A stretch of DNA of 45,216 nt. Source: Nitrospirales bacterium (GTDB lineage: Bacteria; Nitrospirota; Nitrospiria; Nitrospirales; UBA8639). Shown in pieces: positions 1 to 45,216 of this stretch. Under the pieces are notes generated by a model that did not search any database, was not told where the DNA came from, and saw only the letters and a list, made by a program, of their open reading frames with translations. Location of the stretch: assembly GCA_007570995.1 (NCBI GenBank), contig RKSG01000055.1, positions 1-45,216 of the forward strand. The letters run 5' to 3'. The translations under genes and the position numbers were made by a program. Numbering within the stretch: the stretch's first letter is position 1; each line of letters begins with the position of its first letter.

Positions 1-1
1 T

Positions 2-238
2 GACCTGGATAACGATGGGCGCTGGGATTATGGTCGCGGTGGGACGGATCGTGACCTGGACAACGATGGGCGCTGGGATTATGGTCGCGGTGGGACGGAT
101 CGTGACCTGGACAACGATGGGCGCTGGGATTATGGTCGCGGCGGGACGGATCGTGACTTGGATAACGATGGGCGCTGGGATTATGGCCGCGGTGGGACGG
201 ATCGTGACCTGGACAACGATGGCATATGGGACTATTAG
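2..238 (+). CDS. 3' end of a CDS (truncated by the window edge) made of 17-aa repeats DLDNDGRWDYGRGGTDR, ending DLDNDGIWDY-stop
   Basis: Frame starting at nt 2 reads four full 51-nt repeats plus a partial fifth and terminates at TAG 236-238. The ORF track lists a different frame (15..326), but the Asp/Asn/Gly-rich reading is a plausible DxDNDG-type Ca-binding repeat and ends right after the repeat. Confidence 0.7.
   Translation, partial: DLDNDGRWDYGRGGTDRDLDNDGRWDYGRGGTDRDLDNDGRWDYGRGGTDRDLDNDGRWDYGRGGTDRDLDNDGIWDY
2..238 (+). repeat. Tandem repeat, 51-bp unit, about 4.6 copies visible, near-identical
   Basis: Unit gacctggataacgatgggcgctgggattatggtcgcggtgggacggatcgt at 2-52, 53-103, 104-154, 155-205 and partial 206-238, with only a few substitutions between copies. 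Confidence 0.95.
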
Positions 239-309
239 TCATAGCCGTCCTCGGGGGCGACAACGGTGTGCCAATATGTGCGGGGCGGTTGTGAGTCATC
301 CCAGGGAGT

Positions 310-1152
310 ATGCACATGGGACGTGAAAAAATTTTCAGGGTCGTGCTGGGAGCCATGGTTATGGTCGCGGGATTCGGTGCCTCCTGGTCCTCGGCTGGTG
401 ACCCGGCTCCGGAAGGTGACACCGGAAGCGTGGCCATTCGATTGCACCTGACCGAAGGGATGCTTCCCGTCGACAATCCGAATGCGGAAGTGTGGGACAC
501 GATTCAGCCGTCGGAATTTCGACTGGCTCCCCAAGTACATTGGCCGGATCGCATTCAGGAAGTTACGGTGCAATCCGTCAAAGTTCGCGGCATGCATAAC
601 GGCGAGGATGTGGCCATCCTGCTGGAATACCGTGATCCGTCGGAGGATGCTGCGGATGCCGCTGCCCTCGAGTTTATGGTGGGGGAGCGCATGGCCCACT
701 TTGCGCACGGGCAGGAAATGCTGCAAGTCGAAGGTGGCCCGGTCAACATCTGGTACTGGAAACAGGAAGCCGACGGAGCCGCTGATATGAGTGCGCAAGG
801 ATTTCAAACACTCCGGCCACAACAGCACCAGGACGTCTCGGCCACGGGAGCGTGGCGGGAAGGAGTCTGGCGCGTGGTCTTTTCCCGGCATCTGCACACG
901 GAAGATGCGAACGATGTGCAAATCACTCCCGGTGAATGGACGAACGTGGCCTTTGCCGTTTGGGACGGCCAGATCGTTGATGGAGCCGTCAAGGAGCAAG
1001 GCTCGCAGAAAGCCGTCTCATCCTGGTGGTATGTCCGTGCCGAACCGACGCCCGACAATTCCCTTTACGGATACGTCGCGCTGGGGATAGCGATTGCCGC
1101 CGGTTTTGAATGGTTGCTGGTGAGAAAAATCCGGAGAGGGAACGCAGCGTGA
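310..1152 (+). CDS. Ethylbenzene dehydrogenase-like heme-binding subunit (nitrite oxidoreductase/nitrate reductase gamma-like), signal peptide and C-terminal TM anchor
   Basis: 280-aa ORF with N-terminal signal sequence, NPNAEVWDTIQPSEFRLAPQ...VTVQSVKVRGMHNGEDVAILLEYRD and WREGVWRVVFSRHL...FAVWDGQ...KAVSSWWYV typical of the family; hydrophobic C-terminus YGYVALGIAIAAGFEWLLV followed by basic residues. Confidence 0.75.
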   Translation: MHMGREKIFRVVLGAMVMVAGFGASWSSAGDPAPEGDTGSVAIRLHLTEGMLPVDNPNAEVWDTIQPSEFRLAPQVHWPDRIQEVTVQSVKVRGMHNGEDVAILLEYRDPSEDAADAAALEFMVGERMAHFAHGQEMLQVEGGPVNIWYWKQEADGAADMSAQGFQTLRPQQHQDVSATGAWREGVWRVVFSRHLHTEDANDVQITPGEWTNVAFAVWDGQIVDGAVKEQGSQKAVSSWWYVRAEPTPDNSLYGYVALGIAIAAGFEWLLVRKIRRGNAA

Positions 1153-1166
1153 AAGGGGCATCAGTT

Positions 1167-2192
1167 ATGCGGAAGGTCCTGGGCCGGGTGGCTGCCGGTG
1201 TGGTTGCCATGGTGATGGTGACAGGCGGATGTGCCATGTTTGAGGATGAGCGAACCTCGAAAGGCCGGCATCTCTATCGTCATTACTGCATGCATTGTCA
1301 TGGCGAAACCGGACAGCAGGCGGAAGGCTTTAACTGGGAGCGTATGCCGGATCCTCGTCCGCGTGACCTCTCGGAATCCGCGGCGATGTCGACTTTTACC
1401 GACGAGGAAATTTTCAACACGATTTCCCGCGAGATGCGGGATACCTCATTACAATCCGTGCTTGATGATGAAGAGTACTTCGCCGTTGCGACGATGCCTA
1501 CCTTTCGCTATACCCTGTCCGAAGACGAACTGTGGGCCATTGTCGGCTATGTTCGCACGCTGCATGGCGGCTCGTTGACGTTTGATGTCGAGGGTCGGCG
1601 TGCGCAGCTGGAGTCGCAGTTTGGTGCTGCCCAGTCTGACCACGATCAGGCCAGACAGGTCATGGAGGATGCCCTTGCGAAACAGGAAGCCGAAGCAGCT
1701 GCGGCAGAGGACGAGAGCGATGACGACATGAGTGAAGATGAGGATGACGAGGAGTATGAAGAGGTTGTCCTTCCCGAAGAAGAAGCCTATGAACGAGAGG
1801 CAGAACGGTTTGCGCTCGCCAAGGCGGCGTGGGAGAATTTCTCGAAGCGTCCCAAGATGGATCACATGGCACGCCCGGACTTGACTGTGACGGAAACAGA
1901 GCAGCACAAGCTGGCCGAAGAAGGCAAAAACCTCTATTTCAACCAGTACGGTTGTAACGGGTGCCACAGTATTGGGGACGTGGGTGGTCTGGTCGGGCCT
2001 GCCTTGGATCGCGCCGGATTCCGTCTCAACGACACGTGGGTGTATCGATGGATTCGGTACCCGCAAGGCGTGAAAAAGCACACGCGAATGCCAAACCTGG
2101 GTCTCGATGATCACGATGCCAGAGCGGTGACGGCCTATCTCGAGACACTGCGTGCGCCAAAGCCTGATCATCCGGTCCCTCCGCCTGAGTAA
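1167..2192 (+). CDS. Diheme c-type cytochrome, probable lipoprotein, acidic interdomain linker
   Basis: Two CxxCH motifs (CMHCH, CNGCH); signal MRKVLGRVAAGVVAMVMVTGGC is lipobox-like; Glu/Asp-rich linker between the heme domains; ATG at 1167. Confidence 0.85.
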   Translation: MRKVLGRVAAGVVAMVMVTGGCAMFEDERTSKGRHLYRHYCMHCHGETGQQAEGFNWERMPDPRPRDLSESAAMSTFTDEEIFNTISREMRDTSLQSVLDDEEYFAVATMPTFRYTLSEDELWAIVGYVRTLHGGSLTFDVEGRRAQLESQFGAAQSDHDQARQVMEDALAKQEAEAAAAEDESDDDMSEDEDDEEYEEVVLPEEEAYEREAERFALAKAAWENFSKRPKMDHMARPDLTVTETEQHKLAEEGKNLYFNQYGCNGCHSIGDVGGLVGPALDRAGFRLNDTWVYRWIRYPQGVKKHTRMPNLGLDDHDARAVTAYLETLRAPKPDHPVPPPE

Positions 2193-2225
2193 CGGACTGA
2201 ACGAACAGCGTGATTCAACGCGCCG

Positions 2226-3125
2226 TTACAACGTCCCCAGCCATATTCCCCCTGCAATGACCAGTCCGACTCCAACGTGGTGTTGGAACATGGCGAAGGC
2301 TTCCGGGGGCGTCACGTCATCACGCAGACGCCAGACCTGCTGGCTCATGAATCCGGCCAATCCGGCCAGCATCCCGTAAAACGACCAGTTGAGCTGTGTC
2401 AGCCAACCTGCCGTCGCAAGCAGACCCAGCATGATCAGCTCGATGATGCCCACGGCAACCCACGTGTGGGAGCCGAAGAAAATGGCGGATGATTTGATCC
2501 CGATGCGACGATCATCCTCGCGGTCCTGCAATGCGTAGATGGTATCGTAGGCCAGCGCCCAGCATATGGTGGCGGCAAAGAGCAGCCATGTAGCGGGGTC
2601 GAGTTGATGGCGAACAGCGGCCCAGGCCATGACGGCTCCCCAACCAAAGGCCAGACCAAGAAAAAACTGAGGGATGTGAAAAAAACGTTTCGCGAATGGA
2701 TAGGCCATTGCCAGGCCTAGCGCGATTGGGCTGAGCCAGACGGCCAGCGGATGCAGGAAGATCAGAAGGATCGCGGCGACAAGAAGAAGCCCGCCAAGCA
2801 CGAGAACGGCATGCAAGGGGGAAAGCGCGCCACTGGCCAGCGGACGGGTTTTCGTACGGGTTACCTGTCTGTCCAGCGAACGATCTGCCAGATCGTTCAT
2901 AATGACACCGGCGCTTCGCATGATGAATGCGCCCGCCGTGAAGATGAAGAGCAGCAGAGCAGAGGGGCGACCCTTAGACGCCAGGACTAACGCCCACAGG
3001 GACGGAAACAACAGCAGGAGGGTTCCCGTTTGATTTGACAATCTGATGAGGGAGAACACATTAGCCAGGGAGAACAGAGGACCCTGCAGGGGAGACACAG
3101 GAGATGGGCGGCTGAAAGAGAACAC
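2226..3125 (-). CDS. ubiA: UbiA-family prenyltransferase (4-hydroxybenzoate polyprenyltransferase-like)
   Basis: 299 aa, polytopic; NDLADRSLDRQVTRTKTRPLASG and YDTIYALQDREDDRRIGIKSSAI motifs. Confidence 0.85.
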   Translation of the reverse strand: MFSFSRPSPVSPLQGPLFSLANVFSLIRLSNQTGTLLLLFPSLWALVLASKGRPSALLLFIFTAGAFIMRSAGVIMNDLADRSLDRQVTRTKTRPLASGALSPLHAVLVLGGLLLVAAILLIFLHPLAVWLSPIALGLAMAYPFAKRFFHIPQFFLGLAFGWGAVMAWAAVRHQLDPATWLLFAATICWALAYDTIYALQDREDDRRIGIKSSAIFFGSHTWVAVGIIELIMLGLLATAGWLTQLNWSFYGMLAGLAGFMSQQVWRLRDDVTPPEAFAMFQHHVGVGLVIAGGIWLGTL

Positions 3126-3206
3126 TCCGCCACGCTAACGTAACGGGAGAAAAACTGTCAATTGCTCAATGGGCTGCCTCATATGAAGCATCCATCGTGC
3201 CCGCCG

Positions 3207-3297
3207 GATGCCTGCTTTCGATGGCATGACACGGAACAAGCAGGAATGATGAGAGACGGACACTGTCATCCCTGCAGCAAGCAGGGATCCAGTGTCA
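3207..3297. repeat. Inverted pair of REP-like palindromic elements
   Basis: Minus-strand copy GTCATGCCATCGAAAGCAGGCATCCGG (reverse complement of about 3204-3230) and plus-strand copy GTCATCCCTGCAGCAAGCAGGGATCCAG (about 3265-3292). The second is a near-perfect hairpin, 3259-3296. Confidence 0.65.
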
Positions 3298-3445
3298 AAC
3301 CAGCAGTGCAGAATGCTACCATGCCAGGCATCCCGTGTAGCCAACGGCAGAGGACTGACGCAATCGGTTGACACCTGGGGCTGGGGGCAATAAGATGGCT
3401 CTTGGCTTTACACGCTGTCTCCCATCACGACATTTTCTTTCCCAT

Positions 3446-3520
<75 letters not shown>

Positions 3521-3741
3521 TCCCCGACAGAATACGAAGCCAGCTGCACGATGGGTGTGCGAAACGTTCATCTTGAAGAGAGAACGCCCATGGTCGGTTG
3601 CTGGACATGGGAATGCACGGGGCAACGAGTCGGTTGCAGGCCTGCTTTCGCAATCTTTCACAAGCCACCCACCACTTGGCGTTGAGTCAGCGTGCGTTAC
3701 TCAAAAGCAATCCTCAGCATCTTTCTCTTCAGGGAACAGTC

Positions 3742-5850
3742 ATGACACACGGAAACATCCTCCAGGCGATACTCAAAGACAGCAATTATCATCTCGTACT
3801 GTTTGACCAACAGGAGATAGCCAATGTCATGAAGAAAGTCTCTGTGAAAGAGACCAAAATTAAAAACCCGCATTTTGTAAAATGTATTGTGCGGGACAAG
3901 GACGTGCAGTTGACACCGGAAGAAATTGTCCGCCAACTCTTCGCCACGAGACTTGTCAAGCAATATGGCTACCCTAAGGAAAGGGTGCGTTGTGAACATC
4001 CCGTTGCCTTCGGAAGGGAGACGAAAAAGGCCGACCTTGTTGTCTTTGAAAAGGATCGTCATGAAACGGTTTACATCGTGATCGAAGTCAAAAGGCCCCA
4101 ACTCAAAGAAGGCAAGGCCCAACTCCGCTCATACTGCAATGCCACAGGTGCACCGATTGGCGTATGGACGAATGGCGGGAAAGTCTCCTACTACCACAGA
4201 AAAGATCCCAACTACTTTGAAGACATTACTGATATTCCAAACAGCCAGCAGACACTCGCGGATATAGTCGGCGAGCGATTCACGCTGAAGGACCTCGTCC
4301 TCAAGGACAAACTGGCCAAGGAGCGAAAATCCCTGAAAGACATTGTCCTGGAAATGGAAGATGAAGTCCTGGCCAATGCTGGCGTGGACGTCTTCGAGGA
4401 AGTGTTCAAACTCATTTTCACGAAACTGTACGATGAGTTTTTGAGTAAGGCTGACAAAGAGGTTATCAACCATTTAGTAACGCAGGTTCTGGGGACGGCT
4501 GTGCATGACACGTTACCCGGATACAGCGAAACCCCACCCGGTTATTTGGGCGGCACGGACTATGAAGCGTTGCAAAATGCGGTAAGGGGCGTTGGAGATC
4601 ATGGCTTCAGGACATTGGAGTTCAGAAATACCGGACAGACAGACACCGAACTGAAAAAGAAAATTCAAAACCTGTTCGACAGAGCAAAAGGCGAATGGCG
4701 AGGAGTTTTTCCCGAAGGTGCTCAGTTCGAACTGGAGGACAGCCATTTGGCGATCTGTGTGTCAAGTTTGCAGGATGTCAAACTGTTCAACTCCAACCTG
4801 CTGGTTGTGGATGAAGCCTTTGAATATCTCGTCAACAAATCCGCAAAGGGCGAGAAAGGGCAATACTTCACGCCTCGTCACGTCATTGACATGTGCGTGC
4901 AGATGTTGAATCCGAAACGCGGCGAATACATGATTGATACCGCTTCTGGAAGTTGTGGGTTTCCCGTGCATACCATTTTCCAGCTCACAGGCCATCTGTT
5001 CAGCAATATGGAAGTACGACCTGAGGAAAAGGATGATGTCCTGAAAGTCTTCGGCATGGATTTTGACGAAAAAACGGTCCGTGTCGCTCGAACGCTCAAC
5101 CTGATTGCCGGCGATGGCGAAGCCAATGTTCTGCATCTGAATGCATTGGATTTTAAGCGGTGGAACGAGAAAACCGAGAAAGACACAAAATGGATCAACA
5201 CCTACGGCAGGGGCTTTCAGCGGCTCGCAAATCGGAGGGTAGTGCCAGACGAAAACAAGCAATTCAACTTTGATCTGGTGATGGCCAATCCACCTTTTGC
5301 CGGCGACATCAAGGAGAGCCGACTTTTGCATCAGTATGAACTTGGGTTCAAGGATGGCGGCAGGAAAGCACAAAATAAAGTCGGACGGGATATTCTGTTT
5401 ATCGAACGGAACCTGGACTTTCTTAAACCTGGTGGACGCATGGCCATCGTTTTGCCACAAGGCCGGCTCAACAACACTTCAGACAAACATATCCGAGCAT
5501 TTCTCACAGAACGCGCACGTATTCTGGCCATTGTCGGCTTGCATCAAAACACCTTTAAGCCTCACACCGGAACCAAAACCAGCGTTCTCTTCGTTCAAAA
5601 ATGGGATGCACAACTTTGCCCGAAAAAGGATGACTACCCCATCTTCTTTGCTGTCAGCGAGAAAGGCTGCAAAGATAACTCTGGCGATTATGTCTATCGT
5701 AAAAACGAGAACGGGCTGGATAAGTTAGATAGAAATGAACATTTGATAGTTGACCATGACCTGCATAACCACGGTGGAGAGTTACCGGATGGTATAGCAG
5801 AGGCTTTTATTGAATGGGCGAAGAGTGAAAGGCTGTCGTTTTGGAGTTAA
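3742..5850 (+). CDS. Restriction-modification polypeptide: N-terminal HsdR_N-like nuclease domain fused to an N6-adenine methyltransferase (HsdM/BcgIA-like)
   Basis: N-terminal KKADLVVFEKD...VYIVIEVKRP (PD-(D/E)xK-like), central GQYFTPRHVIDMCVQMLNP...DTASGSCGFPVH and catalytic NPPFAG. More AT-rich than its surroundings. Confidence 0.85.
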   Translation: MTHGNILQAILKDSNYHLVLFDQQEIANVMKKVSVKETKIKNPHFVKCIVRDKDVQLTPEEIVRQLFATRLVKQYGYPKERVRCEHPVAFGRETKKADLVVFEKDRHETVYIVIEVKRPQLKEGKAQLRSYCNATGAPIGVWTNGGKVSYYHRKDPNYFEDITDIPNSQQTLADIVGERFTLKDLVLKDKLAKERKSLKDIVLEMEDEVLANAGVDVFEEVFKLIFTKLYDEFLSKADKEVINHLVTQVLGTAVHDTLPGYSETPPGYLGGTDYEALQNAVRGVGDHGFRTLEFRNTGQTDTELKKKIQNLFDRAKGEWRGVFPEGAQFELEDSHLAICVSSLQDVKLFNSNLLVVDEAFEYLVNKSAKGEKGQYFTPRHVIDMCVQMLNPKRGEYMIDTASGSCGFPVHTIFQLTGHLFSNMEVRPEEKDDVLKVFGMDFDEKTVRVARTLNLIAGDGEANVLHLNALDFKRWNEKTEKDTKWINTYGRGFQRLANRRVVPDENKQFNFDLVMANPPFAGDIKESRLLHQYELGFKDGGRKAQNKVGRDILFIERNLDFLKPGGRMAIVLPQGRLNNTSDKHIRAFLTERARILAIVGLHQNTFKPHTGTKTSVLFVQKWDAQLCPKKDDYPIFFAVSEKGCKDNSGDYVYRKNENGLDKLDRNEHLIVDHDLHNHGGELPDGIAEAFIEWAKSERLSFWS

Positions 5851-6003
5851 ATCATGGCATTTCGGCACCCCCGAATCTAAACTTGAAAGAGTTTTCCAAC
5901 AGACTCTCTTTCCATCTGCCAGTGATAAAGGGGAGTGTGTGGCGGTGAAAAGGTACAAAAAGCTTTCATTGGGAATAGAGGGATAATCGTGCAATACTCC
6001 ATC

Positions 6004-6141
6004 ATGAAATACTCGGACGTTGATGTGGGTAACAGGATTGATGCCGAGTATTTTCAGCTGCCATCTCTCCACATAAAGGCCATCATCGAATGGTTGGACA
6101 AGCAAACCAGAGCAATGCCACACCCGATTTCACCTGCCTGA
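6004..6141 (+). pseudogene. Truncated type I specificity subunit (HsdS-like) N-terminal remnant
   Basis: MKYSDVDVGNRIDAEYFQLPSLHIKAIIEWLDKQ resembles HsdS N-termini; the frame closes after about 46 aa at the junction with the next gene. Confidence 0.55.
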
Positions 6142-6360
6142 AGTCTTTTTACTGCATCCCAGCAAGGTACACAGGGCACCTCCGACAATCGCGCCCACCA
6201 CAAACACCATACTGAACGCCAGACCTGTTCGCAGCTCAGGCCAGTTACGCAGCAGTTTGGTGACAAGCGATGCATTGGGGATGTTGACATGACCTTCCCA
6301 TCCTAGAGCTTCATCTGGTTCGGGCGGGGCTGGCGCAGCTTGCTGTCGGGTGTGGGTCAT
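6130..6360 (-). CDS. Small single-TM protein, translationally coupled to treY
   Basis: 76 aa with TM segment GLAFSMVFVVGAIVGGALCTLLG; ATGA start/stop overlap with treY at 6357-6360. Confidence 0.6.
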   Translation of the reverse strand: MTHTRQQAAPAPPEPDEALGWEGHVNIPNASLVTKLLRNWPELRTGLAFSMVFVVGAIVGGALCTLLGCSKKTSGR

Positions 6361-9248
6361 ACTTGCTCCATGATGGCTACGGGAAGTTGTTGAAAGAGTT
6401 CGGCGACGGCCAGTGTGGGGGCACCCTTGTCAGCCCGCGCCGTTATCCTTTTGTTGGTCAGTACGTGTCGGTAACCGGTGGTTGGGTTACTGTTCCGAAG
6501 CACCACACTGGTATTACCCCATACGGTATGGCCAAGAGCCGGAACCTCCGGGTCCCGGGTGACTTCGTGAATGAGCCGCGGCACAGCGACGATCACCGCT
6601 TGATGGGCCCATGTTCGTTGAAACGCACACAGATAGTGACGTTTTGCGCCGGTTGTTGCAAGGGGAGTGTAATCACCCTGCTGAAACAGTTCACGGTGGG
6701 CCTTGCGATAGTTGAGTAACGTGCGGGTGATGTAGAATTTAATGCGTCCGTCTTCGTAGGACTCCATGAGACCCTGCAGAACGCTTTCGGTGATGTCGTC
6801 ATCCGACGGGGTGGTTTTCGCCAGGTCGTGTAAGTGTTCAAAATCAACCGGACGCCGATTGTCCGGATCCACCAGCGTCAGATTCCAGATTTCTGATCCC
6901 TGATAAAAGTCCGGAATCCCAGGACATACAATTTTCAGTGCCACTTGTGATAACGCATTGTACATGCCATATCGGGCGATGGTTTGCTGAAAGGGCAGAA
7001 AGTCTTCTAAAAATTTGTTTGAGGGGTCTGGTGCGAGAATGTGCCGGATGAACTGACTCACGGCTTGCTCGTAAGCGTCGTCGGGATTGGTCCAACTGGT
7101 GTGAACTTTGGCTTCTTTGATGGCTTTGAGCATGTGCTCCTGAATGCGCATGCAGAAATCACGGCGGGCGTGGGAGTCGAGGCAGGACAGGGGCCATGCC
7201 CCGACTAACGTCTGATAGAGGAAATATTCTTCATTAAGAGACGGCGCTTCCCTGCCTTCAACACGGATTTTCTTCTTTCTGTTGAGCTGATGCCATCGCC
7301 GGACGTGTGTGGCCCATTCCTGTGGCAACTCCGACAGAACGTTGACACGTGCCCGTACATCCTCACTCCGCTTGGTATCGTGTGTCGAGGTAGCCGACAG
7401 GCTGAACGGCCACTGCTGTTGGCGTTTGCGCATCTGTTCATGGAAGGTGGTGACGGAAATGCCGAATTGCGATGGGTCTCCGCCCACTTCATTGAGCGAG
7501 ATCAAACGGTTGTATCTGTAAAAAGCGGTATCCTCGATGCCTTTCGCCATCACCGGGCTGGTCGTCTGCTGAAATTTCATGATGAACGGGCGGATGGATT
7601 CCCATGAGGGCATTTCCCCGGCGGTCCGGTCCTTGAGCAGGACGTTCTGGATCCAGTCAAAGACCCGGTGGGTAGTCGCAGGGTTTTGGCGTTTGGCCTG
7701 TGCCACGGCTAACTGCATGCAGGCCCGGTCCTGGTCGCTGATGTCTGCGTCTTCGTGCGGGGAAATATAGGTCCGATAGACTGGAAAGCACGCGATGATT
7801 TCTTTGAGTGCGTGCGTGAGGCTGTTCATGGTGAAGTCGGGGGACGGGCATTGTTGTCTGGATACTTGGTGCATCTGATATCCGAGGGCCTGCAACTCGC
7901 TCGCCATGGAGGTTTCCAGGAACAGGGTTTTGCATGAGCAGGCTATCGTGTCAAAGGGGGTCGCTGGTTGTGCAAATTCCCTGTACACAGCGTCCATCGC
8001 ATGTTGATGACGGGCATCCACGAACAGGTTATTGAGCAGGTAGAGAAAGTCATACCCCGTGGTGCCGTGAACGGGCCAGTTCCCGGGGAGGGCTTCTCCC
8101 TTTCCTAAAATTTTTTCCACGATGATGAACAACGAACGGCCCTTGGAATCGGCAGGCCGGCCGAGTGTCGTGCCTGCCTGCTCCTGACAGTGTTCCAGGT
8201 ATTGCCGGGGGTCGTAGAGGCCGTCCACGTGATCAATGCGCAGGCCATGTACGGCTGCCGATTGCATGAGGGAGAACAGATAGCGATGGACGTGCTGAAA
8301 GACGTCGGGGTCTTCGACTCGAATGGCTGCAAGATCGTTCACGTCAAAAAAGCGGCGGTAGTTTATGGTTGCTCCCGCTGACCGCCAGAATGTCAGGCAA
8401 TAGGCCTGGTCCCGAAGAAGGGAGTCCAGCCTGTCGACACTGGGCTGGTCTCCCCGTGTGCCGTTCCAGGCACGGAGGGTGTCATTGATACTGTCCTGCA
8501 TGGTCTGGCTGCTGTCGGTGAGTGTGGCCAGGTGGTGTTGAATGCGCGCAGTGTCCCGATAGCGGATGGTGACCCGTTGGGGATCTGTCTCGTTTCGGCC
8601 TGGTACCATCGCGAGGGCTGCGATGATGTCACGCAGTTCATGGATGTGCGGAGATTCGGCATCCTGCGAGCCGCACAGCGTGTCCAGTTGCCGATTGAGC
8701 ATTGGCATGGACGAGACAGGATCAACGGGTAACCGATGCTCTCCGTAGCGAATGAAAAACCGACCGGCCTGGTAGCAGACGGTGAGAGTGCCGTTTCTCA
8801 ATGCGTGGTCGTAAGGCTCTCCCAGGATGGGGAGTAACACCCTGCCCTGCAGCTCGCGTGTCACCGGGGTCCAGTTGATGTCGAAGAAACGCGCGTAACG
8901 CGAACTCGGGCCATGTTCCAGAACATCCTGCCACCAGGGATTCCACGGGCCGGCGATGTGCATATGGTTAGGGACGATATCCAGGATTTGCCCCATCTGG
9001 TGCATGTTCAGGGCATTAGTAAAGGCGTGATAGTCAGCAACCGATCCGACTTCAGTGTTCAACGTTGTCGGATCCACGATGTCGTACCCGTGGAGGCTGC
9101 CGGGGCGGGTCCGGAGATAGGGCGAGGTGTAACAATCTGAAATGCCGAGGTCGGCTAAGTAGGGCAGGACTCCTGAGGCGTGCGTGAAGGTACAATGCCG
9201 GTTGAACTGCAGTCGGTAGGTGGCGAGAGGGAAACGGGGAACCGGCAT
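6357..9248 (-). CDS. treY: Malto-oligosyltrehalose synthase
   Basis: PRFPLATYRLQFNRHCTFTHASGVLPYLADLGISDCYTSPYLRTRPGSLHGYDIVDP; FYRYNRLISLNEVGGDP; CPGIPDFYQGSEIWNLTLVDPDNRRPVDF. The ORF extends to 9275; the 9248 ATG is better placed for an RBS. Confidence 0.93.
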   Translation of the reverse strand: MPVPRFPLATYRLQFNRHCTFTHASGVLPYLADLGISDCYTSPYLRTRPGSLHGYDIVDPTTLNTEVGSVADYHAFTNALNMHQMGQILDIVPNHMHIAGPWNPWWQDVLEHGPSSRYARFFDINWTPVTRELQGRVLLPILGEPYDHALRNGTLTVCYQAGRFFIRYGEHRLPVDPVSSMPMLNRQLDTLCGSQDAESPHIHELRDIIAALAMVPGRNETDPQRVTIRYRDTARIQHHLATLTDSSQTMQDSINDTLRAWNGTRGDQPSVDRLDSLLRDQAYCLTFWRSAGATINYRRFFDVNDLAAIRVEDPDVFQHVHRYLFSLMQSAAVHGLRIDHVDGLYDPRQYLEHCQEQAGTTLGRPADSKGRSLFIIVEKILGKGEALPGNWPVHGTTGYDFLYLLNNLFVDARHQHAMDAVYREFAQPATPFDTIACSCKTLFLETSMASELQALGYQMHQVSRQQCPSPDFTMNSLTHALKEIIACFPVYRTYISPHEDADISDQDRACMQLAVAQAKRQNPATTHRVFDWIQNVLLKDRTAGEMPSWESIRPFIMKFQQTTSPVMAKGIEDTAFYRYNRLISLNEVGGDPSQFGISVTTFHEQMRKRQQQWPFSLSATSTHDTKRSEDVRARVNVLSELPQEWATHVRRWHQLNRKKKIRVEGREAPSLNEEYFLYQTLVGAWPLSCLDSHARRDFCMRIQEHMLKAIKEAKVHTSWTNPDDAYEQAVSQFIRHILAPDPSNKFLEDFLPFQQTIARYGMYNALSQVALKIVCPGIPDFYQGSEIWNLTLVDPDNRRPVDFEHLHDLAKTTPSDDDITESVLQGLMESYEDGRIKFYITRTLLNYRKAHRELFQQGDYTPLATTGAKRHYLCAFQRTWAHQAVIVAVPRLIHEVTRDPEVPALGHTVWGNTSVVLRNSNPTTGYRHVLTNKRITARADKGAPTLAVAELFQQLPVAIMEQV

Positions 9249-9351
9249 CTGGAACGTCTCTCTTCCGGAAACCATTTCGGTGCTGTGCCCGCAAAGCTGA
9301 TCGTGTCGAGGTTCCTTCTGTGTCGGATCCCGTCGGCGTGGAGTCGGTCTG

Positions 9352-10608
9352 TTAGCTGGTGCTCAGGGGAGGCGTGGCCCGGCCGCCATAGGAATGTCCG
9401 CGCGGAATGATGATGAGGCCGGATTTGTCCACCGTGCAGGGCAAGCCATTGTCATTCGGGGGCGCATAGCCGAGGACCGTTCCTGGCGGGATCATGTTGA
9501 ACCGATCCACGATCACACGTTTGAGCCTGGTATTAGGACCGATGATGGTCCCATCCAGAATGACACATTCTTCGATTTCCGCTCCTTCGCCAATGCTGAC
9601 GTTGCGGCCCAGGACGGATCGTTTCAGCCTGGCGTTGACCACCAGACTCCCTTGACCGACCAGCGTATCGTCTAACTGGGATCGCACAATACTGGCGGCA
9701 GGTGCACCGGATGGATCCGTCAGAATCGGCCAGTTGATGTTACGAAGGTCAAATGTCGGGTGTTCCCCCAGCACGTCCATATTCGCGTGCCAGTAGGCAG
9801 TCAGGGTCCCGACGTCGCGCCAGTATCCCCATTCTTCATATGGGTGAATCCCCGGGATGACATTGTCTAAAAAGTTATACGCCATGACGTTGTAGGGTTT
9901 GATAATGGAGGGAATGAGGTCTCTTCCGAAATCGTGGGAGCCGGGGCTTTTCGCGTCAAGTTCCAGGGATTTGATCAGGACGTCGGTGTTAAAGAGGTAA
10001 TTGCCCATGGACGAGAATGCCATCTGTGGATTGTCGGGCATGGGATTGGGGTATTTGGGTTTTTCTTGAAATCCCGTGATGTGGTCGTGGGCATCCACTT
10101 GAATAATGCCCAGCCCTTTCGCCAGTCGGAGCGAAACCGGGATGGCGGCCACGGTCACGTCCGCGTGGTTGTCCACGTGAAATTTGATCATCTGCCTGAG
10201 ATCCATGCGGTAAATGTGATCGGCACCAAACACGGCGACCATGTCGGGCGCGAAGTCCCTGATGAGGTTCAGGTTGTGATACACGGCATCCGCTGTCCCT
10301 TCATACCACTTCCCACGGCCTTTCATCTGCGGCGGCACAACCGTAATAAAGGTTTGCCGGTTCAGGCCACCAATCCGCCAGGCCCGGCGCAAGTGTTCAA
10401 TGAGCGATTGGGAGCGATACTGGACCAACACGTACATGGCCAGCAGGCTGGAGTTCAGGAAATTGTTCAAGACGAAATCAATGATGCGGTACGTGCCGGC
10501 AAACGGGACCGCCGGTTTGCTGCGCTGTTCAGTCAGCGGCATCAGGCGTTCGCCTTTGCCGCCGGCCATGATCAACGCCAGCACGCGTTGATGCCTTTGC
10601 CCATCCAT
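9352..10608 (-). CDS. glgC: Glucose-1-phosphate adenylyltransferase
   Basis: ALIMAGGKGERLMPLTEQRSKPAVPFAGTYRIIDFVLNN; FGADHIYRMD; EEWGYWRDVGTLTAYWHANMD. Confidence 0.95.
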   Translation of the reverse strand: MDGQRHQRVLALIMAGGKGERLMPLTEQRSKPAVPFAGTYRIIDFVLNNFLNSSLLAMYVLVQYRSQSLIEHLRRAWRIGGLNRQTFITVVPPQMKGRGKWYEGTADAVYHNLNLIRDFAPDMVAVFGADHIYRMDLRQMIKFHVDNHADVTVAAIPVSLRLAKGLGIIQVDAHDHITGFQEKPKYPNPMPDNPQMAFSSMGNYLFNTDVLIKSLELDAKSPGSHDFGRDLIPSIIKPYNVMAYNFLDNVIPGIHPYEEWGYWRDVGTLTAYWHANMDVLGEHPTFDLRNINWPILTDPSGAPAASIVRSQLDDTLVGQGSLVVNARLKRSVLGRNVSIGEGAEIEECVILDGTIIGPNTRLKRVIVDRFNMIPPGTVLGYAPPNDNGLPCTVDKSGLIIIPRGHSYGGRATPPLSTS

Positions 10609-10950
10609 GATTATCTCGTGGGAACGCGGGGATGGGTGTTCAGGTGTGTTTACCATACGGGTCACCCTCACGGATGTTCAGGTGGATTATCGTGATGCGG
10701 GTCGCGGTGGCCTGTCGGCAGCACGGGCGACACACGATCTCGGTCTGGTCTACGCCTGATGTGCTCCGAAGTATAAACGAATCCGCGGCTCCCGTATACC
10801 CTGCGACGGTTGAGTCCCTGTGCAACCGGATATGACGCATCGCCACCAACCTTCGTGATGGCTTCTGCAGACGTGTGGCGGTGTGTGCGGGATGATCTCT
10901 GCATCCGTGAGACCGTATACGTGTCCCGTTTCACACGGCCTTCGGTGGAC

Positions 10951-12828
10951 TTACACGGACTGGCTGGTGTAGACCCACACCGCACAGGGGGGAAGTGGGA
11001 GCGGGCCTGTCTCATAAGGCACGGTCAGGTGGGGTGGAGCGGGACGGTCGTGTGTTCCCCCGAATGTTGGCGAGTCTGAATCGAGTCGCAGTTCCCAGTG
11101 CCCTTCAGGGTGAGACAACGACAGGCTGGTTGCGTGGGGGTTGAAGTTCAGCACAACGAATGCCTCCGGCCCCGACCGACCCGTTCGATAGAGGGTCAGC
11201 ACCCGGGCTGTGGGGTCGGACCGGACGTCGAATCTGTCTGTTGGGTGTCCCGTTCCCAGAGCCGGGACCGATTTTCTGCATTGGATGAGACGGTGATACC
11301 ACTGAGTCAACCACGTCCGTTCTTTCGTGATCGGTCCACCCCATTGCAACCGGGAACGGGTGTGAGTTGACGGGGCCTGTGGATCCGGTGCGTCATGCCA
11401 GCCGGAGGATAGCAACGCCTCGTGGCGGCCCTGCCGTACGGCTTCGATCAGTGCGATATCCCCGTGGTCAATGAAATAGAGGAAAGGAGCGGTCTCGCCA
11501 TATTCTTCGCCCATAAACAAGAGCGGGATGTTGGGGGAAAGCAGGACCGCCGCTGCGGCCAGCTTGAGTGCCTCAAAGGCAACGAGGGTAGAGAGGCGAT
11601 CGCCATGTGCCCGATTGCCGACCTGATCGTGATTCTGTGAAAAGATCACAAACCGGGAGGGGGGGGGCTCGCTGGCGGAATTGCCGTGGCGACGTTTTCG
11701 GTAGGCCGAGTACTGGCCCGAGTAGACAAATCGGTCCGTCATCGCCGTTACCAACTGATCGAGGCTCCCGAAGTCCTGGTAGCATCCATCCCGTTCTCCG
11801 GTCAGGACTCCGTGGAGAGCATGATGAAAGTCATCACTCCACTGGCTGGCCAGCCCGTGTCCTCCCTGCGTGATGGGGGTGATGGTTCGTGCGTCATTGA
11901 GGTCGCTTTCCGCGATCACGTGTATGGCACGCCCGCATTGAACGGTCTGCTCGCGGACCGCTTCTCCCAGTTCCCGCAAGATATGCGTGGCACTCAAATC
12001 GAATATGCCGTGGATGGCATCGAGTCGAAGCGCGTCAATGTGAAACTCCATGACCCAGTACAACGCATTGCTGATGATAAAATGGCGAACCGGATCACTG
12101 TCTGGCCCATCGTAATTGATGGCTTGTCCCCATGGAGTCGAATAGCGCTGCGTGAAGTATGGTCCGTAGTCTCCCAGGTAATTACCTTCCGGCCCGAGAT
12201 GGTTATAGACGACATCCATGATGATGGCGAGACCGTGCGCGTGGCATGCGTCCACCAGGCGCTTGAGGCCATCGGGTCCTCCATAGTTGGCTTGTGGGGC
12301 AAAGAGATAGGTGCCGTCGTATCCCCAGTTGCGAACGCCCGGGCACTGTGCGACGGGCATCAGTTCCAGTGCCGTGATCCCGATGGTGTCGCGGAGATAG
12401 GGCAGTTTGTTGATGATCGCGTCAAACGTCCCTTCCGGCGTGAACGTGCTCACGTGCAGTTCATAAATAATCAACTGTTCGAGGGGCATCCCTTTCCATG
12501 AATGGTCGGTCCAGGGGAATGCGAATGGATCGATCACCATCGAGCGACCATGGACGCCATCGGGCTGGAACCGCGAAGCCGGATCCGGGCGTTCGAGGTT
12601 GTGGTTGATCACATAGGCGTAGCGGGAGTCGGCCGACACTCCCGAAACGGTTGCTTCCCAGTACCCGTGCTGCGTTGGAGACAGAGGATGGTTGCGGGAT
12701 GTGGCGGTATCAATGTTGACACTCATGGCATCAGCTCCGGGGGCCCAGACTTTGAAGTGCACGGTCGTGGGTGAGATGACTCGGGCTCCGAGATCCAATG
12801 TCCAGGTTTGTGAGGGTGTCGTGTTCAT
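10951..12828 (-). CDS. treZ: Malto-oligosyltrehalose trehalohydrolase
   Basis: FKVWAPGADAMSVNI; YELHVSTFTPEGTFDAI; WGYDGTYLFAPQANYGGPDGLKRLVDACHAHGLAIIMDVVYNHLGPEGNYL; NHDQVGNRAHGDRL; LFMGEEYGE. Confidence 0.93.
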   Translation of the reverse strand: MNTTPSQTWTLDLGARVISPTTVHFKVWAPGADAMSVNIDTATSRNHPLSPTQHGYWEATVSGVSADSRYAYVINHNLERPDPASRFQPDGVHGRSMVIDPFAFPWTDHSWKGMPLEQLIIYELHVSTFTPEGTFDAIINKLPYLRDTIGITALELMPVAQCPGVRNWGYDGTYLFAPQANYGGPDGLKRLVDACHAHGLAIIMDVVYNHLGPEGNYLGDYGPYFTQRYSTPWGQAINYDGPDSDPVRHFIISNALYWVMEFHIDALRLDAIHGIFDLSATHILRELGEAVREQTVQCGRAIHVIAESDLNDARTITPITQGGHGLASQWSDDFHHALHGVLTGERDGCYQDFGSLDQLVTAMTDRFVYSGQYSAYRKRRHGNSASEPPPSRFVIFSQNHDQVGNRAHGDRLSTLVAFEALKLAAAAVLLSPNIPLLFMGEEYGETAPFLYFIDHGDIALIEAVRQGRHEALLSSGWHDAPDPQAPSTHTRSRLQWGGPITKERTWLTQWYHRLIQCRKSVPALGTGHPTDRFDVRSDPTARVLTLYRTGRSGPEAFVVLNFNPHATSLSLSHPEGHWELRLDSDSPTFGGTHDRPAPPHLTVPYETGPLPLPPCAVWVYTSQSV

Positions 12829-13116
12829 GGGCCGGTCAGCTTGCTGAAGGGTTGCCTGTCGTGTTGTGCAGGTGTCACCGATGCGCATCATAGCAAAATC
12901 GGGGATGGTGAGCACAGAATCCTTCCTCCATCTTGAGAGTGGGAGCCGGGCATACCATGGGTGATGCTGGTTGGTGGCAGGGAACACATGGTCCGGCATC
13001 GCCTCTGCCTGCTGCTGTTCCCCATCATTGCATTGCCGTTCAGCCGAGGCATTTGGTACACTCCGCTTTCGTGTTTCCTTTCATCTGCTGTCGAACATCG
13101 CATCGAGGGATGGGCA

Positions 13117-14673
13117 ATGGGCACATGGAACCATGCACTGATCAGTGTGTCTGACAAGACTGGCGTGGCGGAGTTTGCCAAGGGCTTGGTGGAACTTGGG
13201 ACGACGATTCTGTCGACAGGGGGTACAGCCACCGCCTTGCGAGAGGCGGGGCTGCCGGTCACGGACGTCGCGTGGCATACGGGTTTTCCTGAGATTCTGG
13301 GGGGGCGGGTGAAAACCCTTCATCCCAGAATTCATGGAGGGTTATTGGGTCGGCGCGGTCGGTCCGAGGACGTGCAACAGATGAAGGAGCACGGCATTGA
13401 GCCCATTGACCTGCTGGTCGTCAATCTCTACCCGTTTGAATCGGCCATTGCTAATCCCGCATGTACCCTGGAGGATGCCATTGAGCATCTTGATATTGGC
13501 GGCCCAGCCATGCTTCGGTCGGCTGCCAAGAATCATCAGGACGTGATCGTGGTGGTGGATCCTGTCGACTATGGTCGCGTGTTGGAGGCGTTGCGATCCG
13601 GGTCGGTGCCCGTGTCGCTTCGACTCGAACTGGCCGGGAAAGTGTTTCACCATACCTCGTGGTACGATGGCCTGATTGCGAATTATTTGAGTCGTCACAC
13701 GGACAACGGGACGTCCGAGCCCTTTCCGCAGAAGCTGTCGCTGACCTGTGCCCGTGCAGAAATTTTGCGATATGGCGAAAATCCTCATCAGAAAGGGGCG
13801 TTGTATCGGGAAATTGGGGGGACGGAGCCCTCAATTGCCCGGGGGAGCCAACTCCATGGCAAGGCCATGTCGTATAACAATTATCTGGATGCCAGCGTGG
13901 CCCTGGAACTGGCCAAAGAATTTGTTGAGACGGCTGTGGTCATCATCAAACACAATAATCCGTGTGGGGTGGCGCTTGGTACCACGCCTGTTGAAGCCTA
14001 TGTGAAGGCCAGGGAAGCCGATCCGGTTTCCGCCTTTGGCGGGGTCATCGCTTGCAACCGGCTCGTGGATCTGGCCATGGCTCAGGAAATAACCTCGACA
14101 TTTGTCGAAGTCCTCGTTGCTCCCGGGGTGGCTGACGATGCGCTGGCCGAGTTGCAACGGAAAAAGGATTTGCGGGTGTTGACGGTGGGTGCCCTGACCA
14201 GCTCTCACTGCACGGGCTATGATGTGAAAACCCTGGTCGGTGGATTGATCGTGCAGGATCGGGATCTCGGTGTCCTGCCGGATTTGACAACGTTACCGGT
14301 GCCAACCAGGCGGACACCTTCGGAGGCAGAATATGCCGCCTGTGCCTTTGCCTGGACGGTGTGCAAGCATGTGAAGTCCAATGCCATTGTGTTTGCCCGT
14401 GCTGCACAAACCGTTGGCATCGGGGCCGGACAGATGAGTCGCGTGGATTCCGTTGCGTTGGCCGTGATGAAAGCCAGGCTGCCTGTCGAGGGGTGCGTCA
14501 TGGCGTCGGATGCTTTTTTCCCGTTCCGTGACGGACTCGATACGGCCGCCAAGGCCGGGGTGACGGCCGTGATTCAGCCGGGCGGCAGTATTCGGGACCG
14601 TGAGGTCGTCAAGGCCGCGGATGATCATGATCTGGCGATGATCATGACAGGCATGCGGCATTTTCGACATTGA
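13117..14673 (+). CDS. purH: Bifunctional AICAR formyltransferase/IMP cyclohydrolase
   Basis: ALISVSDKTGVAEFAKGLVELGTTILSTGGTA; GGRVKTLHPRIHGGLL; RYGENPHQKGALY; KHNNPCGVA; ATG at 13117. Confidence 0.96.
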   Translation: MGTWNHALISVSDKTGVAEFAKGLVELGTTILSTGGTATALREAGLPVTDVAWHTGFPEILGGRVKTLHPRIHGGLLGRRGRSEDVQQMKEHGIEPIDLLVVNLYPFESAIANPACTLEDAIEHLDIGGPAMLRSAAKNHQDVIVVVDPVDYGRVLEALRSGSVPVSLRLELAGKVFHHTSWYDGLIANYLSRHTDNGTSEPFPQKLSLTCARAEILRYGENPHQKGALYREIGGTEPSIARGSQLHGKAMSYNNYLDASVALELAKEFVETAVVIIKHNNPCGVALGTTPVEAYVKAREADPVSAFGGVIACNRLVDLAMAQEITSTFVEVLVAPGVADDALAELQRKKDLRVLTVGALTSSHCTGYDVKTLVGGLIVQDRDLGVLPDLTTLPVPTRRTPSEAEYAACAFAWTVCKHVKSNAIVFARAAQTVGIGAGQMSRVDSVALAVMKARLPVEGCVMASDAFFPFRDGLDTAAKAGVTAVIQPGGSIRDREVVKAADDHDLAMIMTGMRHFRH

Positions 14674-14753
14674 GGCATGAGACGTGACTGGTGCAGTGAG
14701 ACATGGGGCATGGTGCGTTGGCACCATCTCGCTGGTCATGAAAGTTGGGCAGT

Positions 14754-16022
14754 GTGAAGATCCTGGTTGTTGGCAGTGGTGGGCGTGAACATGCGTTGGT
14801 ATGGAAACTGTCTCTGAGCCCTCGTGTGTCCAGGCTCTATTGTGCCCCCGGGAATGCCGGGATCAGTCAACTGGCCACGTGTGTGCCGATTGCGGTCACG
14901 GATCTGCCAGGCCTTCGACAATTCGCCGAGGATCAATCCATTGATGTTACGGTGGTGGGACCCGAAGCCCCGCTGGCGCTGGGCATGGTGGACATGTTTC
15001 GGCACGCGCACCTGGCTGTCGTGGGTCCTACCCGGAATGCGGCGAGGATTGAATCCAGCAAAGTCTTTGCCAAAGACCTGATGAAACGTCAACAGATTCC
15101 AACGGCGGACGCGCGTGTCTTTGAGCATGTCGAGGCGGCGCTCGCATACTTGGAACAGTGCTCGTTTCCGGTTGTGGTCAAGGCGGACGGGTTAGCCCAG
15201 GGAAAGGGCGTCGTGGTGGCCCGGACAGCACAGGAGGCTCGTGATGCAGTGGTGGCGATGCTGGTCCATCACGCATTCGGCGATGCCGGGAGGCACGTGG
15301 TCATCGAAGACTGCCTTCAGGGAGAGGAACTGACCATGATGGCCTTTGTCGATGGGAACACCGTGCTCCCCATGGTGGTTGCGCAAGATCATAAACGGAT
15401 AGGGGAGGGCGATACCGGACCCAATACAGGCGGCATGGGGGCGTATGCACCAGCACCGTTGGTCACACCGGCCTTGCGCGACGAGATCGTGCGAACCGTG
15501 TTGTATCCCGCGATTGAGGGGCTAGCGCACATTGACAGTCCTTTTTGTGGGGTCTTGTACGCGGGGATTATGGTGACAGAGGGACGTCCCTGTGTCCTGG
15601 AATTTAACGCACGGTTTGGCGACCCCGAGACCCAGGTCGTGTTGCCATTGTTGAAAACAGATTTCGCCGACATCCTGGAGGCGATAGTGGAGCATCGGTT
15701 GGATCAGGTGAATCTCGAATGGGCCGATCAGGCCGCGGTCTGTGTGGTCCTGGCGTCCGGAGGGTATCCGGGTGCGTACCGGCGTGATCTCTCGATCACT
15801 GGAATCCCGCCATTGTCGGAGCATGACCACGTCGCCGTGTTTCATGCCGGCACGGCTTGGAAAGGCCAGGATGTTGTGACGGCCGGAGGCCGGGTACTGG
15901 GTGTGACTGCTTGGGGGGATTCCCTACGGGCGGCGCGTGACCGTGCATATGGCGTTGCCGGACGCATTGCGTTTGAAGGACGGTATTGCCGATCCGATAT
16001 TGCCGGACGAGTCTTGATGTAA
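14754..16022 (+). CDS. purD: Phosphoribosylamine-glycine ligase
   Basis: KILVVGSGGREHALVWKL; VVVKADGLAQGKGVVVA; GPNTGGMGAYAPAP; EFNARFGDPETQV; GTG start at 14754. Confidence 0.95.
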   Translation: MKILVVGSGGREHALVWKLSLSPRVSRLYCAPGNAGISQLATCVPIAVTDLPGLRQFAEDQSIDVTVVGPEAPLALGMVDMFRHAHLAVVGPTRNAARIESSKVFAKDLMKRQQIPTADARVFEHVEAALAYLEQCSFPVVVKADGLAQGKGVVVARTAQEARDAVVAMLVHHAFGDAGRHVVIEDCLQGEELTMMAFVDGNTVLPMVVAQDHKRIGEGDTGPNTGGMGAYAPAPLVTPALRDEIVRTVLYPAIEGLAHIDSPFCGVLYAGIMVTEGRPCVLEFNARFGDPETQVVLPLLKTDFADILEAIVEHRLDQVNLEWADQAAVCVVLASGGYPGAYRRDLSITGIPPLSEHDHVAVFHAGTAWKGQDVVTAGGRVLGVTAWGDSLRAARDRAYGVAGRIAFEGRYCRSDIAGRVLM

Positions 16023-16054
16023 GCCCCCGATCCATCAGTGAAAGGCCATCCTCC

Positions 16055-16726
16055 GTGGCCAGAATCCTTCGTGTTCCTTCTCAGCCGGCTGCTTCCTTCT
16101 GGCTCCCGATCGTGGATCTCGTTCGGGAGGGCGGGCTGCTGGCGGTCGCGACAGAAAGTACGTATGCGGTGGCTGCCTCGGTTTCCGTCGCGCATGCCCT
16201 GGATCGTGTGGTCGAGGTCAAACGGCGACCTTCCGGGAAGCCCATCCTCGTGCTGATTGCCGACCGGACTCAACTCGATGCCCTGGTCCATGTGGTCCCC
16301 TCATGGGCGGAGGCGGTATTGAATGCCTGGTGGCCCGGGCCTTTGACCGTCATTTTCCCCGCGCACACGCACGTGTCTCACGCGTTAACAGCTGGAACAG
16401 GCACCATTGGGATTCGCGAACCTGCACCTGCCTTCCTGCGGACACTGTTACGCCACACGGGACCATTGACGGGGACAAGCGCGAATCGCTCCGGGGCCAT
16501 GCCTTGTGCCACGGCCAGGGAGGTTCAGGCATCACTGGGTCATGACATTGATTTGATTCTTGATACGGGACCTGCACCGGGGCATCGGCCTTCCACCCTG
16601 CTGAGTGTGGTGGACAAACCGGTCATGCTTCGCACGGGACCTGTGTCTGCACGGCAGATTCAGTCGGTGGTGTCAGAAGCCGGGCTGACGGTTGAGGTGC
16701 AGGGTGATGACGTGCGTCAAACGTAG
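16055..16726 (+). CDS. Sua5/YciO/YrdC family protein (L-threonylcarbamoyladenylate synthase-like)
   Basis: REGGLLAVATESTYAVAA; VKRRPSGKPILVLIAD; WPGPLTVIFPA; IGIREPAPAFLRTLLRHTGPLTGTSANRSG. Confidence 0.8.
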   Translation: MARILRVPSQPAASFWLPIVDLVREGGLLAVATESTYAVAASVSVAHALDRVVEVKRRPSGKPILVLIADRTQLDALVHVVPSWAEAVLNAWWPGPLTVIFPAHTHVSHALTAGTGTIGIREPAPAFLRTLLRHTGPLTGTSANRSGAMPCATAREVQASLGHDIDLILDTGPAPGHRPSTLLSVVDKPVMLRTGPVSARQIQSVVSEAGLTVEVQGDDVRQT

Positions 16727-16759
16727 GTTCACCGTTCATTGACCCGGGAGGCTGCGATC

Positions 16760-17788
16760 ATGATTGATCTGCGAAGCGATACTGTGACCAGACCGACTCC
16801 GAATATGCGAGCGGCCATGGCTCAGGCCAGGGTCGGGGATGATGTGTATGGCGAAGATCCCACAGTCAATGCCTTGGAATCCAGGGCTGCGCACTTGCTG
16901 GGGAAAGAAGCTGCGCTGTTTGTCCCCACCGGGGTGATGGCGAATCAACTGTGCATTCGCGTTCACACGCGTCCGGGCGATGAAGTGATCGCGGAAAAGA
17001 CCGCACATGTGATTCGCTATGAAGGCGGATCGGCCTCTGCGTTGTCGCAGGTCCAGGTGTGTTGTCTTGAAGGGGATCGGGGTCTGCTGGCGGCGAAGAG
17101 TGTCGTGGAGGCCATTCGGCCTCATGACATTCACTATCCACCGACGACACTGGTGTGTCTGGAACAGACGCACAATGTTGGCGGAGGGGCTGTCTATCCT
17201 TTGTCCACGATGCAGGAGATCACGCGTGTGGCCGGAGACAGGGGTCTCGCGTCGCATCTGGATGGCGCGAGATTGTTCAACGCGGTGGTCGCGTCCGGTG
17301 TGTCGGCCGCCGCGTTTGCGCAACCGTTCGATACGGTGTCGTTCTGCCTGTCGAAAGGGCTGGGGGCTCCCGTTGGATCGGTGATCGTGTCGACTCACGA
17401 CCGGGTTGCCAGGCTGCGACGGTTGCGCAAGATGTTCGGTGGTGGCATGCGGCAGGCCGGCATTCTTGCCGCCGCCGGCCTCTATGCTCTGGATCACCAC
17501 ATCACGAGGATGCAGGAAGACCACGACAATGCTAAACACTTCGCCCTTCAGTTGCAGCAGATTCCTGCGGTCTATGTCGATCCCGACCTGGTTGAGACCA
17601 ATATCGTCCTGTTTGAAGTCGTGGGCAGTGACCGCTCGACCGGGGAGATCGTGCAGGTGTTGAAAGACGTCGGGGTGTTACTGAATGCCGTGGGCGAGCA
17701 TCGGTTCCGCGCGGTCACGCATCTGGATGTGTCCAGTGCCGACATTGAACAGGCGACGCATCGTATTGGGAAAGTCCTGGGAGTGTGA
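16760..17788 (+). CDS. ltaE: Low-specificity L-threonine aldolase
   Basis: [69 protein letters not shown]. Confidence 0.92.
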
Positions 17789-17888
17789 GGTCAGGTCAGA
17801 TCGTGGAGATGCGACGATGCCCCCTGCCCCCTTTCGTGCGGGTCGTTTCCTGTCCCGGGGGGGATCTATCCTGCTGTGGACACGGTAC

Positions 17889-18314
17889 TTACCCCAAAGA
17901 CACTGCCTTGCCTTTGAGGTCGGTTTCACCCTTCTGTCCCGTGGTTGTTTCGAGGGTCCATTCCGAAGGGGTAATAGTCAGGAGGTGGGCTTTCAGTGTG
18001 TAGAATTCGCCCCTGTCAATCACGAGACGGCCGTCTTCTTCAAGCACCATATGAAGAATGTCCTTCCCGCTTTCATGGTGCCTCATCACCAGGCCTTTCG
18101 AATGTCTTTCGAGGGCATAGGCACGCCCTTCGTTGATTGCCAGTGAGCCGTTCACGAGTTTCGCGGGCATTTTCCCTGCCGAGTCAAACAGCGCAAAACT
18201 GATTTTGGGAAACCCACCCGACGGATGTGGCTCACATTCGATTTGCGGGACGCCCTCGACTTCGATGATGCCGTTGCTGTTGCGGTACAGATGTGGGCCA
18301 ATCTGAATATCCAT
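17889..18314 (-). CDS. Hypothetical protein, 141 aa
   Basis: ORF MDIQIGPHLYRNSNGIIEVEGVPQIECEPHPSGG...; no family recognised. Confidence 0.5.
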   Translation of the reverse strand: MDIQIGPHLYRNSNGIIEVEGVPQIECEPHPSGGFPKISFALFDSAGKMPAKLVNGSLAINEGRAYALERHSKGLVMRHHESGKDILHMVLEEDGRLVIDRGEFYTLKAHLLTITPSEWTLETTTGQKGETDLKGKAVSLG

Positions 18315-18339
18315 GACGTGTGTGGTGTGGAAACTGCGA

Positions 18340-18558
18340 TCAGGTTTGTCGAATGCGATTGAGCATCAGTGCAATACACCCACCCAGCAGTCCTCCCCCG
18401 AGGACCGGAGTCAGTAACGCAATTCTGCTCCTGTCCCAAATCGGCCCGCCAGCCAGCAGGATATCCCGAACGCCTCCCTGAATCAGAAGCACTGCGAACG
18501 CCATCAGCGATCCCAGCATGAACCACCAGCAGAATGCTCGTGCTGTTTGCATGTTCAC
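18340..18558 (-). CDS. Small hypothetical membrane protein, 72 aa, two predicted TM segments
   Basis: FCWWFMLGSLMAFAVLLIQGG and IALLTPVLGGGLLGGCIALML hydrophobic stretches; sits between comM and the 141-aa ORF on the same strand. Confidence 0.5.
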   Translation of the reverse strand: MNMQTARAFCWWFMLGSLMAFAVLLIQGGVRDILLAGGPIWDRSRIALLTPVLGGGLLGGCIALMLNRIRQT

Positions 18559-18564
18559 TCTTCG

Positions 18565-20094
18565 CTAGAAGACCATTGTCCGGTCCAGATTCCGGTATTG
18601 GATAGCCTCAGCAAGGTGTGAAGAGGCAATCGATGGTGAGTCTGCCAAATCTGCGATGGTTCGTGCAACGCGAAGGATGCGTCCATAGGCTCTTGCGGAA
18701 AGCCCCAGTCGTGTCACGGCCTGTTCCAGCAGTTTCTGGCCGGTTTGGTCTATCTGGCAATACATTTTCATATGTCTGGGTTTGAGTTGGGCATTGGTCA
18801 GCAACTTGTTGGCGCGATACCGCCGTGCCTGGATGTGACGGGCGTCTGTCACGCGTTTCCGGATGGTTTCAGAGCGTTCGGCGAATGGATCATCGTGTCC
18901 GAGGTCCGACACGGGGACTGCGGGGACTTCCATGTGAATGTCGAGTCGGTCGCGGAGCGGGCCTGACAGCCGTCCCCGATACCGTCGGATTTGTTGCGGG
19001 CTGCAGATACAGGCCCGTGTTCGGTCGCCGTAATAGCCACAAGGACAGGGGTTCATGGCGACGACCAGCATGAATCTTGCCGGATATTGCATGGAAGCGT
19101 TGGCGCGCGTGATGGTCACGGTCCCCTCTTCAAGCGGCTGTCGCAATCCATCCAGAACCGACCGCTTGAATTCCAGCACTTCATCCAGAAACAGCACGCC
19201 ATTATGAGCCAGGGACACTTCGCCCGGTCTGGGAATGGTGCCGCCTCCAATCAGACCCGCTTCCGAGATATTGTGGTGCGGCGTGCGAAAGGGCCTGGTG
19301 GTGATGAGTGACTGGTCAGCCGGCAATGTGCCGGCTACGCTGTGAACGCGGGTGGTGTTCAGTGCTTCCTGCGGGTGCAGATGCGGCAGGATGCCGGGAA
19401 GCCGCTGGGCCAGCATGGTTTTCCCGGAACCAGGCGGGCCAATCAGCAGAACGTTGTGTCCACCGGCCGCAGCAACTTCCAACGCGCGTTTGGCCTGCTT
19501 CTGTCCACGCACGTCCGCGAAGTCGTCTTCGCTGTGGAGGGCGATCTGGTCCAGGGGGCGAGGGGCCGGGACAGAAGGGGTCAGGGGTTGCTTCCCGTTT
19601 AAGATCTCCACCACTTCAGTGAGCGTGTGCATGCCGTATACGTCGACATGTTCAACTACCGTGGCTTCGCGCGCATTCCCGATGGGAAGAATAAGGGGGC
19701 GCTGGTGTTGACATAACATGCCGATGGACAAACTCCCTCTGATGGGTTTAATGCGCCCATCTAAAGACAACTCGCCCACCAGCACGTATCGCCGGGCCAC
19801 TTCCTGGTCAATGATACCTTCGGCAACCAGAATGCCGACGGCCATGCTTAATTCGAGCCCCGCTCCTTCTTTTTTTAAGCCGGCGGGGGCAAGGTTGATC
19901 GTGATTTTTTTGGGTGCCAGGGCGAACCCGGTATTTTTGAGGGCCGCGCGGATGCGATCCCGGCTTTCCCGAACAGTGGTATCAGGCAGGCCAACGATGG
20001 AAAATCGAGGGAGGCCCCAGCCAATATCAACTTCGACCTCAATCAGGTGGGCCTCTAAACCGAGTAACCCGGCGCTAAAGACTTTTGCGAGCAC
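18565..20094 (-). CDS. comM: YifB/ComM-family Mg chelatase-like AAA+ ATPase
   Basis: LAKVFSAGLLGLEAHLIEVEVDIGWGLPRFSIVGLPDTTVRESRDRIRAALKN; GPPGSGKTMLAQRLPGILP; MNPCPCGYYGD; GTG start at 20094. Confidence 0.92.
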   Translation of the reverse strand: MLAKVFSAGLLGLEAHLIEVEVDIGWGLPRFSIVGLPDTTVRESRDRIRAALKNTGFALAPKKITINLAPAGLKKEGAGLELSMAVGILVAEGIIDQEVARRYVLVGELSLDGRIKPIRGSLSIGMLCQHQRPLILPIGNAREATVVEHVDVYGMHTLTEVVEILNGKQPLTPSVPAPRPLDQIALHSEDDFADVRGQKQAKRALEVAAAGGHNVLLIGPPGSGKTMLAQRLPGILPHLHPQEALNTTRVHSVAGTLPADQSLITTRPFRTPHHNISEAGLIGGGTIPRPGEVSLAHNGVLFLDEVLEFKRSVLDGLRQPLEEGTVTITRANASMQYPARFMLVVAMNPCPCGYYGDRTRACICSPQQIRRYRGRLSGPLRDRLDIHMEVPAVPVSDLGHDDPFAERSETIRKRVTDARHIQARRYRANKLLTNAQLKPRHMKMYCQIDQTGQKLLEQAVTRLGLSARAYGRILRVARTIADLADSPSIASSHLAEAIQYRNLDRTMVF

Positions 20095-20324
20095 GGTTGC
20101 CTCGCGATGGTGTTTCAACGCGTCGTGGAGCGAGGCATGATTATAGTGACGAGCATGCGGGTTTTCAAACACCTGTATCGGTCACCGCGGGGGGGGCTGT
20201 CCGTTGGGCGCAACGGTTCGGTCTGGGAGACAAAAAACCGTTTGACTTGTCTCAGGAAGAAAAAGGAAGATAACGGTTCCATCCATCACGGCACTGCCGT
20301 GTGGTGACACCACCGGGTGATCAA

Positions 20325-21875
20325 ATGAAGGGTGAGAAGGCCGGACATCGTAACAGCCACGACTATGCGGGGGGAGCTGTATGTCGGTGCGTTCGTCAGC
20401 ATGTCTGGTTCCTGGCCTTCCTGTTGCAGATGGTGCCCATGGGCGAGATCCGGGCAGCCGACATGGGGCACTGGATGACCGGGGCACCGGCGCCGACAGC
20501 CAGAACCGAGGTGGCTGCGGCCGCAGTGGATGGGCAGATTTATGTGGTCGGAGGTTTTGAATCATCGAATCTGTGGACGATGTGGCAATCATCTGTGAGT
20601 GCCAGGGTCGAAAGGTATGACCCGGGGACCGATCACTGGTCCGACATGCCTGATCTGCCTGTCGGGGTGCATCATGCCGGCGCGGCGGTTGTGGACGGGG
20701 ATCTGTATGTCGTTGGCGGGTTCACGCAATCGGATGAGACAGCCTGGCTCCCTTCCAACCGCGTCTTTCGGTTCAATGCGGATCGTGCGGTGTGGGAGGA
20801 ACGGGCTCCGCTTCCCACTGCTCGGGGTGGATTGGGTGTGACGACCTTGCAGGGACAAATCTTTGCCGTGGGCGGGTATGACGGACGGGACAATCTCGCT
20901 GCAGTTGAAGTGTATGACCCGGGTCTTGACCAATGGACCGCGGTGGCTCCGTTGCCCACACCCCGCGATCATCTGGCTGTCGTCGCCGTAGGGGAGACAC
21001 TCTACGCGATCGGTGGCCGTGTGCGACTCAATTATCGAGCCAATCTGTCCACGGTGGAAGCCTATCATGTGGTCGCGAATCGATGGGTTCCCAAGGCTGA
21101 TCTGCCGATGCCGCGGAGTGGTATTGCCGCATGCGTGGTTGACGGGTGGATCTACGTCTTTGGGGGAGAATCCGGCGCGGGGACGTTTTCTCACAATGAG
21201 CGATACCATCCGCAATGGAATCGTTGGGACGCGATGGCGCCGATGCCAACGGCACGCCACGGCTTGGGCGCCGTTGCCGTGGAAGGGCATGTGTATGTGG
21301 TGAGTGGTGGCCCGCGGCCAGGAGGGTCGTACAGTGCGCTCAATGAGATTTTCATTCCGCCTGCACCACCTCGGCCGATGCAATCCGGGCAGTCCGGTCG
21401 GACACCGGCTTCGCATGTGGGATCGGTGATGGCGGTCCTGGCTGTGATGCGTGAGGCGGGCGTCCTGCCGCCGGAGTCCGGTGTGGAAGCCAATCGCCTC
21501 ATCCATGCACTGATTCAGTATCAGTCGGTGTTTCTCAGCAATCCTGACCCCGGTGTGCGGGCCATGTTGTTGGCCGCGCTGGCGGCGAAAGTCGGGACGA
21601 AGCGGGCGGAGGTGTTAACCGCTGGCTTTGCCTCGACTGGTTGGACCTCGGAGACGCTTGAAGCACTGGTGGATACTTCCGCTCGACGGTCGGTGTGGGA
21701 GGATCCTCGATGGGTGGAGGTGTTGGGTGGCCATGGTGTGACAGTGCACGATTGGGAGTTGATTGAACGGATGTTTACTCAGGCGAGAGAACGGCTTTTC
21801 GCACAGGGGAAAAACGTCCATGCGGTGTTTGCAGCGCAACGCGCTGTCATGCCTGGTGGCTTGCGCACTCCGTAA
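20325..21875 (+). CDS. Secreted Kelch-repeat protein with an additional C-terminal domain
   Basis: Repeated VDGQIYVVGGFE / VDGDLYVVGGF / LQGQIFAVGGYDG / VGETLYAIGGR / VDGWIYVFGGE / VEGHVYVVSGG with W..APLPT.R..; hydrophobic N-terminus; about 170-aa helical C-terminus after the propeller. Confidence 0.85.
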   Translation: MKGEKAGHRNSHDYAGGAVCRCVRQHVWFLAFLLQMVPMGEIRAADMGHWMTGAPAPTARTEVAAAAVDGQIYVVGGFESSNLWTMWQSSVSARVERYDPGTDHWSDMPDLPVGVHHAGAAVVDGDLYVVGGFTQSDETAWLPSNRVFRFNADRAVWEERAPLPTARGGLGVTTLQGQIFAVGGYDGRDNLAAVEVYDPGLDQWTAVAPLPTPRDHLAVVAVGETLYAIGGRVRLNYRANLSTVEAYHVVANRWVPKADLPMPRSGIAACVVDGWIYVFGGESGAGTFSHNERYHPQWNRWDAMAPMPTARHGLGAVAVEGHVYVVSGGPRPGGSYSALNEIFIPPAPPRPMQSGQSGRTPASHVGSVMAVLAVMREAGVLPPESGVEANRLIHALIQYQSVFLSNPDPGVRAMLLAALAAKVGTKRAEVLTAGFASTGWTSETLEALVDTSARRSVWEDPRWVEVLGGHGVTVHDWELIERMFTQARERLFAQGKNVHAVFAAQRAVMPGGLRTP

Positions 21876-22007
21876 CGGGGTGGGCACCATACCGGAGATC
21901 CCTCCGACCCCGACCAGCACCGGCTTCTGATAGGCTAAAAGCCGTTTCCTCTGTCTTCATTCATTGAACAGGCGATCCAAATTCGTGTTCCATGTGAGCT
22001 GATTCCC

Positions 22008-22973
22008 ATGGACATTCTGGCTGAAATTCGGCGGGTGATTGATCTGGAGATCGGGACGATCACGGCACTCAAGCGCCATGTGGGATCTGCGTACGAAGAC
22101 GCTGTGCGTGGTCTCTTGTCTTGTCAGGGGAAAATCGTGGTCACGGGTGTGGGAAAATCGGGCATCATCGCGCAGAAAATTGCGGCCACGATGGTGTCAA
22201 CAGGAACACCGGCTGTGTTCCTGCACAGTGCGGACGGGATGCATGGCGATGTGGGCATCATCGGGAAAGGCGACGTGGTGCTGGCCGTCGGCAAATCGGG
22301 TGAGAGCGATGAATTGATCGCGATTCTTCAGGTGGCACGAAGAATCGGTGCGAAAGTCCTCGCCATTACCGCTCGACCCGAATCACGCATGGCCCGGTAT
22401 GCCGATGTCGTCCTGCACACCTCAGTCGAGGAAGAGGCGTGCCCGCTCAATATCGCCCCGACGTGCAGCACGACGGCGGCGTTGGTGGTCGGCGATGCCC
22501 TGGCGATGGCGCTCATGAAATTGCGTGGATTTCAGCCTGAAGACTTTGCTGTCAATCACCCTGGTGGACAATTGGGAAAGCGGTTGCTGCTGACCGTCGG
22601 TGACATCATGCGCTCGGGTGCTGCCAACCCGGTGGTACCCGTGTCAAGCGATGTGCGGCTCATGCTTACCGAGATCACCCGTCAACGGGCCGGTGCTGTC
22701 TCGATTATCGATGACGAGCAGCGGTTGCTGGGACTGGTGACAGATTACGATATTCGTTGTGTGTTGGAGTCACAACAGGACGTGTTCAGTTTGACGATTC
22801 CAGAGATCATGAATGCCACTCCGGAATGGGTGTTTGAGGATGCGAATGCGTACCTGGCCCTGGAAAAAATGAGAAAACGAACGAAACCGATTTCGGTACT
22901 GCCCGTGTTGAGCCGTCAGGAAAAGGTCGTTGGGATGATTCATCTGCATGATCTCATGGCACATGGACTTTGA
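22008..22973 (+). CDS. kdsD: Arabinose-5-phosphate isomerase (KpsF/GutQ family; SIS plus CBS domains)
   Basis: GKIVVTGVGKSGIIAQKIAATMVSTGTPAVFLHSADGMHGDVGII; SGESDELIAIL; AINHPGGQLGKRLLLTVGDIM-like segment; two CBS-like repeats. Confidence 0.94.
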   Translation: MDILAEIRRVIDLEIGTITALKRHVGSAYEDAVRGLLSCQGKIVVTGVGKSGIIAQKIAATMVSTGTPAVFLHSADGMHGDVGIIGKGDVVLAVGKSGESDELIAILQVARRIGAKVLAITARPESRMARYADVVLHTSVEEEACPLNIAPTCSTTAALVVGDALAMALMKLRGFQPEDFAVNHPGGQLGKRLLLTVGDIMRSGAANPVVPVSSDVRLMLTEITRQRAGAVSIIDDEQRLLGLVTDYDIRCVLESQQDVFSLTIPEIMNATPEWVFEDANAYLALEKMRKRTKPISVLPVLSRQEKVVGMIHLHDLMAHGL

Positions 22974-23954
22974 TGAGAAACGGTGTTGTGGGGACGTCCC
23001 TCGATGCATTCGGGGCATGTGCCTCTTGCCGCAACGGCGAGTAAGGTCGATGTCGTGTTGACGGGAGAAGGGTGGATGAGCGGTTCGAGTGATCGGTGTA
23101 GAACCACTGAGTCTTCCCGGCGTTGGTGGGTGATGGCTTGTGCGTCGTGAGCGGGTTCCTGAGTGTGGACGCGATGACTGGCCGCTCGTGCTGGAATGTC
23201 AAAGCAGCGTCGGAATGGGCGCATGCTGGCATTGATGTGACGATTGTGATGGGAGTTCCACGGACGATGTCTTGCTTGAGGGGACCTGCGCGGCTCCACA
23301 CCGTGCGGACAATGTCCTTCATGGAGTGAGGGAAGTGATCAGGGAAAATCTCGAGAGGTATATCAGGGCTCCTGGGAGTGGGGGGGGGTCCGGAGATGTC
23401 GTTTTCTGTGTTGCGGGTGACACAAGAGGCAGGCTTGCCGCGCTGCTCCACGTTGACCGGTCGTTCATCAGGTCTCCACCAATTCCCTTTTTACTGGAAG
23501 CTTAGCCTGCCTGTTCTGGATGTTGGTTGCCGTTGGATTTTCCCGCCCTTGTCAGGAAGAACGATTTGATACGCCGCGGTCATCATGACCGAACTGGATT
23601 CTGCTTGCACGGAAATGACGGTGATGTAGCACGTGGGTGCCGGCTTGGCATGCTCCTGTTGTGTCTTCCTTCGTTCACAATCGGGTCTTGTCTTTGTTGG
23701 GGGCATAGTCACATTTTGCCTGCGGTGACTGTTCCTGCATGATTGGAAAACGCTGTATTGCCGGTTTCGCGGGATGTGGCTGGATGGCTGGTGAGAAAAC
23801 AGCAGGATGATCTTTCCAGGCGCGACGATTGGCCGGTGCTCCCCATGGCCTGATGGTGCCGGTGACGGAGAGGTTAGCCTGCAATGATTTCAGCCATCGG
23901 GTCGCGGCTTGAACAGTCTGGGACAGACTCTGGCCATGCAATTGGGGTTTCTGG

Positions 23955-24277
23955 TCCATGCTCTTCGGGGTGCAATGGGAGCCTGTGGTGCCGTTACTCC
24001 AGGCCATGACGGGAGTCGTGCTCGGGCTCAGCCCGTTTGGCACACTCAGGGCATTGTGTATGGCGGGAAACCGGATGAGGCCCTTTGTCCTGCTTGGGGG
24101 GGCCAGTATGGGGCATTGGCGGGAGCGGCCTTGGCCATTCCAGGGTATCACGTGCCTGCCACTCTCACCCTGGCGGTCAGTCTTTTTGCCGGCTATGTCC
24201 TGGGGGGCTTGCGCTTTTTGTATTTCGTCGAGGTCTTCTTTAAGATACCCGCACCGTTGCGGGCAGGTAGGTGATGG
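23955..24277 (+). pseudogene. Polysaccharide flippase (Wzx-like) C-terminal remnant with a frameshift
   Basis: MLFGVQWEPVVPLLQAMTGVVLGLSPFGTLRALCMAGNRMRPFVLLGG in one frame, continued by GALAGAALAIPGYHVPATLTLAVSLFAGYVLGGLRFLYFVEVFFKIPAPLRAG in another; the frame switch lies at a G7 run, 24096-24102. Confidence 0.55.
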
Positions 24278-24290
24278 TCAAAGCGAGTTG

Positions 24291-25186
24291 ATGAATCAAC
24301 ACATGCTGTCGAAAGTGTCAACCGTCGTTCTCACGTACAATGGGGAAATCAATCTTCCGGCATGTCTGGAGAGCCTGACGCTGTTGAATGGCGAGGTCAT
24401 TGTTCTTGATTCGGGCAGTACAGATAACACCCTGGACATGGCGGAACGCTGTGGTGCCAAAGAGTCTACCGTTATGAATCGGGAACCTGGGATCCGGGCG
24501 CGAAGAAGATCAATTGGGTACTTGACACCATTTCCCTGCAAGGCGACTGGGTCCTCCGACTTGATGCCGATGAACGGCTGCCCCCCGGGTTGGCATGTAA
24601 ACTTGCGGATCTTGCTTCTCGTGGAGAGGCGGACGGTACGGGGTTTGACATTAAGCGTCGCATGTATTTCATGGGGTACTGGATACGACATGGCGGCTGG
24701 TATCCGGTGTGACTTTTGAGACTTTGGCGGAACGGAAAAGCGTACTGCGAAGACATGATCATGGACGAGCCGATCGTTCTTTTGGAGGGCAAGGCCGGTT
24801 GGTTGAAACACGATATCATGGATTGGGATCAGAAAGATCTGACGTTTCGTGTCGGGAAGGTGAACCGGTATTCGAATACCTATGCCTGTCTGATGTCCAA
24901 CAGATCAGACGTGTCCCAGTTCGTGCTGCCAGCTTCTCTTTGGGGAGTGCAACCTGCGAGGCAGCAGTGGATCAAAGACAACGTCTATGCGAGATTTCCG
25001 AAATTTTTTCGATGCCTGATCTCTTTTCTGTGCAGTTATGTGGTGCTCCTGGGGTTTCTTGACGGCAAGGCAGGCCTTGTTTTTCATGTTCTGTATGGCT
25101 TTTGGTACCGGTTCCTTTCCGATGCAAAATTGCTGGAGATGTCACAAGGTCGTCAAGAATCCTCGGTCTTCCCATTGCCCAAATGA
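24291..25186 (+). pseudogene. Family 2 glycosyltransferase (WaaE/KdtX-like), disrupted by one frameshift and one in-frame stop
   Basis: VSTVVLTYNGEINLPACLESL...VIVLDSGSTDNTLDMAERCGAK, frame change about 24458-24466, then VYRYESGTWDPGAKKINWVLDTISLQGDWVLRLDADERLPPGLACKL...MYFMGYWIRHGGWYPV, stop (TGA 24710-24712), LLRLWRNGKAYCEDMIMDEPIVLLEGKAGWLKHDIMDWD. Confidence 0.8.
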
Positions 25187-25249
25187 GAGCGGAAGGAGCT
25201 CCTCTCTTTTTGAGATCTGCTTAATGCGCGGAGGGAATTGCATTCCGAC

Positions 25250-26272
25250 ATGCTTTCAGATGTAGTCTTCCTTACTGGCATTGCCGCAGTGGCCTCGTTT
25301 CTGTTGACTCCACTTGTTTGTCAGGCAGCCATCCGGCTTGACCTGTTCGATCATCCGGGAGTCAGGAAAATTCACGTCAAGCCTGTTCCGCGGCTTGGAG
25401 GGGTCGGCGTGTTTGCCTCGGCACTCGTGGCCGTACTGGCCGTTCCTGGCCTGCAGACCTGGGGGGTGATTGATGTACCCGTTGCCTCCGGGTTTCTGGT
25501 TCCCCTGCTTCTCGGGTGTACCGTCCTGTTTCTTGTTGGTCTCTGGGATGACCTGTGGCAGCTTTCCATCGGCCTCAAGTTGCTTGGCCAGGCCATCGCG
25601 TCCCTGATTCCCATTCTGTGGGGAATTGGCTTTGACCATGTGTCGGTATTCGGCAGCCGTTCCGTGCAACTGGGGTACGTGGCATTGCCATTGACGTTTC
25701 TTTGGGTGATCGGGGTGACCAATGCCTTCAATTTGATTGATGGGTTGGATGGACTCTCGTCGGGATTGGCCATTATCGCGGCAGGGACGTTCGCGTTGCT
25801 CTTTCTTCTCAAAGGTGATGTGCAATCTGCACTGGTCCCGCTGGTTCTGCTCGGAGCTGTCGCTGGGTTTCTCTGGCATAACTTCCATCCGGCAAAGATT
25901 TTTCTGGGTGATTCCGGAAGTCTGATCGTAGGGTATACCCTGGCCGTGACCGCTGTCGTGGGATCGCGCACGGACGCGACATCATGGCCCATCGCCATTC
26001 TTCTGCTTGTCCTGGGCGTGCCGATCCTTGACACCCTGCTTGCCATGACGAGGCGCTTGATCGAGATCTTGCGGCTCATCCGACGAGACAGAGCAACATC
26101 CTGTCTCAAACGGATTCGGCATTTTGCGGGTCTCCTCCAGGCCGATCAGCGCCATATGCACTATGGCCTGCTCACTCATGGCTTTTCCCATCGTGGTGCT
26201 GTGCTGGTTTTATACGGACTTGCTACTCTCCTCGCTGCCTTGGCCTGTCTTATCGCGATTCTGTTCAATTAG
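25250..26272 (+). CDS. UDP-GlcNAc:undecaprenyl-phosphate GlcNAc-1-phosphate transferase-like (WecA/MraY family)
   Basis: PGVRKIHVKPVPRLGGVGVF; NAFNLIDGLDGLSSGL; FHPAKIFLGDSGSLIVGY; polytopic. Confidence 0.9.
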   Translation: MLSDVVFLTGIAAVASFLLTPLVCQAAIRLDLFDHPGVRKIHVKPVPRLGGVGVFASALVAVLAVPGLQTWGVIDVPVASGFLVPLLLGCTVLFLVGLWDDLWQLSIGLKLLGQAIASLIPILWGIGFDHVSVFGSRSVQLGYVALPLTFLWVIGVTNAFNLIDGLDGLSSGLAIIAAGTFALLFLLKGDVQSALVPLVLLGAVAGFLWHNFHPAKIFLGDSGSLIVGYTLAVTAVVGSRTDATSWPIAILLLVLGVPILDTLLAMTRRLIEILRLIRRDRATSCLKRIRHFAGLLQADQRHMHYGLLTHGFSHRGAVLVLYGLATLLAALACLIAILFN

Positions 26273-26506
26273 ACCGTGCTACACTGTCTATCGTGCGTGA
26301 GGGAGCACGAATGACCTTGGGATGGTGGCGTGCGCCTCGTGCGACCTGTGACCTCGTGATAGATTGCCTACACGCATGACGGCTCTGTTGGACTTTTGGC
26401 CTTTGCCTGATGTGATCCGAGCCAGACTGAACAGGCGCCTCCTGTCGGATTGCTTGTTCGCGTAAGCCCGCGACTTCGCCTGCCTTTCCTACGTGCGATT
26501 GCCCCG

Positions 26507-27520
26507 TTACGAACGATATCCATGGATGTTGTGGTGTTGCCATCGCCATGTGTCTTCGCACATGCGTTCGAGTGTCCGTTCGGCCTTCCAGCCGAGCACG
26601 GCCAGTGCCAGCGAGGGATCGGCATAGCAGGAGGCCACGTCGCCTGTCCGGCGTGGTGCGAATTCGTAGGGGATGGTTTTGCCGCTGCTCTTTTCAAAGG
26701 CATGAACAATCTCCAGCACGCTGTAGCCAGTGCCAGTGCCAAGGTTCAACGAAAGGCATTGCGGGGTGTCCAAATGCTGCAAGGCCCGCAGATGGCCGAT
26801 GGCGAGATCGACGACGTGGAGGTAGTCACGAATACCTGTACCATCCGGTGTGGGATAGTCACGGCCCCAGATCTGGAGGGTGTTCCTGCGACCGACGGCC
26901 ACCTGGGCGATGAAGGGCATGAGATTGTTTGGAACACCCAGCGGGTCTTCACCGATCAAACCACTTTCATGCGCCCCGACCGGGTTGAAATAGCGCAGGA
27001 TCCCAATGCGCCACTCGGGATTGGCGCGATGGAGGTCCCTGAGAATGTCCTCGATAATCAGCTTTGATCTGGCGTAGGGATTCGTGGCAGAAAGCGGGTG
27101 TGTTTCCTTGAGGGGCAGGTATTGCGGGACTCCATACACGGTGGCCGATGAACTGAAGAGCAGCGTGTTGACGCCCGTGGCACGCATGGCCTGCAACACC
27201 TGCAGTGTGCCAAGCACGTTGTTCTCATAATATTCCAGTGGCCGTTCCATTGATTCGCCAACGGCTTTCAGACAGGCAAAATGTATCACGGCCTGACAGT
27301 TATATGTGGTGATGGCTGCCTCAAGCTCTGCCTGATGACGGATATCACCGCGAACGAGGTGGACGGATTTGCCGGTGATCTGTTCGACCCGGTCAAGTAC
27401 TTCAGGGTGGCTGTTGGAAAAATTGTCGAAGACAACGATGTCATGGCCCGCGTTGAGTAGCTCGACGCCTGTATGCGAGCCGATATACCCAGCTCCTCCG
27501 GTCAGCAGAATAGGACCCAT
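26507..27520 (-). CDS. galE: UDP-glucose 4-epimerase
   Basis: MGPILLTGGAGYIGSHTGVELLNAGHDIVVFDNFSNS; SSSATVYGVPQYLPLKETHPLSATNPYARSKLIIEDIL; RYFNPVGAHESGLIGEDP. Confidence 0.95.
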   Translation of the reverse strand: MGPILLTGGAGYIGSHTGVELLNAGHDIVVFDNFSNSHPEVLDRVEQITGKSVHLVRGDIRHQAELEAAITTYNCQAVIHFACLKAVGESMERPLEYYENNVLGTLQVLQAMRATGVNTLLFSSSATVYGVPQYLPLKETHPLSATNPYARSKLIIEDILRDLHRANPEWRIGILRYFNPVGAHESGLIGEDPLGVPNNLMPFIAQVAVGRRNTLQIWGRDYPTPDGTGIRDYLHVVDLAIGHLRALQHLDTPQCLSLNLGTGTGYSVLEIVHAFEKSSGKTIPYEFAPRRTGDVASCYADPSLALAVLGWKAERTLERMCEDTWRWQHHNIHGYRS

Positions 27521-27638
27521 TTCAATCGCTCCAATGTCATGAGTTTGCACCGCTCGAGCCCATGTCCTGGCACACGATACGCTGACGGCATTCCGGGAAT
27601 ACATGCGGCGACCCGGTCGCGCCCGGACACGGGGACGC

Positions 27639-29633
27639 TTACTTCACCGTCGTGCCAGGTGCCACGTCTCCGGCCAGAGCGACGAGGCTGATGACGTCGG
27701 TGTCCCCCGCGGCCAGCACCATGCCTTGAGATTCGACGCCCATCAGTTTCGCCGGTTTGAGGTTGGTGACAACCACGACCGTTTTCCCCAGTACGGTGTC
27801 CGGACTGTAGGTTTTGCCAATGCCCGCGACGATCTGCCGTTGTTCGGTGCCAAGGTCCACGCGCAGTCTGAGTAATTTCTCAGATTTGGGTATGCGTTCG
27901 GCGGCGATGATTTTTGCAACCTTGAGCCGCACCTTCTGAAAATCCTTGATGGTGATGCAGTCGCTTTCTTGCGTCGAGTGCGAAACGGACGATGTGTTGC
28001 TGTCTGGTTCGGGAGACGAAGGCGTTGAGGGCATTGTACGTGGGGACGCTGACTGTTCCATGGAAGCTCCGTGTTGTGGGGGGATGGCGATTCTCGGGAA
28101 TAACGACGGCCCTTTGACCACCGTTGTCGCGGTGGGCCCGTCGCCCCAGGCCACAGGGTTTTTGAGAAGTGCCCGGGAAAAATCATACTGGAATCCCAGT
28201 TGTCGTGACATGGCCTGTGCGGTGTTCGGCATAAAAGGCGCAATGGCGAGGCACAGAAACCGCAGGGTTTCCGCGGCATGAAAGAGCACCGTCGACAGCC
28301 GTTTCTCGTGTGCGGGGGCTTTGGCCAAGACCCAGGGAGCGGTTTTGTCAATGTATTGATTGCCGAGTTGTACGACGCTCCAGATAGCTTCGAGTGCCCG
28401 GTTGTACGCGATCCGATCCGACCGTAAATGATGCGGCATCGCGATCTGGAGGAGTGATGTGGCAGCAGCCTGCAGTTCGGTTTCCTGTTCCGCGCATGCA
28501 GCGGGGTCAGGACAGGGAACCGTGCCGGCGCAAAACCGTTCGATCAATGTGACCGTTCGACTGACCAGGTTCCCCAGACCATTGGCCAGGTCGCTGTTGA
28601 TGCGTCCAATGAAGGATTCGAGTGAAAAGTTACCATCCTGTCCAAACGGGATTTCACGCAGGAGAAAGTAGCGAAAGGCATCTGCACCGAATTGTTTGAC
28701 CATCGTGTAGGGGTCAATGACATTCCCCCGACTCTTGGACATTTTTTCACTGTTCACGGTCCACCATCCATGGGCGAAGATGGTGTGAGGAAGCGGAATC
28801 TCCAATGCCATGAGAATCGTTGACCAGTACACGGCGTGGGTGGTGAGAATGTCTTTGCCGACAAGATGAACGGTGGCGGGCCAGAAACGATCGACTGAAG
28901 GCCGGGGGGGGAGATACTCAAGCCCCGAGAGATAGTTCACCAGGGCGTCAAACCACACATACGCGACATAGTCCCGATCAAACGGCAGGTCAATGCCCCA
29001 CGACAAGCGGGATTTCGGGCGGGAAATCGAAAGATCTTCCAAGGGTTTTTGCAAAAATCCCAGGACTTCATTGCGACGGGACTCCGGACGAATGAACGTC
29101 GGATTATCAGCAATATGATCCAGGAGTCGTTGTTGAAAGCGGCTCATGCGAAAGAAGTAATTGCTTTCGCTGAGCTGTTCGACAGGCCGTCCGCAGTCCG
29201 GGCAGTTTCCCTGCTCCACGTCCTTTTCCGTCCAGAATCGTTCATCAAACGTGCAATACCAGCCGGTGTAGTCTGCGCGATAAATCAGTTGTCTGTCATA
29301 CAGGGTGTGTAACAGTTGCCGGACGACGGCGTGATGCCGGGTATCCGTGGTGCGAATGAACCCATCGTGGGCAATCGTGAGCTTCTCCCAAAGGTTGCGA
29401 AAGTGTGGCATCAGCCGGTCGCAGTGCTGCTGGGGATCAATCCCGGCCTGTGCCGCCGCTCGCTGGACTTTTTGACCGTGTTCGTCGAGGCCGGTGAGAA
29501 AAAAGACGTCGTGTCCGTGCAGGCGATGCCATCGCGCCAGCACGTCCGCGGCGATAGTGGTGTAGGCGTGACCGCTGTGCGGGACGTCGTTCACGTAATA
29601 AATAGGCGTCGTGATATAGAAAGACTCAGACAT
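27639..29633 (-). CDS. metG: Methionyl-tRNA synthetase with C-terminal EMAPII/Trbp111-type tRNA-binding domain
   Basis: FYITTPIYYVNDVPHSGHAYTTIAADVLARW; KMSKSRGNVIDP; C-terminal FQKVRLKVAKIIAAERIPKSEKLLRLRVDLG; ATG at 29633. Confidence 0.96.
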   Translation of the reverse strand: MSESFYITTPIYYVNDVPHSGHAYTTIAADVLARWHRLHGHDVFFLTGLDEHGQKVQRAAAQAGIDPQQHCDRLMPHFRNLWEKLTIAHDGFIRTTDTRHHAVVRQLLHTLYDRQLIYRADYTGWYCTFDERFWTEKDVEQGNCPDCGRPVEQLSESNYFFRMSRFQQRLLDHIADNPTFIRPESRRNEVLGFLQKPLEDLSISRPKSRLSWGIDLPFDRDYVAYVWFDALVNYLSGLEYLPPRPSVDRFWPATVHLVGKDILTTHAVYWSTILMALEIPLPHTIFAHGWWTVNSEKMSKSRGNVIDPYTMVKQFGADAFRYFLLREIPFGQDGNFSLESFIGRINSDLANGLGNLVSRTVTLIERFCAGTVPCPDPAACAEQETELQAAATSLLQIAMPHHLRSDRIAYNRALEAIWSVVQLGNQYIDKTAPWVLAKAPAHEKRLSTVLFHAAETLRFLCLAIAPFMPNTAQAMSRQLGFQYDFSRALLKNPVAWGDGPTATTVVKGPSLFPRIAIPPQHGASMEQSASPRTMPSTPSSPEPDSNTSSVSHSTQESDCITIKDFQKVRLKVAKIIAAERIPKSEKLLRLRVDLGTEQRQIVAGIGKTYSPDTVLGKTVVVVTNLKPAKLMGVESQGMVLAAGDTDVISLVALAGDVAPGTTVK

Positions 29634-29716
29634 GACCGGCTTCCGCATGTATGGGGCATGCCCTGTGGCCGTGACGACTCGGGCGGCAGCGACAGGGTGG
29701 CAGGATGGAGGTCGTG

Positions 29717-30733
29717 TCAGGCCGCATGACGGTGGATCGTTCGATGAACATGAAAGAGAAAATTCTCAAGGCAGAGTTGGAGATTCAGATTGCGATGGGG
29801 GGCCTGTTCCAGTGTGTGCAGTGATTCCAGAAGACTGAACAGGTCTGCAAGGTCACTATCCTGCACGCATTGCTGAAGCAGCGCGTGGTGTGCCTGATGT
29901 AAGATCAGGGTCGGTGAGGCTCCGAGTCGGATCAGCAGGAGGTCACGGAGACCGTGTGCCAGCCAGTCAAGCACGTCCGGGAAGGGCTGGGTTTTCGACA
30001 CCGCTTCAGCCCGTTGTAGAATCGCCGTGGGATGGGCAAGGGTATCGGACTGGCAGCACTGCAGGAACTGATCGTGCTGGTGACGCAGTCGGGTAAGATC
30101 CATTTCCAGAGCCACGCCGATGCGGTTGCCGCACACTTGGGAAAGAAATCTGGCATCCTCAGGGGGCATGGCGCGTCGCAGGGCCAGAAGGCCTTCGCAT
30201 TGCGCCGAGGTCGTGGGGGAGAATCTCAATGCCAGACAGCGGGATCGCACGGTGGCCGGCAGACGATACGGTTGGCTGGTCACCAGAATAAACAGACTGT
30301 GTTCGGGAGGGTCTTCCAGCGTTTTCAACAGGGCATTGGCTGCGCTGACCGTGAGACGGTCGACATCGTCTATCACGCAGATTTTGCGCATGCTCAGCAA
30401 AGGACGGTAGATCATGTGGCGTTCAATTTCCCGCACCTGGTCAATTTTGATTTGCGGGTGAGCTTTCTCTCGCTCTGGTTCAATGATCAGGAAATCGGGA
30501 TGGGCGGCGGATGCGATGAGTTCGCAGGCTCGGCAGTCTCCACACGAGTCCGGTTGTGCCGACGACGGAACCGCGTCGCAGGAAAGGGCTTGCGCAAATC
30601 GCATCGCCGTCAGGCGTTTGCCGATACCGTCATCGCCCCAAAAGAGGTAGGCATGGCCAATGGTCTCGTGCGCAAGCGCGGTCCGGATTTGCCGTTTCGG
30701 TTCTTCCTGACCGATGATGTCTGTAAATGGCAT
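29717..30733 (-). CDS. holB: DNA polymerase III delta' subunit
   Basis: GQEEPKRQIRTALAHETIGHAYLFWGDDGIGKRLTAMRFAQAL; CGDCRACELI; VIDDVDRLTVSAANALLKTLEDPPEHSLFILVTSQPYRLPATVRSRC. Confidence 0.93.
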   Translation of the reverse strand: MPFTDIIGQEEPKRQIRTALAHETIGHAYLFWGDDGIGKRLTAMRFAQALSCDAVPSSAQPDSCGDCRACELIASAAHPDFLIIEPEREKAHPQIKIDQVREIERHMIYRPLLSMRKICVIDDVDRLTVSAANALLKTLEDPPEHSLFILVTSQPYRLPATVRSRCLALRFSPTTSAQCEGLLALRRAMPPEDARFLSQVCGNRIGVALEMDLTRLRHQHDQFLQCCQSDTLAHPTAILQRAEAVSKTQPFPDVLDWLAHGLRDLLLIRLGASPTLILHQAHHALLQQCVQDSDLADLFSLLESLHTLEQAPHRNLNLQLCLENFLFHVHRTIHRHAA

Positions 30734-30749
30734 ATGGATGTCGAAGTGG

Positions 30750-31505
30750 TTACAGGCGTTTGATGACCAGTCGTCGTGTTCGCAGCCCGTCTGTCAGCAG
30801 GGGCTCAAGCAGCGTGATGAGGTGCTGGGAAATCGTACGGGCGGACCGGTCGGCATTGATGGTATGAATACGTCGCGCGTGTTGTTGGGCCAGGGTCAGA
30901 AATCCTTTCCGAACCCGTTGATGAAAGGCCGCCGGTTCGCGGTCCAGGCGATCGGCATCGTGCCAACGTCGTTGCAATCCCCGGGAAACAGGCAGATCGA
31001 ATAAAAACGTCACGTCAGGAGTCAGGCCCCGCGTCGCCCACCGGATGAGACGTTGCAGAACAGGTAACGGGATGCCGCGGCCGAATCCCTGGTAGGCCAG
31101 CGTGGAATCGGAAAACCGGTCGCATATGACAATGGCCCCTTGCTGCAGGGCAGGCAGCAGTTGATTGACCACGTGTTGACTGCGGGCTGCCAGCATTAAG
31201 GCCACTTCGCATTCAGGTGTGAAGGGGTCCGTTGCGTGCCAGTTGCGATCCGGACGGAGAAACATCTCGCGAATCCATTCCCCCACCGGGGTTCCCCCAG
31301 GCTCGCGTGTTTCCAGCACCTGCCATCCTTTGGACTGGAGATAGCGAGCCAGTGCGCGGGCCTGGGTTGATTTCCCGCTGCCTTCAATGCCTTCGCAGGT
31401 GATAAAGAGACCTTTCCGACGAGATGCACTGGCCTTCAACGCGATCTTCTGAGTCTGTTGACTGGCCACGCGGTGCATCGTAAACGACCCCGTTGGAATT
31501 CGCAA
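30750..31505 (-). CDS. tmk: Thymidylate kinase
   Basis: LFITCEGIEGSGKSTQARALARYLQSKGWQVLETREPGGTPVGEWIRE; VICDRFSDSTLAYQGFGRG; LFDLPVSRGLQR. Confidence 0.95.
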   Translation of the reverse strand: MRIPTGSFTMHRVASQQTQKIALKASASRRKGLFITCEGIEGSGKSTQARALARYLQSKGWQVLETREPGGTPVGEWIREMFLRPDRNWHATDPFTPECEVALMLAARSQHVVNQLLPALQQGAIVICDRFSDSTLAYQGFGRGIPLPVLQRLIRWATRGLTPDVTFLFDLPVSRGLQRRWHDADRLDREPAAFHQRVRKGFLTLAQQHARRIHTINADRSARTISQHLITLLEPLLTDGLRTRRLVIKRL

Positions 31506-31709
31506 TCATAGGGGATTCTCTCCGGAAGTCCGGTACCTTAACAATCGAGCACGAACGGCCTTTGTGTATTGCATGTAAAATCTGTCCCCGATAATAAGGC
31601 TTGAAGCCAACAGTGTATGCTTGTACCATCCAGGCAAGTAGCAGGTGATGCGCGGGCTACGGGCTGATGCTGTTGCCAAAGTCCGCTCGGTGTGTGTGCA
31701 GAGGCCGGC

Positions 31710-32405
31710 ATGTCTGTGTTTCCCATCCGCGGCTGGAAAGGTTCCACGTTGAAGCGTTATTTTCTCACTGGACTGCTCGTCGTGATCCCTATCTGGGGTA
31801 CGGTGCTCATCCTCAAAACGCTTTTTGTCGCTGTGGACAGCATTCTTGGCAACATGCTGGCCGACGTCGTCACGAAAGGGTACTACGTGCCGGGGTTGGG
31901 CATTCTGACGCTTGTGTTGCTGATTATCATCGCAGGGTTTATGGCGACGAATTATATTGGGGGGCAGTTGGTCAGACGTTGGGAGGAATTTCTGGAAAGG
32001 GTGCCCATTGTCCATGGAATCTATGCGACGCTGAAATCCATGATGGATATTCTCTCGTTTCCGCAGCGGACAAAGTACAACAAGGTGGTCATGATTCAAT
32101 TCCCGCGGGACGGGAACTACAGCCTGGCCTTTGTGACTGGGGAGACCAGAGAGGCCGTGCAGGCGTCTGCGTCAGAACCCCTGATTCACGTGTACGTTCC
32201 CACCTCCCCGAATCCCACCTCGGGGTACTTTTTGCTGGTTCCGGAGCGGGAAGTGGTCGCCGTGGATTTGAGCGTGGAGGAAGCCATGAAATTGATTGTG
32301 TCGGGAGGGCTCTATTCCTCAAACAGGACGGTGAAAGCACCCACGGTTGCAGCCCAAGGCACCTCCCCCGTTCTTGAACGGAATGTCGAAGCCGGGACAG
32401 GATAA
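31710..32405 (+). CDS. DUF502 family membrane protein
   Basis: LKRYFLTGLLVVIPIWGTVLIL; VPGLGILTLVLLIIIAGFMATNYIGGQLVRRWEEFLERVPIVHGIYATLKSMMD; YVPTSPNPTSGYFLLVPEREV. Confidence 0.88.
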   Translation: MSVFPIRGWKGSTLKRYFLTGLLVVIPIWGTVLILKTLFVAVDSILGNMLADVVTKGYYVPGLGILTLVLLIIIAGFMATNYIGGQLVRRWEEFLERVPIVHGIYATLKSMMDILSFPQRTKYNKVVMIQFPRDGNYSLAFVTGETREAVQASASEPLIHVYVPTSPNPTSGYFLLVPEREVVAVDLSVEEAMKLIVSGGLYSSNRTVKAPTVAAQGTSPVLERNVEAGTG

Positions 32406-32463
32406 CGTCTTCGTCGTTCGCATGTTCGCCACGTGACGAACTGGTCAACGGACAGGGCAGGCC

Positions 32464-33942
32464 ATGAAAAACGTATCAGCGATTGTCCTGGCAGCGGGTC
32501 TGGGGACCCGCATGCGGTCGAAAACAGCCAAACTCCTGCACCCGGTGGCAGGGCGTCCCATGATCTGGTATATGGTTGCGGCAGCCCGCCATGTTGCGGA
32601 TGCACAGGTCGTTGTGGTTGTCGGGCATCAGGCTGCATGGTTGCGCGCGTTTCTCGAACAGTCTCAATCAACATGCGGTCCGTGCGAAACTGTCCTGCAG
32701 GCGCGTCCGATGGGGACAGCCCATGCGGTACGACAGACCCGGTCCGTTTTGATGCACAAGGGGCAGGCGGTATCCAGGCATTGTCTTCTTGTGAACGGGG
32801 ATACTCCTCTGTTGACACGGGCGACTATCAAACGGTTGGTGGCCCGCCATGAACATGCGAATGCCACGTTGACCATGTTGGTCTCCTGTTTGCCCGACCC
32901 CAAAGGCTACGGGCGTGTGGTGCGGGGGCGGGACGGGCATATTGTCAACGTGGTGGAGGAACGGGACGCCAGTCATGCTGAACGGGCCATCCGGGAAGTC
33001 AACGTCGGCACGTATGTGGTCGACACACCGTTCCTGTTTCAGGCATTAGAGATGATCCAGCCTCATAATGCCCAGCGGGAATATTATCTGACTGACCTGA
33101 TTGGCCTGGCCGTGACCAGGGGATGCAGGGTGATCGGAGTCCGTGCGTCTGATGCCTCGGAATGCCTGGGGATCAACAGTCGTCAACAACTTGCTGGTGC
33201 CGAACGGGTCATGAGGCAACGCATTCGGACACGATGGTTGAGGAAGGGCGTGACCATGCTTGATCCCGAGACGACGTTTATCGACGATGGTGTGACGATA
33301 GGACGGGATACCGTGCTCTACCCCGGGGTCACGCTGGAAGGCAACACGACAATCGGTGCTGACTGCACGATTCGCTCCTGGTCCCGGGTGACCAACAGCG
33401 TGGTGGGGAAGGTGGTGACCATTGAGGACCATTCGTTGATGAACGGCGCAGTGATCGAGGACCAAACCACGGTCGGGCCATTTGCACGCCTTCGCCCGGG
33501 GACGATTCTGCGACGCCGTGCCAGGGTCGGGAACTTCGTGGAAGTCAAAAATACGGAGCTCGGTGCCGATTCTAAAGCGAATCACCTGACGTATTTGGGC
33601 GATGCCTCCATTGGAACACGGGTCAATATCGGGGCGGGGACCATCACGTGCAATTATGACGGATACCAAAAGCACCGGACCATTCTTGAGGATGACGCGT
33701 TCATTGGCAGCGGCACCCAGTTCATCGCTCCTGTCACGGTGGGGAAAGGGGCCGTCGTGGGTGCGGGATCGACGATTACCCAAGATGTTCCGTCTGATGC
33801 CATTGCCTTGACACGGAGCCCGCAGGTCAACCGTGAAACAATGGCGTCCCGTCGTCGATCTCGTGCTCAAACGGTTGTCCGATCATCGTTTCCCAACAAA
33901 TCCCAGTCTTCTTCCAGAACCGGGGGACAAGCCAGAGTCTGA
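32464..33942 (+). CDS. glmU: Bifunctional UDP-GlcNAc pyrophosphorylase/GlcN-1-P acetyltransferase
   Basis: SAIVLAAGLGTRMRSKTAKLLHPVAGRPMIWYM; left-handed beta-helix hexapeptides; NFVEVKNTELGADSKANHLTYLGDASIG; NIGAGTITCNYDGYQKHRT. Confidence 0.95.
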   Translation: MKNVSAIVLAAGLGTRMRSKTAKLLHPVAGRPMIWYMVAAARHVADAQVVVVVGHQAAWLRAFLEQSQSTCGPCETVLQARPMGTAHAVRQTRSVLMHKGQAVSRHCLLVNGDTPLLTRATIKRLVARHEHANATLTMLVSCLPDPKGYGRVVRGRDGHIVNVVEERDASHAERAIREVNVGTYVVDTPFLFQALEMIQPHNAQREYYLTDLIGLAVTRGCRVIGVRASDASECLGINSRQQLAGAERVMRQRIRTRWLRKGVTMLDPETTFIDDGVTIGRDTVLYPGVTLEGNTTIGADCTIRSWSRVTNSVVGKVVTIEDHSLMNGAVIEDQTTVGPFARLRPGTILRRRARVGNFVEVKNTELGADSKANHLTYLGDASIGTRVNIGAGTITCNYDGYQKHRTILEDDAFIGSGTQFIAPVTVGKGAVVGAGSTITQDVPSDAIALTRSPQVNRETMASRRRSRAQTVVRSSFPNKSQSSSRTGGQARV

Positions 33943-33972
33943 CCCGGGTCAGAAAACATGTGCTGGATGATT

Positions 33973-33993
33973 CGTCCCTGTGCATCAGGGACG
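33973..33993 (+). promoter_or_regulatory. Perfect 8-bp stem hairpin in the glmU-glmS gap (possible leader or terminator structure)
   Basis: CGTCCCTG-TGCAT-CAGGGACG, flanked by ACATG...CATGT, which could form an outer stem. Confidence 0.4.
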
Positions 33994-34038
33994 TGCCATG
34001 TGTACTGAATCTTCCGGGAAGCGGAGGGACGAGGCTGT

Positions 34039-35868
34039 ATGTGTGGCATTATCGGATATATAGGGCATGCCAACGCGACCGACGTGCTCATTGATGGCCT
34101 GAGGCGCCTGGAGTACCGGGGGTATGATTCGGCGGGGATTGCTGTCTTGCAACACGGCCGTCTTGAGGTCCGTCAACGCGTTGGCAAACTGCGGAATTTA
34201 GAGGAAGCCCTGAAACAGGAAGATCTTGTTGGGACTGCCGGGATCGGGCATACGCGGTGGGCCACGCATGGCAGACCGTCCGAAGACAACGCCCATCCGC
34301 ATCGTTCCGGCAACGTGGTCATCGTGCACAACGGCATTATTGAAAATTATCTGGTCCTCAAACAGCGGCTGGAATGCGATGGGTACCATTTCGAGTCCGA
34401 GACGGATACCGAAGTGATTGCCCATTTGCTGGCCCGTTCCATGGCCGAAGGACGATCTCTTCCGCAGGCGTTGCTGGCCACCGTGCAGGAATTACGGGGG
34501 AGTTATGCGATTGCCGGTCTGTGTGGAAGTGATCCGGATACGCTGGTCGCAGCCAGGTCGGGATGTTCTCTCGTGCTGGGACAAAGCCAGGATGCGTCCT
34601 TTCTGGCCTCCGACGTCACACCATTGCTCCCGTATACCCGGAATGTGATGTTTCTGGAAGACGGCGATATCGGGATTGTCACGCGACATGGCATCACCGC
34701 GATTGATCGGGAGGGGCGACCGGTCTTCAGGGACAGGGTTGCCATTGACTGGAACGCGGAGGAAGCGGAACGGGGGGGATACCCGCACTTCATGCTCAAA
34801 GAAATTCACGAGCAGCCCCAGGCCATTCTTGATACGCTGCGGGGACGATATCGTTATGACGAAGGGGAAGCAGATTTAGGAGATGTCACGATTCCGCCGG
34901 ATGCCTTGATGAATGCCGGGCAGATTTGGATTGTTGCCTGTGGCACGTCCTGGCATGCCGGCTTGGTTGGGAAATACCTGTTTGAGGAACTGATTCGCAA
35001 ACCGGTCCAAGTTGATATCGGATCGGAATTCCGGTACCGGAAAGCCATGGTTCGGAAAGGGGATGTCTTGCTTGCCCTTTCACAATCGGGAGAAACCGCG
35101 GATACGCTGGGTGCCATGAGAGAGGCCAAACGATTGGGAGCCTATGTCGTGTCCGTTGTGAATGTTGTGGGCAGCACGATGGCTCGGGAATCCGATGGCG
35201 TGCTGTACACACGGTGCGGTCCGGAGATCAGTGTGGCCTCCACCAAAGCGTTCACAGGACAGATCATCGCGCTGTACCTCTTGGCCTTACACATCGGGAG
35301 GGGACGCAATGTCTTGAGCAGGGACAAGGGCCAATGGTGGCTGGATCAGTGTCTGGCCCTGCCCGGACAGGTTGAACATGTCATCAAACGGGATGCTGAA
35401 CTGTTGTCAGTGGCGAAACGTTTCTACCAGAAAGACAACTTCCTCTACCTTGGGCGCGGGATTCATTACCCGATTGCGCTGGAAGGTGCGCTCAAGCTCA
35501 AAGAAATTTCTTACATTCACGCAGAAGGCTATGCAGCTGGAGAAATGAAGCATGGTCCCATTGCCCTGATTGACGAAAACATGCCGGTCGTGGTCCTTGC
35601 TCCTCGGGACCGGCTGTACCCCAAAACGGTGAGCAATCTCATGGAGGTCAAAACACGGAACGCTCCGGTCATTGCGTTCACGAGTGAAGGGGACCATGAC
35701 CTGGACGCCTTAGCCGACTGTGTTTTTACGATTCCCGATACGCTCGCGCTGTTGTCAGCCATTCCCTTGACAGTCGCGTTGCAGCTCCTGGCCTATCATA
35801 TTGGGGCCTTGCGCAATATTGATGTTGATCGCCCACGGAATCTGGCCAAAAGCGTGACCGTGGAATAA
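34039..35868 (+). CDS. glmS: Glutamine-fructose-6-phosphate aminotransferase (isomerizing)
   Basis: MCGIIGYIGHANATDVLIDGLRRLEYRGYDSAGIAV; two SIS domains; C-terminal RNIDVDRPRNLAKSVTVE. Confidence 0.97.
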   Translation: MCGIIGYIGHANATDVLIDGLRRLEYRGYDSAGIAVLQHGRLEVRQRVGKLRNLEEALKQEDLVGTAGIGHTRWATHGRPSEDNAHPHRSGNVVIVHNGIIENYLVLKQRLECDGYHFESETDTEVIAHLLARSMAEGRSLPQALLATVQELRGSYAIAGLCGSDPDTLVAARSGCSLVLGQSQDASFLASDVTPLLPYTRNVMFLEDGDIGIVTRHGITAIDREGRPVFRDRVAIDWNAEEAERGGYPHFMLKEIHEQPQAILDTLRGRYRYDEGEADLGDVTIPPDALMNAGQIWIVACGTSWHAGLVGKYLFEELIRKPVQVDIGSEFRYRKAMVRKGDVLLALSQSGETADTLGAMREAKRLGAYVVSVVNVVGSTMARESDGVLYTRCGPEISVASTKAFTGQIIALYLLALHIGRGRNVLSRDKGQWWLDQCLALPGQVEHVIKRDAELLSVAKRFYQKDNFLYLGRGIHYPIALEGALKLKEISYIHAEGYAAGEMKHGPIALIDENMPVVVLAPRDRLYPKTVSNLMEVKTRNAPVIAFTSEGDHDLDALADCVFTIPDTLALLSAIPLTVALQLLAYHIGALRNIDVDRPRNLAKSVTVE

Positions 35869-35983
35869 TGTTGCGCCTCGGTTATTCGGGTGAATCCCGT
35901 AGCCCGGTCGGCTGTTGTTGAGGGAATGGAACGGGCGGTGTCGAAAGAAGGGAACGCGAGAACAGAGGACAGAGTATGAGGGA

Positions 35984-36790
35984 TCAGCCTTCTCCTTCGA
36001 CCGGGGAAAAAGGCGATGTGGTGCATTGGGCGATCAATGTTTCAAATGGCTGTCGCATGCCATGCCGTGCCGCAAAAATTCCTCGCACCAGCGGATTCGT
36101 CTGATTGTAGACAATGACGTTCCCGTGGCTGTCTGTTGTTGTCCCACCGGCTTCGTTCACCAGCAACCATCCGGCGACGACATCCCATTCATGAAGCAGG
36201 TCAAAATTCACCGTGCCATCGGCATGGCCAGCCGCCACTAATGCCAGACTGTAGGCGATGGATCCCATGGGGTGGAGATGGGCGTTGCCGGTGAACGGTT
36301 TCAACTCATTGCTGCCAAGGCGTGTGGGATTCACTAAGATAGAGAGCCGGCCGCTGATTCGGTCTGTTGCGGGAATTGGTTTCCCGTTGAGGCGTGCTCC
36401 GTGGCCGTGAATGGCTGAAAACAGCTCGTCGGTGGCCGGATTATAGATCACGCCCAGGACGGGTTGCGCGTGGTCGGCGAGTGCCACGGAAATCGAATAT
36501 TGGGGGAGGCCCTTGATAAAATATTTTGTCCCGTCAATCGGATCCACAATCCAGACCCTGGGCCGTGAAAGGCGTCCAGGCGTATCCGGGCTTTCTTCGG
36601 ACAGCCACGCGTCATCAGGAAACGCGGTGGTGAGGACGTGATGCAAAATGTCGTTGGCCGCCAGGTCGGCTGACGTCACCGGAGAAGAATCAGCTTTGCG
36701 GTAGATCTGAAACCCTTCCCTGGATTGTTTCAGGACTTCCTGTCCGGCCTGTCTGACGGCCTGGCAGAGTACGTCGTGTTCTTTGGTCAT
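35984..36790 (-). CDS. cysQ: 3'(2'),5'-bisphosphate nucleotidase / inositol monophosphatase family (CysQ-like)
   Basis: WLSEESPD...RVWIVDPIDGTKYFIKGLPQYSISVALAD; HEWDVVAGWLLVNEAGG. Confidence 0.88.
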   Translation of the reverse strand: MTKEHDVLCQAVRQAGQEVLKQSREGFQIYRKADSSPVTSADLAANDILHHVLTTAFPDDAWLSEESPDTPGRLSRPRVWIVDPIDGTKYFIKGLPQYSISVALADHAQPVLGVIYNPATDELFSAIHGHGARLNGKPIPATDRISGRLSILVNPTRLGSNELKPFTGNAHLHPMGSIAYSLALVAAGHADGTVNFDLLHEWDVVAGWLLVNEAGGTTTDSHGNVIVYNQTNPLVRGIFAARHGMRQPFETLIAQCTTSPFSPVEGEG

Positions 36791-37508
36791 ACGAGTGTTG
36801 CTGTCAGGAACCGGTCTCGAATACAACAGAAACGGGGCATCGTGTATGCCTTATGCGCACTTTGCTCTGATCGTGCCTGCTCCAGCAGTCTCCGGCCGTG
36901 TGACACGTTCGGATTACACCATGGAGTCCGACTGAGTGTACAAACCACCCACGCTCTCTTGCTGCTTGGCGAGAAACGATCTGATCGGCAGTCATTTCTC
37001 CATGGTGATCGCCAAGACAGTGCAAAGGGGAGCCGTTCCCCTGTGCATTGTTCGCCGTGACAATCACCGCTCTCATGCCGGTGCTTGAATTCGGCATCGT
37101 GTTTCATGTCTTTCGCGTGCGGGGTATTGCAGACGGTGACGATGCCACGGTGTCTTGATGAGATCATGCACTATAAAATGCTGGTGCTGAAGGAGTCAAA
37201 AAATACGCTGTCGCAGCAGCCAGGTGCGATGACCACGGAGAAAGATGTACAGACGAACTGCGGGGAACCTGATGACAATGGCAAAAAACATTCTGCAACG
37301 CGGCACCTGCGCTGTGCCTGGTTTTGTTCTGTGCTCAGTGGTTGCGGCCGCCGAGGTGCCCATCCGGCGATGATGGAGGAACGGGAACGCCAGTGTCAGG
37401 ATGGCGGTGATCGGTCCAACTTGCCCGTTCCTTGTCCGTGTGCTTGAATAGACGTCCCGGTTTTACCTGCCCCCCCTTGTCTGTGTGGTAACAGGAGTAC
37501 GGTCTTCC

Positions 37509-38630
37509 GTGAAAGTCCCGTTGTTGGATTTAAAGGCGCAGTTTCGGCAGATCCGTTCGGATGTGCTGTCGGTCATTGAGGCGGTCTGCGACGAGCAAGG
37601 TTTTATACTCGGTCAACGGGTCGAGGATTTTGAAACGGCCATCGCCGCGTATCTTGGGTGTCGGTATACCGTCGGCGTGGCCTCAGGGAGTGATGCCTTA
37701 CTGTTGTCGTTAATGGCAGTGGGGTTGGAACCCGGCGATGAAGTGCTGACCGTACCGTTTACCTTCTTTTCCACGGCCGGGGTCGTCTCGCGGTTGCAGG
37801 GCGTACCCGTGTTCGTTGATATCCAACCGGACACCCTGACCATGGATCCCGACCAGATCGAGCGACGTCTCACACCACGCACGAAGGCAATCATTCCCGT
37901 CCATCTTTTCGGCCAATGCGCCAACATGGAGACGATCATGGATGTCGCCAATCATCATGGCGTCAAGGTCATTGAAGATGCCTGTCAGTCCATCGGTGCC
38001 AGTCGCCATGGGTGCAAAGCCGGGACATTCGGGCATGCTGGATGCCTGAGTTTTTTTCCGTCGAAAAACCTTGGGGGCATCGGCGATGGAGGGTTGGTTG
38101 CCATGAATGATCGGGACCTCCGTGAACAGATTCTGGCACTACGGGTCCATGGAAGCCGGTCGGACTATCACCATGACCATATCGGTCTCAACAGTCGTCT
38201 TGATGCCCTTGGGGCGGCGGTCCTGCACGTCAAACTTCGATACCTGGATGGGTGGAATGACAAACGAGCCAGGAATGCAGCCACCTATGAGCGGCTGTTT
38301 ACGGACGCTGGCCTGGGCGAGCACGTGACGTTGCCCATGACGGATTCGGGCAATGTCCACGTCTTCAATCAGTATACCATTCGTGCCCGCGCACGCGATG
38401 CGTTGATGGCTCATTTGAAGGAACGGAACATCGGGCATCGGGTCTACTACCCAGTCCCCCTGCATTTGCAGGAATGTTACCAACCGCTGGGCTATCAGAA
38501 AGGCGATCTTCCGGTTTCAGAGCGTGCGGCGCAGGAAGCGTTGTCCCTGCCGATTTATCCTGAACTCACGGATGAGCAGATGGAGCAGGTGGTCGCGAGT
38601 ATCGGAGAATACTACTTCGGCCATGCCTGA
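37509..38630 (+). CDS. DegT/DnrJ/EryC1/StrS family PLP aminotransferase
   Basis: VPLLDLKAQFRQIRSDVLSVIEAV; GVASGSDALLLSLMAVGLEPGDEVLTVPFTFFSTAGVV; VIEDACQSIGAS; FFPSKNLGGIGDGG; GTG at 37509. Confidence 0.92.
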   Translation: MKVPLLDLKAQFRQIRSDVLSVIEAVCDEQGFILGQRVEDFETAIAAYLGCRYTVGVASGSDALLLSLMAVGLEPGDEVLTVPFTFFSTAGVVSRLQGVPVFVDIQPDTLTMDPDQIERRLTPRTKAIIPVHLFGQCANMETIMDVANHHGVKVIEDACQSIGASRHGCKAGTFGHAGCLSFFPSKNLGGIGDGGLVAMNDRDLREQILALRVHGSRSDYHHDHIGLNSRLDALGAAVLHVKLRYLDGWNDKRARNAATYERLFTDAGLGEHVTLPMTDSGNVHVFNQYTIRARARDALMAHLKERNIGHRVYYPVPLHLQECYQPLGYQKGDLPVSERAAQEALSLPIYPELTDEQMEQVVASIGEYYFGHA

Positions 38631-38649
38631 CACGTGTGAGACACCCACT

Positions 38650-39078
38650 TCAGCGTTTCGTCTTGGTGGGCCGGGGGTATGTCGCCTGGATGGTGCTGCT
38701 GAGACCACCGCGTGCGGTAAAGGTTCCGGTCACGGTGGCCCAGGCGGGTTTGCAGGCTTTGACGAAATCCTGAAGGATCCGGTTGACGGCGTTTTCGTAG
38801 AAAATGCCGACGTGACGATAGGCATGGATGTACAGTTTGAGCGACTTGAGTTCCACACAGGCTTTGCGAGGCATGTAGTGAATGGTAATGGTGCCAAAGT
38901 CCGGAAGCTGGGTTTTCGGACAGATTGCCGTGTATTCCGGGATCTCGATGGTGATTTCATAACCTGGAAATTGATTGGGCCATGTCTCCAGTGGCGGGAG
39001 TGGCGTGTGTGTTCCGCTGGTGGCGTGGCGTTCCGTGTACGGGGTGTCGTCTTGCGGTCGGCGTTTCATGGCATCCAT
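38650..39078 (-). CDS. queF: NADPH-dependent 7-cyano-7-deazaguanine reductase
   Basis: FPGYEITIEIPEYTAICPKTQLPDFGTITIHYMPRKACVELKSLKLYIHAYRHVGIFYENAVNRILQD. Confidence 0.94.
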   Translation of the reverse strand: MDAMKRRPQDDTPYTERHATSGTHTPLPPLETWPNQFPGYEITIEIPEYTAICPKTQLPDFGTITIHYMPRKACVELKSLKLYIHAYRHVGIFYENAVNRILQDFVKACKPAWATVTGTFTARGGLSSTIQATYPRPTKTKR

Positions 39079-39338
39079 GTGTCCAAGCTTCGCGCGGTGT
39101 TCTCCCTGTAACCTGCGGTGGTGCACCCCGGAGTGTACAGGCTGCCCTGAATCTCCGCAATGGCAGTGGATGTGGGGGGCTGTGCACGCACGACTGCCGT
39201 TGTGTTGAGAAACGTGCGTCCCCTTCAATATAATTTTCACCTTGTGATTCCCTGCGATTTCGACTGTGGGGGGCTGGTGTGCTCCGACGGAGCCGTGGGT
39301 GGTGGTTGCCCGTTCTTCCGGGACAATGGGTCGTGGTC

Positions 39339-39836
39339 ATGATTGAGAGCGATGATTTTGTCAACGCCATACAGGATGCCGGCTTTGATTTTTTTACAGG
39401 GGTGCCCGACACGATATTAGGCGGTGTTCTCGACGTGCTGAGTCAACGCCGGGTGTATATCCCGTCGGTTCGGGAGGATGAAGCCGTGGCGATGGCAGCG
39501 GGTGCGTTTCTCGGGGGAAAAGTCCCGGTGGTGTTGATGCAAAATTCCGGTCTTGGCAATGCCTTGAACGTGCTCATGTCGCTTCATCTGATCTACAGGA
39601 TTCCGTGCCTGCTGATTATTTCCTGGCGGGGGTTTGAAGGCAACGATGCACCGGAACATCTGGTGATGGGGCACACCATGCCGCAGTTGATGGAGATAAT
39701 CCGGATTGCTCATCGAACGCTCTCCCGGGACACCATGGCCGATGATCTGCGGTGGGCCAGACAGACCGTGATGGAGCAACGTCTCCCTGTTGCGTTGTTT
39801 GTGAAAAAGGGGGTCGTGAAAACGATCCAGCCGTGA
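39339..39836 (+). CDS. Phosphonopyruvate/sulfopyruvate decarboxylase, alpha (N-terminal TPP) subunit
   Basis: FFTGVPDTILGGVLDVL; VREDEAVAMAAGAFLGGKVPVVLMQNSGLGNALNVLMSLHLIYRIPCLLIISWRG. Confidence 0.82.
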   Translation: MIESDDFVNAIQDAGFDFFTGVPDTILGGVLDVLSQRRVYIPSVREDEAVAMAAGAFLGGKVPVVLMQNSGLGNALNVLMSLHLIYRIPCLLIISWRGFEGNDAPEHLVMGHTMPQLMEIIRIAHRTLSRDTMADDLRWARQTVMEQRLPVALFVKKGVVKTIQP

Positions 39837-39875
39837 TGAATGTCCTGACGACCGGATACAGGAGTATCTCGATCC

Positions 39876-40487
39876 ATGCGACCTGAAGAAGGCGTGATGC
39901 AGAGTAGAGCCCAGGCGATGCAGGCACTCTTTGAAGTGCTGTCCGACCAGCCCGTGATTATTTGCAACGGGTTCCCGTCACGGGAAGCCCACAAGATCCG
40001 CGACCGCGCCGGCAATTTTTACATGATTGGGTCAATGGGTGTCGCGGCTTCCATCGGACTGGGTCTTGCCTGTGCCCGACCGGACCGACGAGTGGTGGTG
40101 TTTGACGGCGATGGGAATGTCCTCATGGGTATGGGTACGTTGGCCACGATCGGGGCCCTGCAACCCAGGAACCTGACGCATGTGGTGTTTGACAACGAAG
40201 TCTACGGGACCACCGGCAATCAGCCATCGTATTCACGGGTGGTTCGACTGGACCAGGTGGCGAAGGCAGCCGGGTATGCCACGGTCGAGCGTGTGTGGGA
40301 ACGGGAAGATATTGTGTATGAATTTACGGACATGCTGAACAGCGATGGCCCGAATTTTCTGCTGATCAAGGTCAATGAGCAGATAGAGGACGTGGACCGA
40401 GTGGCGCTGGATCCGTCCGAGATGACAACGCGTTTTCGCGTTGCTGTGGATGCGGACCAGCCTGTGAGATCACGGGAGAAAGGCTGA
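39876..40487 (+). CDS. Phosphonopyruvate/sulfopyruvate decarboxylase, beta (TPP-binding C-terminal) subunit
   Basis: GFPSREAHKIRDRAGNFYMIGSMGVAASIGLGLACARPDRRVVVFDGDGNVLMGMGTLATIGAL; TPP motif GDGN. Confidence 0.82.
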   Translation: MRPEEGVMQSRAQAMQALFEVLSDQPVIICNGFPSREAHKIRDRAGNFYMIGSMGVAASIGLGLACARPDRRVVVFDGDGNVLMGMGTLATIGALQPRNLTHVVFDNEVYGTTGNQPSYSRVVRLDQVAKAAGYATVERVWEREDIVYEFTDMLNSDGPNFLLIKVNEQIEDVDRVALDPSEMTTRFRVAVDADQPVRSREKG

Positions 40488-40491
40488 AGGA

Positions 40492-41592
40492 ATGCGTACG
40501 ATCTTGCTCAATCCCGGTCCGGTCAACGTGTCCGATCGTGTCCGCAATGCCTTGATGGGACCGGATCTCTGTCATCGGGAATCCGAATGTGTGGAGTTGT
40601 GTGACCGTATTCGTCGCAAACTGCTTGAAGCCTTTGTGCCGGGCGCGGAGTCGGATTACACCGCGATTCTGTTGACCGGGTCTGGCACCGCGGCGGTCGA
40701 GGCGTCGATCATGTCATGCCTGCCTGCGGGGAAGCGTCTCGTGCATGTCAACAACGGCGTGTACGGGGAACGGATTTCTTCCATCGTGGGGACACAACGC
40801 TTGGGGATTGCCGAAATCAAATGTGATTGGGTCACTCCGCCGGACCCGGAGACCATTCTGAAGTCACTGAAGCAGCAGCCGGCGGTGCATGCCGTGGCCA
40901 TGGTACATCATGAAACGACCCTGGGTTTGATCAACCCCGTCCATGAAATCGCCGAACACGTTGACAGCCGTGGGTGTGTCTTTATTCTGGATTCGGTCAG
41001 TGGATTAGGCGGGGAAGCCTTGGATATTGCGGGTCAGCATATGTACATGGTCGCCGGGACCGCGGGGAAATGCATTCAAGGATTTCCAGGGGTCTCATTC
41101 GTGCTGGTCCGAAAAGGTTTTATGGAAAATGTTGTGAAGTATCCCAGACGTTCCTGGTATTTGAGCCTGGCCAATTATTACGAAGCGCAGGAGCGGGGCA
41201 GTATGCCCTTTACCCCGGCCGTCCAGGTGTATGCCGCCTTTGATGAGGCCTTGTCCGAACTCCTCGAAGAAGGCGTGCATAATCGTATGAAGCGGTATAG
41301 ACGGCTGGCCACGCTGATTCGTGAACGCATGGAGTCTCTTGGGGTGCGGGCCGTGTTGCCGGCCAGTCTTCAGTCGAATTCGTTGACAGCTTTTTATATG
41401 CCGGAAGGTCTGCCCTATACCATCCTGCATGATCGTCTGAAAGATCGCGGCTACGTTATCTATGCCGGCCAGGGCCGTTTCGAGTCGAAGATTTTCCGTG
41501 TGGCACATATGGGCGCCTTGCAGGAACACCACATTGAAGGTTTTCTGGGGGCCTTTGAAGAGGTCGTGCGACACGAAACCGGTGGCGTATGA
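40492..41592 (+). CDS. 2-aminoethylphosphonate aminotransferase-like class V PLP enzyme (PhnW-like)
   Basis: ILLNPGPVNVSDRVRNAL; AILLTGSGTAAVEASIMSCLPAGKRLVHVNNGVYGER; HHETTLGLINPVHEIAE; AGTAGKCIQGFPGVSFVLVRK. Confidence 0.82.
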   Translation: MRTILLNPGPVNVSDRVRNALMGPDLCHRESECVELCDRIRRKLLEAFVPGAESDYTAILLTGSGTAAVEASIMSCLPAGKRLVHVNNGVYGERISSIVGTQRLGIAEIKCDWVTPPDPETILKSLKQQPAVHAVAMVHHETTLGLINPVHEIAEHVDSRGCVFILDSVSGLGGEALDIAGQHMYMVAGTAGKCIQGFPGVSFVLVRKGFMENVVKYPRRSWYLSLANYYEAQERGSMPFTPAVQVYAAFDEALSELLEEGVHNRMKRYRRLATLIRERMESLGVRAVLPASLQSNSLTAFYMPEGLPYTILHDRLKDRGYVIYAGQGRFESKIFRVAHMGALQEHHIEGFLGAFEEVVRHETGGV

Positions 41593-42335
41593 AGGCGGTC
41601 ATGTTGGCGGCGGGGGTGGGGAGGCGACTGCACGTCCTGACTCAGCATCGCCCCAAGTGCCTGATTGAAATCGGGGGCCGGTCGTTGCTGTATCGCTGTT
41701 TCGATGCCCTGCGTCAGTATGACGTGACCTGCGTCTGTCTGGTGATTGGCTACAAACGGGAATTGATTCGTGAAGCGGTGGCCGCCTATCCCTTCCCACT
41801 GGATGTGACATGCCTGGTCAATGCCGAGTTTGAACGCGGGAGTATTGGCTCTCTGTGGATGGCCCGGCAAGCACTGGATGATGACGCGGTGATCATGGAT
41901 GCCGATCTCCTGTTTCACCCTGCTCTCCTTGACCGGTTACTCTCTTCTCCGTTTCGCAATGCCTTGTTGGTGGATGAGACCGTGATGCAACAGACGGAAG
42001 AATGTATGGTCGCGGTGCGAGGGGAGCAGGTGGTGGCGTTGTCCAAGCAGATTCCGGAGGGCTATGACCGGATTGGCGAAGGCGTGGGGATGCTCCGCGT
42101 GGACTGTGCTGCTGTGCCGGAGTTGTTTCGGTCGGTGGGGGCGTGTGTGAATCGTGGCCTTCTGGATCTTGAATATGAAGATGCTCTGGAAGGGTTCTTT
42201 CGTGAGGTTCAGGTCGGTGTTGAGAAAATTGGGGGACTGCCCTGGATTGAAATTGATTTCCCGGAAGATGTTGAACGGGCGCAAACGCATATTTTGCCCT
42301 TGTTGGGAGAGGCGAACGACTGTGGTGGGACGTAA
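41589..42335 (+). CDS. Sugar/choline/AEP-type nucleotidyltransferase (PntC/LicC-like cytidylyltransferase candidate)
   Basis: MKAVMLAAGVGRRLHVLTQHRPKCLIEIGGRSLLYRCFDAL; ERGSIGSLWMARQALDDDAVIMDADLLFHPALLDRLL; ATGA overlap with the PhnW-like stop codon. Confidence 0.78.
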   Translation: MKAVMLAAGVGRRLHVLTQHRPKCLIEIGGRSLLYRCFDALRQYDVTCVCLVIGYKRELIREAVAAYPFPLDVTCLVNAEFERGSIGSLWMARQALDDDAVIMDADLLFHPALLDRLLSSPFRNALLVDETVMQQTEECMVAVRGEQVVALSKQIPEGYDRIGEGVGMLRVDCAAVPELFRSVGACVNRGLLDLEYEDALEGFFREVQVGVEKIGGLPWIEIDFPEDVERAQTHILPLLGEANDCGGT

Positions 42336-42376
42336 GGCTGCGGTCTGATCAGGCCTCGTGGAATGGCCGACAACCT

Positions 42377-43849
42377 GTGGATGGCACCCTCAAGCAATCT
42401 GAAATCAGCACGGTTGACACAGCCATTCTCCTGGCTTCGTCAGGCGTGTTTGATAGCGCGGCGGCTGAGCGATCCCCCGTCGGGGCGCTGACATGTGTTG
42501 GCGGCATGACGTTGTTTCAACGAACCCTCTGCACGCTTCAGCGTGGCGGGATTGCACACGTGCTGATTCTTGTGGGCGAGGAGGAGCGAGCGCTTCGTTC
42601 GTTGGTTCACGGTGATGATCGTCTCCGGATGGTCCTACGCTGGCTTTCTGTTCGCGAGTTTCCTCCGTTGCATGCTCAGACATGGGAGGCATTGACGGGT
42701 GAGATGAATGGCGCGTGTCTTATTCTTGGTTGTCACATCGTCTTTTTCCCGTCGTTGATTGTCTCTCTCAGGAAAGAAGGGCGAACAGGCCATGCCGTTG
42801 TGCCCATCGGGCAACCGGGTGACCGGGGGGACGCCCATCATGGCCGACGGTGGCGGTTTGATTTTCATCGGGACGGGCAGCCCCCGCGAATGACCGTTGC
42901 CGACCGGGGAGCTGCAGTCTTGGATTCCATGGCAGAGGAGGCCAGTGGGCTGGCATCCGCCGTTGATCTGGTCGTCTTGCCAGTTCGGTTCTTCAGGACA
43001 TCAGGGAGATGGGGCCGGTCGGCAACGGGAGCCATGGACCCGATCCGGTTAGCGTTGGAGCGGGCTGCACTGGAAGGGGCGGTGCGTGTGTTATCCCTTG
43101 CCCCCCATGGGTATCAGGATGTCCGTGAGACTGACGGGCCACGGAATGCAGAGCGCATGTTGTTCCAGGCGCTGCAAGTCGTGCAAGGGAGCCTGGATGG
43201 GGTGATGGATCGCTATGTCAATCGGAAGCTCTCCAGGTTGTGCAGCCGATTCTTTCTTCGCTTGCGCTGTCCGCCCACTGTCATTACCGTGCTGTCGCTG
43301 ATGGTTGGCCTCACAGGCGCGGCCTGTTTTGCCATGGGTTCGTACTGGCTGGATATTCTGGGGGCTGTGCTGTTTCAGGTTGCGGTGATTTTCGATTGTT
43401 GCGATGGAGAAGTGGCGCGCCTGACCTTTGCGGAATCCCGGGTTGGTCAGGTGCTGGACATCGTGGCGGACAATATTGTTCATATGGCGATCTTTGCCGG
43501 AGTGGCTTGGGGCGTGGCGCAGAACAGTCTCTGGCAATCGAGCTCCCTCTCGCTGATTGTCGGGGCTGTTGCCATTGTCTCTACCGGGGTAGCGTTGTGG
43601 TGTGTGCAACGGGTCAAGTCTCTCAAAGCGCAATCCAGGTCCTGGCAGTCTCTGAGTCTCACCCTTCGATCCCGCGTTGATGGGATTCTGGAACGCGTGG
43701 CCAACCGTGATTTTTCTGTTGTGGTGGCGGTGTGTGCCTGTTTGGGAATCCTGCCCTGGTTTTTATGGCTTGGGGCCGTGGGGGCAAGCGTGTTTGCCGT
43801 ACTGATGGCGTGGAACCTCCGTCAGGCATTGCGGTCTCGTCAATCCTGA
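42377..43849 (+). CDS. Fusion protein: degenerate nucleotidyltransferase-like N-terminus plus CDP-alcohol phosphotransferase
   Basis: C-terminal motif DGEVARLTFAESRVGQVLDIVAD matches DGx2ARx8Gx3Dx3D (43403-43471) with several TM helices; N-terminus VDTAILLASSGVFDS...VGGMTLFQRTLCTLQRGGIAHVLILVGEEE. Confidence 0.85.
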   Translation: MDGTLKQSEISTVDTAILLASSGVFDSAAAERSPVGALTCVGGMTLFQRTLCTLQRGGIAHVLILVGEEERALRSLVHGDDRLRMVLRWLSVREFPPLHAQTWEALTGEMNGACLILGCHIVFFPSLIVSLRKEGRTGHAVVPIGQPGDRGDAHHGRRWRFDFHRDGQPPRMTVADRGAAVLDSMAEEASGLASAVDLVVLPVRFFRTSGRWGRSATGAMDPIRLALERAALEGAVRVLSLAPHGYQDVRETDGPRNAERMLFQALQVVQGSLDGVMDRYVNRKLSRLCSRFFLRLRCPPTVITVLSLMVGLTGAACFAMGSYWLDILGAVLFQVAVIFDCCDGEVARLTFAESRVGQVLDIVADNIVHMAIFAGVAWGVAQNSLWQSSSLSLIVGAVAIVSTGVALWCVQRVKSLKAQSRSWQSLSLTLRSRVDGILERVANRDFSVVVAVCACLGILPWFLWLGAVGASVFAVLMAWNLRQALRSRQS

Positions 43850-43965
43850 CCTCCCTGCTTCGTGCATTGGTCCCGAACACAGTGCGCATGCCGTGTCACG
43901 TGTAAGCGATGGTGTTGCACCTCGATCATGGCGTGTAGGTCCCATTCACGTTCCGTGTTCATCTC

Positions 43966-44955
43966 ATGATCAGAATCGTGTTCCTTGTATTCGGTCTTGT
44001 TGTACTGGGCGGACTGCTCTGGCATATCGGTCCGTTACACATCATGAGGACGGCTGAACAGATTGGCTTTATCCCGTTCTGCATTATTCTTACCCCTTTT
44101 CTGGTGGTGTACAGTCTCGATACCTATGGATGGTGGCTGACGCTGGGCCCCTGGGCAGGGCGAGTCGGGTTTATCCGCTTGTTCATGGTAAGAATGTCCG
44201 GCGAGGCTATTAACGTGACGACCCCGACCTCCGTGCTTGGCGGCGAACCTCTGAAGGCCTATCTGCTGACGCGATATGAGGTTCCCATGGTCGATGGACT
44301 GGCGTCCATGGTGATAACCAAGACCATCATGGTCATGGCACAGATTGTCTTCATGTTGTTGGGGATTGGCCTTCTGTGGTGGTTCGTTGGGGGTGGGATG
44401 TACAACGTCCTGGCTGCATTGGTCAGTGTGGGTCTGCTCTCGTTTGTCGTTTTCCTGTTCGTGATTATCCAGCGATATGGCATCGGGATGGGGCTGTGCA
44501 CCTTGGCTGAAACGTGTCGGATTCGATCTCGATGGCTTGTGGCCTGGCGGCCACAGTTGTTGGAGTTGGACCAGGCCGTGCGCAATTTTTACCGGCATCG
44601 CAGGCAGACGTTTGTCCTGTCCCTTGGCGTGCACTTTGTCGCATGGTTGACGGAAATGTTCGAAGTCTATGCGATTTTGTACTTCCTTGGTGCGGAAACC
44701 GGATGGCTGCAGTCTTTGTCCATTGCCGCAATCGCTGTCCTGATCAAGGGCGCGATGTCAGTGATTCCAGGTGGTTTGGGTGCGCAGGAAGGCGGTTATC
44801 TTTTTTTGCTGATGGGACTGGGATATGGTGAGATGACAGGGATCACCTTTGCCCTCATTCGTCGAATCCGCGAAATCATCTGGATCCTGGTTGGGCTGGT
44901 CTTTCTGGCCGTCCTGAGGAGCAAGCGCACGCGTGCCGCCCCGGCGTCGGGGTGA
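43966..44955 (+). CDS. Lysylphosphatidylglycerol synthase TM-region/flippase-like (UPF0104) membrane protein
   Basis: Polytopic 329 aa; INVTTPTSVLGGEPLKAYLLTRYEVP; SVIPGGLGAQEGGYLFLLMGLG. Confidence 0.82.
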   Translation: MIRIVFLVFGLVVLGGLLWHIGPLHIMRTAEQIGFIPFCIILTPFLVVYSLDTYGWWLTLGPWAGRVGFIRLFMVRMSGEAINVTTPTSVLGGEPLKAYLLTRYEVPMVDGLASMVITKTIMVMAQIVFMLLGIGLLWWFVGGGMYNVLAALVSVGLLSFVVFLFVIIQRYGIGMGLCTLAETCRIRSRWLVAWRPQLLELDQAVRNFYRHRRQTFVLSLGVHFVAWLTEMFEVYAILYFLGAETGWLQSLSIAAIAVLIKGAMSVIPGGLGAQEGGYLFLLMGLGYGEMTGITFALIRRIREIIWILVGLVFLAVLRSKRTRAAPASG

Positions 44956-44982
44956 TGGGGCTCCGACACAAGCGGGAAAGCA

Positions 44983-45216
44983 TTACCGATCCCTGTTGAC
45001 CATGTAATCGGCGACGACGGCGAGGGCGCGCTTGGCCGTGGAATCTTCAAAGGTCGTGATATTCGCCATCGCGGCATGGAGGTATTCGTGGGAACGATCC
45101 CGGGTGTACTGCAACGAGCCATAGCGACGCATAAGGCCTGTGAGATGAAGCACATGCTGCTCGTCAAGGGATCCGGTTTCAATGTTCGTGACCAGGCGTT
45201 GGCGGTCCTCAACCGG
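44983..45216 (-). CDS. C-terminal part of a polyprenyl diphosphate synthase (truncated by the window edge)
   Basis: Reverse-strand frame not in the ORF track: PVEDRQRLVTNIETGSLDEQHVLHLTGLMRRYGSLQYTRDRSHEYLHAAMANITTFEDSTAKRALAVVADYMVNRDR-stop. Confidence 0.75.
   Translation of the reverse strand, partial: PVEDRQRLVTNIETGSLDEQHVLHLTGLMRRYGSLQYTRDRSHEYLHAAMANITTFEDSTAKRALAVVADYMVNRDR

What the first reader, a model, noticed from the sequence alone, without database searches (positions are those of the whole stretch)
42377..43849. CDP-alcohol phosphotransferase fused to a probably inactive nucleotidyltransferase domain
The C-terminal half carries an intact DGx2ARx8Gx3Dx3D motif. The N-terminal half has a NTase-like layout (VGGMTLFQRTL..LQRGGI) but lacks the GxGxRL...PK signature (it reads LLASSGVFDSAAAERSPVGAL). 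An intact NTase (LAAGVGRRL...RPK) lies immediately upstream. This resembles the architecture of archaeal IPCT-DIPPS fusions, but with activation apparently moved to the separate upstream protein.
Basis: partly seen in the sequence, partly recalled or inferred. Interest (0 to 1): 0.6.

Follow-up and report, generated by a model that had tools for sequence, protein, structure and literature searches.

The report
Retired activating domain on phosphonate-transfer enzyme
In Nitrospira-type bacteria, a membrane enzyme that probably attaches the phosphonate 2-aminoethylphosphonate to a membrane molecule carries a front half that looks like its own activating enzyme but has lost the catalytic residues, while the next-door gene supplies the working copy; in four sister species the working copy has been spliced in where the dead half used to be.

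Summary
ORF 42377-43849 is an intact class I CDP-alcohol phosphotransferase (CAP) whose N-terminal ~250 residues have the nucleotidyltransferase (NTase) fold. The five key catalytic NTase positions are lost in all 17 degenerate-domain relatives compared. The domain is still under purifying selection (median dN/dS 0.16, against 0.24 for the CAP half), so it is a retained pseudo-NTase, not a decaying one.

The upstream NTase (41589-42335) is best matched by PntC, the 2-aminoethylphosphonate (AEP) cytidylyltransferase. It lies in a six-gene operon (PpdA-PpdB-AEP transaminase-PntC-this gene-flippase-like) kept in order in 67 of 80 named contigs. PEP mutase is present elsewhere in the genome.

In four congeneric genomes an in-frame deletion joins intact PntC directly to the CAP half and removes the pseudo-NTase, recreating an IPCT-DIPPS-like bifunctional enzyme.

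Best reading: PntC makes CMP-AEP and the CAP transfers AEP to an alcohol acceptor, probably a lipid; the pseudo-NTase is a non-catalytic scaffold or docking domain. Reader 1's idea that activation moved to the separate upstream protein is supported; the substrate is probably AEP, not inositol phosphate. The nearest known case is A. fulgidus AF2299. New variant of a known kind; nothing is biochemically tested.

The parts
42377..43849 (+). dNT-CAP: pseudo-nucleotidyltransferase fused to a class I CDP-alcohol phosphotransferase, 490 aa
42410..43126 (+). degenerate NTase domain (about residues 12-250): LASSGVF replaces LAAGxGxRL, LGCH replaces MDAD, DVR replaces EID/DVD
   Evidence: fold
43394..43471 (+). 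CDP-alcohol phosphotransferase motif DxxDGxxAR(x8)GxxxDxxxD, intact (D340-D365)
   Evidence: sequence; invariant or nearly invariant in A3; PF01066
43184..43846 (+). membrane catalytic domain (about residues 270-490), helical
   Evidence: (helices 276-489)
41589..42335 (+). intact PntC-like cytidylyltransferase, 4-bp overlap with the transaminase gene
   Evidence: best PDB 6pd1, profile E 4e-27; 4-bp overlap in 59 loci
40492..41592 (+). AEP aminotransferase (PhnW/AepZ-type)
   Evidence: TIGR03301 E 8e-100 (334.6 bits, just under the cut-off of 360.8)
39876..40487 (+). phosphonopyruvate decarboxylase, beta/C-terminal half (PpdB)
   Evidence: TIGR03297 E 3e-51, TIGR03846 E 3e-56, both under their cut-offs
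39279..39836 (+). phosphonopyruvate decarboxylase, alpha/N-terminal half (PpdA); real start is probably the internal ATG at 39339
   Evidence: TIGR03297 E 3e-37; homologs start at about residue 19-21
43966..44955 (+). flippase-like membrane protein (LPG_synthase_TM, HpnL/TIGR00374)
   Evidence: PF03706 E 3e-33; TIGR03476 E 7e-43; next to the CAP gene in the 80-locus survey

Best explanation
The gene encodes the transfer step of a phosphonate pathway. PEP mutase makes phosphonopyruvate, PpdA/PpdB decarboxylate it, the PhnW-type enzyme makes 2-aminoethylphosphonate (AEP), and the neighbouring PntC-like enzyme makes CMP-AEP. The CAP half of the 42377-43849 product then displaces CMP and puts the AEP phosphonyl group on an alcohol acceptor, most likely a membrane lipid such as diacylglycerol, and the downstream flippase-like protein may move the product. 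The N-terminal half is a pseudo-NTase, probably descended from an IPCT-type activating domain. It no longer activates anything and is kept as the cytosolic scaffold of the CAP, possibly also as a dock for PntC. Shown by sequence: domain identities, loss of catalytic residues, purifying selection, operon conservation, natural PntC-CAP fusions. Inferred: substrate AEP, lipid acceptor, docking, flipping.
For: Pathway: PEP mutase with EDKCFPKTNS over the curated cut-off in the same genome; Ppd and transaminase hits; PntC (6pd1) is the best solved relative of the upstream NTase, and Tde1415 is PntC fused to an AEP transaminase (PMC6697681), here two overlapping genes. The PntC orthologue overlaps PepM by 4 bp in G014 and G034; a short dNT-CAP sits directly beside PepM in G228. 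Co-occurrence: by my tally, in genomes at least 96% complete all 83 with this gene have strong PepM and PntC hits, and the 5 without it (G057, G068, G089, G268, G335; three genera) have neither. Pseudo-NTase: 0 of 17 keep the key catalytic residues; dN/dS 0.16. Coupling: PntC-CAP fusions in four genomes, one group with 96/90 support nested inside the dNT-CAP clade, with the junction at a CCGGYTGG direct repeat.
Against: No biochemistry. The acceptor is not identified; CAPs that use lipid acceptors typically have extra C-terminal TM helices (PMC4634129), and this one does not appear to, which argues against diacylglycerol. PepM carries a second NTase domain that could be the AEP activator. The fusions also show the pseudo-NTase can be lost, so docking may not be needed. 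The fused model leaves domain packing open (pTM 0.64; TM to 4mnd 0.46). In G010 the CAP gene is unlinked from PntC.
Confidence: 0.6

Rival explanations
1. The N-terminal domain is only a structural spacer that stabilises the membrane CAP, as in AF2299. It never touches PntC, and CMP-AEP simply diffuses between the two enzymes.
For: AF2299 has a cytidylyltransferase-like domain that packs on the TM half and improved expression of fused PIP synthases (PMC4634129); other Nitrospirota CAPs have still shorter degenerate N-termini; CAP and PntC genes are unlinked in G010.
Against: Where the domain was lost it was replaced by PntC itself and not by nothing; the first part of the domain is at least as constrained as the CAP half, with invariant residues such as R88, W89, E94, P96 and W103.
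Confidence: 0.4
2. The N-terminal domain is an active but divergent NTase with an alternative nucleotide loop (LASSGVF).
For: The replacement loop is itself conserved (T15, A16, F25 and G43).
Against: Glycine-rich loop, loop Arg, PK lysine and both metal-binding Asp are missing in 17 of 17; a full-length NTase with all of them is encoded next door.
Confidence: 0.04
3. The cluster acts on another donor, such as inositol phosphate as in IPCT-DIPPS or a sulfonate made by a sulfopyruvate decarboxylase pair, and AEP is a misreading.
For: The CAP is closest to IPCT-DIPPS; PpdB scores slightly better for sulfopyruvate decarboxylase beta than for phosphonopyruvate decarboxylase.
Against: PEP mutase co-occurs with the gene and lies beside PntC or the CAP operon in several genomes; the transaminase is PhnW/AepZ-type; PntC is the top solved relative and the MEYE motif of Tde-PntC is kept.
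Confidence: 0.1
4. The AEP activator is the NTase domain fused to PEP mutase, and the 41589 enzyme activates something else for the CAP.
For: PepM-NT fusions are common, and NTase enrichment in phosphonate clusters is published (PMC6697681); the window's genome has one.
Against: The characterised Tde PntC is the transaminase-linked one, and in the three clusters of that paper a PepM-fused NTase coexists with a separate PntC (PMC6697681).
Confidence: 0.15

Closest known systems
AF2299 of Archaeoglobus fulgidus (PDB 4o6m, 4o6n, 4q7c)
   Same: Class I CDP-alcohol phosphotransferase with an N-terminal cytidylyltransferase-like domain; fold match TM 0.72-0.77 by target length; best sequence hit in PDB, profile E 7e-29. 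The printed AF2299 stretch reads IILEP where active NTases have the metal Asp (alignment there is weak).
   Different: About 120 residues shorter; donor CDP-glycerol (PMC4634129); no phosphonate context and no partner NTase named in the sources read.
Bifunctional IPCT-DIPPS (PDB 4mnd; NF041135)
   Same: Same domain order and best overall fold match.
   Different: Its NTase half is active and its substrates are inositol phosphates; here the key catalytic residues are lost and the score is far under the family cut-off (82 of 580 bits).
PntC, AEP cytidylyltransferase (Tde1415, PDB 6pd1/6pd2; Rice et al. 2019, PMC6697681)
   Same: Closest solved relative of the upstream NTase, also paired with an AEP transaminase.
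   Different: Separate gene here; in four sister species fused to the CAP instead of to the transaminase.
Bacteroidetes NTP transferase + CDP-alcohol phosphatidyltransferase cluster (PMC9246714)
   Same: Same Kennedy-like logic of a separate NTase and a CAP, proposed there for CDP-inositol and diacylglycerol.
   Different: Inositol, not phosphonate; no pseudo-NTase domain mentioned in the passages read.

Membership tests
Class I CDP-alcohol phosphotransferase | DxxDGxxAR(x8)GxxxDxxxD motif | tested here: met
   sequence of residues 340-365; invariant or nearly so in 46 relatives; PF01066 46/46
Class I CDP-alcohol phosphotransferase | membrane helical catalytic fold | tested here: met
IPCT-DIPPS bifunctional enzyme | N-terminal NTase fold followed by CAP | tested here: met
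   4mnd TM 0.77 by target length, E 1e-14
IPCT-DIPPS bifunctional enzyme | active NTase residues (GxGxR loop, PK lysine, metal Asp pair) | tested here: not met
   0 of 17 retain them; present in 6 of 6 IPCT-type relatives from the phylum
IPCT-DIPPS bifunctional enzyme | curated NF041135 cut-off | tested here: not met
   82.4 of 580 bits
AF2299-type CAP with degenerate cytidylyltransferase-like domain | degenerate N-terminal NTase-like domain packed on a CAP | tested here: met
AF2299-type CAP with degenerate cytidylyltransferase-like domain | CDP-glycerol as donor | not testable with these tools
   needs an enzyme assay
PntC (product of 41589-42335) | closest to PntC among solved NTases, with intact NTase signature | tested here: met
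   MEYE motif shared with Tde-PntC in the alignment
PntC (product of 41589-42335) | preference for AEP over phosphocholine | not testable with these tools
   equivalent of Tde Glu196 is kept but Glu104 is Asp, as in LicC
PEP-mutase phosphonate pathway | PEP mutase with EDKxxxxxNS in the genome | tested here: met
   TIGR02320 382 bits, over cut-off; EDKCFPKTNS

The most novel reading that the evidence does not exclude
The pseudo-NTase and PntC form an active/inactive NTase pair on the membrane, like eukaryotic GMPPA/GMPPB, that hands CMP-AEP directly to the CAP active site. The four fusions are natural short-circuits of that docking, so that one phylum shows the bifunctional enzyme, the split enzyme with a retained pseudo-domain, and the re-fused enzyme.
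Probability: 0.3. Interest if true: 0.68.

Novelty: new variant of a known kind. Interest (0 to 1): 0.52.

Why it matters
PntC enzymes make CMP-AEP, but the steps after it are little known (PMC6697681 describes the tailoring steps as enigmatic). Here a membrane transferase sits next to PntC in a conserved operon and is physically fused to PntC in four species, which makes it a strong, testable candidate for the transfer step in nitrite-oxidising Nitrospira and relatives. It is also a clean example of a pseudoenzyme domain kept under selection across a bacterial order and then exchanged for its active relative by what looks like a single deletion.

Tried and rejected
Active divergent NTase: made unlikely. 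Assembly error for the fusion: rejected, since four genomes with different sequences, each with both operon flanks present, share the junction. Decaying domain: rejected by dN/dS. Copy on known plasmids: no DNA match in the plasmid collection. First alignment for the fused model (A4) misplaced the CAP rows and was discarded for A5. The original AF2299 and IPCT-DIPPS papers are not in the library, so statements on them rest on PMC4634129 and PDB sequences. A promoter/terminator scan was not above the shuffles. A PntC-dNT complex could not be modelled with these tools.

Full report
What is there. The ORF at 42377-43849 encodes 490 aa. Its C-terminal half is a class I CDP-alcohol phosphotransferase (PF01066, E 8e-11) with the complete DxxDGxxAR(x8)GxxxDxxxD motif. 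Its N-terminal half has no significant Pfam match in this protein, but 20 of 46 relatives hit the NTase family PF12804 weakly, best E 6e-4. A profile of the family aligns with a profile of the upstream NTase at E 4e-6. The AlphaFold model is confident (pLDDT 87, pTM 0.87). Foldseek gives IPCT-DIPPS 4mnd first (E 1e-14, TM 0.77 by target length), then AF2299, then RmlA-type NTases over the N-terminal half.

The signature really is lost. In a joint alignment of 17 degenerate domains, 6 IPCT-type domains, 4 fused PntC-CAP proteins and 6 PntC proteins, positions equivalent to PntC G11, R13, K23, D106 and D223 are intact in all 16 intact NTases and in none of the 17 degenerate domains. G11 is F in 16 of 17 and D223 is R in 15 of 17. 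The loss is shared by the whole order. The domain is not decaying: over 43 close pairs the median dN/dS is 0.16 for residues 12-145, 0.19 for 146-252 and 0.24 for the CAP half, and residues such as R88, W89, E94, P96 and W103 are invariant in 46 proteins.

Where it sits. The window is from a Nitrospirales genome, judged by its relatives: nearly all of the 80 best relatives in genome contigs are titled Nitrospirota, Nitrospirales or Nitrospira. The gene order PpdA, PpdB, AEP transaminase, PntC, dNT-CAP, flippase-like protein is kept in 67 of 80 loci; many of the exceptions are short contigs. The transaminase and PntC genes overlap by 4 bp in 59 loci. The same operon with a degenerate N-terminal domain occurs outside the order in G214 (L139). 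PEP mutase is in the same genome with the EDKxxxxxNS motif and its own fused NTase. In genomes at least 96% complete, by my tally, 83 of 83 genomes with the gene have strong PepM and PntC hits, and 0 of 5 without it do. Those five fall in three genera, so the number of independent losses is small. Below that completeness there are exceptions either way, for example G052 with PepM but no CAP.

What the partner is. The upstream NTase is closest among solved structures to Tde1415 (6pd1), profile E 4e-27, ahead of LicC. Tde1415 is PntC fused to an AEP transaminase, and it prefers AEP over phosphocholine (PMC6697681). Here the same two activities are overlapping neighbouring genes. In G014 and G034 the PntC orthologue overlaps the PepM gene by 4 bp instead. 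This makes AEP the most likely substrate, but it is an inference.

The natural experiment. In G001, G008, G011 and G013, all in the window's genus, one ORF of 473-478 aa at the same place in the operon holds intact PntC (LAAGRGRRL...RPK) joined in frame to the CAP half; the degenerate domain is gone. A named copy is L113 (Nitrospira sp. RHO3_bin_20). On the CAP tree these four form one group (96/90) inside the dNT-CAP clade, so the separate arrangement is most simply the older one in this genus and the fusion derived. The DNA at the junction fits one deletion between CCGGYTGG repeats at the 3' end of pntC and at codon ~228 of the dNT-CAP gene, followed by trimming of the leftover linker. The fused protein is predicted to keep both folds (pLDDT 90.7), with its N-terminal half closest to PntC 6pd2, but the placing of the two domains is not settled (pTM 0.64).

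Mechanism. Best supported: PntC makes CMP-AEP and the CAP transfers AEP to an alcohol, releasing CMP. The pseudo-NTase is a retained cytosolic scaffold, possibly a dock for PntC. I put catalytic death of the N-terminal domain above 0.9, AEP as substrate near 0.8, PntC as donor for this CAP near 0.8, a lipid acceptor near 0.5, and direct docking near 0.3-0.4. The flippase-like neighbour fits a lipid product. Against a bulky lipid acceptor, CAPs with lipid acceptors typically have extra C-terminal helices (PMC4634129). The acceptor region also differs from IPCT-type enzymes: SYTATKYD and GRDTR in those, SFWLVxRA and NRDFS or SRDFS here, so inositol phosphate is unlikely.

Known versus new. A cytidylyltransferase-like domain on a CAP is known from AF2299; bifunctional IPCT-DIPPS and PntC are known; NTase plus CAP as a Kennedy-like pair is proposed in Bacteroidetes (PMC9246714). 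A search for papers joining PEP mutase and CDP-alcohol phosphatidyltransferase found two papers, neither on this pairing by title and abstract, and a search on Nitrospira and phosphonate biosynthesis found nothing of this kind; the library holds only open-licence papers. New here, as far as I can tell, are the order-wide phosphonate operon with a conserved pseudo-NTase and its replacement by the active NTase in four species.

Noticed in passing
window 22974-25237: No intact long gene between the KpsF/KdsD-like gene and the MraY/WecA-like gene; ORF 23958-24719 holds only the first 50 positions of a family 2 glycosyltransferase (PF00535) with other pieces apparently in shifted frames, so it looks like decayed glycan genes.
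   Followed up: partly
L022 5916-7712 (-), same genome contig C106: PEP mutase is fused to a second NTase domain with a slightly unusual loop (LAASRGDELGELTEDKPK), so one pathway has two intact-looking NTases and one degenerate one.
   Followed up: partly
L155 4506-8583 (G250): A second copy of the transaminase-PntC-dNT-CAP-flippase stretch broken into short frames: a pseudogene copy beside an intact operon (L154).
   Followed up: no
L140 485-4432 (G228, same phylum): A much shorter degenerate-N CAP (381 aa) directly next to a PEP mutase-NTase gene and a fused Ppd gene, an independent link of such CAPs to phosphonates.
   Followed up: partly
   Followed up: no
window 3598-5850: DNA N-6 methylase (N6_Mtase, type I-like) preceded in the same protein by an HsdR N-terminal nuclease-like domain (HSDR_N_2).
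   Followed up: partly
L049: Record titled Nitrospinota groups inside the Nitrospirales family for this gene; possibly a mislabelled bin.
   Followed up: no
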